NCBI GenBank assembly: GCA_937944245.1 | Contig: CALDYY010000062.1 | Coordinates: 1-42,212, forward strand | Direction: 5' to 3' | DNA length: 42,212 nt | DNA from: an uncultured Saprospiraceae bacterium | GTDB lineage: Bacteria; Bacteroidota; Bacteroidia; Chitinophagales; Saprospiraceae | In this document: positions 1 through 42,212 of the stretch, piece by piece | Numbering within the stretch: the stretch's first letter is position 1 | How the letters are laid out: each line of letters opens with the position of its first letter | Notes under the pieces: model-generated | What the model saw: the letters and a program-made list of their open reading frames with translations, nothing else | What the model was told of the DNA's origin: nothing | Databases searched by the model: none | Translations under genes and position numbers: made by a program

Positions 1-52
1 TCTGCGCTGATGGTACTGCGAAAGCGGGAGAGTAAGTCGCTGCCGACCTTCT
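1..52 (+). rRNA. rrf: 5S ribosomal RNA, 3' part
   Basis: The first about 52 bases read as the 3' half of bacterial 5S rRNA: the loop E / helix IV-V region (GATGGTACTGCG, then GCGGGAGAGTAAGTCG) and the closing 3' strand CTGCCGACC. The 5' half lies outside the window. A strong intrinsic terminator follows at once, as expected at the end of an rrn operon. The exact 3' end is estimated to within a few bases. Confidence 0.9.
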
Positions 53-55
53 TTT

Positions 56-87
56 AAATAGCCCCCTCAAAAGGGGCTATTTTTTTG
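56..87 (+). terminator. rrn operon intrinsic terminator
   Basis: A 10-bp stem AAATAGCCCC (56-65) / GGGGCTATTT (73-82), loop of seven bases, runs into T81-T86. It lies directly behind the 5S rRNA and ends the rRNA operon. Confidence 0.9.
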
Positions 88-264
88 ATACCTCATCACA
101 ACTACACAACTTCAAAGCCTCTTTACCTTAATGAAATCTTATCAAAATCTTATCCTTTTCTTAAAGTCTTTGATTTATTGTTACTAATGTAGGCGGAAAT
201 CGTCTAAAAGGTGTTATGCTAATTGTGAACAACATTCGTAACTAAAACTTATCATTTATTTATT

Positions 265-1230
265 ATGAAGAAAATTATTTTATCGTTTTTAACTTTTGGT
301 TTTGCGCTGTCTTTATTGACTTCTTGCGGTGAAGATGACATCATCACGGGAGACCCTATAGAAACACCTCCTTCTATTAATCTTGTTGCTGAAAATAATT
401 TTATCTCTAAGAATGAGACTATTAACGTAGGAGAAGCATTCAGGGTAAAACTTCGATTGGTGGTCGGAACAAAAGATTTGAATGTACTTCGTATTTTCGA
501 AAACGGAAGTTTAATACCTGCCAGTCGCTTGGAAATAACAGGTCTTACTGCAAATAATCCTTTATTGATAGTAGGTAACAGCAAGAAAGGAGCAACTTAT
601 GAAGTTAAAATTAATGCTGACCCAGCAGTAACGACACAAAGAACGATTGCTTATGCCTTTGAGGTAGAAGATGAGGGAAAGAAGACGGCAGTAACTTCTA
701 TAGATATTTCTACGATAATACCTTTTACTGCAATAGAGAAAACTTTAATAGGAGTTCTTCTGAATCAGGCGGGACCTGCGAATACGGGTGGATTAGATTT
801 GGATACAGGAGAAAGTGTTGGTTCTAAGGACATGAGAGCAGAAATTAAAGATCAAGGTATTAATTTAGATAGACCAGCTACTGATAACTGGCGTCGTCAA
901 ATTTCTGGTGCTAATGGTGCTGAGGTGCGTACTGTGAAGTTAAGTGATTTAGCGGAAAACCTAAAGTTCAGTGATATTAAATTCAAAGAGCAAATACTGG
1001 ATGCTTTTGCTAAGGGTAAAGCATTAGATGGTGTAGATATTTTCAGAAATTCAAGAGGAGATAAAATAGCTACTGATGATGACGGAAATGAGAAAGTAAG
1101 TCAACCAATGGCAGTAGGCGATATCTTTGCAGTGAAGCGTGATAATAAACATTACCTTATCGAATGTGTTAAGGTAAATAACACTACAAATAACAATAAC
1201 GACAGCTACGAATTTAACATTAAGTTCTAA
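265..1230 (+). CDS. Uncharacterised outer-membrane-type lipoprotein
   Basis: 321 residues. The N-terminus is a lipoprotein signal (MKK, hydrophobic core, lipobox LLTSC, Cys21), followed by an acidic GEDD linker typical of surface-directed Bacteroidota lipoproteins. Residues about 40-150 look like a beta-rich Ig-like region; the C-terminal third is mixed and ends in a hydrophilic Asn-rich stretch and a final beta strand. I do not recognise an enzyme motif. It stands alone: an rrn operon upstream and its own terminator at 1286. The start is the only ATG before the signal peptide. Function unknown. Confidence 0.8.
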   Translation: MKKIILSFLTFGFALSLLTSCGEDDIITGDPIETPPSINLVAENNFISKNETINVGEAFRVKLRLVVGTKDLNVLRIFENGSLIPASRLEITGLTANNPLLIVGNSKKGATYEVKINADPAVTTQRTIAYAFEVEDEGKKTAVTSIDISTIIPFTAIEKTLIGVLLNQAGPANTGGLDLDTGESVGSKDMRAEIKDQGINLDRPATDNWRRQISGANGAEVRTVKLSDLAENLKFSDIKFKEQILDAFAKGKALDGVDIFRNSRGDKIATDDDGNEKVSQPMAVGDIFAVKRDNKHYLIECVKVNNTTNNNNDSYEFNIKF

Positions 1231-1285
1231 AGAATGAATTAGCTTGTTAAGCTAGTATAAAGAATTATTTCACCATAGCTATGAT

Positions 1286-1325
1286 AAAGGCTTCTACTAT
1301 TTAATAGAGAAGCCTTTTTTATTTT
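1286..1325 (+). terminator. Intrinsic terminator behind the lipoprotein gene
   Basis: 10-bp stem AAAGGCTTCT (1286-1295) / AGAAGCCTTT (1307-1316) followed by a T run through about 1320. It separates the lipoprotein gene from the next gene. Confidence 0.85.
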
Positions 1326-1408
1326 CCTGATAAAAGTTTAGATTTACGCTGCAATAAGCAAGCAGTATTTACCTTATTAAAAAGTAAAGCATCTAAATAA
1401 AATTTTAC

Positions 1409-2128
1409 ATGAACTTATCAAAAGCAGCATTGGTGTTGGAAAAGATTAATATGTTGTTTAAGAACATTAATCTTAACAGTAATTCCATATCAACTATTGA
1501 GCGAGATTTAATGCTAAGTTATATTCGCGAGTTTTACGAATACTGTAAAGAGCAGGAAGTTACAGTAAATGCAACAACAAATAATAATAACCTCTCTGTC
1601 AAAGTAGATATGCCAGAGAAAGAAATCAAAAGAGATACTTATACCCCCCCCAGAATCATAGAAATTTCCGAGAATTTAAAGGAGGAAATTCTGGAAGTGA
1701 TAACGCCTGCGCCTAAAATTCCGAAAGTAGAAATTGTGGAACAGCCGCCTACTCCCAGCACCTCACAATCTACACCTACTACTATCCCACCAAAAGTAGA
1801 GATTGAGCTACCTGTGGTAAAAAAAGAAATTGAGGCACTTTTTGAGTTTAAACAAGTAAAAGAACTTTCTGAAAAATTAAGCACCGTCCCTATTCAAGAT
1901 TTGACAAAGGCTATTGCTTTAAATGATAAATTAGTGTTTTCCAATCAGTTATTTGGTGGTGCACTGGTTTCTTTCAATGAAGTGGTCAGGACTTTAAACA
2001 ACATGAGGAATTTCGATGAAGCCAAAAAATATTTAGTTGAATTGGCAGTACAGCACAAGTGGGCTAACGAAAATAATGAAGAGGTGGCGAAGGATTTTAT
2101 TAAATTGGTTAGAAGAAGATTCTTGTAA
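1409..2128 (+). CDS. Conserved hypothetical protein with proline-rich middle
   Basis: 239 residues, no signal peptide or membrane segment, so probably cytoplasmic. Three parts are visible: an alpha-helical N-terminus (1-55, ending in an IREFYEYC-like helix), a Pro/Thr/Lys-rich disordered linker (about 70-135), and a helical C-terminal domain (140-239) containing a LTKAIALNDKLVFSNQLFGG segment. I associate this arrangement with an unnamed Bacteroidota family, without known function. The linker is encoded across a run of eight C (1644-1651), conspicuous in this AT-rich DNA. The next gene starts 52 bases downstream on the same strand, so the two may be cotranscribed. Confidence 0.75.
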   Translation: MNLSKAALVLEKINMLFKNINLNSNSISTIERDLMLSYIREFYEYCKEQEVTVNATTNNNNLSVKVDMPEKEIKRDTYTPPRIIEISENLKEEILEVITPAPKIPKVEIVEQPPTPSTSQSTPTTIPPKVEIELPVVKKEIEALFEFKQVKELSEKLSTVPIQDLTKAIALNDKLVFSNQLFGGALVSFNEVVRTLNNMRNFDEAKKYLVELAVQHKWANENNEEVAKDFIKLVRRRFL

Positions 2129-2180
2129 TCGCTTATATTTTTCTTATTCGACTTGTCGTTACTTAGGAAAAATAGGTTTC

Positions 2181-3800
2181 ATGCGTTTTTTTCTGAGTGT
2201 ATTTTATCTGGCAGTTATAAATCTTCTTCATGGTCAATTTTCAGTGGTAGATAGCCTAGTAAATAAGGAAAGTATTAGCGTATCTCCGCTTGAGATAGTC
2301 AATTCTCCTTATCGAGATGTGAACCTTTCTATTACGCCAAATGGGAAATACTTGTTTTTTATGTCTGGTCGTGGAGAAACTCGATGGTCGCTTAAAAAGG
2401 AAACTACTTTTAGAGGTAAGGTAGAATACGACGGTGATATTTGGTTTAGTGAACGTGTGGACAGTATTTGGCAATCGCCTAAATATTTACCGCTACCCAT
2501 CAATAGTGCTAAGTCAGAAGACGAACCCAATATTTCGCCTGATGGTCAGACAGTTTACTTTCAAAGTTGGCATGATGGTTGGGAGATGGACGGCGGACCT
2601 TATTATCGTGCTGAGTTGTACGGCAATCGCTGGCAAAATCCTACTGGGCTTTATGGAGGAATTCATCAATTTTTTAAGGACAGCATGAGTTATTATCGGC
2701 GATATGCGACGGACGGAATGGCGATTTCACCTAACGGAAAAATCTTTATTGTCGCAGCAGGTGTGGATTACGATGGTGATTTGGATTTGTACATCAGTAG
2801 AAAACTGGATAACAACGATTGGTCTTATCCTAAACGATTGGTTATCAGTACAAAAAAAGAAGAACGCTCTGTTTTTATTGCTGCTGATGGCAAAACCGTT
2901 TACTTTGGTTCTAGTGGTCATGGGGGATTTGGTGGTTTGGATATTTTCAAGACAACACTTTACGACGATGACTCTTTTGGTGAAATCACTAATATTGGCG
3001 CACCTTTTAATACTAAGGAACACGACTTTGGCTTTATTATCGGTGCATTAGGCAACGAAGTTTTTTTTGTGCGCAATGACGATATTTACTATGCCCAACT
3101 TGGTGCGCAATTCAATGCGATAAAGCCCTCGCCTACTCTAGTCATCAACGGCTTAGTGTTAGATTGCAAACAAAGACCAGTGCAAGCTAATATTGAATTG
3201 TATGACATAACGCAGAATAAATTACTTGCCACCGCCCGCAGCAATAGCCTTTCGGGGGAGTATTCCATAGCTATCCCTCGCATTGAGGGAAAGTATCGGC
3301 AACGCATTCGCTATTTTAACGATACAACGCTGCTTCGTAAGGATTTTGACATTACCGAAGATACACCGCAACTACTGGAGCTTACTATTCAACCAGATTG
3401 CGCACCCATTGTACCCAAAGTCCTTCCACCTCGTCCTGCTTTGCCGATGCCCACTTTTGATGCCTTGATTTATTTTGATTTTGATAAACAAGCACTAAAA
3501 TCCGAAGAAAAATTGAAACTTGATAGTTTGGTATCGCTACTGCAAGGCTTGGATGGCTCGATGCTTCAACTCCACATTGTTGGGCACACTGATAGCTGGG
3601 GCAGCGATGAATACAACATTAAACTATCGCAACGCAGAGCAGCTACCGTAGCGGATTATCTTCGCCAACACACCGATGTTGCGTTGCAAGTTACTTACGA
3701 GGGCGAAGCTATTCCTTTGCTGGACAACACTACATCGGAAAACAGGGCTAGAAATAGAAGGGTAGCGATAATGTTGAGTGGGAAGGATGCCCAACATTAA
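2181..3800 (+). CDS. PorE-like beta-propeller / OmpA C-terminal protein
   Basis: 539 residues from the ATG at 2181, chosen because it opens a clean signal peptide (MRFFLSVFYLAVINLLHGQ); an open frame extends upstream to 2037 but overlaps the previous gene. Residues about 40-310 hold WD40-like PD40 repeats (NISPDGQTVYF, AISPNGKIFIV, FIAADGKTVYFGS). About 317-410 is a carboxypeptidase-regulatory-like beta domain. About 425-539 is an OmpA C-terminal peptidoglycan-binding domain (FDFDKQAL, GHTDSWG, LSQRRAATVADYL, ENRARNRRV). Propeller, regulatory domain and OmpA order matches PorE of the T9SS, except that no N-terminal TPR is present. Likely periplasmic or outer-membrane-associated, anchored to peptidoglycan. 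Confidence 0.88.
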   Translation: MRFFLSVFYLAVINLLHGQFSVVDSLVNKESISVSPLEIVNSPYRDVNLSITPNGKYLFFMSGRGETRWSLKKETTFRGKVEYDGDIWFSERVDSIWQSPKYLPLPINSAKSEDEPNISPDGQTVYFQSWHDGWEMDGGPYYRAELYGNRWQNPTGLYGGIHQFFKDSMSYYRRYATDGMAISPNGKIFIVAAGVDYDGDLDLYISRKLDNNDWSYPKRLVISTKKEERSVFIAADGKTVYFGSSGHGGFGGLDIFKTTLYDDDSFGEITNIGAPFNTKEHDFGFIIGALGNEVFFVRNDDIYYAQLGAQFNAIKPSPTLVINGLVLDCKQRPVQANIELYDITQNKLLATARSNSLSGEYSIAIPRIEGKYRQRIRYFNDTTLLRKDFDITEDTPQLLELTIQPDCAPIVPKVLPPRPALPMPTFDALIYFDFDKQALKSEEKLKLDSLVSLLQGLDGSMLQLHIVGHTDSWGSDEYNIKLSQRRAATVADYLRQHTDVALQVTYEGEAIPLLDNTTSENRARNRRVAIMLSGKDAQH

Positions 3801-3828
3801 CAATAAAATGGATTTCATGAGACAGCAT

Positions 3829-4434
3829 TTACATTGCTGGAAAGATTATACCCGCATAAATTGCTTCTAATGTTACTATGCAATCCATGACAGCAATACT
3901 TTCTGCTAGTGTTTGTGCATAGGTGTAATGCCACTCGCGTTCTGTTTGCCTGTGATAGCTGTGTATGCTGGCGCGATCTTGGTGTACCATCAGATATTGT
4001 TGCAAGGTAGGAATGGTTCGGTAGCACATCCATTTATCAATTCTATCTTGTTCCTCTGTGCTTGGCGATAAAATCTCAATCAGTACCGTCGGATTAAGTG
4101 TAGCTTTCATATTTTTCTTGTGCTGATGAAACTTTTGTTCGCCACATACAATAACCAAATCAGGATAAAAAACTTTGTTGCAAGCAAGTATTAAAATCAT
4201 GCGGTCTGCTACGTATTTTTTGCAATTCTTGGCTTTAATGCAATTTGCTAAAGCATCCGAAATGTTACTCTGAATTTCTCCATGCTCCGGCGAAGTGTAA
4301 GACATTGCTTTGATGCTGCCGTCCCAAAATTCATTTCTGAACGCTGCTTGATATTCCAAATCGAAATATTCTTCTAGGGTATATTTTTTTTCTAAGATTT
4401 TTTCTTCAGGCGGTACATTTTGAATTTGACTCAT
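3829..4434 (-). CDS. Uma2 family endonuclease (DUF820, PD-(D/E)XK fold)
   Basis: 201 residues from the ATG at 4434 (MSQIQNVPPEE); an upstream in-frame ATG adds only an unlikely hydrophobic leader. Family landmarks are visible: YTLEEYFDLE at the N-terminus, the EFWDGSIKAM strand, the YPDLVIVCG strand with the catalytic Asp, and LIEILSPSTEEQDRIDKW with the catalytic Glu. Uma2 proteins are widespread in Cyanobacteria and Bacteroidota, often in many copies; their biological role is not settled. It is convergent with the PorE-like gene (28-base gap) and divergent from the Mpo1-like gene. The C-terminus is of normal length. Confidence 0.88.
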   Translation of the reverse strand: MSQIQNVPPEEKILEKKYTLEEYFDLEYQAAFRNEFWDGSIKAMSYTSPEHGEIQSNISDALANCIKAKNCKKYVADRMILILACNKVFYPDLVIVCGEQKFHQHKKNMKATLNPTVLIEILSPSTEEQDRIDKWMCYRTIPTLQQYLMVHQDRASIHSYHRQTEREWHYTYAQTLAESIAVMDCIVTLEAIYAGIIFPAM

Positions 4435-4686
4435 TTTCGCACTTATTTTATTTCCAAATGTAAAGAAAAAAATGGAAAAGGCAAACAAGCTGAATGCTTG
4501 TGTAAAGCGAAATCTCGCACTTCATTCACAACTACTCAGCCGTGTGGCAACTTTATTATGGAAAAATTAAATAGAAATATTGTTTACAGAAAAATATTAA
4601 AATTATTTCAACATGAAAAACAAAAAATAATCTGTAAAAAGTGTAAATTAGCCCTGTTAAATTTCATTTACTTCAATTTTTGGAAT

Positions 4687-5169
4687 ATGAAAACAATGCA
4701 ACAGTGGTTTGATGAATACGGCGAGAGCCATCAAAACGGGTTTAATAAGATGATGCACTGGATTTGTGTGCCTGCTATTTTTTTCAGTGTGATAGGTTTG
4801 TTATGGAGCATTCCTAGCCAGTGGTTGAGCGATTTATTTCCTGCAAATGTCGCACCCTATACAAATATGGCAACCTTGGTGCTACTGTTGGGCTTAATCT
4901 TTTATTTGCGTCTTTCTTTGGGTATGTTTTTTGGGATGTTGCTCGTTTCTGTGGTGGTTGTGCTAGGGATTCGAGCTTTGGAAATAGTGCAAATTGCCCC
5001 GCTTTGGCAAATTTCGCTTTCTATTTTTGTGATAGCGTGGATAGGTCAGTTTTGGGGGCATAAAGTGGAAGGCAAGAAACCTTCTTTCTTCAAAGATTTA
5101 CAATTCTTGATGATTGGTCCTGCTTGGTTGTTGAGTTTTGTTTACAATAAAGTAGGGTTGAAGTATTAG
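4687..5169 (+). CDS. Mpo1-like / DUF962 membrane protein
   Basis: 160 residues from the ATG at 4687; the open frame runs upstream but that part overlaps the divergent Uma2 gene and is not protein-like. Landmarks of the DUF962 / yeast Mpo1 (YGL010w) family are clear: WFDEYGESHQNGFNKMMHWICVP near the N-terminus and a C-terminal WIGQFWGHKVEGKKPSFF segment with conserved His. Four hydrophobic segments lie between about 25 and 150. Yeast Mpo1 is an Fe(II)-dependent dioxygenase in alpha-oxidation of 2-hydroxy fatty acids; whether the bacterial protein does the same is inference from homology and the conserved histidines. Confidence 0.88.
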   Translation: MKTMQQWFDEYGESHQNGFNKMMHWICVPAIFFSVIGLLWSIPSQWLSDLFPANVAPYTNMATLVLLLGLIFYLRLSLGMFFGMLLVSVVVVLGIRALEIVQIAPLWQISLSIFVIAWIGQFWGHKVEGKKPSFFKDLQFLMIGPAWLLSFVYNKVGLKY

Positions 5170-5192
5170 GTATTGGGAATTAGGTACTGGGT
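5165..5192. repeat. Two 14-bp tandem copies overlapping a stop codon
   Basis: ATTAGGTATTGGGA (5165-5178) is followed directly by ATTAGGTACTGGGT (5179-5192), 12 of 14 identical. The first copy contains the stop codon of the Mpo1-like gene. Such short ATTAGGTATTGGG repeats recur in intergenic DNA of many AT-rich bacteria; no function is evident. Confidence 0.6.
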
Positions 5193-5270
5193 GTAATGTT
5201 TTCCATTTCGACGAATGCTACGCGAAAACGAAAAAATTAGTACAACTTTGCGTTGTCTAAATTGAAAAAA

Positions 5271-7085
5271 ATGCGTTTTCTGAAGTTGTTCGTTTATGTC
5301 AAGAAATACAAATGGAATATTCTAGGCAATATCTTGAGTAATATTCTGATGGTCGTGTTTGCTATCATCAGCCTTCCTTTGCTTACCCCTTTTTTGCAAA
5401 TTTTATTTGGTCAGCAGACCTTAGTGACGACTAAACCTGCCTGGGAGTGGAACACTTCGGCAGTTAGTCAATACTTTAACTATTATATGAGCCAAATTGT
5501 GCTTCAACAAGGCGAAAGTGTCGCTATGGCTTATGTTTGTGGATTGATAGTGATAACGTATTTCTTCAAAAATCTTTTTCGCTACCTTTCTTTGTTTTTT
5601 ATGGCACCTGTGCGCAATGGTATTGTGAAAGACATTCGCCAACAACTGTTTGAAAAAACGATGCACTTGCGCGTGGCGTACTTCTCAGATACTCGAAAAG
5701 GTGATCTCATTTCGCGCATTACTGCGGATGTGCAAGAAATAGAATGGAGCATCCTTAGTATTTTGGAAACGCTTTTTAGAGACCCACTTATGCTGGCAGG
5801 TGCATTGGGTTTGATGATTTTTATTAGCCCAAGAATGACGCTTTTTGTGCTAGTGTTGATTTTGTTTACTGCATTAGTCATTGGCGGCATTGGGCGAGTG
5901 CTGCGCCGACAGTCAGGTGTGGTGCAAGAAACGCTAGGCAAATTGATTTCTACTTTGGAAGAAAGTTTATTTGGTATTCGTATCATCAAAGCCTTTGGTG
6001 CAGAGCATTATCAACAACAAAAGTTTGAAAACACGAACGAAACGTACAAGAAAAAACTCACGCGCCTGCTTTGGCGGCGGGATTTATCTTCGCCGATGTC
6101 TGAATTTCTAGGGGTATCCATTGTGGCGTTGCTTATTTGGTTTGGATTTAATGAAGTAAAGGCAGGCAATTTGACTAGTCCTGTTTTTTTTACTTTTTTA
6201 CTGGCGTTTTATTCAGTGATGGAGCCAGTGAAGCGCTTCTCGAATGCCTTTTATAGTATTCAAAAAGGGATGGCCGCCGTAGATAGAGTAGATGTTATTT
6301 TGGATGCGCCTGAAGAAATCATGGATGCGCCAGATGCTTTGCCTATCCATAGTTTTGAGCATCAAATTGAATATCGAAATGTGCATTTTATTTACAATGA
6401 GGCGGAAGAGCCGGCAGTAAAAAATATCAATTTAATCATTCCAAAAGGAAAAGCATTGGCGTTGGTAGGTAATTCAGGTGCAGGAAAGTCCACGTTAGCC
6501 GATTTATTACCTCGATTTTACGACGTTACCAAAGGTAGTATTTTAATTGATGGCATTGATGTTAAAACTCTGAAAATAAAAGATTTACGCTCGCTTATAA
6601 GTATCGTTTCTCAAGATGCAGTGCTGTTCAATGATACTATTTTTAACAATATCGTTTTTGGCATGGAAGGCGTTACGGAAGAAGCCGTTATCAATGCAGC
6701 TAAAGTAGCCAATGCTCACGATTTTATTATGGAAACGGAAAAAAACTATCAAACTAATATTGGCGATAGAGGCATGAAATTTAGTGGGGGGCAACGCCAA
6801 AGACTTACCATTGCTAGAGCTGTGCTGAGAAATACGCCCATTTTGATTTTAGATGAAGCCACTTCCGCACTGGATTCGGAATCAGAACAGTTGGTGCAGG
6901 AAGCCCTATTGCGCATTATGCAACATCGCACCACGATTGTTATTGCGCATCGGCTTTCTACGATTCAATATGCGCATGAAATTGCGGTGCTTAAAAAAGG
7001 AGAAATTATTGAACGAGGCAGTCACCAGGAACTTTTGTCAATGGGTGGCGAGTATCAAAAACTAGTGGCATTGCAAGTGCTTTAG
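5271..7085 (+). CDS. ABC exporter, MsbA/lipid-exporter-like (fused TMD-NBD)
   Basis: 604 residues from the ATG at 5271; a TTG at 5253 is in frame but lies within a promoter-like ACTTTGCG stretch. Residues about 10-330 are an ABC type-1 exporter transmembrane domain with six hydrophobic segments. About 365-600 is the ATPase: Walker A GNSGAGKST (near 400), Q-loop VSQDAVLF, signature FSGGQRQ (near 504), Walker B ILILDEAT (near 524), D-loop SALD, H-loop IAHRLST (near 557). One polypeptide with both domains works as a homodimer. The closest functional class is MsbA-like lipid or drug export; substrate cannot be read from sequence. Convergent with the HAD gene, with only nine bases between stops. 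Confidence 0.92.
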   Translation: MRFLKLFVYVKKYKWNILGNILSNILMVVFAIISLPLLTPFLQILFGQQTLVTTKPAWEWNTSAVSQYFNYYMSQIVLQQGESVAMAYVCGLIVITYFFKNLFRYLSLFFMAPVRNGIVKDIRQQLFEKTMHLRVAYFSDTRKGDLISRITADVQEIEWSILSILETLFRDPLMLAGALGLMIFISPRMTLFVLVLILFTALVIGGIGRVLRRQSGVVQETLGKLISTLEESLFGIRIIKAFGAEHYQQQKFENTNETYKKKLTRLLWRRDLSSPMSEFLGVSIVALLIWFGFNEVKAGNLTSPVFFTFLLAFYSVMEPVKRFSNAFYSIQKGMAAVDRVDVILDAPEEIMDAPDALPIHSFEHQIEYRNVHFIYNEAEEPAVKNINLIIPKGKALALVGNSGAGKSTLADLLPRFYDVTKGSILIDGIDVKTLKIKDLRSLISIVSQDAVLFNDTIFNNIVFGMEGVTEEAVINAAKVANAHDFIMETEKNYQTNIGDRGMKFSGGQRQRLTIARAVLRNTPILILDEATSALDSESEQLVQEALLRIMQHRTTIVIAHRLSTIQYAHEIAVLKKGEIIERGSHQELLSMGGEYQKLVALQVL

Positions 7086-7094
7086 GCAAGGCTA

Positions 7095-7943
7095 TTAACT
7101 GGCGATAGAAGAACAAATGTAGGTAGGAATGATACCACTGTTTTCAATCATAGAGGCAACTCTATCTTCGAGCGTATTGCCCGAAAGTACCAATGCTGTG
7201 TCCACTCCAAATTTATTTCCACCTAAAATGTCAATGTGCAAAGTATCGCCTACCATGAGAATGTCGCTTTTTTCAATAGTTTCATAGGTTTTAAACAGTT
7301 GCTCATAGGCGTACATGAACATTTGTGGGTCGGGTTTTCCAAACTTGATAAACTCTTTTTGTACGACAGTTTCTATCAAACTAGCGATGCCACCCACCGC
7401 TAAAGATACTTTGGAATTGCCTATTGGATAAACATAATCTGTATTGGCGACTATAGTAGGCACATTGTGCTTCCTCAAAAAATTGATGGCAGCATTAATG
7501 CTCGAATCCCACTGGAAACCCTCATCATCCAAAAATACGAATCCATTAATAGTTTGCGGTAAATGATACTCCAAATCGTGCATGTGTACTGCTTCTAAGC
7601 CAAGCGACTGTATGTAATAAGCAGCATTTGGCGTACCGACGTAAGCGACTTTTCCCGACTTGACTTTGTATTGAAAGTAGGCTTTTGCCATCATACCTGA
7701 AGTAACAATTTGAAACTTGGATAACGTCTTCAAACCCAAGTCGCGAAACTGTTGTGCCATTTGCGATGGACTTCGAGAAGCATCATTGGTGAGTATAAAG
7801 TAGGTAATGCCTAAATCTTGGATGTAATCTATTGTTTCTGATGCACCTTCAATCAGTCCTTTTGAGCTTTTAATCACACCGTAAGAATCAAAAAAAACAA
7901 CTTTATATTGCTTTACAATTTCTTTAAAAGAGACTATGTCCAT
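7095..7943 (-). CDS. HAD superfamily subfamily IIA hydrolase
   Basis: 282 residues. HAD motifs are in order: motif I FFDSYGV (Asp19, Tyr21), motif II LTNDASR, motif III Lys in FGKPDP, motif IV MVGDTLHIDILGG. Between II and III lies an alpha/beta cap domain of C2a type, as in NagD-like IIA proteins, which mostly dephosphorylate sugar or nucleotide phosphates. Position +2 of motif I is Tyr, not the general acid/base Asp of most HAD phosphatases; a hydrophobic or aromatic residue here is also found in some IIA members and in dehalogenases. Substrate unknown. A strong hairpin separates it from the lipoprotein gene upstream, so it is probably transcribed on its own. Confidence 0.88.
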   Translation of the reverse strand: MDIVSFKEIVKQYKVVFFDSYGVIKSSKGLIEGASETIDYIQDLGITYFILTNDASRSPSQMAQQFRDLGLKTLSKFQIVTSGMMAKAYFQYKVKSGKVAYVGTPNAAYYIQSLGLEAVHMHDLEYHLPQTINGFVFLDDEGFQWDSSINAAINFLRKHNVPTIVANTDYVYPIGNSKVSLAVGGIASLIETVVQKEFIKFGKPDPQMFMYAYEQLFKTYETIEKSDILMVGDTLHIDILGGNKFGVDTALVLSGNTLEDRVASMIENSGIIPTYICSSIAS

Positions 7944-8000
7944 ACGTTTTCTAAATAAATGATGCTAAAGTTTTATTAGCTAAAAAACAGTTAATAAAAT

Positions 8001-8038
8001 ATTTTGCGTTGATAAAATATGACTTATCAACGCAAAAT
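8001..8038 (-). terminator. 15-bp perfect hairpin, terminator of the minus-strand lipoprotein gene
   Basis: ATTTTGCGTTGATAA (8001-8015) and TTATCAACGCAAAAT (8024-8038) pair perfectly with an 8-base loop. On the minus strand the stem is followed by ATTTTATTAAC, an imperfect T-rich tail. It lies 13 bases behind the stop of the minus-strand lipoprotein gene. Confidence 0.7.
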
Positions 8039-8051
8039 ACAGGTCAAGTAA

Positions 8052-8675
8052 CTATTTGTTACCGAATTTAGCAAGTTTTACATCAATTTCAGGAGCTAAA
8101 GCATATAATAGTTTAAAATCTTCTTCCATGCGCTCTTTTACAGGTGGGAAACGGTACATATAAACATATACTCCTGATGCAGTAACCCAGCTCAAGTAGC
8201 CGTTGACATCGCTGAAAGCAGCAATTTGCCCTAGCCCTTCCACCGCTCGAAAAGGGGGTACACTTGCTCCATACTGCTTGACCATACCTATGCGAATGAG
8301 GTCTTTCACATACTGTACATTTGCAGGATTTTTTCGGTAGCCAATCACAAAAGTTTCTTGTGAGCCATCTGGTCGGCATTCGCAACCGCTAGCATGAGCA
8401 TCGGGCGCTGTACGGCTAATTAATTTAAGCTCCCCGTTATTGAAACCTGGAATATTTCTGCGCAACCAATCCTTTGAAATCAACTGACACGCTTCTTGAA
8501 TCATTCCAATAGTTACATCTCGGTCTGGATTTGTGTTTTCCTCTATGTTTCCGATAGGAGCAGGCAATCCCTCTTCCACTTTAGCGCTATTGTTGACGGC
8601 TTTATTTTCTTCATTTTTGCAACTTCCAAGTAGCACTATTGCACAAAACAACCCTATTAAACTTGACAAACGCAT
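8052..8675 (-). CDS. Uncharacterised lipoprotein
   Basis: 207 residues. Lipoprotein signal MRLSSLIGLFCAIVLLGSC with Cys19 in the lipobox, then a short Lys/Asn/Glu-rich linker. The globular part begins with MIQEACQLISKDWLRRNIPG and has two further Cys in a GCECRP motif, then a beta-rich region rich in aromatic residues (YLSWVTASGVYVYMYRFPP). The Cys in the CQLIS segment and GCEC could form disulfides in the periplasm. No enzyme motif recognised; function unknown. The minus-strand box TATTTTTG at 8704-8697 may be its promoter. Confidence 0.78.
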   Translation of the reverse strand: MRLSSLIGLFCAIVLLGSCKNEENKAVNNSAKVEEGLPAPIGNIEENTNPDRDVTIGMIQEACQLISKDWLRRNIPGFNNGELKLISRTAPDAHASGCECRPDGSQETFVIGYRKNPANVQYVKDLIRIGMVKQYGASVPPFRAVEGLGQIAAFSDVNGYLSWVTASGVYVYMYRFPPVKERMEEDFKLLYALAPEIDVKLAKFGNK

Positions 8676-9033
8676 AATTCACTTTTTTTGATGGCGCAAA
8701 AATATTCATTTTGTTTGGAATAAGTGGGGATAAAAAATGCTTTTCCTTTTCCTGTATGCTGAATTTGCTTTTTAGAGAACCAAATAAAAGTCGAATAAAT
8801 CATTAAATAGAACACAATATCAAATTATAATTTTGACTGATTCGCTTGGTTATTTTTATGTTTTAACAATAGTTAAGAAAATGACTTAGATGTTTTTTTT
8901 CTAAATTTTATCCAAATAAATTATCATTTATTTGTCATTAACAATAAAAAATATGGTCGCTAGGCAACCAATTCGATAAAATTGGGATATTCATAGTATA
9001 GTAAGTTTTTTATAATTAAAATCTAAAATTATT
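8676..9033. other. AT-rich divergent intergenic region
   Basis: About 358 bases between two divergent lipoprotein genes. I see a minus-strand promoter-like box near 8700 and a small 6-bp hairpin CCAATT (8968-8973) / AATTGG (8980-8985) in the leader of the fasciclin gene. No ORF or RNA gene is evident. Confidence 0.6.
8697..8704 (-). promoter_or_regulatory. Putative -7 promoter box of the lipoprotein gene
   Basis: On the minus strand the bases read TATTTTTG, an exact match to the Bacteroidota -7 consensus TAnnTTTG, 21 bases upstream of the ATG. No clear TTTG -33 box is at the expected distance, so this is a weak prediction. Confidence 0.35.
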
Positions 9034-9972
9034 ATGATGAAATCACCTTTAATGATGGGGTTGCTGGCGATTATATTTTCGCTTTCATTGGTAGCCTGCA
9101 ATGATGATGACGATGTGAAAACGCCAAACAGTGAAAAAACTGTTTTTGAAATTGCTCGCGACGATAGCCAGTTTAGCACTTTAACGGCTGCACTTAGAAG
9201 AGTAAAATTAGATGATGTCTTGAACGGAGCTGGTCCTTTTACTGTGTTTGCCCCTACTAATGCTGCTTTTACAGCACTAGGTGTTGATTTAGCTACCCTT
9301 TCTGATGCGGAATTAAGTGCCATTTTGTTGTATCATGTTTTTGCAGGCGCTAGGTTGCGTGCAAATGACATTCAGGAAGGACAAACTTATATCGGTACGG
9401 CTTCCAATACAGGACCTGGTGGGAGCAACTTATCTGCCCTTATTGAAAAAACAAGTGCTGGCGTATCTGTAAATGGCAAGGTAAAAGTAACCCAAGCAGA
9501 TGTTATTGGTAAAAACGGTGTAATTCACATTATTGATGCTGTGCTGCTTCCATTGGATATTGTTGGTCATGCACAAGCCAACGCTAATTTTTCTACTTTA
9601 GTAGGTGCACTGGGAACAGCTACTGGTGGTTTAGTAAATGTACTTTCTGCGGCAGGTCCGTTCACGGTATTTGCACCAATCAATCAGGCTTTCACTGCTA
9701 TCAGTGCTACTGTAGCTCAATTGACACCTGCTCAATTAGCAGCGGTATTAACATATCACGTAACACCTGGCAATGTTTTGGCGAGAAATCTATCAAACGG
9801 ACAAACCGTAACGACGGTGCAAGGGGAGACATTTAAGATTAACATTCAGGGTAATAGTGTTACGATTACTGATGCCAGAGAAAACGTAGTTAATGTGTTG
9901 CTAACCGATGTGCAAGCGACCAATGGTGTTATTCATGTATTGGATAAAGTGCTTTTGCCTGCAAACTTGTAG
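9034..9972 (+). CDS. Lipoprotein with two fasciclin (FAS1) domains
   Basis: 312 residues. Lipoprotein signal ending in SLVAC (Cys22), then a DDDD linker as in surface-exported Bacteroidota lipoproteins. Two FAS1 domains follow, about 40-175 and 180-312. Each has the H1 motif (GPFTVFAPTNAAFTAL; GPFTVFAPINQAFTAI), a LLYHVFAGARL / LTYHVTPGNVL segment and the H2 motif ending in GVIHIIDAVLLP / GVIHVLDKVLLP. FAS1 domains mediate adhesion to surfaces, matrix or other cells. A monocistronic gene with a possible bidirectional terminator at 10062. Confidence 0.92.
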   Translation: MMKSPLMMGLLAIIFSLSLVACNDDDDVKTPNSEKTVFEIARDDSQFSTLTAALRRVKLDDVLNGAGPFTVFAPTNAAFTALGVDLATLSDAELSAILLYHVFAGARLRANDIQEGQTYIGTASNTGPGGSNLSALIEKTSAGVSVNGKVKVTQADVIGKNGVIHIIDAVLLPLDIVGHAQANANFSTLVGALGTATGGLVNVLSAAGPFTVFAPINQAFTAISATVAQLTPAQLAAVLTYHVTPGNVLARNLSNGQTVTTVQGETFKINIQGNSVTITDARENVVNVLLTDVQATNGVIHVLDKVLLPANL

Positions 9973-10061
9973 TTGTTAAATCATTGATTTGGAATAATTT
10001 TGCTTTGTGCAAAAGAATTACAGAATCTCTTGACTACTGCTATATTACAAACAAACAAGAA

Positions 10062-10089
10062 CAAGCTCACTGCCTAGGTAGTGGGCTTG
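10062..10089. terminator. Bidirectional hairpin between convergent genes
   Basis: A 12-bp stem with G:T pairs, CAAGCTCACTGC (10062-10073) / GTAGTGGGCTTG (10078-10089), loop CTAG. It lies between the stop of the fasciclin gene and the stop of the convergent fumarase gene. There is no strong T run on either side, so termination strength is uncertain. Confidence 0.6.
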
Positions 10090-10099
10090 CTTCGTTAAA

Positions 10100-11485
10100 T
10101 TAAATCATATCTTCTGGGCGCACCCATTCGTCGAATTGCTCGGCGGTAACTAATCCTAACTCAATAGCTGCTTGCTTTAATGTTTTATCCTCTGCATAAG
10201 CTTTCTTTGCAATAGAAGCGGCATTGTCGTAACCAATTTTTGTATTTAGTGCTGTTACTAACATCAAAGAATTGTTCAGTAGTTCTTTGATGCGGTTGTA
10301 GTTGGGTTGCAATCCTTCAATACAATTATCTGTGAAACTAGCACAGGCATCGCCAATTAATTGAGCTGACCAAAGAAAGTTATAAATAATGACAGGTTTA
10401 AAAACATTCAACTCGAAATGTCCACTCATACCACCGACGTTGATGGTAACATCATTACCGATTACCTGCGCCATTGCCATCGTTAGTGCTTCTGATTGCG
10501 TTGGGTTAACCTTGCCCGGCATAATGGAAGAGCCAGGTTCATTGGATGGAATAATGATTTCTCCGATTCCACTTCTGGGTCCAGAAGCCAGCATTCGGAT
10601 ATCATTACCAATCTTCATTAAACTACAAGCCACTGTTTTCAATGCGCCATGCGCTTCTACAAGAGCATCGTGTGTAGCAAGTGATTCAAATTTATTTTCT
10701 GCTGTAATAAAAGGTAGTCCTGTTAGTGCTGCAATTTTTTCTGCTACTTTTTCGGCATAGCCTTTAGGTGCGTTCAGCCCTGTACCTACTGCTGTTCCGC
10801 CCAAAGCCAACTCAGAAAGATGCGCTAAACTGTTTTTAATGGCTTTGATGCCATGTTCAATCTGCGACACGTAACCACTGAGTTCTTGCCCAACTGTTAC
10901 AGGAGTAGCATCCATGAAATGTGTTCGTCCAATTTTAACCACATTCATAAATTGCTGAGCTTTTTCGTTTAGTGCATTTCGTAACTTTTCTAAACTAGGA
11001 ATAGTTACCTCCACCAATTTCTTATAAGCAGCAACGTGCATCGCCGTTGGGAAAGTATCGTTGGAAGATTGTGATTTATTGACATCGTCATTAGGGTGGA
11101 GAAAACGTTTTCCGTCTGTTAAAGCACCACCTTTTAGTACATGACCTCTATTGGCAATCACCTCATTTACATTCATATTCGATTGTGTGCCAGAACCTGT
11201 TTGCCAAACGACCAATGGAAATTGTTCATCTAATTTACCAGCCAAAATCTCATCGCACACCAATGCGATTAAATCTGCTTTTTCAGCATCCAGTATGCCT
11301 AATGCTTCGTTAGTGCGTGCTGCCGCTTTTTTCAAAATGGCAAAAGCACGAATTACTTCAATAGGCATTTGCTGTCCTCCAATCTTGAAATTTTGAATAG
11401 AACGTTGTGTTTGTGCACCCCAATAAGCCTCCACTGGCACATCAATGTAACCTATGCTATCTTTTTCTTGGCGAAAATTTGTCAT
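10100..11485 (-). CDS. fumC: Class II fumarate hydratase
   Basis: 461 residues, the normal length. It catalyses reversible hydration of fumarate to malate in the TCA cycle, in the cytoplasm, as a homotetramer without an iron-sulfur cluster. Family signature [11 protein letters not shown] is near 317-327, the flexible loop carrying the catalytic Ser; also visible are [37 protein letters not shown] and [16 protein letters not shown]. The pattern favours fumarase over aspartase or argininosuccinate lyase. Monocistronic; the structured RNA candidate lies upstream on the same strand and ends 100 bases before the start codon. Confidence 0.97.
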
Positions 11486-11584
11486 TTGTCTTCTAAGTTT
11501 TACAGTGTAAAAAAGATGGCGAAAGATAGTTGATTTCAGGTATTCATTTGTGCATTCATTGCTAAAAAATAGAATGGGAGGGAT

Positions 11585-11621
11585 AAAAAAAGAGACTTCC
11601 GAATTTAGTCATGGAAGCCTC
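11585..11621 (-). terminator. Intrinsic terminator of the structured RNA
   Basis: Minus-strand stem GAGGCTTCC (11621-11613) / GGAAGTCTC (11600-11592), 12-base loop, followed by seven T (11591-11585). One pair is G:U on this strand and a mismatch on the other, so it acts on minus-strand transcripts. Confidence 0.8.
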
Positions 11622-11765
11622 CGATAGCTGTACTACCTTCTCACTCTAAACTCTTGTCCGACACAGAAAGCCCGTCGGCAGTTGTGCGAAATAAGTTTTG
11701 GATACGGCATACAGCCCACTGCTACGTAGGTGTCAACATTCCTCTTTTGGCTAAATGGGTTTAAC
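11585..11765 (-). ncRNA. Structured RNA candidate, 6S-like in size
   Basis: No ORF here. On the minus strand a nested fold is visible: a long helix GGCTGTATGCC (11716-11706) with GGTAGTACAGCT (11637-11626, one bulged G), an inner AAACT/AGTTT helix, an apical CCGAC/GTCGG hairpin (11678-11658), and a terminal intrinsic terminator. Pairs that are G:U on the minus strand would be A:C mismatches on the plus strand in both the long helix and the terminator, which fixes the strand. About 180 nt, a rod with internal loops, is the size and shape of 6S RNA; tmRNA, RNase P RNA and SRP RNA signatures are absent. The 5' end is estimated and the identity is not proven. Confidence 0.55.
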
Positions 11766-11896
11766 TTAAATAGTTTATTAAAAAAAGGATATTCCTCTGT
11801 TTTTCAGCGTTTTAAACTTATTTTAACATCTAAAAATCAATAAATGAAGTTCTTTAACTTCACGATAAAATTAGACTTTTTTTGATACGACGGAGT

Positions 11897-11911
11897 TGTA
11901 ACAATGTTACA
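11897..11911. promoter_or_regulatory. Operator-like dyad upstream of the Rpn nuclease gene
   Basis: TGTAAC (11897-11902), AAT, GTTACA (11906-11911): a perfect 6-bp inverted repeat with a 3-base centre, about 100 bases before the Rpn start codon. Too short to be a terminator and shaped like a dimeric repressor or activator site. A second hairpin TGAAGTT/AACTTCA lies at 11845-11862. No regulator gene is nearby. Confidence 0.35.
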
Positions 11912-11984
11912 TAGATAATAATTTATTCTTTTCTTGTTACTTACCAGAAATAAAATGCTATCCCATGATGTGTACAAAAAATCT

Positions 11985-11992
11985 TATCTTTA
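11985..11992 (+). promoter_or_regulatory. Putative -7 promoter box of the Rpn nuclease gene
   Basis: TATCTTTA resembles the Bacteroidota TAnnTTTG -7 box and lies 19 bases before the ATG at 12012. No clear -33 TTTG box was found. Confidence 0.3.
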
Positions 11993-12011
11993 CTTTTATA
12001 AAAACTAATTT

Positions 12012-12998
12012 ATGAGTGGTTTTGAAGAAAGATATGTTAATCCATTCACTGATTTTGGGTTTAAAAAAATTTTCGGAGAAGAGCCTAATAAAGATTTATT
12101 GTTAGATTTTCTTAATGAATTGCTTAAAGAGCAAGAAGGAAATATTGTGTCGCTTACCTATCTTAAAAATGAACATCTTGGCAGCAGCAATATAGACCGT
12201 AAGGCTATCTTTGACTTGTATTGTGAAAATGAGCGTGGCGAAAAGTTTATTGTGGAGTTGCAAAAATCAAAACAGAATTTTTTTAAAGACAGAACCTTAT
12301 ATTATGCCACTTTCCCCATCAGAGAGCAAGTAAAAAGAGCAGACTGGGATTACGAATTGAAGGCAGTTTATACTGTGGCTATTCTTGATTTTGTATTTGA
12401 CGAAGATAAAGATAACAAGGGAAAATATCGTTATGATGTTAAATTGACAGACATAGAAACTTGCAAAGTATTTTATGATAAACTTACTTTTATCTATTTA
12501 GAAATGCCAAAATTTACCAAAGGGGTGGATGAGTTGGAAACTCGCTTTGAAAAGTGGCTTTATGTACTGCGTAACTTGAATCGCTTGGAAAGAGTCCCAG
12601 AAAAATTAAGGGAAAAAATATTTGAACGCTTATTTGAAGTAGCAGAGATAGCTAAATTTTCACCAAAAGAGTTGATGTCTTATGAGGATAGTTTAAAGTA
12701 TTACAGAGACTTGAAGAATGTCATAGACACAGCTAAGCAAGAGGGAATGATGAAAGGAATGGAAGAAGGCTTGCAACAAGGTTTGCAACAAGGTTTGCAA
12801 CAAGGCTTGGAGCGAGGTTTGGAACAGGGTATTAAAAAAGGAATGGAAGAAGGAGCGTTGAGCAAGGCTTATCAAGTGATAAAAAAAGGATACGAAAGAG
12901 GATTGTCGTTGGAGGTACTTTCTGAATTAACAGGGTTATCAAAAGATAAAATAGAGCAAATGCTCAAGGAAGATAAACCAGTGGATGACTCAATCTAA
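12012..12998 (+). CDS. Rpn family recombination-promoting nuclease / PD-(D/E)XK transposase-like protein
   Basis: 328 residues. The N-terminus is diagnostic: YVNPFTDFGFKKIFGEEPNKDLLLDFLNELL, then RKAIFDLYCENERGEKFIVELQKSKQNFFKDRTLYY, which holds the catalytic Asp, Glu and Gln-x-Lys of the PDDEXK_2 nuclease fold. The Rpn family (RpnA-E in E. coli) comprises DNA endonucleases linked to RecA-independent recombination and, in some reports, phage defence. A low-complexity stretch of GLQQ repeats (residues about 249-280) precedes a helical C-terminus. No inverted repeats suggest a mobile element around it. The next gene starts 11 bases after the stop. Confidence 0.92.
   Translation: MSGFEERYVNPFTDFGFKKIFGEEPNKDLLLDFLNELLKEQEGNIVSLTYLKNEHLGSSNIDRKAIFDLYCENERGEKFIVELQKSKQNFFKDRTLYYATFPIREQVKRADWDYELKAVYTVAILDFVFDEDKDNKGKYRYDVKLTDIETCKVFYDKLTFIYLEMPKFTKGVDELETRFEKWLYVLRNLNRLERVPEKLREKIFERLFEVAEIAKFSPKELMSYEDSLKYYRDLKNVIDTAKQEGMMKGMEEGLQQGLQQGLQQGLERGLEQGIKKGMEEGALSKAYQVIKKGYERGLSLEVLSELTGLSKDKIEQMLKEDKPVDDSI
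12756..12851 (+). repeat. 12-bp tandem repeat coding for GxxxGxxx/GLQQ units
   Basis: Eight consecutive 12-bp units in frame; the central three (12768-12803) are nearly identical copies of GGTTTGCAACAA. They encode GLQQ GLQQ GLQQ GLER GLEQ and flanking related units within the Rpn-type protein. Copy number can change in steps of four residues without frameshift. Confidence 0.8.
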
Positions 12999-13009
12999 CA
13001 GCAAAATAC

Positions 13010-15049
13010 ATGGCGCGAAAAAATACTAAAAAGTCAAATGCTTTAAACAAATCTGTGGCAAAACATCGCCCTGCGACAATAGAAAAAACAATGCCAAAGT
13101 TAGCTTCTGCACAAAGTGCTTCTGCATGGTGGACAAATACAAGGTGGCAATCCATAATCATTTTTTTGTTCAGCAGTTTACTTTATATCAATACCCTATC
13201 CCATCAATATGCTCAAGACGATGCTATTGTCTTGTATGATAATATGTTCACTACTAAAGGGTTAGAAGGCATATCTAGCATTTTTCAGTACGATACTTTC
13301 TATGGATTTTTCAAAGAAGAAGGTAAAGCAAGTTTAGTGGCGGGAGGTCGCTATCGTCCTTTGTCGCTTGTATTATTTGCTATGGGCTGGGAATTTTTTG
13401 GCAATAACCCTATGATTTATCATCTTATGAATGTGTTTTGGTATGCGCTCACTTGTTTGATGCTTTACTGGTTAATATTACGGCTGCTAAGTTTGCAACA
13501 GGATAAATTACAGGTTCATTTTATTGCCTTTGCAACTGCCTTGCTTTTTGCAGCACATCCGATACACACAGAAGCGGTTGCTAACATTAAAGGTAGAGAC
13601 GAAATTTTGACCTTACTTGGTAGCTTAACTGCCTTGTATGCCATAGTTCGTGCTTATGATGAGAAAAAGTTGACTTGGCTGCTTTTGGGTGGATTTTGTT
13701 TTTTCTTGGCTTTGTTAGCTAAAGAAAATGCGATTACTTTTCTTGCCGTTGCACCTTTGACGCTTTGGGTATTCCGAAAAACAAAGTTAGGCGAAATAGT
13801 GCTACATACATTACCATTGTTGATAATGGCGACTGCCTTTCTAGCGTTGCGCGCAGCCGTCTTAGGGTTCAACTTCAGTGAACCGACCAAAGAACTGATG
13901 AATAATCCTTATCTGAAAATAGAAAATAACGAGTGGGTAGCCTTTTCTTCTTTGGAATGGTCCGCTACGATTGTGTTTACGCTTGGGAAGTACATTGCAC
14001 TGCTATTTTTTCCGCATCCGTTGACGCATGACTATTATCCTCGACATGTGAACATCATGCAATGGAATAATTGGCAAGTGCTCTTGAGTGCAGCCACTTA
14101 TGTTGTGCTTTTGGTGTATGCACTTCTGCGCTTGCCTAAGCGAGATTGGGTGAGCTATGGCATTTTGTTTTATCTAATTACGCTTTCTATTGTGTCGAAT
14201 GTAGTGTTTCCAATCGGAACGAATATGGGGGAGCGATTTGTGTTCATGCCTTCCGTAGGTTTTTGTTTCTTGATAGGTGTGTTGCTTTGGCGATTAAATG
14301 AATATTGGAGCAAACCTAAGCACGACAAGCAAATTCCGTTAGCCACTTCTTCTTTTATTGCGCTAGGATTGTTCTTGTTGCCATTTAGCTACAAAACCAT
14401 CACCAGAAATGGCGTATGGAAAGATAATTTTACTTTGTTCACAACGGATATTGAAGTATCCAAGAATAGTGCTAAACTCAGAAACGGCGTGGCTGGTGTA
14501 TTGATTGAGCAAGGGACAAAAGAAACTAACCAAGCCAAGCAACAGCAGTACTTTCAAGAGGCAATAGGGCATCTGAACGAAGCCATTAAAATTCACCCTA
14601 CCTACCAAAACGCTTATTTATTGATGGGGAATGCACATAATTTTCTTCGTCAATACGAAACCTCAATCGCCTATTACGAACAAGCCTTGAAAATAAATCC
14701 AAATTATAAGGACGCACAGAAGAATTTAGCCATTACCTATCGCGACGCAGGGAGGTACTATGGGCAAGAACTGAACAACCCGATAAAATCTATTGATTTT
14801 TTGGAAAAAGCCAATACTTTACAACCTAATGACTGGGAAACTTTGCGTTTGCTTGGAATAGCTTTTGGCGTGAGTGGACAAACCCCCAAAGCAATTGATT
14901 ATTTAGAGCAAGCTAATGCACTTGCTCCAAATAACGCTGGCATTCTTTACAATTTAGGTGCAGCATATGGAAGCATAGGAGCGGTAGAAAAAGCCAATAC
15001 TTACATCACCCAAGCAAAGGCATTAGACCCTACCATTGGCAATAATTAA
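13010..15049 (+). CDS. TMTC-like GT-C membrane protein with C-terminal TPRs
   Basis: 679 residues. A basic cytoplasmic N-terminus (1-45) is followed by about ten hydrophobic segments (48-470) and a TPR region (about 505-670: AIGHLNEAIKIHPTYQNAYLLMG, SIAYYEQALKINPNYKDAQ, AIDYLEQANALAPNNAGILYN). The first extracytoplasmic loop has YAQDDAIVL, the Asp-Asp motif of GT-C glycosyltransferases, then GGRYRPLS and AAHPIHTEAVANIKGRDEIL, hallmarks of the TMTC family. Eukaryotic TMTCs transfer mannose to cadherin folds; bacterial members are not characterised, so the glycan and acceptor are unknown. It begins 11 bases after the Rpn gene and may share its transcript. Confidence 0.88.
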   Translation: MARKNTKKSNALNKSVAKHRPATIEKTMPKLASAQSASAWWTNTRWQSIIIFLFSSLLYINTLSHQYAQDDAIVLYDNMFTTKGLEGISSIFQYDTFYGFFKEEGKASLVAGGRYRPLSLVLFAMGWEFFGNNPMIYHLMNVFWYALTCLMLYWLILRLLSLQQDKLQVHFIAFATALLFAAHPIHTEAVANIKGRDEILTLLGSLTALYAIVRAYDEKKLTWLLLGGFCFFLALLAKENAITFLAVAPLTLWVFRKTKLGEIVLHTLPLLIMATAFLALRAAVLGFNFSEPTKELMNNPYLKIENNEWVAFSSLEWSATIVFTLGKYIALLFFPHPLTHDYYPRHVNIMQWNNWQVLLSAATYVVLLVYALLRLPKRDWVSYGILFYLITLSIVSNVVFPIGTNMGERFVFMPSVGFCFLIGVLLWRLNEYWSKPKHDKQIPLATSSFIALGLFLLPFSYKTITRNGVWKDNFTLFTTDIEVSKNSAKLRNGVAGVLIEQGTKETNQAKQQQYFQEAIGHLNEAIKIHPTYQNAYLLMGNAHNFLRQYETSIAYYEQALKINPNYKDAQKNLAITYRDAGRYYGQELNNPIKSIDFLEKANTLQPNDWETLRLLGIAFGVSGQTPKAIDYLEQANALAPNNAGILYNLGAAYGSIGAVEKANTYITQAKALDPTIGNN

Positions 15050-15096
15050 CCATTTATCATGGCGACTATTTGTTCCAAATTTTGAATCTTTGCCCT

Positions 15097-15858
15097 ATGG
15101 AATGGTATCAATACGTCATCATTGTGGTCGGTAGTTTTTTTGCTGGTGTTGTTAATACTTTGGCGGGCAATGGCTCTGCTATTACATTAACCATTTTAAC
15201 AGAAATGGTTGGTTTGCCCGGTAATCTTGCCAATGGCACAAACCGAGTAGGTGTTTTCACACAAGGGGTGGCAAGTGCATATGGGTTTTATGAAGGTGGA
15301 AGGCTAAAATTGAAAGGTAACTGGCTTTATATCAGCACAATTATTCTTGGTGCAGTTATTGGGGTATTGATTGCCGTGAATGTGAGCAATGAACAGTTTA
15401 GAAATGTTTTTCGCTACCTGATGGTGTTTATGTTACTCGTCATTTTAGTTAACCCCAAACGTTGGCTTGCCGAAACTGACCTCACTAGTCGTCCACCTTT
15501 ATGGATTATGTTGCCTGCCCTATTGTTGCTGGGTTTGTATGGAGGGTTTATCCAAATGGGCATGGGGATAGTCTTTTTGATAGTTACTGTGTTGATTGCC
15601 AAGTTCAGTATTATGGATGCTAATGCGATGAAAGCGTTTGTGATAGCTACTTATACTATTTTAGTATTAGCTATTTTTCATTGGCAAGGATTAATTGATT
15701 GGAAAATAGGATTTATGCTTGCCTTTGGGCAGACCATAGGTGGCTATCTCACTGCTCGAATTGCTTCGAGTTACCCTAATGCCAATATCTGGGCACATCG
15801 CTTACTGGTTACTATCATTATAATAGCCATCGTCAAATTATTTTGGGAGCAGTTTTAA
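15097..15858 (+). CDS. TauE/SafE (TSUP) family permease
   Basis: 253 residues from the ATG at 15097; a TTG at 15070 in frame is less likely. About eight hydrophobic segments. The first helix region contains GSFFAGVVNTLAGNGSAITLTILTEMVGLP with the conserved gly-rich N-terminal half, and the repeated second half has LLGLYGGFIQMGMGIVFL. TSUP proteins carry sulfite, sulfoacetate or other anions across the inner membrane. Its substrate is not evident; no sulfur gene adjoins it. Convergent with tatC, with only four bases between stops. Confidence 0.88.
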   Translation: MEWYQYVIIVVGSFFAGVVNTLAGNGSAITLTILTEMVGLPGNLANGTNRVGVFTQGVASAYGFYEGGRLKLKGNWLYISTIILGAVIGVLIAVNVSNEQFRNVFRYLMVFMLLVILVNPKRWLAETDLTSRPPLWIMLPALLLLGLYGGFIQMGMGIVFLIVTVLIAKFSIMDANAMKAFVIATYTILVLAIFHWQGLIDWKIGFMLAFGQTIGGYLTARIASSYPNANIWAHRLLVTIIIIAIVKLFWEQF

Positions 15859-15862
15859 ACAA

Positions 15863-16711
15863 CTACAATCCCTCTCGCTCTAAGCGTTCTTGCTCTTTTC
15901 TTACAACTCTTTTAGAAACAATAATGCTAACTTCATAAAGTATATACAACGGGAAGGCAATCAGTATTTGAGTAATTACATCGGGTGGCGTAATGGCTGC
16001 TGCTGCAATTAGAATAACCACAAAAGCATGACGACGGTACTGCTTCATAAATTCTGGGGTAACTAATCCGACCTTAGAAAGGAAAAATACGACAACAGGT
16101 AGTTCAAATACAATGCCTACGGGTACTGTGAACATGGTTAAATAATTGACATAGGAAGAAAATGCAGGGTGAGCACCGTCAATACCGTCAATTTCAAAGC
16201 TAGTGAGGAATGTAACGGCAAATGGAGCAATCACATAATACCCAAAGCAAACACCTAGCAAGAAAAGTGCAGAACAAACAAATACAACTCCGCGAGCTGC
16301 CTTGCGTTCGTCGTCATAGAGACCAGGACTGATGAATCGCCAAAATTCCCAAAAAACGTAAGGGAATGCAGCAACCAGCCCTAAAATGATGGATACTTTT
16401 AGGTAGGTAATGAATTTTTCTCCAAAATTAGGCGTGATAAAGTTAATATTTGTAGGACGCAAACAGGCAGAATCTGGGCTGATATTAGTAATGATTTGAC
16501 AAATGATTTCATAAGTGATAAAGTCAGGTTGTGTGGGACCAAAAACAATTTTTAGTACCCAACTTTTTGCCAAAAACACTGCAATTGCAATGACGAAAAC
16601 AGCAATAACAGCACGAATAAGATGCCAGCGCAATTCTTCGAGATGCTGTAAAAAAGTCATCTCTTTCTCTACTTTAGGAGTGTTCTTTACATCCACTTGA
16701 TCCAACGGCAT
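15863..16711 (-). CDS. tatC: Sec-independent protein translocase TatC
   Basis: 282 residues from the ATG at 16711 (MPLDQVDVKNTPKVEKE); a purine-rich AGAGAA lies upstream, and the alternative upstream ATG adds an unrelated leader. TatC landmarks: FLQHLEELRWHLIRA near the N-terminus with the conserved Glu, the first TM, FPYVFWEFWRFISPGLYDDERK, the fifth TM near FELPVVVFFLSKVG, and RRHAFVVILIAAAAITPPDVITQ. Six TM segments. TatC recognises twin-arginine signal peptides at the inner membrane. tatA is not adjacent. A region of about 75 residues between TM1 and TM2 includes three Cys. Confidence 0.95.
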   Translation of the reverse strand: MPLDQVDVKNTPKVEKEMTFLQHLEELRWHLIRAVIAVFVIAIAVFLAKSWVLKIVFGPTQPDFITYEIICQIITNISPDSACLRPTNINFITPNFGEKFITYLKVSIILGLVAAFPYVFWEFWRFISPGLYDDERKAARGVVFVCSALFLLGVCFGYYVIAPFAVTFLTSFEIDGIDGAHPAFSSYVNYLTMFTVPVGIVFELPVVVFFLSKVGLVTPEFMKQYRRHAFVVILIAAAAITPPDVITQILIAFPLYILYEVSIIVSKRVVRKEQERLEREGL

Positions 16712-16908
16712 AGATTTCTCTTTTTTTTTATGGCTTATCAAAGATACATAAAATCCCACATGGTGGTTGAATATATTTGATGTTAAAATGCAATTAGTAT
16801 AAAATTTGTAAGCGTAACTATAATCAAAAATTTACATTATCTTATACTTCAACAATTCAAAATGTTAAAATATCGTTTTAGAAATGTTCATCAAATTTTG
16901 CCATAGCC

Positions 16909-17721
16909 ATGAGTCGTTACCTATTACTGCAAATCCTATTTTTGCTAATTACTGCTGTCGCTAATAGTCAAACAGAAAAAAGTATTTGTAAATCGGAATC
17001 AAACATTTCTGCACTGCCACAGCGTAGGGTGTTGCCTTACTCACCTGTTCGAGAAGCTGATATACTTTGGGAAAAAAAGGTATGGCAAGTGATTGATACG
17101 CGCGAAAAGATGAATCACATCTTTAATTATGCGGAATTGCCTTTTTTTGAGCTTCTTGGTAAAGCAATAGTAGCTGGAGAAATCACAGCCTATGAGGATG
17201 AGCAATTCACGATACCTATTGATAAAGAGGAAATAAAAGAACGACTTTTTAGGTCAGATACTTTTGAAATTACTGACCCTGTGACCTATGAAATTAAAAT
17301 TCAAGTCATAGGTAATCATGTTGACCACAGCGAGATAGTGCGCTATCGCATAAAAGAGGTTTGGTTCTTTGATACCCGCACTTCTACCATGCGTGTGCGA
17401 ATACTTGGCATTGCACCTATTCGCGCTGTTCATAGAGAAAACAATGTTTTGATTTACGAAACGCCTTTGTTTTGGATTTATTACCCCGATTGTCGTTCCG
17501 TGTTGGCGCAACACTTAGTTTACAACGAAAAAAATGATAAAGGCGTATTGAGTTGGGAGGATTTATTAGAGATGCGTATGTTCTCCAGCTATATTTATAA
17601 ATCTACTAATGTTAAGTCCGAACGTTTGCAAGATACTTTTTCTGGTGTAGAATTGCTGGCAGAATCAGAAAAAATTAAGCAAAGTATTTTCAATTTTGAG
17701 CAGGATTTATGGTCTTACTAA
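16909..17721 (+). CDS. GldN/PorN-family type IX secretion component (orphan)
   Basis: 270 residues. Signal peptide MSRYLLLQILFLLITAVANSQ for periplasmic export, then the GldN signature: PVREADILWEKKVWQVIDTREKMNHIF, the central PFFELLGKAIVAGEITAYED region, and the C-terminal VWFFDTRTSTMRVRILGIAPI segment. GldN (PorN) forms the periplasmic ring of the T9SS with GldK (PorK) and works with GldL and GldM. Family members are usually about 290-330 residues and sit in a gldKLMN operon; here neither gldK, gldL nor gldM adjoins, and the neighbours are tatC (divergent) and an exchanger. It may be a GldO-like paralogue, or the operon is dispersed in this genome. Confidence 0.85.
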   Translation: MSRYLLLQILFLLITAVANSQTEKSICKSESNISALPQRRVLPYSPVREADILWEKKVWQVIDTREKMNHIFNYAELPFFELLGKAIVAGEITAYEDEQFTIPIDKEEIKERLFRSDTFEITDPVTYEIKIQVIGNHVDHSEIVRYRIKEVWFFDTRTSTMRVRILGIAPIRAVHRENNVLIYETPLFWIYYPDCRSVLAQHLVYNEKNDKGVLSWEDLLEMRMFSSYIYKSTNVKSERLQDTFSGVELLAESEKIKQSIFNFEQDLWSY

Positions 17722-17807
17722 CCGCAAAAATGAATATTTAGCTTTTTTTCTTGTAACCAATCAATAGCAAATTACTAGCTTGCGCCGCCAAACATAAACA
17801 CAGGTGT

Positions 17808-18746
17808 ATGCTAATAGAGCTATTGTTGTATTCAGGGATATTAATAGTAAGTATTTTGAGTTTACTAAAAGGTTCTGACTGGTTCGTCAATGCAGGGGAG
17901 GCAATTGGAATTTCTTTTGGTGTCCCGTCCTTTGTTATCGGCGTAACAATTATTGCATTTGGTACTTCTTTGCCAGAGCTTGCCTCCTCCATTGCAGCAG
18001 TAAATGCAGGTGAGCCAGGTATCGTAGTAGGTAACGTAGTAGGGTCTAATATTACTAATATTGCACTGATACTTGGTATCGTTGCGATTATTGGAGGCGC
18101 GATTGTTTTTGAAAAGGAAATTCGACATATTGATATCCCAATCCTTTTGGGGGCTTCTTTTATGCTTTGGTTCGTTGCCAGAGACCAAGAGATAAGCATA
18201 GCAGATGCTATTATTTTGCTACTTGGATTGTTCATCTTTCTTGCATACTCCTTTGGGGGATCAAATACAGAAGATTTAGTGGATGTTCCCAAAGCAAAAT
18301 GGAGTTATTATGGCTTATTGGTGCTGGGAATAGTAGCCATCTACTTTGGAGCGGAGTGGACAATTCTCGCCATTGAAAAATTGTCTGCCATTGCCAAGAT
18401 AAACCCTGATATTATCGCGCTTTCAATTGTTGCGCTTGGAACGTCCCTGCCCGAGTTAATTGTTAGCGTCACCGCAGCAAGAACAGGACGTACAGAAATT
18501 GCAGTAGGCAATGTTATTGGGTCTAACATTTTCAATATCTATGCAGTAATGAGCATACCTCGCTTTTTTGGTACTATTACCATTAGTCAAGATAATCTTG
18601 ATTTTAGCATACCATTTATGCTGTTTATAACCCTTTTGCTAGCGTTCATGTGCATTCCAAAGAAAATTAGTAGCTGGGAAGGTTGGTTATTACTATTATC
18701 TTACGGATTCTTTATTGCGGAATTAACGAAGGATGTTTTTAATTGA
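17808..18746 (+). CDS. Calcium/sodium antiporter, YrbG-like (CaCA family)
   Basis: 312 residues, ten hydrophobic segments. The two alpha repeats are plain: first half KGSDWFVNAGEAIG then IAFGTSLPELASSI and GNVVGSNITNIAL; second half GAEWTILAIEKL then VALGTSLPELIVSV and GNVIGSNIFNIY. The conserved GTSLPE and GSN motifs supply ion-binding residues. Inner-membrane exchange of Na+ (or K+/H+) against Ca2+. Length and motif spacing are those of the bacterial YrbG/CaxA branch. It is convergent with cysM; a hairpin at 18767-18798 lies between. Confidence 0.93.
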   Translation: MLIELLLYSGILIVSILSLLKGSDWFVNAGEAIGISFGVPSFVIGVTIIAFGTSLPELASSIAAVNAGEPGIVVGNVVGSNITNIALILGIVAIIGGAIVFEKEIRHIDIPILLGASFMLWFVARDQEISIADAIILLLGLFIFLAYSFGGSNTEDLVDVPKAKWSYYGLLVLGIVAIYFGAEWTILAIEKLSAIAKINPDIIALSIVALGTSLPELIVSVTAARTGRTEIAVGNVIGSNIFNIYAVMSIPRFFGTITISQDNLDFSIPFMLFITLLLAFMCIPKKISSWEGWLLLLSYGFFIAELTKDVFN

Positions 18747-18766
18747 GTTAAAATGTTCTTTAATGA

Positions 18767-18798
18767 ACTATTCGCAAAACTTTAGTGCTGCGAATAGT
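18767..18798. terminator. Hairpin between convergent exchanger and cysM genes
   Basis: ACTATTCGC (18767-18775) and GCGAATAGT (18790-18798) form a perfect 9-bp stem with a 14-base loop, in the 62-base gap between two convergent genes. No strong T run on either strand, so it is a candidate bidirectional terminator only. Confidence 0.5.
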
Positions 18799-18808
18799 CC
18801 AGCAGACG

Positions 18809-19693
18809 CTACTCAAAAATACCCGAACTCAAATAGCGGTCGCCTCTATCGCAAATAATACAGACAATAATGCCTGTTTCGATAGTCGCTGCTAATTGCG
18901 CTGCTGCAAAAGATGAACCACCACTACTGATGCCCGCAAAAACACTTTCTTCCTTTGCCAAACGCTTCATCATGCTCACTGCCTCTAGTTGAGAAACATC
19001 AATAATATGATCCACTCGATTCGCTTCGTAAATCTCTGGTAAAAATTCAGGCGACCAACGGCGAATGCCTGGAATACGACTACCTTCTTTGGGCTGAACA
19101 CCTACGATTTGTACTTTTTCGTTTTTTTCTTTCAAGTAGCGAGAAACCCCCATAATCGTTCCCGTGGTGCCCATAGAAGCCACAAAATGGGTGATAGTGC
19201 CTTTTGTATCGCGCCAAATTTCGGGAGCAGTCGTTTGATAATGCATTTTCCAGTTGTCTGGATTGGCAAATTGGTTCAGCATATAATATCCTCCTTGCTG
19301 TACCAGCATTTCGGCGTATTCTCTAGAGTATTCAATCGTTTTAGCAGCAGGCGTTAAGATGACCTCTGCTCCATGCGCTTGCATGGTTTGGATACGCTCT
19401 TTGGTCGAATCCTCAGGCATGATGAGCGTAATATCCAAATTAAATTGCCGAGCAATCATAGCAAGGGCAATCCCTGTGTTGCCGCTAGTAGCTTCCACTA
19501 AACGCATACTTGGCAAAATGTCCCCTCTATCTAATGCACCTTTTATCATACCATAGGCAGCTCGGTCTTTAACACTTCCTCCTGGATTTTGCCCCTCTAA
19601 TTTACCGTAAATCTTGACGTTAGGATTATCGTGAATATGCTTTAGTTCAACTAGAGGCGTGTTGCCAATTAAACTTAATATACTATTGTTCAT
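18809..19693 (-). CDS. cysM: Cysteine synthase, CysM-type
   Basis: 294 residues. Pyridoxal phosphate enzyme making cysteine from O-acetylserine and sulfide (CysM types may also use thiosulfate). The PLP lysine is Lys42 in GGSVKDRAA; the phosphate-cradle loop is EATSGNTGIALAM; the glycine-rich GTTGTIMGVSRYL is conserved. The length of about 294 and the GGSVKDRAA form fit CysM rather than CysK. The partner serine acetyltransferase is 4 kb away on the same strand, beyond a T9SS cargo gene. A promoter-like TTTG-N16-TATATTTA precedes the start. Confidence 0.94.
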   Translation of the reverse strand: MNNSILSLIGNTPLVELKHIHDNPNVKIYGKLEGQNPGGSVKDRAAYGMIKGALDRGDILPSMRLVEATSGNTGIALAMIARQFNLDITLIMPEDSTKERIQTMQAHGAEVILTPAAKTIEYSREYAEMLVQQGGYYMLNQFANPDNWKMHYQTTAPEIWRDTKGTITHFVASMGTTGTIMGVSRYLKEKNEKVQIVGVQPKEGSRIPGIRRWSPEFLPEIYEANRVDHIIDVSQLEAVSMMKRLAKEESVFAGISSGGSSFAAAQLAATIETGIIVCIICDRGDRYLSSGIFE

Positions 19694-19715
19694 CTTCGTT
19701 AATGTTAAGATAGAG

Positions 19716-19743
19716 TAAATATATCGAAATTATGTAACCCAAA
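19716..19743 (-). promoter_or_regulatory. Putative cysM promoter
   Basis: On the minus strand TTTG (19743-19740), 16 bases, TATATTTA (19723-19716): a match to the Bacteroidota -33/-7 type with a slightly short spacer. The -7 box ends 22 bases before the ATG. Confidence 0.4.
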
Positions 19744-19852
19744 AGGCATTCTAACGATAAACAAATAAAAAACATAAAAAGTAGAGTGCTAAAAGTAAAA
19801 GATTGTCCTTTGGAAAGAAAAATATAGATGCTAGTTTTGATTTTTAGAAGCG

Positions 19853-19880
19853 TTTGGATAAAGTGAAAAAAGTATATTTC
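19853..19880 (+). promoter_or_regulatory. Putative promoter of the T9SS cargo gene, close to its ATG
   Basis: TTTG (19853-19856), 16 bases, TATATTTC (19873-19880): the same architecture as the cysM promoter on the other strand. The ATG at 19883 begins two bases after the box, where transcription is expected to start, so the message would have almost no leader. Confidence 0.35.
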
Positions 19881-19882
19881 CC

Positions 19883-22800
19883 ATGCAAAGAATATTGCTC
19901 GTTGTTATTTTCTTGATTTGTGGTATCGCGCTACATAGCCAAAACTGCTTGGGAACAAATTTATTTCCTTACGGAGATTTTGGCTCAGGTGTTCCCAATA
20001 TCGCCCCCAAACCCGACTGGTATCCGCAAAATTTGTTGCGTTACGTCGCCACTCCACCACCCGATGGCGAGGGAGAAGGTGAGTACACGATTACCAATAG
20101 AATAATGCCTATCCCTTGGGGACGCCATGCTGCCCTTTTTTGGATTGATATTCGCGACAGTAGCCCTGACCCAAATGGCTATATGATGGTCATAGATGCT
20201 AAAAATGCACAAAATGCAGCGACTCCTATCTGGCGAGAAGAAATTGAACTTTGTGGGAATGCTACTTATGAATTTTCGGTGGATGTACTAAATGTGTTTA
20301 ACCCAACGCTCAATGCTCCTACTATCTATGAACCCAATTTAAGTCTTCGCTTGAACGGTGTAGTGTTAGAAAACTATAATGGTGGCGTCATTCCAAGAGA
20401 TGGGCGTTGGCATACTTATCGAACAACCATTAATATTCCCGACGGTGCTGGTACTTACGTGCTTGACCTCTTGCACAAAAGCGAAAATAATGGATTAAAA
20501 CTTTTTGGCGGTGATTTTGCGATTGATAATATCAGTTTAAGAAGGTGTGAACCAATCATTACAATTCCAAATAATATAGATGTTTGTTCTTCTGCACCAT
20601 TTACAATTAATCCAGTAATAACCAATCTTAATTTTCCTAACCCTGTTTACCAATGGCAACAAAGTAATGATAATGGCTTAACTTGGCAAAACATAGCGGG
20701 AGCAAGTACAACGCAACTTACCATCAATACCCCGCAACAAGCCGTACAATATCGTTTGGTTGTGGCAGAGCGAGCGGCACTTCTTAATTTCTCAGCTTGT
20801 CAAGTGCGTTCCAATATCGCTACGCTCAATGTTAGAGCATCTACGTCAACCATCGAACGGGCTATTTGTGCGGGCAGGCAAATTGAAATTGAAGGTAATG
20901 CTTTTAATCAAGCAGGGACTTACACCGTAAGAGCTACTAATAAAGTAGGTTGTGATAGTTTAATTATACTCAATTTAGCTGTTCTTCCAGATGCTAGTAC
21001 CTCGCTAAATCAATTTATTTGCAATGGTGAAACATTTGATTTTTTCGGTCAAAAATTGACTACTGCGGGTTCTTATCAAATGACCCTTGCAGCTCAAAAC
21101 GGCTGCGATAGTATCATCACGTTGAACTTGAATCTTCGTCCAACCATCGAAATCAACCAAACTGCCTCTATTTGCGAAGGCGAAAGCTACTCCTTTGAAG
21201 GGCGAACGCTCACGCAATCAGGCACTTACCAAGCAGCGTACAAAACCATTTCAGGTTGTGATAGTCTTATTAAATTGACGCTCAATGTATTGCAGCACAG
21301 CAGTAATATGCGAACGATTGAACTTTGCGCTGGCGAAACTTTTGAAGGGAATGTTTATACGGCTAATCAAACTTTTCAAACTAAGCTAGTCAATGCGGTG
21401 GGTTGTGATAGTTTATTGACTACAAATATTGTGGTTCGACCGATTTACGAAAATGTGGTCAATTTGGAACTGTGCGAAAATAGTGCTTTTCAAGGGCAAA
21501 CCATTACCAATGATGTGCGCATTACGAACCGACGAACGAGTATTTTTGGATGCGACAGCATTACGCACTTTGATATTCGGGTGCTTCGTCCAGTGCGCGT
21601 GGAGCTAGAGCGACAAATTTGTATTGGCGAATCGTTTATATTTGCTGGTCAAGCCAGACAAACGGCTGGTCAATATACCGAAGTGTTGACGGGTTCAAAT
21701 GGTTGCGATAGCGTAACAGTGTTGAATTTGCAGGTCTTACAAAGTATCGAAATCAACCAAACTACCTCCATTTGCGAAGGCGAAAGCTACTCCTTTGAAG
21801 GACGAACGCTTACACAATCAGGCACTTACCAAGCAGCGTACCAAACCATTTCAGGTTGTGATAGCCTTATTAATCTGACGCTCAATGTATTGCAGCACAG
21901 CAGTAATATGCGAACGATTGAACTTTGCGCTGGCGAAACTTTTGAAGGCAACATTTACACCACTAATCAAACTTTTCAAACTAAGCTAGTCAATGCGGTG
22001 GGTTGTGATAGTTTGCTGACTACAAATATTATCGTTCGACCGATTTATGAAAATGTAATCAATTTGGAACTGTGTGAAAACAGCACTTTTCAAAGGCAAA
22101 CCATTACCAATGATGTGCGCATTACGAACCGACAAACGAGTATTTTTGGATGCGATAGCATTACGCACTTTGATATTCGGGTGCTTCGTCCAGTGCGCGT
22201 AGAGCTAGAGCGGCAAATTTGTATTGGCGAATCGTTTATGTTTGCCGGCGAAGCCAGACAAATGGCTGGTCAATACACCGAAGTGTTGACGGGTTCAAAT
22301 GGTTGCGATAGCGTAACGGTGTTGAATTTGAAGGTCTTGACCGTTGTACTCAACTATTTTACCGCTACCATTTGTGAAGAGGAAACTTACATTTTTGGCA
22401 ATAGAACATTAACCAGTTCTGGGATTTTTGTGGATACACTCAAATCCATCAATGGCTGTGATAGCATTGTTAATCTCAATTTACAGGTATTGCGTAAATC
22501 CTTTTCTTCCGTTGATGTTCAACTTTGTGCAGGCGAAACCTATCGGGGACAAATATTTACCAGCAATACGGTACTGACAGATATACTTCAGAATGCCGTA
22601 GGTTGCGATAGTATTGTCACAACTACTATTTTGGTTAATCCTATTTATACGCCAACGGTTGCAATAGCTTTGTGCAAGGGTGACTTTTTCCAAAATCAAA
22701 ATATTCAAAAGGATACGTCTATAACGATTACTTACGCTACGGTCAACGGCTGCGATAGCATTGTTACTTATCAAATTGTAGTGGAGGACTTATCCAGTTT

Positions 22801-23746
22801 TAAAATAGCGGGTAACACTTCGGTTTGTCCAGAGGAAACGGCTATACTTTCTGCGGGCAACTTTGCACTTTACGAGTGGTCAAATGGGGCATCTACGGCT
22901 ACTATTGAAGCTAACGAAGTAGGCTGGTATGGGGTTTCCGTTACTTCAGCTTTAGGTTGTGTTGCTTCAGATAGTATTTTTGTTGCAGCCACTGCATTAA
23001 CAGCTCAGTTAGAAAGCACTTCGCCAAGATGCTTTGGCGAGAAAAACGGTAGCATCCAAATTGTTAATCCACAAGGCGGAACAGCACCTTATCAATATAC
23101 CTTAAACGAAAAAATACAAAACACACCCATTTTCAATAATCTTGAAGCGGGTAATTACAATATTTCCATTTTAGATGCTGCTGGTTGTGTACTTAATTTA
23201 GCGTATGAATTGACGCAACCCGATTTATTGAAAGTGGACTTAGGGGAAGGCGTAATACTTGCGTTAGGTGAAGTCATCGAATTGACACCACTGGTTAATA
23301 GAGCAGTTGATTTTAGATGGTCACCCGCTGAAGCATTAAGTTGTTTAACTTGTCCGAATCCTACCTTTGTTGCCTTGACCACCACCAATGTTTTTCTCGA
23401 AGTAACAGACGAACAAGGCTGTCAGGCTAAGGCAGACGTTGTGCTTAGAGTGGGTAAATATCGCTTATACACGCCTAATGTATTTTCGCCCAATGGCGAT
23501 AGCAATAATGACACCTTCAAAATTTTTTCTGGCAGTGGAGTGGCAGGAGTAGATTATCTCAAAATTTACGATTGTTGGGGAAGTTTAATCTTTGAGCAAA
23601 TTAACCCCGAACTCAACGCATTAGAATGGGATGGCAAGTTCAAAAATCAATTATTGAGTGCGGGCAATTATTCATGGGTACTAAGTATTCGATTGGTGAA
23701 TGGGCGAAGAGAGCTATTAACGGGTGAAGTTTTATTAATACCTTAA
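19883..23746 (+). CDS. T9SS type B secreted protein with 13 GCDS modules
   Basis: 1287 residues. Signal peptide MQRILLVVIFLICGIALHSQ; a beta-sandwich carbohydrate-binding-like N-terminal domain (about 20-225); an Ig-like domain (about 230-320); thirteen modules of about 50 residues, each with a leading Cys in C-x-G-E or similar and a GCDS motif near the end (about 325-960); a SprB-like repeat (about 1025-1110, CFGEKNGSIQIVNPQGGTAPYQYT); a PKD-like stretch; and the gliding-type C-terminal domain (about 1195-1287, YTPNVFSPNGDSNNDTFKIF ... WDGKFKNQLLSAGNYSW). It is exported by Sec and then by the T9SS to the surface or medium, probably as an adhesin. Modules 3-6 and 7-10 are a recent 600-bp duplication. 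No catalytic domain is seen. Confidence 0.93.
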   Translation: MQRILLVVIFLICGIALHSQNCLGTNLFPYGDFGSGVPNIAPKPDWYPQNLLRYVATPPPDGEGEGEYTITNRIMPIPWGRHAALFWIDIRDSSPDPNGYMMVIDAKNAQNAATPIWREEIELCGNATYEFSVDVLNVFNPTLNAPTIYEPNLSLRLNGVVLENYNGGVIPRDGRWHTYRTTINIPDGAGTYVLDLLHKSENNGLKLFGGDFAIDNISLRRCEPIITIPNNIDVCSSAPFTINPVITNLNFPNPVYQWQQSNDNGLTWQNIAGASTTQLTINTPQQAVQYRLVVAERAALLNFSACQVRSNIATLNVRASTSTIERAICAGRQIEIEGNAFNQAGTYTVRATNKVGCDSLIILNLAVLPDASTSLNQFICNGETFDFFGQKLTTAGSYQMTLAAQNGCDSIITLNLNLRPTIEINQTASICEGESYSFEGRTLTQSGTYQAAYKTISGCDSLIKLTLNVLQHSSNMRTIELCAGETFEGNVYTANQTFQTKLVNAVGCDSLLTTNIVVRPIYENVVNLELCENSAFQGQTITNDVRITNRRTSIFGCDSITHFDIRVLRPVRVELERQICIGESFIFAGQARQTAGQYTEVLTGSNGCDSVTVLNLQVLQSIEINQTTSICEGESYSFEGRTLTQSGTYQAAYQTISGCDSLINLTLNVLQHSSNMRTIELCAGETFEGNIYTTNQTFQTKLVNAVGCDSLLTTNIIVRPIYENVINLELCENSTFQRQTITNDVRITNRQTSIFGCDSITHFDIRVLRPVRVELERQICIGESFMFAGEARQMAGQYTEVLTGSNGCDSVTVLNLKVLTVVLNYFTATICEEETYIFGNRTLTSSGIFVDTLKSINGCDSIVNLNLQVLRKSFSSVDVQLCAGETYRGQIFTSNTVLTDILQNAVGCDSIVTTTILVNPIYTPTVAIALCKGDFFQNQNIQKDTSITITYATVNGCDSIVTYQIVVEDLSSFKIAGNTSVCPEETAILSAGNFALYEWSNGASTATIEANEVGWYGVSVTSALGCVASDSIFVAATALTAQLESTSPRCFGEKNGSIQIVNPQGGTAPYQYTLNEKIQNTPIFNNLEAGNYNISILDAAGCVLNLAYELTQPDLLKVDLGEGVILALGEVIELTPLVNRAVDFRWSPAEALSCLTCPNPTFVALTTTNVFLEVTDEQGCQAKADVVLRVGKYRLYTPNVFSPNGDSNNDTFKIFSGSGVAGVDYLKIYDCWGSLIFEQINPELNALEWDGKFKNQLLSAGNYSWVLSIRLVNGRRELLTGEVLLIP
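21145..22338 (+). repeat. 600-bp direct tandem duplication inside the cargo gene
   Basis: Bases 21145-21738 repeat at 21745-22338 at an exact offset of 600 bp (200 residues, four GCDS modules). Sampled 60-base rows differ at about three to six positions, roughly 90-95 percent identity, with no indels. Identity is lost abruptly on both sides. Confidence 0.95.
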
Positions 23747-23761
23747 CTCTAATTTTTCATG

Positions 23762-24586
23762 TTAAATCAACAAAATCTCTTCTTTTTGCTGTAAATGCCC
23801 TTTGTAGTAAATTCTGGAATGCGGTGGAACACTTTTAACAATCCACACATTACCACCAATGACGCTATCGTGCCCAATCACTGTTTCGCCTCCTAAGATA
23901 GTTGCTCCAGCATAAATAACTACATTGTCTTCAATAGTCGGATGTCGTTTGGTTTGTACCAAATCCTTGCGCACACTTAATGCACCTAGTGTTACGCCTT
24001 GATAAATCTTTACGTCGTTGCCAATATTGACGGTTTCGCCAATGACTACGCCAGTGCCGTGGTCTATACAAAAACGTTCGCCAATGCTTGCGCTAGGGTG
24101 AATATCAATCCCTGTTTCGCTATGGGCATATTCCGAAAGAATGCGTGGTACAATAGGTACACCTAAGCGATGAAACTGATGAGCCAAACGATGAACTGCA
24201 ATAGCAAAAAATCCGGGATAGGAGCGAATAACCTCCTGAAGGTTAGAGGCTGCTGGGTCGCCTGCGACAATAGCATTGGCATCGTCGAGCAGTTGCTTTC
24301 GGATGTTGGAGAGTTGGTCAAAAAACTTATCTTCTATAATTTCTGGGCTTTCAGGAAGCTGAAATTCAATGGGTTGTAATATTTTTCCCGCCTGAAATCT
24401 AATTTTTTCAAAATCCATTTCTAACTCTCGAAAACTCTTATAGTTTTTTTCAGAAAGTTCTGGAAACATAATTTGGAGCAAGCTAGTAATGAAATGACAT
24501 ACCTCTCTTGGAGAAGGTATGACTTTCGTATTTTGATGTGCTTGGAAAAGTTCTTGCAAAAATTGTTGCTTCATATTGAATGGCAT
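23762..24586 (-). CDS. cysE: Serine O-acetyltransferase
   Basis: 274 residues from the ATG at 24586; ATG at 24574 ([10 protein letters not shown]) is an equally good start four residues in. A helical N-terminal domain (about 1-140) is followed by a left-handed beta-helix of hexapeptide repeats: [46 protein letters not shown], carrying the catalytic Asp-His pair. It acetylates serine with acetyl-CoA, the first step to cysteine. The C-terminus ([23 protein letters not shown]) is short and lacks the usual Ile-terminated inhibitory tail pattern of E. coli CysE, so cysteine feedback cannot be read off. The longer N-terminus fits the Bacteroidota EpsC/CysE type. Confidence 0.92.
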
Positions 24587-24640
24587 TCGCTCATTGATCT
24601 TCTATACTACACTATTTTAAGGACGAATGTTGCATTAGGA

Positions 24641-27127
24641 TTAAAAATCCCAGTTTCGCTTCCAAGTATCAATAATGTCTATTGAAAACTTGAACTCTGA
24701 GGCAAATGGATTTCGACTTGAATTGGCGGCAACATAATAAGTGCCAAGTCTTAATCTACGCCTTACACCCAATTTGAAAATGCGCTCCACGCCTATAAAG
24801 GCTTCTTCATAGCGAAAGTTATTTTCCTGCACCCACAGAAAGCCACCACCCGCAGCGGGTCGAAGTTGAAGTAATTTTACTAGCGGAATGTTATTGATTA
24901 AACTGCCGTTAAAATGATGAATGAAATGACCTTCTAAGAATACTTTTGCCGTAGCCAGTGCAGTATCCAATAATTGGAAAGAACGTAAAGGGTTGGAGAA
25001 AAGTATAGGATCGGATTGTCTAAAACGTTTTAAATCAATGAATAATAATTTTTGGGTGTTGATAAATCTGCCTGTTTCTACACTGTAATTGGCATTGCCC
25101 AAACTGCCAAGCCTAAGATTTTGGTTAATGGAAAATTCAAGATAATCGAAATCAATATCGCTTGAAAAGGCTTTATCCCAACCTTTTCGATGTAAAATGC
25201 TGAAAGTGGGATATTTGCTACCTAGAATAATTTTTCGATTGGGTTCACGCATGAATTTTTGTGCAGGGGTATAAGAAAAACTCATGCTAGTAATGAATGC
25301 TTTATACGGTTGAAAATCAAGTGGTTCAGCTTCTCCTACCAGTGGCGTTAGAAAACTACTGGTATTCAAATTACTTACAGATTGACGATTGCTATGGGAC
25401 ACGCGAACATCCCAGAAAAAGCCATTGAACAACTCCATGCGGTGGTCTAACCGTATAGCGTCATGCAAAATGTAGTTGGAAACGCGAAGCTGATTCAGGA
25501 AAGCATCGTAAGGATTGATGGATTGAAAAGAACGTCCAACATCAATAGAAATGCTCGAAATTTTATGCGGATTATAGAACCAACGACTATAAAAAGTGCC
25601 TTGCAAATCTTGATTTTGAATGCCTATACTTGGGGAGATAGACATAGATAAACGTTGACTGCTTTCCCAGCGTTTGAAGTAATTCAGACTAGGGTTGACA
25701 CGCCAGCCGCCAACTACTTCAAAAGAAAAAGAAGAAGGTAATGACCCCAACCACCATTGCTGCTGTTTGCGATGATCGCGAAAGCTAACGCCATCCCAAA
25801 AAACTTCTAATAAAGTAACCTTATTGAACGCTTGGTCAAGAGAATCCTTGTATTCGGGACTGTTATAAATAGCTTCCACGCTATCCCTGTACGTCACCAT
25901 TTTTTGGATGTTTTCGCTTAGTGGCTCTGTCCTTACTTGTTGCCAATAGCTTGAATCTCGCTCGTAAGCCTCTTTGGTCGTTACCGCTACTTCATTTCTG
26001 AAGAATCGGTCAGGAAAAACAATATCTTTTTGAAAATCCTTATAGAAAATGATAGTATTTCCCTTGAAAGTTTGCTTGTTGCCTTGCTTTGTTTCATAAG
26101 TAAATTCTTGACGATAGGGAATCCAAAGGCTATCTTCTAGTTGCTTGTAGTGCTGTTTGAGGTTGAAAGCATCATAAAATTTTAAGCCACCTTTGTAAAA
26201 GTCAACTTCTATGCGATTGATATTCCAAATATCATCATTGATGTAAATGTATCCCTTGCAGGTAGAATTACTGTTTTTTCTGGGGATGACTTCAATTTTA
26301 TACACCAATTTATTATCCTCCAAAGTGGCTTCGATGAGTTTGTACTTGTATGCCAAAATAGCAGTGGTGCTGATAGGCGAAATAATGCCTACGTCGCCAA
26401 TTTCAGGTGCATACACCAAGTTGCGATAAAAATTGAAATCTGTTTCTCCAAATTTAGGAACAAAAAGCCCTTGTTTTGAGCCATAAGCGCGATAAGCTGT
26501 TCGTTCTTCCTTATAGTTGTTGGGATATTGATAGTTAAGGGTTAATTCCATTTCCAACAAATTAATGTTGGGCATTTCCGATTTTTTTTCTGCGGCATCC
26601 AACGTGTTATCTGCTTCTGGATTAAAAGTTTCTTCCTCTGTAGATGCAGACGTTTCGGGTTTATCTTTTTTATGCTTTTCTATTTCTTCCACCGCTTTGA
26701 CGTAAATGGCAGCCTTGTAAGTATCTATTTGTTGGAGGAATTTCTTTTTGTTATCTATTGCATTTTGAATAATGGCATACGCTGGGTCGCGCTTGGTTGC
26801 TCTCACCGTGATTTCTCCTAGTTCCAAAGTGGAGGGTTTGAGTATAACAGCACGCTCAGTACCTTTGTCTTGTACTAGAATTCTGATTTCTTGCGATTCA
26901 TAGCCCATCGCTGAGAAAATAACGTTGTACTCGCCTGGGTCTAAGCCAAAAAAGTAGTAACCTGCCTCATTGGTAGAAGTGCCTGTTTGCAACTGTTGAA
27001 TAAAGATGTTGGCATAAGGAATAGGCGAATTGTCTTCGCTATATACATAACCACTAATTTGCTGCCCAGAAGCAACATATAGCGAAAGCAAACATAGGCA
27101 TAGCAGTAAATACTTTTTCACTAACAT
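24641..27127 (-). CDS. DUF5686 outer-membrane protein with carboxypeptidase-regulatory-like N-terminus
   Basis: 828 residues from the ATG at 27127 (MLVKKYLLLCLCLLSLYVASGQ, signal peptide); an ATG at 27145 gives six extra residues. Residues about 24-110 are a CarboxypepD_reg-like beta-sandwich (QISGYVYSEDNSPIPYANIFIQ), as at the head of many Bacteroidota outer-membrane proteins. The rest fits DUF5686: a long region with Lys-rich linker (about 150-180), then many alternating aromatic beta strands towards the C-terminus ending in FKFSIDIIDTWKRNWDF, a beta-barrel-like finish. Probably an outer-membrane beta-barrel of unknown cargo. No TonB box or plug seen. Monocistronic by spacing. Confidence 0.85.
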   Translation of the reverse strand: MLVKKYLLLCLCLLSLYVASGQQISGYVYSEDNSPIPYANIFIQQLQTGTSTNEAGYYFFGLDPGEYNVIFSAMGYESQEIRILVQDKGTERAVILKPSTLELGEITVRATKRDPAYAIIQNAIDNKKKFLQQIDTYKAAIYVKAVEEIEKHKKDKPETSASTEEETFNPEADNTLDAAEKKSEMPNINLLEMELTLNYQYPNNYKEERTAYRAYGSKQGLFVPKFGETDFNFYRNLVYAPEIGDVGIISPISTTAILAYKYKLIEATLEDNKLVYKIEVIPRKNSNSTCKGYIYINDDIWNINRIEVDFYKGGLKFYDAFNLKQHYKQLEDSLWIPYRQEFTYETKQGNKQTFKGNTIIFYKDFQKDIVFPDRFFRNEVAVTTKEAYERDSSYWQQVRTEPLSENIQKMVTYRDSVEAIYNSPEYKDSLDQAFNKVTLLEVFWDGVSFRDHRKQQQWWLGSLPSSFSFEVVGGWRVNPSLNYFKRWESSQRLSMSISPSIGIQNQDLQGTFYSRWFYNPHKISSISIDVGRSFQSINPYDAFLNQLRVSNYILHDAIRLDHRMELFNGFFWDVRVSHSNRQSVSNLNTSSFLTPLVGEAEPLDFQPYKAFITSMSFSYTPAQKFMREPNRKIILGSKYPTFSILHRKGWDKAFSSDIDFDYLEFSINQNLRLGSLGNANYSVETGRFINTQKLLFIDLKRFRQSDPILFSNPLRSFQLLDTALATAKVFLEGHFIHHFNGSLINNIPLVKLLQLRPAAGGGFLWVQENNFRYEEAFIGVERIFKLGVRRRLRLGTYYVAANSSRNPFASEFKFSIDIIDTWKRNWDF

Positions 27128-27237
27128 CGGGTGATTTAACATCATTTATTACAATCGGTAACGCATTCCTTATAATTTCATTTCCCAAAGCAAGGTGCTT
27201 AACAAATACTTATAGGTTGTTTAACAGTAGTTAATTA

Positions 27238-27711
27238 CTAAAGTTTTATATTTTTTAGTACCCTATCCATGTCGCGTTTGACATCTTTTTCTTTGATGCT
27301 TTGGCGTTTGTCTGCCGATTTTTTACCGGTTGCTAGTACAATTTCTAACTTTACGAACCCACGTTCATTCATGTATAAGCGATAAGGCACAATGGTTACG
27401 CCTTTTTCTTTTACCTTTTTTTCCATTTTTTTAAGCTCCTTACTTCGCAGTAATAGCTTTCTAGGTCGGCGAGGTTCATGGTTGAAAACATTTCCAAAAT
27501 CATACTCTTTTATGTACATGCTATTGACGAACAACTCCCCCTTTTTAAAGTAGCAGTAAGCATCAGTCATGTTGATATTGCCAGCGCGAACGGACTTGAT
27601 TTCCGTACCGGTCAAAGCAATCCCTGCTTCATGACTTTCCTCGAAAAAGTATTGATGCTCTGCTTTTCTGTTAACCACCTCTATTGCTTTCTTCTTCTTT
27701 ACGGTTGCCAT
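27238..27711 (-). CDS. smpB: SsrA-binding protein SmpB
   Basis: 157 residues from the ATG at 27711 (MATVKKKKAIEVVNRKAEHQYFF); 15 residues upstream in frame are unlikely. The OB-fold landmarks EAGIALTGTEIKSVRAGNINMTDAYC, NVFNHEPRRPRKLLL and the basic tail (KGVTIVPYRLYMNERGFVKLEIVLATGKK, then Lys/Arg-rich helix) are complete. It binds tmRNA and brings it to stalled ribosomes for trans-translation. The tmRNA gene is not in this window. Confidence 0.97.
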   Translation of the reverse strand: MATVKKKKAIEVVNRKAEHQYFFEESHEAGIALTGTEIKSVRAGNINMTDAYCYFKKGELFVNSMYIKEYDFGNVFNHEPRRPRKLLLRSKELKKMEKKVKEKGVTIVPYRLYMNERGFVKLEIVLATGKKSADKRQSIKEKDVKRDMDRVLKNIKL

Positions 27712-27823
27712 TATTAAATTTTGAATAACGAGTTTTGAACCTGCATGATGAATCAAGAAGGTTTTGACTTTTTAGTAATGATTGAATTGTAGAACCAACT
27801 ATGAAATATAATAGTTCACAAAG

Positions 27824-27860
27824 AACATTGGCTAGGTCGTTCATTTGCCTAGCCGATGTT
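27824..27860. terminator. Hairpin behind the S9 peptidase gene
   Basis: AACATTGGCTAGG (27824-27836) and CCTAGCCGATGTT (27848-27860), 13 bp with one T:G/A:C position, 11-base loop. It begins five bases past the stop codon of the minus-strand S9 peptidase gene. The minus-strand exit has only a mixed TTCTTTG tail. Confidence 0.65.
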
Positions 27861-27864
27861 ACGA

Positions 27865-30075
27865 TTATGGATTCGTTCTTCTAATAGGAGTAGTGTCATC
27901 CATCAATTTCTCTTTCAAAAAAGTGGTCATTGCAGTGTAAAGATGTAAACGTGCGTTGCCGCCATAAATACCGTGATTTTTATTAGGATAAATATGAACA
28001 TCAAACTGTTTGTTGGCATTAATGAGTGCACTAACCATTTCCATAGTGTGTTGAAAATGAACATTGTCATCGCTAGCTCCATGCACAATCATATAATTTC
28101 CCTTCAAGCGATCTGCAAAATAGATAGGTGAATTATTGCGATAGCCATTGGGATTTTCCTTCAAGGTGCGCATAAAACGTTCTGTATAAATGGTATCATA
28201 CCATTTCCAACTCGTAACAGGAGCTACGGCAATAGCAGCTTTGAACACATCATTCCCTTTTAACAAACACAAGGACGACATATAGCCACCATAGCTCCAA
28301 CCAAAAATACCAATGCGGTTAGCATCTGTATATTTGAGTTTGCCGAGATATTTTGCTGCTTCAATTTGGTCTATCGTTTCATAATGACCTAATTGTTGAT
28401 AAGTAATTTTCTTAAAGGCTTCGCCACGTGCGCCTGTTCCGCGATTGTCCACACAAGCCACAATGAACCCTTGCTGCGCCAGCATCTGAAACCACCAATA
28501 GTTTTGCCCTTTCCAAGCATCCGTCACTTGTTGGCTACCCGGTCCGCCATAGAGGAACATAAACACTGGATATTGGCGATTGTCCTTGAAGTCGGCAGGT
28601 TTTATCATCCAGCCATTAAGTGTAACACCTTCACTGGTTTTAAAATCAAAAAATTCAACAGGGCTAACGCCATAGTCTTTTTGTAGTTTTTTGACACGCT
28701 CATTATCCTCTAGCTCACGCATGAGTTTGCCTTCTCTATCATACACTTCGTAAACAGGAGGAGTGTTAGCGGTGGAATGCGTTAGCATGAAATAGTCGAA
28801 TGTGCTACTAAAGTTAGCACTATTGCTGCCATTTCGCTTAGAGAGTTGACGGTCTTTTTTGCCATTCAAGTTTACACTATATATATGTGTCTGCGTAGGT
28901 GAAGATTTTGCTGCTTGATAAAAAACTGTTTCGTTTTTTTCATCTACTCCATAAAAATCAGTAATATCCCAGTTACCTTTGGTAAGTTGTTCTTTTTGTT
29001 TGCCTTTCATGTCGTGCAGGTAAAGGTGATTCCACCCGTCGCGTTCACTAGCCATTAAGAAATGCTTACCATCTTTGAGGAAAATAATTCTATCTAACAT
29101 AGATTCTTCAATGTATTGGTCTTCTTTTTCTTCAAACAACAACTTTGTGCGTCCACGCTTAGTGTCAGCGAGTAACAGTTCTAAATGATTTTGATGGCGA
29201 TTCATCCTGAAAATGCACAACTGCCCATCGGGTGTCCAGCGAATGCGTGGGATGTAAATATCGGGGTTGCTGCCAGTATCCATTTTACCGACTTTACCTT
29301 TTGCTACATCATAAACGTGAACACTGACTACTGAATTTTTTTCACCTACTTTTGGGTATTTAAAGGTAATTTCTTCTGGATAGAGTTCATCATTGTAGCC
29401 TTGCATTGTAAATTCCTTTACTTCGCTTTCATCAAAACGGACAAAGGCAATTTTAGTGCCATCAGGCGACCACTCAAAGGCGCGAACTAAGACAAATTCC
29501 TCTTCATACACCCAATCGGATGCACCGTTGATAATCTGGTTGTAGCGACCATCGCGTGTGATGCGGGTAACTTTTCCATTCACTAGATCCTTGTAATACA
29601 AGTCGTTGTTATGTACAAAAGCTACTTTGTTTGCCTCTGGATTAAAAGTGGCATACATTTGTTTACCACCATCAAAAAGTGGTATGAGTTGACTGGTGTT
29701 TCTGTCCCAAACATAAAAATTAGCCTTACTGGAGTGGCGGTAAATCTGTTCTACGTTGGTTTGAAGTAAAATTTTGTTCTCATCTTCGCTAAAACTATAG
29801 TCCTCAAAATCGGGAATGTTTGCACTCATGGTGCTTTGGTCAAAAATGGTAGCTACAAAATTCCCAGACGTAAAGTCGTACTGCTGAATTTTTTTGCCCT
29901 CTTTGCGTGTATAGGTTTTACCGTCTTTTAGGAAATTAAATCCAGGCACGCCTCTAGTGGAAAAGGTGTATTGTTGCCAGATGTCTTCCAGTGTGATTTG
30001 CTTTTGTGCTAATGCTATATTTGACAAGGTAAGTGTTGCTATAGCTAGTAGAAAAACATATTTTTTTGCACTCAT
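27865..30075 (-). CDS. S9 family prolyl peptidase with DPP IV-type propeller
   Basis: 736 residues. Signal peptide MSAKKYVFLLAIATLTLSNIALAQ, so periplasmic or outer-membrane-associated. About 30-480 is the DPPIV_N beta-propeller (YSFSEDENKILLQT, YEEEFVLVRAFEWSPDGTKIAFVRFDES, where the EE pair anchors the substrate amino terminus). About 500-736 is the alpha/beta-hydrolase domain: GWSYGGY with the nucleophile Ser near 594, Asp in HGASDDNVHF near 668, His in NKNHGIYGG near 700. Dipeptidyl-peptidase IV removes X-Pro dipeptides. Last gene of a probable operon with the DUF1501 gene (24-base gap) and the FkbM gene (55-base gap). Confidence 0.94.
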   Translation of the reverse strand: MSAKKYVFLLAIATLTLSNIALAQKQITLEDIWQQYTFSTRGVPGFNFLKDGKTYTRKEGKKIQQYDFTSGNFVATIFDQSTMSANIPDFEDYSFSEDENKILLQTNVEQIYRHSSKANFYVWDRNTSQLIPLFDGGKQMYATFNPEANKVAFVHNNDLYYKDLVNGKVTRITRDGRYNQIINGASDWVYEEEFVLVRAFEWSPDGTKIAFVRFDESEVKEFTMQGYNDELYPEEITFKYPKVGEKNSVVSVHVYDVAKGKVGKMDTGSNPDIYIPRIRWTPDGQLCIFRMNRHQNHLELLLADTKRGRTKLLFEEKEDQYIEESMLDRIIFLKDGKHFLMASERDGWNHLYLHDMKGKQKEQLTKGNWDITDFYGVDEKNETVFYQAAKSSPTQTHIYSVNLNGKKDRQLSKRNGSNSANFSSTFDYFMLTHSTANTPPVYEVYDREGKLMRELEDNERVKKLQKDYGVSPVEFFDFKTSEGVTLNGWMIKPADFKDNRQYPVFMFLYGGPGSQQVTDAWKGQNYWWFQMLAQQGFIVACVDNRGTGARGEAFKKITYQQLGHYETIDQIEAAKYLGKLKYTDANRIGIFGWSYGGYMSSLCLLKGNDVFKAAIAVAPVTSWKWYDTIYTERFMRTLKENPNGYRNNSPIYFADRLKGNYMIVHGASDDNVHFQHTMEMVSALINANKQFDVHIYPNKNHGIYGGNARLHLYTAMTTFLKEKLMDDTTPIRRTNP

Positions 30076-30099
30076 TTATTATACTGTTTTTTAATCTTT

Positions 30100-31158
30100 C
30101 TATATAAAATTTAAACGCTTGAGATTAGCGTTTAGAACAGAACTTGCATCAATACTCCACCAGTTGTCTAAGATAGTGGCGTAAATTGACCTAAAATCAA
30201 TTTCGTGTGCCAAATTTTCTTTTTGTAAATCGTTTAAGTCGGGTATATTGTTGTAAAACCCAGATTTTTTTAGGCTGCCACTAAATAAAAAAACATTATT
30301 TGCTGCACCATGATTTGTTCCTCCTTGTTCGTTCTCTGCTAAAGTGCGACCGAACTCTGAAAAGGTAAGTATTAAAACGTCATCAAATAAGTTGCTTTGC
30401 TTCAGGCGATTGATAAAATAATGAATACCTTTAGCATAAATGTTTAGTAGTTTATCTTGCGTTGCTCGTTGCTCAATGTGAGTATCAAACCCACCCAATG
30501 TCAGGTAATATACAGAAACATTCACTTTTTCTTCCATCCAAGTTGCTGTCTGCTTCAAGTCAGCGATAAAATCCTGTTCTTCTTTGCCTTTTTCATTTGA
30601 TAAATAGGATACGTTTCGAGCTATGCCTTTAGCAGCAGAAACTACTTGATGCACAGTAAGCGAGGATAAAGTATTCCCTTTTAAAGCAGTGTTGATATAG
30701 TAGTCAAAAGTTATGCTGTAAGTCGCTTTTTGTTTTGTCATATAGTCCAAGTACCTCCCTAGCCAGCCAGTTTGGCATTTTTCCGGGCTAAGATTTGCCG
30801 TTTGCCATACATCAAGTGCACGAAAATGTGTATCGGAAGAATTGGGATAACCTACATTATTGACAATACACATTTCACCGCGCTCAAAAATAGGTTTTAG
30901 TAATACCCATGCAGGATTAAAGCCTAATGTATTATTCAGCGGAAGAACCTCGTTGGGAGGAATAGCAATGTTTGGACGAAGTTGATAATAACATTGATTT
31001 TTGTAAGGTATTATGGTATTCCAGCCATCATTTCCACCTGCAAGTTCAATGACAATTAACTTTTTTAGCGCATTGTTAAGAAGTATCGGACTCAAATTTG
31101 GCACTAGCGTAACAGCGGAACTTAGTGCTGCATGCTGAAGAAAGGTTCTTCTTTTCAT
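30100..31158 (-). CDS. DUF1501 protein with twin-arginine leader
   Basis: 352 residues. The N-terminus MKRRTFLQHAALSSAVTLVPN carries a twin-arginine motif RRTFLQ and hydrophobic core, so Tat-exported; tatC is in the same window. DUF1501 landmarks: LIVIELAGGNDGWNTIIPY, NVGYPNSSDTHFRALDVWQTA, LTFSEFGRTLAENEQGGTNHGAANNVFLFSGSL, the sulfatase-like alkaline-phosphatase fold with metal-binding Asp/His. Usually encoded beside a DUF1800 partner, absent here. Function of the family is not established. Confidence 0.88.
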   Translation of the reverse strand: MKRRTFLQHAALSSAVTLVPNLSPILLNNALKKLIVIELAGGNDGWNTIIPYKNQCYYQLRPNIAIPPNEVLPLNNTLGFNPAWVLLKPIFERGEMCIVNNVGYPNSSDTHFRALDVWQTANLSPEKCQTGWLGRYLDYMTKQKATYSITFDYYINTALKGNTLSSLTVHQVVSAAKGIARNVSYLSNEKGKEEQDFIADLKQTATWMEEKVNVSVYYLTLGGFDTHIEQRATQDKLLNIYAKGIHYFINRLKQSNLFDDVLILTFSEFGRTLAENEQGGTNHGAANNVFLFSGSLKKSGFYNNIPDLNDLQKENLAHEIDFRSIYATILDNWWSIDASSVLNANLKRLNFI

Positions 31159-31213
31159 TATTGCTATTCAATTAATGATTAGCAAGGTAAGGATTTTTTG
31201 TTTTTTTCAAAGG

Positions 31214-32005
31214 TTATTTTTGAGAATAAGCAATAAAGTAATAATTGAGTCGCTTTTCAAACTGCTGTTGAAATGCAGCTTTTGTTAAAGGTGCTTTATT
31301 GTTTAAATACCCAGAAAGTAGATTAATGTTCATATTACATTCCTCTACCAAAAGGTTGTAAATATCATTTGGATGTGTGCCGTAATAGTCCGCTGCACCT
31401 TTACCATGTTCAAAAACGAGGATGGGCTTGTTGCGGATTAATGTTTTTTTTGCACCTTTAAGTACCTCCATTTCTGCACCTTCCACATCTACTTTGATGA
31501 AATCAATTTTCACATCTTCAGGAATAATGTTGTCCAGTAAGTCTGTCTGTACTGTAATAATTTGTTCTTTTTCGTATTCACGTGCATACTCACGAGAGCG
31601 AAAGCCACTGTAAGCAGGATTTGTTACGACATAATTAAAAGAAGCTGTACCAGCTTGATCGCTCAATCCAATTTTGTAAAAATGACAATTATCAGGAAAT
31701 TTTTCCGTCAATTCTTGATAAAGATGCGGCAATGGCTCAAAGCAGTAGTGTTGTCCTTTGGGCGCAAATCGAAGGATAGTGCTTAGAATATCACCAGTGT
31801 GGCAACCTACATCAATGCAGTTAGAATACTCTGAACAGGTTTTTCTTATCACTTTGATAGTCAGCAAGTCATATCTGTGATTTTTGCTCAAAGGAATAGG
31901 GAATTTCTTGAGGAATTTTTTGACATTCTCTTTTAGATGAGCATAGCTAGATGACCTGTATTCCAAAGCAATTTGTTCATTGAGTTTCATAATCACATTT
32001 TCCAT
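31214..32005 (-). CDS. FkbM family methyltransferase
   Basis: 263 residues, no signal peptide. SAM-binding Rossmann landmarks: CIDVGCHTGDILSTILRFAP (motif I), HYCFEPLPHLYQEL (motif II), IDFIKVDVEGAEMEVLKGAKK (FkbM signature), KPILVFEHG. FkbM-type enzymes O-methylate sugars in polysaccharides or polyketides. No glycosyltransferases are adjacent. First gene of the probable FkbM - DUF1501 - S9 set (gap of 55 bases to the next). Confidence 0.88.
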   Translation of the reverse strand: MENVIMKLNEQIALEYRSSSYAHLKENVKKFLKKFPIPLSKNHRYDLLTIKVIRKTCSEYSNCIDVGCHTGDILSTILRFAPKGQHYCFEPLPHLYQELTEKFPDNCHFYKIGLSDQAGTASFNYVVTNPAYSGFRSREYAREYEKEQIITVQTDLLDNIIPEDVKIDFIKVDVEGAEMEVLKGAKKTLIRNKPILVFEHGKGAADYYGTHPNDIYNLLVEECNMNINLLSGYLNNKAPLTKAAFQQQFEKRLNYYFIAYSQK

Positions 32006-32419
32006 ACTTAGGCTGCAAAATTTTGTAGTAGCATAGCGTTTCTAGTAAAACGATTACCCTGTCTGCTGTTCACTTATAGGTATTCGATGGATACTAAGTC
32101 TTGCTAATTAAGGAACACTTAATGAACACTGTTTATTTTGTCCCTATCGTTTAATATACATGAAAAATATCGCAGTCAAAGATAAAATTTTAAATCTAAA
32201 TTAAATATTTTCATATACGTTTTGTCTTTACAAAGGTTTAAATTTTTTTACGTTAGGAGTACAAGGGGTGTTTATCTAATTTATTGTCTATTAAAAATTT
32301 ATGCTGTTTTAGGTAGTGGCATCAAGCAAACGAGAGCATACTTATTTTAATGAAAATGGGAGAAATTAATACCTTCACCAATGCAAAACTAATAAATAAT
32401 TCATTAAAGAAAAGCAGAA
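32006..32419. other. AT-rich divergent intergenic region
   Basis: 414 bases between the divergent FkbM and GHMP kinase genes. Only short open frames and no good hairpin or tRNA; a possible minus-strand TTTTGCAGCC box lies just upstream of the FkbM start. I see nothing else to annotate. Confidence 0.55.
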
Positions 32420-33340
32420 ATGCAAGAATATTATGCTAAGGGGAAATTACTGCTCAGTGCGGAGTATTTCGTGCTGGATGGTGCTTGGGCGTTGGGATTA
32501 CCTACGCGAAAAGGACAATCGCTGATGATAAAAGAACGGTCTAATCATAAATATTTACTAAATTGGACAAGCATGGATGCTGACCATAGCGTTTGGTTTG
32601 AGGCAATATTGGAACTACCGACACTGAATATCATCAAGGCTTCTCAAAATGATGTTGCTCAAAAATTGAGCGAAATACTGCACCTAGCTCGACAGCAAAA
32701 CCCTGCGTTTCTGGCGAATACTGCATCATTAGAAGTTACCACGCAGTTAACTTTTCCTCGTGAATGGGGGTTGGGCACAAGTTCTACACTCGTTTACAAT
32801 ATAGCACAATGGGCAAGAGTTGACCCTTTTCAGCTACAATTTGCTACTTTTGATGGTTCTGGTTACGACATTGCCTGTGCTGGTGCAGAAGGTGCAATTT
32901 TGTATCAGAAATTAAGTGAAACGACTGCGTCAAGGGCTATTACTTTTAGACCGAGCTATCGCCATTCGTTGTATTTTATATACTTAGGAAAAAAACAAAA
33001 TAGTAGAGAGGGTATTGCGCGCTATCGAGAAAAAGTTAGTCGCTCACCACACTTAATTTATCAAGCAACCGCTTACACCTACGCTTTACTGAAAGCGGAT
33101 ACACTGTCAGCATTTGAGTCCATTCTCAAGCAACATGAACACTTAGTAGCCAACACTCTTGAATTAGAACCAGTGAAAAGCCTATATTTTAAAGACTTTT
33201 GGGGGGAAGTTAAATCACTTGGTGCTTGGGGAGGTGATTTCGTCTTAGCCACTTCTAGCAAAGACGAAGCTAGCACCAAAGCCTACTTTGGAGAAAAAGG
33301 CTTTGATGTTATTTTAACCTATGAAGAGTTGATTCTTTGA
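32420..33340 (+). CDS. GYDIA family GHMP kinase
   Basis: 306 residues. N-terminal YYAKGKLLLSAEYFVLDGAWALGLPT is the first GHMP motif; the ATP loop is FPREWGLGTSSTLV (family form of PxxxGLGSSAA); then FDGSGYDIACAGAEGAILYQ, giving the family its name. The C-terminal region ends with a GDFVLATSS motif as in GHMP motif 3. Related to mevalonate and phosphomevalonate kinases; in Bacteroidota this branch is assigned to isoprenoid (mevalonate pathway) by comparison, but the substrate is not experimentally clear to me. Monocistronic with its own terminator. Confidence 0.88.
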   Translation: MQEYYAKGKLLLSAEYFVLDGAWALGLPTRKGQSLMIKERSNHKYLLNWTSMDADHSVWFEAILELPTLNIIKASQNDVAQKLSEILHLARQQNPAFLANTASLEVTTQLTFPREWGLGTSSTLVYNIAQWARVDPFQLQFATFDGSGYDIACAGAEGAILYQKLSETTASRAITFRPSYRHSLYFIYLGKKQNSREGIARYREKVSRSPHLIYQATAYTYALLKADTLSAFESILKQHEHLVANTLELEPVKSLYFKDFWGEVKSLGAWGGDFVLATSSKDEASTKAYFGEKGFDVILTYEELIL

Positions 33341-33344
33341 TATG

Positions 33345-33391
33345 AAGTAAAGTCGCAGAGAAAGTTTTTTAGCTACGACTTTACTTTTTAT
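33345..33391 (+). terminator. Intrinsic terminator of the GHMP kinase gene
   Basis: AAGTAAAGTCG (33345-33355) and CGACTTTACTT (33376-33386), 11-bp stem, 20-base loop, followed by TTTTTAT. It begins five bases after the stop codon. Confidence 0.75.
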
Positions 33392-33436
33392 AAATTTTGA
33401 TTAACTGATTATCAGTAGTTTAAAAATCAATTAGGA

Positions 33437-34591
33437 CTAAACATTAATCCATTTTTGTGCACTTTTACCGGATTCAATTACTTTATAAATAAAGTTCATG
33501 CCACGCACACCATCTGTAACTGTTGGAAAATCATTGTAAATGGGATCAGCGGTTTTTCCTTCTAATCTTGCACGCACACAATATGCAAAATTGCGATAGA
33601 TACTAGCAAAAGCCTCCAGATAGCCTTCTGGGTGTCCTGCAGGAATACGCGTATGTGCTTGTGCTTCAGGGTACAAATTGCCGACACCTGTTCGCAATAT
33701 TTCCATAGGACGATTTAGCCATTTTACATAAAGTGTGTTTGGCTCCATTTGAAACCATTGTAAACCAGCTTTTGTACCGTAAATTCTGATGTTTAGGTTA
33801 TTTTCTTCTCCAGCAGAAATCTGACTGGCATGAAGAATCCCTTTTGCTCCATTGTTGAAGCGCAATAGCACGTTGCCATCATCGTCGAGCAAGCGACCAG
33901 GTACAAAAGTGGAGACATCGGCACACATCTCTGTAATATGTAATCCTGTGATGTACTCCGCTAAGTTTTCAGCGTGTGTACCAATATCGCCCATTGCGCC
34001 TGCAATACCTGAGCGGCTAGGGTCAGTACGCCATGCGGCTTGTTTTTGAGAATCGTCCTCCTCCAATTTTGTGGACAACCACCCTTGCGGATATTCCACT
34101 ACTATTTTTCTGATGTCCCCAATGTCGCCATTTTTTATCATAGCTCTAGCCTGCTTTACCATTGGGTAGCCCGTGTAGTTGTGCGTGAGCGCAAAAATCA
34201 ACCCTGTTTGTTTGACTAAACGTTCTAATTCATAGGCTTCCTCCATATCAAATGCCAATGGTTTATCGCATACGACATGAAAACCATTTTCGAGTGCCAT
34301 TTTTGCAGGCGGAAAGTGCATATGATTGGGCGTTACAATGGATACAAAATCCATTCTTTCGCCTTGTGGCAAGGCTTTTTCTTTGGTAATCATTTCTTCA
34401 AAACTGCCGTAAATTCTATCGGAAGGTAAAAATAAATCTTGACCAGAAAGTCTTGACTTTTCAGGGTCGCTGCTGAACGCACCGCATACCAATTCAATTT
34501 GACCATCCAAAGCGGCTGCCATTCGATGTACACCACCGATGAATGCACCTCTACCACCACCGACCATTCCCATTCGGATTTTTCTACTCAT
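33437..34591 (-). CDS. Gfo/Idh/MocA family oxidoreductase
   Basis: 384 residues from the ATG at 34591 (MSRKIRMGMVGGG); the open frame runs to 34762 but that part overlaps the DUF1080 gene and is not family-like. NAD(P)-binding Rossmann loop GMVGGGRGAFIGGVHR, then VTPNHMHFPPAKMALENGFHVVCDKPLAF, the family EKP-type motif (here CDKP) with catalytic Lys, and GDIGTHAENLAEYI with the downstream conserved His. It oxidises or reduces a sugar or inositol derivative. Second gene after DUF1080 (49-base gap); with it, a plausible 3-keto-glycoside route. Confidence 0.92.
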   Translation of the reverse strand: MSRKIRMGMVGGGRGAFIGGVHRMAAALDGQIELVCGAFSSDPEKSRLSGQDLFLPSDRIYGSFEEMITKEKALPQGERMDFVSIVTPNHMHFPPAKMALENGFHVVCDKPLAFDMEEAYELERLVKQTGLIFALTHNYTGYPMVKQARAMIKNGDIGDIRKIVVEYPQGWLSTKLEEDDSQKQAAWRTDPSRSGIAGAMGDIGTHAENLAEYITGLHITEMCADVSTFVPGRLLDDDGNVLLRFNNGAKGILHASQISAGEENNLNIRIYGTKAGLQWFQMEPNTLYVKWLNRPMEILRTGVGNLYPEAQAHTRIPAGHPEGYLEAFASIYRNFAYCVRARLEGKTADPIYNDFPTVTDGVRGMNFIYKVIESGKSAQKWINV

Positions 34592-34640
34592 TATTCTATC
34601 TCGTTTTAGTGTTTTGTTAATCTTAAAAGGATGATTAAAG

Positions 34641-35396
34641 CTATAACTTTTTAATTTTGATGTTTCTAAATGCAATTTCCTGTCCATGGTCTTGTAGCCC
34701 AATATGTCCAGGACTTGTTTTTCCGTAGCTGGCATAAGTGCTGAACTTACTTCCTGCCACAAGGTTTGCCCATTCTTCGGAGTTAATGTTATATTCTACT
34801 ATCTTTTTGCCATTGAGGTAATGCTCGACATGACCATTATTCACTACAATTTTAGCAGTGTTCCACTCTCCAATCGGGTTCAATTGTTTGTTTTCATCTG
34901 AAGATTGCAGGTCGTAATTGTCGCCTGTTAAATGACGTTTGGTGAGTTCCAAACCAGAAGAAGCAACATAGCTTTCATCATCAATCAGTTGATATTCAGG
35001 TGCATTAAACCAAATTGGCTCATTTTCTACTTCTTTTACAGAATAAAAAATACCGCTATTTGTTCCTTTTGATAATTTGAAATCAACTTGAAAAATAAAG
35101 TTTTCAAATTTTTCTTTTGTGATGATGTCATTACCATCCATAGAACCTCCTTCTACTTTTAGTTGAAGCACACCATTATCAATTTGCCAACTACTTCCAA
35201 CATTTTGCTTATTGTAGCCCTTCCACTGGTCGAGGCTTTGCCCATCGAAAAGTAATTGCCAGCCTTCTGCTTTTTCTGCTTCGGTTAAAGCATTTTCTGC
35301 TGCTTGAGTAGTTGAGTTTGTGTTTTGCTCGGTAGGCGTACAATTCAGTAAGCTAAAAATAAGTAGTGCGTAAAAAAAAATTACATTTACTTTCAT
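34641..35396 (-). CDS. DUF1080 (3-keto-disaccharide hydrolase-like) lipoprotein
   Basis: 251 residues. Lipoprotein signal MKVNVIFFYALLIFSLLNC (Cys19), a Thr/Asn-rich linker, then a single concanavalin-like DUF1080 domain: GWQLLFDGQSLDQWKGYNK, KFENFIFQVDFKLSKGTNSGIFYSV, YQLIDDESYVASSGLELTKRHLTGDNYDLQ, GEWNTAKIVVNNGHVEHYLNGKKIVEY, and GHIGLQDHGQEIAFRNIKIKKL at the C-terminus. The family is named for 3-keto-glucoside hydrolases such as those in B. thetaiotaomicron; the oxidoreductase next door could make or reduce 3-keto sugars. First of a two-gene operon. Confidence 0.92.
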   Translation of the reverse strand: MKVNVIFFYALLIFSLLNCTPTEQNTNSTTQAAENALTEAEKAEGWQLLFDGQSLDQWKGYNKQNVGSSWQIDNGVLQLKVEGGSMDGNDIITKEKFENFIFQVDFKLSKGTNSGIFYSVKEVENEPIWFNAPEYQLIDDESYVASSGLELTKRHLTGDNYDLQSSDENKQLNPIGEWNTAKIVVNNGHVEHYLNGKKIVEYNINSEEWANLVAGSKFSTYASYGKTSPGHIGLQDHGQEIAFRNIKIKKL

Positions 35397-35647
35397 ACTT
35401 GGTATTCGTTTATGTTTGAATTAACTTTGTTTGTTGTAAGGACGAAATTACAAATAAAATTCTCAAAATGGCAGGAATGAATAAAAAATGTGCCATTTTG
35501 TGTTTTCTCATTTGTTAGGTGTCTTTGTCAAATGGAACGGAAAAAACACATATTCATTTGGCTGCTTTCCAAAAGCAACTTATTTTTGGTTCGCTTTGAA
35601 ATCAAATGGAGCGGCTTGACTGTTTAAAATATTAAAAACGAATAATC

Positions 35648-36709
35648 ATGGCAATAAAATTAGCATTGCGCGATGCGCTGAACGAGGCAATGAGCGAGGA
35701 AATGCGCAGAGATGAAAATATTTTCTTGATGGGCGAAGAAGTAGCAGAGTACAATGGCGCATACAAAGTAAGCAAGGGAATGTTGGATGAATTTGGCGAA
35801 AAGCGCGTGATTGACACCCCTATTGCAGAGCTAGGTTTTGCTGGTATTGGCGTAGGTGCTGCCATGAATGGTTTGCGTCCAATCATAGAGTTTATGACAT
35901 GGAACTTTGCAGTGCTTGCTTTTGACCAAATCGTGAACAATGCAGCCAAAACGCTTTCGCAATCAGCAGGGCAGTTTAATTGCCCGATTGTGTTTAGAGG
36001 TCCTTCAGGTGCAGCCGGACAGTTGGCGCAGCAACACTCTCAAACTTTTGAAAGTTGGATGGCAAATGTACCCGGTTTAAAGGTTATTTCCTGTATTGAC
36101 CCTGCCGATGCTAAAGGATTGCTTAAAGCAGCCATCAGAGATAATGACCCTGTCTGTGTGATGGAATCAGAAATGATGTATGCTTTGGAGTTGCATCAAG
36201 GTGATAATGGCGAGCGCACTTATTTTTTCCCATCTTCTCAGAAAGTGTGGAAAGCCGATGGCTCAATTATTGTGGAGGGGCAAGACCATATCATCCCGAT
36301 TGGCAAGGCAGTTTATCGTCGTAGAGGAACTGATGTTACCTTAGTTTCTTTCAATAAAATGGTGTTGGAAGCATTAGATGCGGCAGAAGAACTGGCAAAA
36401 GAAGGTATCTCTGCTGAAGTAATTGATTTGCGAACAGTGCGACCAATAGATTATGCTACTATTGTAGAATCGGTCAAAAAAACCAATCGCTTAGTCGTTA
36501 TAGATGAATCATGGCCCTTGGCAGGTATCTCTAGCGAGGTGGCTTATGTAGTACAAAAAGATGCTTTTGATTATTTGGATGCACCTATTTTGCGCATTAA
36601 CGCTGCGGATACTTCATTGGGGTATGCTCCGACATTGGTAGAGGCTTACATGCCAAATCCAACTAAAATCATCAAAGCAGTAAAACAAGTAATGTACCAA
36701 AAGGCTTAA
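35648..36709 (+). CDS. pdhB: Pyruvate dehydrogenase E1 component, beta subunit
   Basis: 353 residues. Transketolase-type E1 beta: ALRDALNEAMSEEMRRDENIFLMGEEVAEYNGAYKVSKGMLDEFG, RVIDTPIAELGFAGIGVGAAMNGLRPIIEFMTW, RGPSGAAGQLAQQHSQTFESW, ISCIDPADAKGLLKAAI. C-terminal transketolase_C: VTLVSFNKMVLEAL, EVIDLRTVRPID, DESWPLAGISSEVAYVV. It completes the thiamine diphosphate site with the alpha subunit and passes acetyl groups to E2. The alpha subunit and E2 genes are not adjacent. Length exceeds the usual about 325 because of an insertion near residues 180-208 between ESEMMYA and IPIGKA. Upstream gap of 251 bases shows no strong element. Confidence 0.95.
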   Translation: MAIKLALRDALNEAMSEEMRRDENIFLMGEEVAEYNGAYKVSKGMLDEFGEKRVIDTPIAELGFAGIGVGAAMNGLRPIIEFMTWNFAVLAFDQIVNNAAKTLSQSAGQFNCPIVFRGPSGAAGQLAQQHSQTFESWMANVPGLKVISCIDPADAKGLLKAAIRDNDPVCVMESEMMYALELHQGDNGERTYFFPSSQKVWKADGSIIVEGQDHIIPIGKAVYRRRGTDVTLVSFNKMVLEALDAAEELAKEGISAEVIDLRTVRPIDYATIVESVKKTNRLVVIDESWPLAGISSEVAYVVQKDAFDYLDAPILRINAADTSLGYAPTLVEAYMPNPTKIIKAVKQVMYQKA

Positions 36710-36731
36710 TACAAATTCATATTTTGAGGTC

Positions 36732-36761
36732 TTTGGCTTCAAAAATATGACCATATATTTA
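36732..36761 (+). promoter_or_regulatory. Putative trpE promoter, abutting the ATG
   Basis: TTTG (36732-36735), 18 bases, TATATTTA (36754-36761): a good Bacteroidota -33/-7 match. The ATG at 36765 begins three bases after the box, at about the predicted transcription start, which suggests a leaderless message. Confidence 0.38.
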
Positions 36762-36764
36762 TCC

Positions 36765-38177
36765 ATGTCGAAGAAAATTGCGATAAAAACAGCTTGCATC
36801 GAACATACTGTGGAATTTGATACACCTATTAGCTTGTATCTAAAACTCCGCGACCATTTTGTCAATCCTATTTTATTGGAGAGTAATATTCATTTGAATC
36901 CTAAAAATGCTCGCTCTATCATTGCTCTTGACCCTATTGCTTCTTTTCAAGTGCAAGGTGGTGTGGTGCGAAAGGAATTGCCTTATCACCAGTACGAGCA
37001 CTATCCGTTGAAGCATCCACTAGAGGTATCTGATTTGTTTCAGTCGTTTATTCGTCAATTTGAAGTTGAGCCTACTAGCGATGAGCGGTTAGTGAATGGT
37101 TTTTTTGGCTATTCTACCTTTGATAGTGTGCAGTATTTTGATACGCTTCAATTTGATGATGCTAAACGCAAAATGGATATTCCCGACATCAACTATGCGT
37201 TGTATCGCTATGTGATTGTTACTGACCATCCGCGCCAGTTGGTATATGTTGTGCAAAACTTCTTGGAGGGAGAAACACCTAGTTTTGATTTGATAGAAAT
37301 GTTAGTGGCGAAGCAAACTTTTAGTACCTACAATTTTAAAAAAGTGGGCGAAAAAGAAAGTAACCTAACCGATGAGCAACATCGCGAATTAATTCGCAAA
37401 GGTAAACATCACTGCAAAATTGGGGATGTATTTCAGATTGTGCTTTCCCGTCAATTTAGGCAATCGTTTATCGGCGATGAATTTAACGTTTATCGCGCTT
37501 TGCGACGCATTAATCCTTCGCCCTATTTGTTTTTCTTTGATTTGGGAAGTTTCAAAATATTTGGTTCTTCTCCAGAAGCACAAATGATTATTGAAGGCGA
37601 CGTAGCAAAAGTTAATCCTATTGCAGGAACTTATCGAAGAACAGGTAATGAGCTGAGGGACAAAGAATTAGGTACGCTGCTGCTAAATGACCCTAAAGAG
37701 ATTGCGGAACATACGATGCTAGTAGATTTGGCGAGAAATGACTTAGGACGGCATGCACAAAAAGTAGAAATTGAAAAATTAAAAGAGCTAGAATATTTCA
37801 GCCATGTTATCCACATTGTTTCAACAGTGAAAGGGCATTTGCCTGAAGGTTCAAATCCAATACAAATATTTGGCGACACGTTTCCAGCAGGTACGCTTTC
37901 GGGCGCGCCTAAGTACAAAGCTATTCAGTTAATTAACGAATACGAAAATCAAAACCGCAGCTATTACGGTGGAGCAATTGGATTTATTGAATTTAATGGC
38001 AATATGAACCAAGCCATTTTGATTCGCTCCTTTTTAAGTAAGGACAACACTTTGTACTTCCAAGCAGGTGGAGGTATTGTGTTCAAAAGCAATGAAGACG
38101 ACGAGGTGCAAGAAGTACAAAATAAACTAGCTGCCTTGATGAAAGCTATTGATGAGGCACATGAAAAAAACAATTAA
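36765..38177 (+). CDS. trpE: Anthranilate synthase component I
   Basis: 470 residues from the ATG at 36765; a second in-frame ATG at 36747 lies in the predicted promoter. N-terminal region binds tryptophan in homologues (SLYLKLRDHFVNPILLESN). Chorismate-binding domain: GDVFQIVLSRQF, NPSPYLFFFDLGSFKIFGSSPEA, PIAGTYRRTGNELRDKELGTLLLNDPKEIAEHTMLVDLARNDLGR, FPAGTLSGAPKYKAIQLINEYE, YYGGAIGFIEFNGNMNQAILIRS. With TrpG it turns chorismate and glutamine into anthranilate. First of trpEGD (gaps of 17 bases and 17 bases). The SSPEA/LSGAPK motifs distinguish it from isochorismate synthases. Confidence 0.96.
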   Translation: MSKKIAIKTACIEHTVEFDTPISLYLKLRDHFVNPILLESNIHLNPKNARSIIALDPIASFQVQGGVVRKELPYHQYEHYPLKHPLEVSDLFQSFIRQFEVEPTSDERLVNGFFGYSTFDSVQYFDTLQFDDAKRKMDIPDINYALYRYVIVTDHPRQLVYVVQNFLEGETPSFDLIEMLVAKQTFSTYNFKKVGEKESNLTDEQHRELIRKGKHHCKIGDVFQIVLSRQFRQSFIGDEFNVYRALRRINPSPYLFFFDLGSFKIFGSSPEAQMIIEGDVAKVNPIAGTYRRTGNELRDKELGTLLLNDPKEIAEHTMLVDLARNDLGRHAQKVEIEKLKELEYFSHVIHIVSTVKGHLPEGSNPIQIFGDTFPAGTLSGAPKYKAIQLINEYENQNRSYYGGAIGFIEFNGNMNQAILIRSFLSKDNTLYFQAGGGIVFKSNEDDEVQEVQNKLAALMKAIDEAHEKNN

Positions 38178-38194
38178 AAAAGACTTTACAACCC

Positions 38195-38827
38195 ATGAAA
38201 ATACTGGTACTCGATAATTATGATAGTTTTACTTACAACTTGGTACAATACATCCAAGAAATTTTAGAACAAAAAGTGGATGTGTTTCGCAATGACCAAA
38301 TTGGATTGGATAAGGTAGCAAACTACGATGTAGTTGTGCTTTCGCCAGGTCCTGGAGTACCTTCAGAGGCAGGTATTATGTTGCAACTTATTCGCCAGTA
38401 TGCTTCGAGCAAGTCTATTATAGGCGTTTGTCTTGGTCACCAAGCGATTGGCGAGGCTTTTGGCGGTGAAATTTACAACATGGACGACGTGTTGCATGGC
38501 ATTGAAACGCCTATTCTAGTGAAGGATAAAGAAGAGATACTTTTTAAAGGTTTGCCAGAATCGTTCATTGGTGGTCGTTATCACTCATGGGTGGTACGCA
38601 AGGAAAATTTACCCAACAATTTGATTATCACAGCAGAAGATGAAAAAGGATTTATCATGGGTATTCGACATACACACCACGATGTGCGCGGCATTCAATT
38701 TCATCCTGAATCCATTATGACTGAGTTTGGTATGGAGATGCTGGCAAATTTCCTAAACCATTGCCAACAAAAATGGGATAAATCATCTGATTCAATCGCA
38801 AAATCTACCGCTGTTTGGGGCGCGTAA
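38195..38827 (+). CDS. trpG: Anthranilate synthase component II (glutamine amidotransferase)
   Basis: 210 residues. Class I glutamine amidotransferase: LDNYDSFTYNLVQYI at the N-terminus, oxyanion-strand LSPGPGVPSEAG, nucleophile Cys79 in GVCLGHQAIGEAFGG, catalytic His170 and Glu172 in GIQFHPES, then IMTEFGMEMLANFL. Releases ammonia from glutamine for TrpE. It could also serve aminodeoxychorismate synthase (PabA), but position between trpE and trpD supports the Trp role. Confidence 0.96.
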   Translation: MKILVLDNYDSFTYNLVQYIQEILEQKVDVFRNDQIGLDKVANYDVVVLSPGPGVPSEAGIMLQLIRQYASSKSIIGVCLGHQAIGEAFGGEIYNMDDVLHGIETPILVKDKEEILFKGLPESFIGGRYHSWVVRKENLPNNLIITAEDEKGFIMGIRHTHHDVRGIQFHPESIMTEFGMEMLANFLNHCQQKWDKSSDSIAKSTAVWGA

Positions 38828-38844
38828 AAACAAAAACGATACAC

Positions 38845-39834
38845 ATGAAAGCCATACTAAACGAACTATATCAGCATAAGCAACTGACAAGAACTGAAGC
38901 GAAGCAAATCTTCTTTGATATTGCTGAACAAAAATACAACGACATTCAAATTTCCTCTTTTTTGACGGTTTTCATGATGCGTCCTATTGCGTTGGCGGAA
39001 TTACAAGGCTTTCGAGATGCACTTTTAGCACTTTGTGTTAAAATTGACCTAGAAGGTCGCCACACCATAGACATTGTCGGTACTGGAGGCGATGGTAAGG
39101 ATACTTTTAACATTTCTACCCTTTCTGCTTTTGTAGTAGCTGGTGCGGGCTATCCTGTGACCAAACACGGCAGCTATGCCTCGTCTTCTGCTAGCGGTTC
39201 TTCAGATGTATTGTTGCATTTAGGGTATGAATTTACCAATCAACGCGATAAACTACTCCAACAACTAGACCGTGCCAATATTTGCTTTTTTCATGCCCCC
39301 TTGTTTCATCCAGCCATGAAGGCTGTTGTTCCTGTGCGTAAGCAGTTGAAAGTCAAGACATTTTTCAATATGCTTGGTCCATTAGTCAATCCTGCACAAC
39401 CAACGTATCAACTATTTGGTGTGTTCAGCTTAGAATTGGCTAGAATGTATCACTATATTTTGCAGCAATCGGATAAGCAATTCGGTATTGTTTATGCAAT
39501 GGATGGCTACGATGAGGTTTCATTGACTAGCCCTTTTCAACTCAGAACAAATCAGGGGGAACGTTTGCTCTCCCCAATGGATTTACAAAAACCATTTTAC
39601 TCACCATCCGCTATTTACGGCGGTGGAACGATTGAATCAGCAGGAAAAATATTTCTCGACGTGTTGCAAAATCAAGCTACCACTGCTCAAAAAGATGTTG
39701 TTATTGCCAATGCTGCAATAGCTATTCACTGTATTCGACCTGAACAGACATTGACAGATTGCATAGCGGAAGCCACAACTTCATTGGAAAGTGGTGCTGC
39801 ATTGAGCTGTTTTAAAAAGTTAGTCAAGCGTTGA
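38845..39834 (+). CDS. trpD: Anthranilate phosphoribosyltransferase
   Basis: 329 residues from the ATG at 38845; a TTG at 38815 overlaps trpG. Nucleoside phosphorylase-like fold: helical N-terminus (LNELYQHKQLTRTEAKQIFFD), PRPP-binding GTGGDGKDTFNIST (79-92), VTKHGSYASSSASGSSDVL (105-123), FFHAPLFHPAMKAVVPVRKQLKVKTFFNMLGPLVNP. Transfers phosphoribose to anthranilate, second step of Trp synthesis. The usual KHGN is KHGS here (Ser110 for the anthranilate-contacting Asn). trpC, trpF, trpA and trpB do not follow; the operon stops here. Confidence 0.94.
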   Translation: MKAILNELYQHKQLTRTEAKQIFFDIAEQKYNDIQISSFLTVFMMRPIALAELQGFRDALLALCVKIDLEGRHTIDIVGTGGDGKDTFNISTLSAFVVAGAGYPVTKHGSYASSSASGSSDVLLHLGYEFTNQRDKLLQQLDRANICFFHAPLFHPAMKAVVPVRKQLKVKTFFNMLGPLVNPAQPTYQLFGVFSLELARMYHYILQQSDKQFGIVYAMDGYDEVSLTSPFQLRTNQGERLLSPMDLQKPFYSPSAIYGGGTIESAGKIFLDVLQNQATTAQKDVVIANAAIAIHCIRPEQTLTDCIAEATTSLESGAALSCFKKLVKR

Positions 39835-39880
39835 GCCTTTATAATTTTAGAAATGAGTATTTCTGGATGCTAAAAAATAT

Positions 39881-39888
39881 TAACTTTG
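39881..39888 (+). promoter_or_regulatory. Putative -7 promoter box
   Basis: TAACTTTG is an exact TAnnTTTG match, 37 bases before the ATG at 39925. It contains the TTG at 39886 that would otherwise serve as a start, which argues for the later ATG. No convincing TTTG -33 box. Confidence 0.35.
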
Positions 39889-39924
39889 AGCATTAAAAGT
39901 AAAGTGGCTAATTCTAAGGTAATC

Positions 39925-40332
39925 ATGGGAATTATACAGTGGCTTAACAGCAGTAACCGAAAAAACTGGCATATGGTAGTGCTCAATATCATCATGGGAA
40001 TTGTGATGTCTATTATCATTATTCCTTCGGTGGTGTACTTCACGAAGGTAGTACCAAATAAATATGAATTTTCGGGAGTTGTTACAGATATGAATACCAA
40101 TCAACCAGTAAAAGGAGCACAAGTGTTTTTCCCCAGAATTGGGGTAGCTATTACTGCACAGGACGGACGCTTTAGAATAAAAAATCGCTTTCGCTCCGAT
40201 CAATTACCATTCACGATAAACGATCAAATTTCTGTTGAGATTGCTGCACCTGGTTACGTGGAGTTTAAAGAAAATTTTGAATTGATTAATTTCAAAATGG
40301 ATGGTTTGCAATATCGCCTTGAAAAAGAGTAA
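39925..40332 (+). CDS. Small membrane-anchored protein with carboxypeptidase-regulatory-like domain
   Basis: 135 residues from the ATG at 39925 (MGIIQWLNSSNRKNWHMVV). An in-frame TTG at 39886 lies inside a promoter-like TAACTTTG. One transmembrane helix (about 17-38), then a beta-sandwich domain (about 44-135): FSGVVTDMNTNQPVKGAQVFFPRIGVAITAQDGRFRI is the CarboxypepD_reg-like fold. No catalytic residues. The next gene, 133 bases downstream, also opens with this fold. Function unknown; the topology places the domain outside the inner membrane, if the helix is a signal anchor. Confidence 0.75.
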   Translation: MGIIQWLNSSNRKNWHMVVLNIIMGIVMSIIIIPSVVYFTKVVPNKYEFSGVVTDMNTNQPVKGAQVFFPRIGVAITAQDGRFRIKNRFRSDQLPFTINDQISVEIAAPGYVEFKENFELINFKMDGLQYRLEKE

Positions 40333-40465
40333 TGTTGTAGTATCGAAAACTGAAGGTGGCACATTTGAAATTTTCGCTGCTTAAAATATTTACAATGCAA
40401 GAACTACCCAAGTGAAATCGTTAGGTGAGTTTAATATTCAAAAAATATCATCAATACCAATAATC

Positions 40466-41488
40466 ATGCGAGTTTTATTCTTCTTTCTTTGGCTGATGCC
40501 TTTGGTAGTAACGGCACAAACAGTAACAGTAAAAGGTCATATTGTTGATTTTAATGATAATCCTGTGGTTAACGTGCGTGTTAAAGTAGGTTCGGCAGCT
40601 TCTGCTTATACCAATGAAGAGGGTTTATTTGAGGCTCAACTTTCTCTGCGCAGCCATGCCAACCGACGCATCACCATCATAGCGGAGAAACGAGGCTACA
40701 AGACTTATGAAGATAATTCGCTCATCATTACAGATAGCAAAACAAAAGTGTTGAATAAAATAGTGCTGCTCAAAGAGGGAGAAAATCCAGTGACTGCCAC
40801 TAGCGAAATTATCGAAAAAAATAACGATTTGATGGAGGCAAATGATAAAATAATTGCAGAGAACCAAGCATTATTGAATAACATGGAAAATTTGCCCATA
40901 CAATATCGAAATCAAGTTCGAGTGATTCAAATGCAAATTGACCAAGCCAGAGTAATAATGTCAGAAATTAAAGCAACAATTCGCAACTTAGAAGATGAAA
41001 TCAGCAAGAATACAGATAAAGACCGCTTTTTTCAGAACTTGTTGACCAGAGAACAGAGTATTATTTCACAGCAGGAAAGAATTGTGGATAGCCAAGAAGA
41101 AATTATTAAAGTAATCGTTACCCAAGCAGCGAAAAGCACATTAAAGGTAGCAGATGCTAAAGTTAAATATTTGAACAACAATGAGATAGACATCACTTTT
41201 CGCTTACAGGATGCTTTTGCAAAAAACTTGACAGCTAATTCTACACAAGTAATCGGCATGAAAATAGAACAACTGATAGGTCAAAGTGGTACGAAAGTAC
41301 TAAAATTCAAACCAGAAGGAAGTCAGTTGGAGCGCGATTTGCTAGAGCAAAATGTATCTTTAACAGGCGAAAATACCATTCGCTTTGTCAGCTCTAATGC
41401 TTTTAAAAACAGTAATAGAAAAAAGGGATACGTTGCTACTTTTTATGTAGGGGATGCCATTATTGGTGTACAAGGATTTAGGAAGTAG
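40466..41488 (+). CDS. Secreted coiled-coil protein with carboxypeptidase-regulatory-like domain
   Basis: 340 residues from the ATG at 40466 (MRVLFFFLWLMPLVVTAQ, signal peptide cut after TAQ). An open frame from a GTG at 40412 adds 18 unlikely residues. CarboxypepD_reg-like domain about 20-105 (KGHIVDFNDNPVVNVRVKVGSAASAYTNEEGLF), a long Asn/Glu/Ile-rich helical region about 118-225 predicted as coiled coil, then a beta-rich C-terminal domain (230-340, IDITFRLQDAFAKNL, ending YVATFYVGDAIIGVQGFRK). No lipobox, no T9SS domain. Function unknown; periplasmic by leader. Confidence 0.75.
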   Translation: MRVLFFFLWLMPLVVTAQTVTVKGHIVDFNDNPVVNVRVKVGSAASAYTNEEGLFEAQLSLRSHANRRITIIAEKRGYKTYEDNSLIITDSKTKVLNKIVLLKEGENPVTATSEIIEKNNDLMEANDKIIAENQALLNNMENLPIQYRNQVRVIQMQIDQARVIMSEIKATIRNLEDEISKNTDKDRFFQNLLTREQSIISQQERIVDSQEEIIKVIVTQAAKSTLKVADAKVKYLNNNEIDITFRLQDAFAKNLTANSTQVIGMKIEQLIGQSGTKVLKFKPEGSQLERDLLEQNVSLTGENTIRFVSSNAFKNSNRKKGYVATFYVGDAIIGVQGFRK

Positions 41489-41955
41489 GTAGTTGTGCAA
41501 AACGAAAAATTTAATTTTTAGCACTTTCTATTCTACTAAGTTACCACACATCTATTTGATAATCAAATATATGAAAATATCAAAACCACTTCAGGTATAA
41601 AATAATTTTGCCGTTCAATAAAGCAATTTTAACACTCGTGTATTGAAATCCGCTGTTACCATATTTTGCGAGCGAGGAGAAATTTATTGCTTTACCTTTG
41701 TTAAAAATAGGGACAAAAATCTGGTAATTAAATAAAAAAGGAAGTTACTTTTACACACGATATAAGTCTAAAAGGAAGAAATTAACAATAAAAGTTAATC
41801 AATAATTGTAATTCAAAATTAAAAGACATTAGCCATCGCTTACTAAAATTTACACCATAATTGGTAAAAAATAAATAGGGTAGATTTTGTGTGCTGTAAT
41901 GATTAAGTGCAGCATCAACAAGAAATTCACTCATTAAAAATTAGTAAGTTAAATT
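41489..41955. other. Intergenic region before the truncated gene
   Basis: 467 bases, very AT-rich. A TAnnTTTG-type box TACCTTTG lies at 41693-41700, with TTTG at 41665-41668 but a 24-base spacer, longer than usual. No ORF, hairpin or tRNA stands out. It presumably carries the leader of the next gene. Confidence 0.5.
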
Positions 41956-42212
41956 ATGTCATTATCATTGCTTTTACTTCAACTTATTTTTTTTCAACCT
42001 ACTACTCAACAATCCTTGAACACATCAATCGTAGCACTGGAAACAGTGGCTACGAATAATCCAAAACTTGACACCCTGCAAGCGACCATCAAACTAGAAA
42101 AAGATAGCGATGCCATAGTTGTAAGTAATATGGTATCTATCTGTAAAGGTGAAGGCTATTTCACAGGTGGTCGCCCTCGATTTGTGTCTGGAATTTTTCG
42201 CGATACCTTAAG
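41956..42212 (+). CDS. 5' part of a secreted protein with a GCDS-family Cys motif
   Basis: 85 codons and two bases, open through the window end. MSLSLLLLQLIFFQPTTQQ is a short signal peptide, followed by a Thr/Asn-rich stretch and then SICKGEGYFTGGRPRFVSGI. The C-x-G-E-x-Y pattern, the following Gly-Gly and FRDTL match the start of a GCDS module as in the 1287-residue cargo of this window (C-E-G-E-S-Y, SGTYQ). It is likely another T9SS cargo, inferred from this module alone; the C-terminal sorting domain would lie beyond the window. Confidence 0.6.
   Translation, partial: MSLSLLLLQLIFFQPTTQQSLNTSIVALETVATNNPKLDTLQATIKLEKDSDAIVVSNMVSICKGEGYFTGGRPRFVSGIFRDTL

Follow-up and report, generated by a model that had tools for sequence, protein, structure and literature searches.

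A putative stand-alone small RNA gene with an intrinsic terminator in the spacer upstream of fumC of an uncultured Saprospiraceae bacterium

The window analyzed here is the whole of a 42,212-nt stretch of DNA (contig CALDYY010000062.1 of assembly GCA_937944245.1) from an uncultured Saprospiraceae bacterium. In this window, a spacer of 526 bases separates fumC from a divergently oriented gene of the PDDEXK_2 family (Table 1). The closest fumC sequences among named records were mostly from Saprospiraceae MAGs. The spacer is uneven in composition, with a GC content of 49% between positions 11600 and 11730 and 27% in the rest. The earlier note on this DNA had seen no ORF in the stretch 11585-11765, and this agrees with our count: the frames of at least 20 aa overlapping it are 25-37 aa long and start with GTG or TTG, and no frame longer than 37 aa touches the element. 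A 28-aa minus-strand frame, used as a tblastn query against plasmids, gave no match at E <= 1.

Table 1 Features of the fumC/PDDEXK_2 spacer and its flanking genes (window coordinates).
Feature	Position	Strand	Basis
fumC, class II fumarase; downstream neighbor, same strand as the RNA	10100..11485	-	Pfam PF00206 (Lyase_1) and PF10415 (FumaraseC_C)
Probable fumC -7 element TATCTTTC, one mismatch to TAnnTTTG	11521..11528	-	Motif match; ~57 nt downstream of the terminator
Predicted intrinsic terminator: stem of 9-10 bp, loop of 12 nt, T7 tract	11585..11622	-	Fold; z = -3.64
Imperfect rod-shaped hairpin, 89 nt	11627..11715	-	RNAfold and base-pair probabilities; z = -2.34 for 11621-11715
5' part, loosely structured apart from a small hairpin at 11729-11716	11716..11765	-	Fold; z = -0.55 for 11715-11770
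Best-matching promoter-like site, TTG-N17-TAAGTTTA, differing from TAnnTTTG at one position	11813..11840	-	Motif match; weak, could be chance
PDDEXK_2 gene ('PD-(D/E)XK nuclease family transposase'), divergent neighbor	12012..12998	+	Pfam

A nested helix, an apical hairpin and a terminator had been proposed for the minus strand of this spacer, and refolding of that strand gave the same parts at the same places, confirming the structured element at 11585-11765 as real. The minimum free energy of 11585-11730 is -47.6 kcal/mol. The rod consists of 30 pairs, from 11715:11627 to 11677:11672, of which 28 have a pairing probability of at least 0.85. From its base upward, it comprises a closing helix (GCUGUAUGCC/GGUAGUACAGC) with one bulge, a short 3-bp step, a middle helix (AAACUU/GAGUUU), an upper helix (UUCGCACA/UGUGUCGGA) with one bulge and an apical GCC/GGC stem with a loop of 4 nt. 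The terminator stem pairs 11622-11613 with 11600-11591 over 10 bp, counting an outer G:U pair, and is followed by a T7 tract at 11591-11585, in line with the true terminator of a 9-bp stem and seven T described before. A terminator scan with a loop limit of 8 made no call at 11585-11622, where the loop has 12 nt. Six G:U pairs occur in the minus-strand fold, five of them within the rod (11708:11635, 11693:11653 and 11689:11658) and the terminator (11622:11591 and 11618:11595); these five are A:C on the plus strand, so that, as had been argued, the strand can be read from the pairs themselves.

The stability of the element was compared with that of dinucleotide shuffles (300 per segment). Folding is strand-specific: for 11585-11715, none of the 300 shuffles was as stable as the minus strand (z = -3.68), while 40 were as stable as the plus strand (z = -1.22). 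Much of this signal comes from the terminator, as the segment 11585-11625 reached z = -3.64 on its own (1/300). The rod at 11621-11715 was matched by 5 of 300 shuffles, and a trimmed version, 11625-11712, by 55 (z = -0.88). The terminator is thus clear and the support for the rod moderate. Extending the segment to 11730 gave z = -2.59 (3/300), and longer stretches that include the 5' part gave weaker scores, between -1.4 and -2.0 (z = -1.99 with 9/300 for 11585-11765 and, in a separate run over 11580-11770, z = -1.44 with 14/200 shuffles). When 44 noncoding segments of 131 nt from the window, each with a T-run at its end, were scored with 60 shuffles apiece, the element ranked 6th (z = -3.18), and its fold is therefore good but not exceptional. 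The top of this ranking (z = -7.2) was a segment containing a very strong hairpin at 7999-8040 of the minus strand, in the spacer of two minus-strand genes, with an 18-bp stem whose outermost and innermost pairs are G:U and a loop of 6 nt.

The element is single-copy in its own genome, where other matches do not exceed 23 nt. BLAST found no match at E <= 0.01 in any of three congeners (G001-G003), which are 73-90% complete and distant, with fumC genes 80-81% identical. With two candidates scored per genome, 7 of 395 other genomes of the order had matches, of only 21-30 nt, which were judged by eye and taken as chance, and none of 394 other genomes drawn from the phylum had a match at E <= 0.001; it should be noted that the two draws overlap and that both are samples of larger groups. 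Phages and plasmids gave no BLAST match at E <= 0.1. Across 195 loci, BLAST and nhmmer returned the known short matches and a single 64-nt match with 69% identity (L060). We also used two single-sequence covariance models, R1 (rod and terminator) and R2 (rod only), which have a limited reach and had no positive control here. In 199 genomes of the family, R1 recovered the element and, beyond it, five weak matches (E 0.06-0.97); the 64-nt match of L060 is also a weak R1 match. In 39 relatives, including the three congeners, no R2 match reached E <= 1, and in the window R2 matched the element only. A weak R1 match at 1227-1323 of the window (plus strand) aligns mainly over a terminator-like hairpin, whose stem AGGCUUC/GAAGCCU resembles that of the element's terminator, and a similar GAGACUUC/GAAGUCUC hairpin was seen in another locus (L019) from a short BLAST match. 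The lineage is thinly sampled, as the closest fumC found is 83% identical (80% among the named loci kept), and the absence of the element beyond its species is thus unsurprising. The earlier note had proposed to look for conservation in relatives, and none was found as far as the searches reached, the congeners being distant and partly incomplete; its suggestion of a new RNA family gained no second member in the genomes searched.

The position of the element raises the question of its relation to fumC. In the available text of two studies, TAnnTTTG is given as the -7 element of Bacteroidota (PMC7366714, PMC9723704). Of 49 relatives (29 + 3 genome loci plus 17 taken from the 80 named ones), 38 have an exact copy in the 120 nt preceding fumC, as compared with 5% in mononucleotide shuffles. 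With the near-consensus match listed in Table 1, fumC in the window probably carries a separate promoter downstream of the RNA's terminator, so that its expression need not depend on read-through from the RNA. For the RNA itself, two promoter-like sites of the kind listed are present between 11730 and 12011 of the minus strand, at least two being found in 43 of 500 shuffles; started from the best of them, the RNA would be roughly 220 nt long.

It could be argued that the element belongs to fumC as its 5' leader and controls read-through as a riboswitch or a terminator-based attenuator, as it lies on the same strand and its terminator ends 100 nt upstream of the start codon. Indeed, with the 3' arm of the terminator withheld, transcripts starting at 11765 and 11806 showed upstream pairing of its 5' arm, with probabilities of up to 0.69 and up to 0.50, respectively. 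However, this value is at most 0.07 for a start at 11730, the alternative pairing is weak (4 + 3 + 1 bp), and the finished terminator displaces it, its probability being near 1 once the 3' arm is made. In addition to the likely -7 element downstream, the comparison with 112 other fumC loci speaks against this idea: R1 gave no match at E <= 5 in 80 named loci and, in 32 loci of family members, only two weak overlapping matches on the 3' side of one fumC (L027; E 0.02 and 0.05). A leader or attenuator is thus unlikely. Even less probable, in our view, is a DNA-level hairpin belonging to a mobile element, be it an integron attC-like site, a MITE or a remnant linked to the PDDEXK_2 gene. The GC island and the adjoining gene, which has four copies in the genome (12012-12998 and one each on contigs C17, C29 and C72 of G000), would fit such an origin, but the element itself is single-copy. 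The nearest other copy of the gene is 77% identical over 754 bases, and the similarity to all three begins at 11991-12026, about the start codon, leaving the RNA outside; upstream of it, they share only short chance matches. Sites of the attC type carry paired RYYYAAC and GTTRRRY boxes, and between 11560 and 11800 a single self-complementary GTTTAAC (11759-11765) was found, with no partner box. Folding is also strand-specific, unlike that of a perfect DNA palindrome. A gapped pattern, CGCACAAC-N-TGTCGGACA, was considered as an attC-like or dispersed Bacteroidota repeat and rejected, as it occurred in 2 of the 395 order genomes and its reversed control in 7; it was also present in 54 viral stretches, none of which matched the element by BLAST at E <= 1.

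The earlier note had proposed 6S RNA by exclusion, an assignment that the following results do not uphold. The recommended scan with the Rfam 6S model was run and RF00013 had no match; at the gathering cut-off, no Rfam family, RF00013 and RF01685 included, matched anywhere in the window, nor did any at E <= 0.5 in a permissive search. Between 11300 and 12000, no 6S match was seen at E <= 5. Two other families in this interval, ctRNA_p42d (on the terminator, E 1.9) and MH_s25 (on the other strand, E 4.6), were taken as chance. ARAGORN predicted no tmRNA or tRNA in the window, which, with the Rfam result, bears out the absence of a tmRNA signature noted before. A 6S RNA is defined by a large central bubble between its closing and apical stems. 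The largest internal loops of the element measure 3 x 4 nt in the minimum free energy fold, the ends of the transcript are not paired in an end-to-end stem, and neither of the RF01685 blocks, CUCAAC and GGAGU, is present. Moreover, nothing convincing was found in the congeners, the 39 relatives or the 198 other family genomes, and since conservation is expected of a housekeeping RNA, 6S is unsupported. A length of roughly 140-220 nt and the rod shape would agree with a 6S RNA that has diverged in this lineage, whose 6S still has to be assigned: 40 genomes, most of them from this family or order, had no RF00013 match at E <= 1 (against matches in 5 of the 14 control genomes, in 4 of them over the cut-off) and no RF01685 match over the cut-off, with weak RF01685 matches at E <= 1 in four, the element's own genome among them. 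The RF01685 search lacked a positive control, as none of the 14 control genomes gave a match over its cut-off. The only weak RF01685 match in the element's own genome lies on another contig (26.2 bits) and was absent from a later scan at E <= 0.5. A better candidate comes from another genome of the family (G017), at 1501-1635 on the minus strand of locus L011 (G017:C206:47066-47200). It scores 35.1 bits with RF01685 (gathering cut-off, 85; E = 0.0065 per genome, 0.027 against all of Rfam) and retains the 5' CUCAAC and 3' GGAGU blocks; it sits between two longer ORFs, with a 62-aa TTG frame overlapping on the other strand, and folds slightly better than shuffles (z = -1.28). This stretch is a probable divergent 6S RNA, judged from its sequence. 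Searched with a model built from it, the window gave no match at E <= 5, and this stretch appears unrelated to the element, for which a 6S identity is extremely improbable. These results expose a gap, as neither Rfam 6S model passes its cut-off in any of the 40 genomes searched, which represent this family and related ones, and the sub-threshold match suggests that a divergent form exists. In the open-access literature, we found no paper joining Saprospiraceae and 6S RNA.

A stronger competitor holds that only the terminator is functional and insulates fumC from minus-strand read-through, the rod being a chance fold or decaying, perhaps acquired, GC-rich sequence. It draws on the share of the signal carried by the terminator, the modest score of the rod, the failure to find a homolog of the rod and the five other T-run segments of the window that fold relatively better. 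Against this stand the orientation of the upstream neighbor, which is divergent, so that any transcript stopped here must start in the spacer or run antisense to that gene, and the GC island and strand asymmetry, which reach across the rod. We regard an insulating terminator as possible though doubtful, and give slightly better than even chances to a stand-alone intergenic sRNA gene, specific to the species or to a narrow lineage, probably of the Saprospiraceae. The element lies in a spacer, has no long ORF and ends in a predicted intrinsic terminator, as intergenic sRNAs do. The sRNA is supported by strand-specific stability that ends exactly at the T7 tract, by a GC island with no ORF above 37 aa and no Rfam family, and by the likely separate -7 element of fumC. 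Against it count the weak promoter match, the rod that without its terminator only moderately beats shuffles, the 6th place of the fold among the 44 segments, the lower scores of longer stretches, and the lack of a homolog in our searches, and hence of covariation or conservation that would back a function.

The promoter of such an sRNA would lie in the AT-rich part of the spacer and drive transcription on the minus strand. Transcription might start near 11806, for an RNA of ~220 nt, or later, for one of 140-180 nt. The RNA would fold into the rod and the terminator hairpin, the latter ending the transcript and protecting its 3' end, and would be released with its 3' end ~57 nt short of the promoter element of fumC. 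It would most likely act in trans, its unpaired 5' part or its loops base-pairing with mRNAs, as is thought for other Bacteroidota intergenic sRNAs. That it is instead the founding member of an undescribed class of structured RNAs in a thinly sampled Saprospiraceae lineage, regulating in trans and perhaps tied to central metabolism beside fumC, seems very unlikely. We found no open-access paper joining Saprospiraceae, sRNA and transcription start sites; if transcribed, the element would be one more lineage-specific sRNA in this family. Taken as a candidate, it is a real sequence feature, ordinary in kind and narrow in distribution, most likely an ordinary lineage-specific sRNA and not 6S.

Compared with known systems, the element resembles 6S RNA (RF00013) in approximate length and rod-like overall shape but differs in lacking a model match, a central bubble, paired ends and detected conservation. 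Like 6S-Flavo (RF01685), it would be a Bacteroidota small RNA of comparable size; however, that model has no match in the window, and its two sequence blocks are absent. The closest parallels are GibS of Bacteroides thetaiotaomicron and the Rfp RNAs of Flavobacterium psychrophilum, which are likewise intergenic, without a long ORF and with a predicted fold. GibS is described, in the available text, with a presumed intrinsic terminator (PMC7366714), as predicted for the element. In F. psychrophilum, independent transcripts have a median length of 176 bp, and 45 of them are not antisense, 18 of these with a strong predicted structure (PMC9723704). The element is likened by description to these RNAs, with which it shares its setting in a spacer, its lack of a long ORF and its predicted structure.
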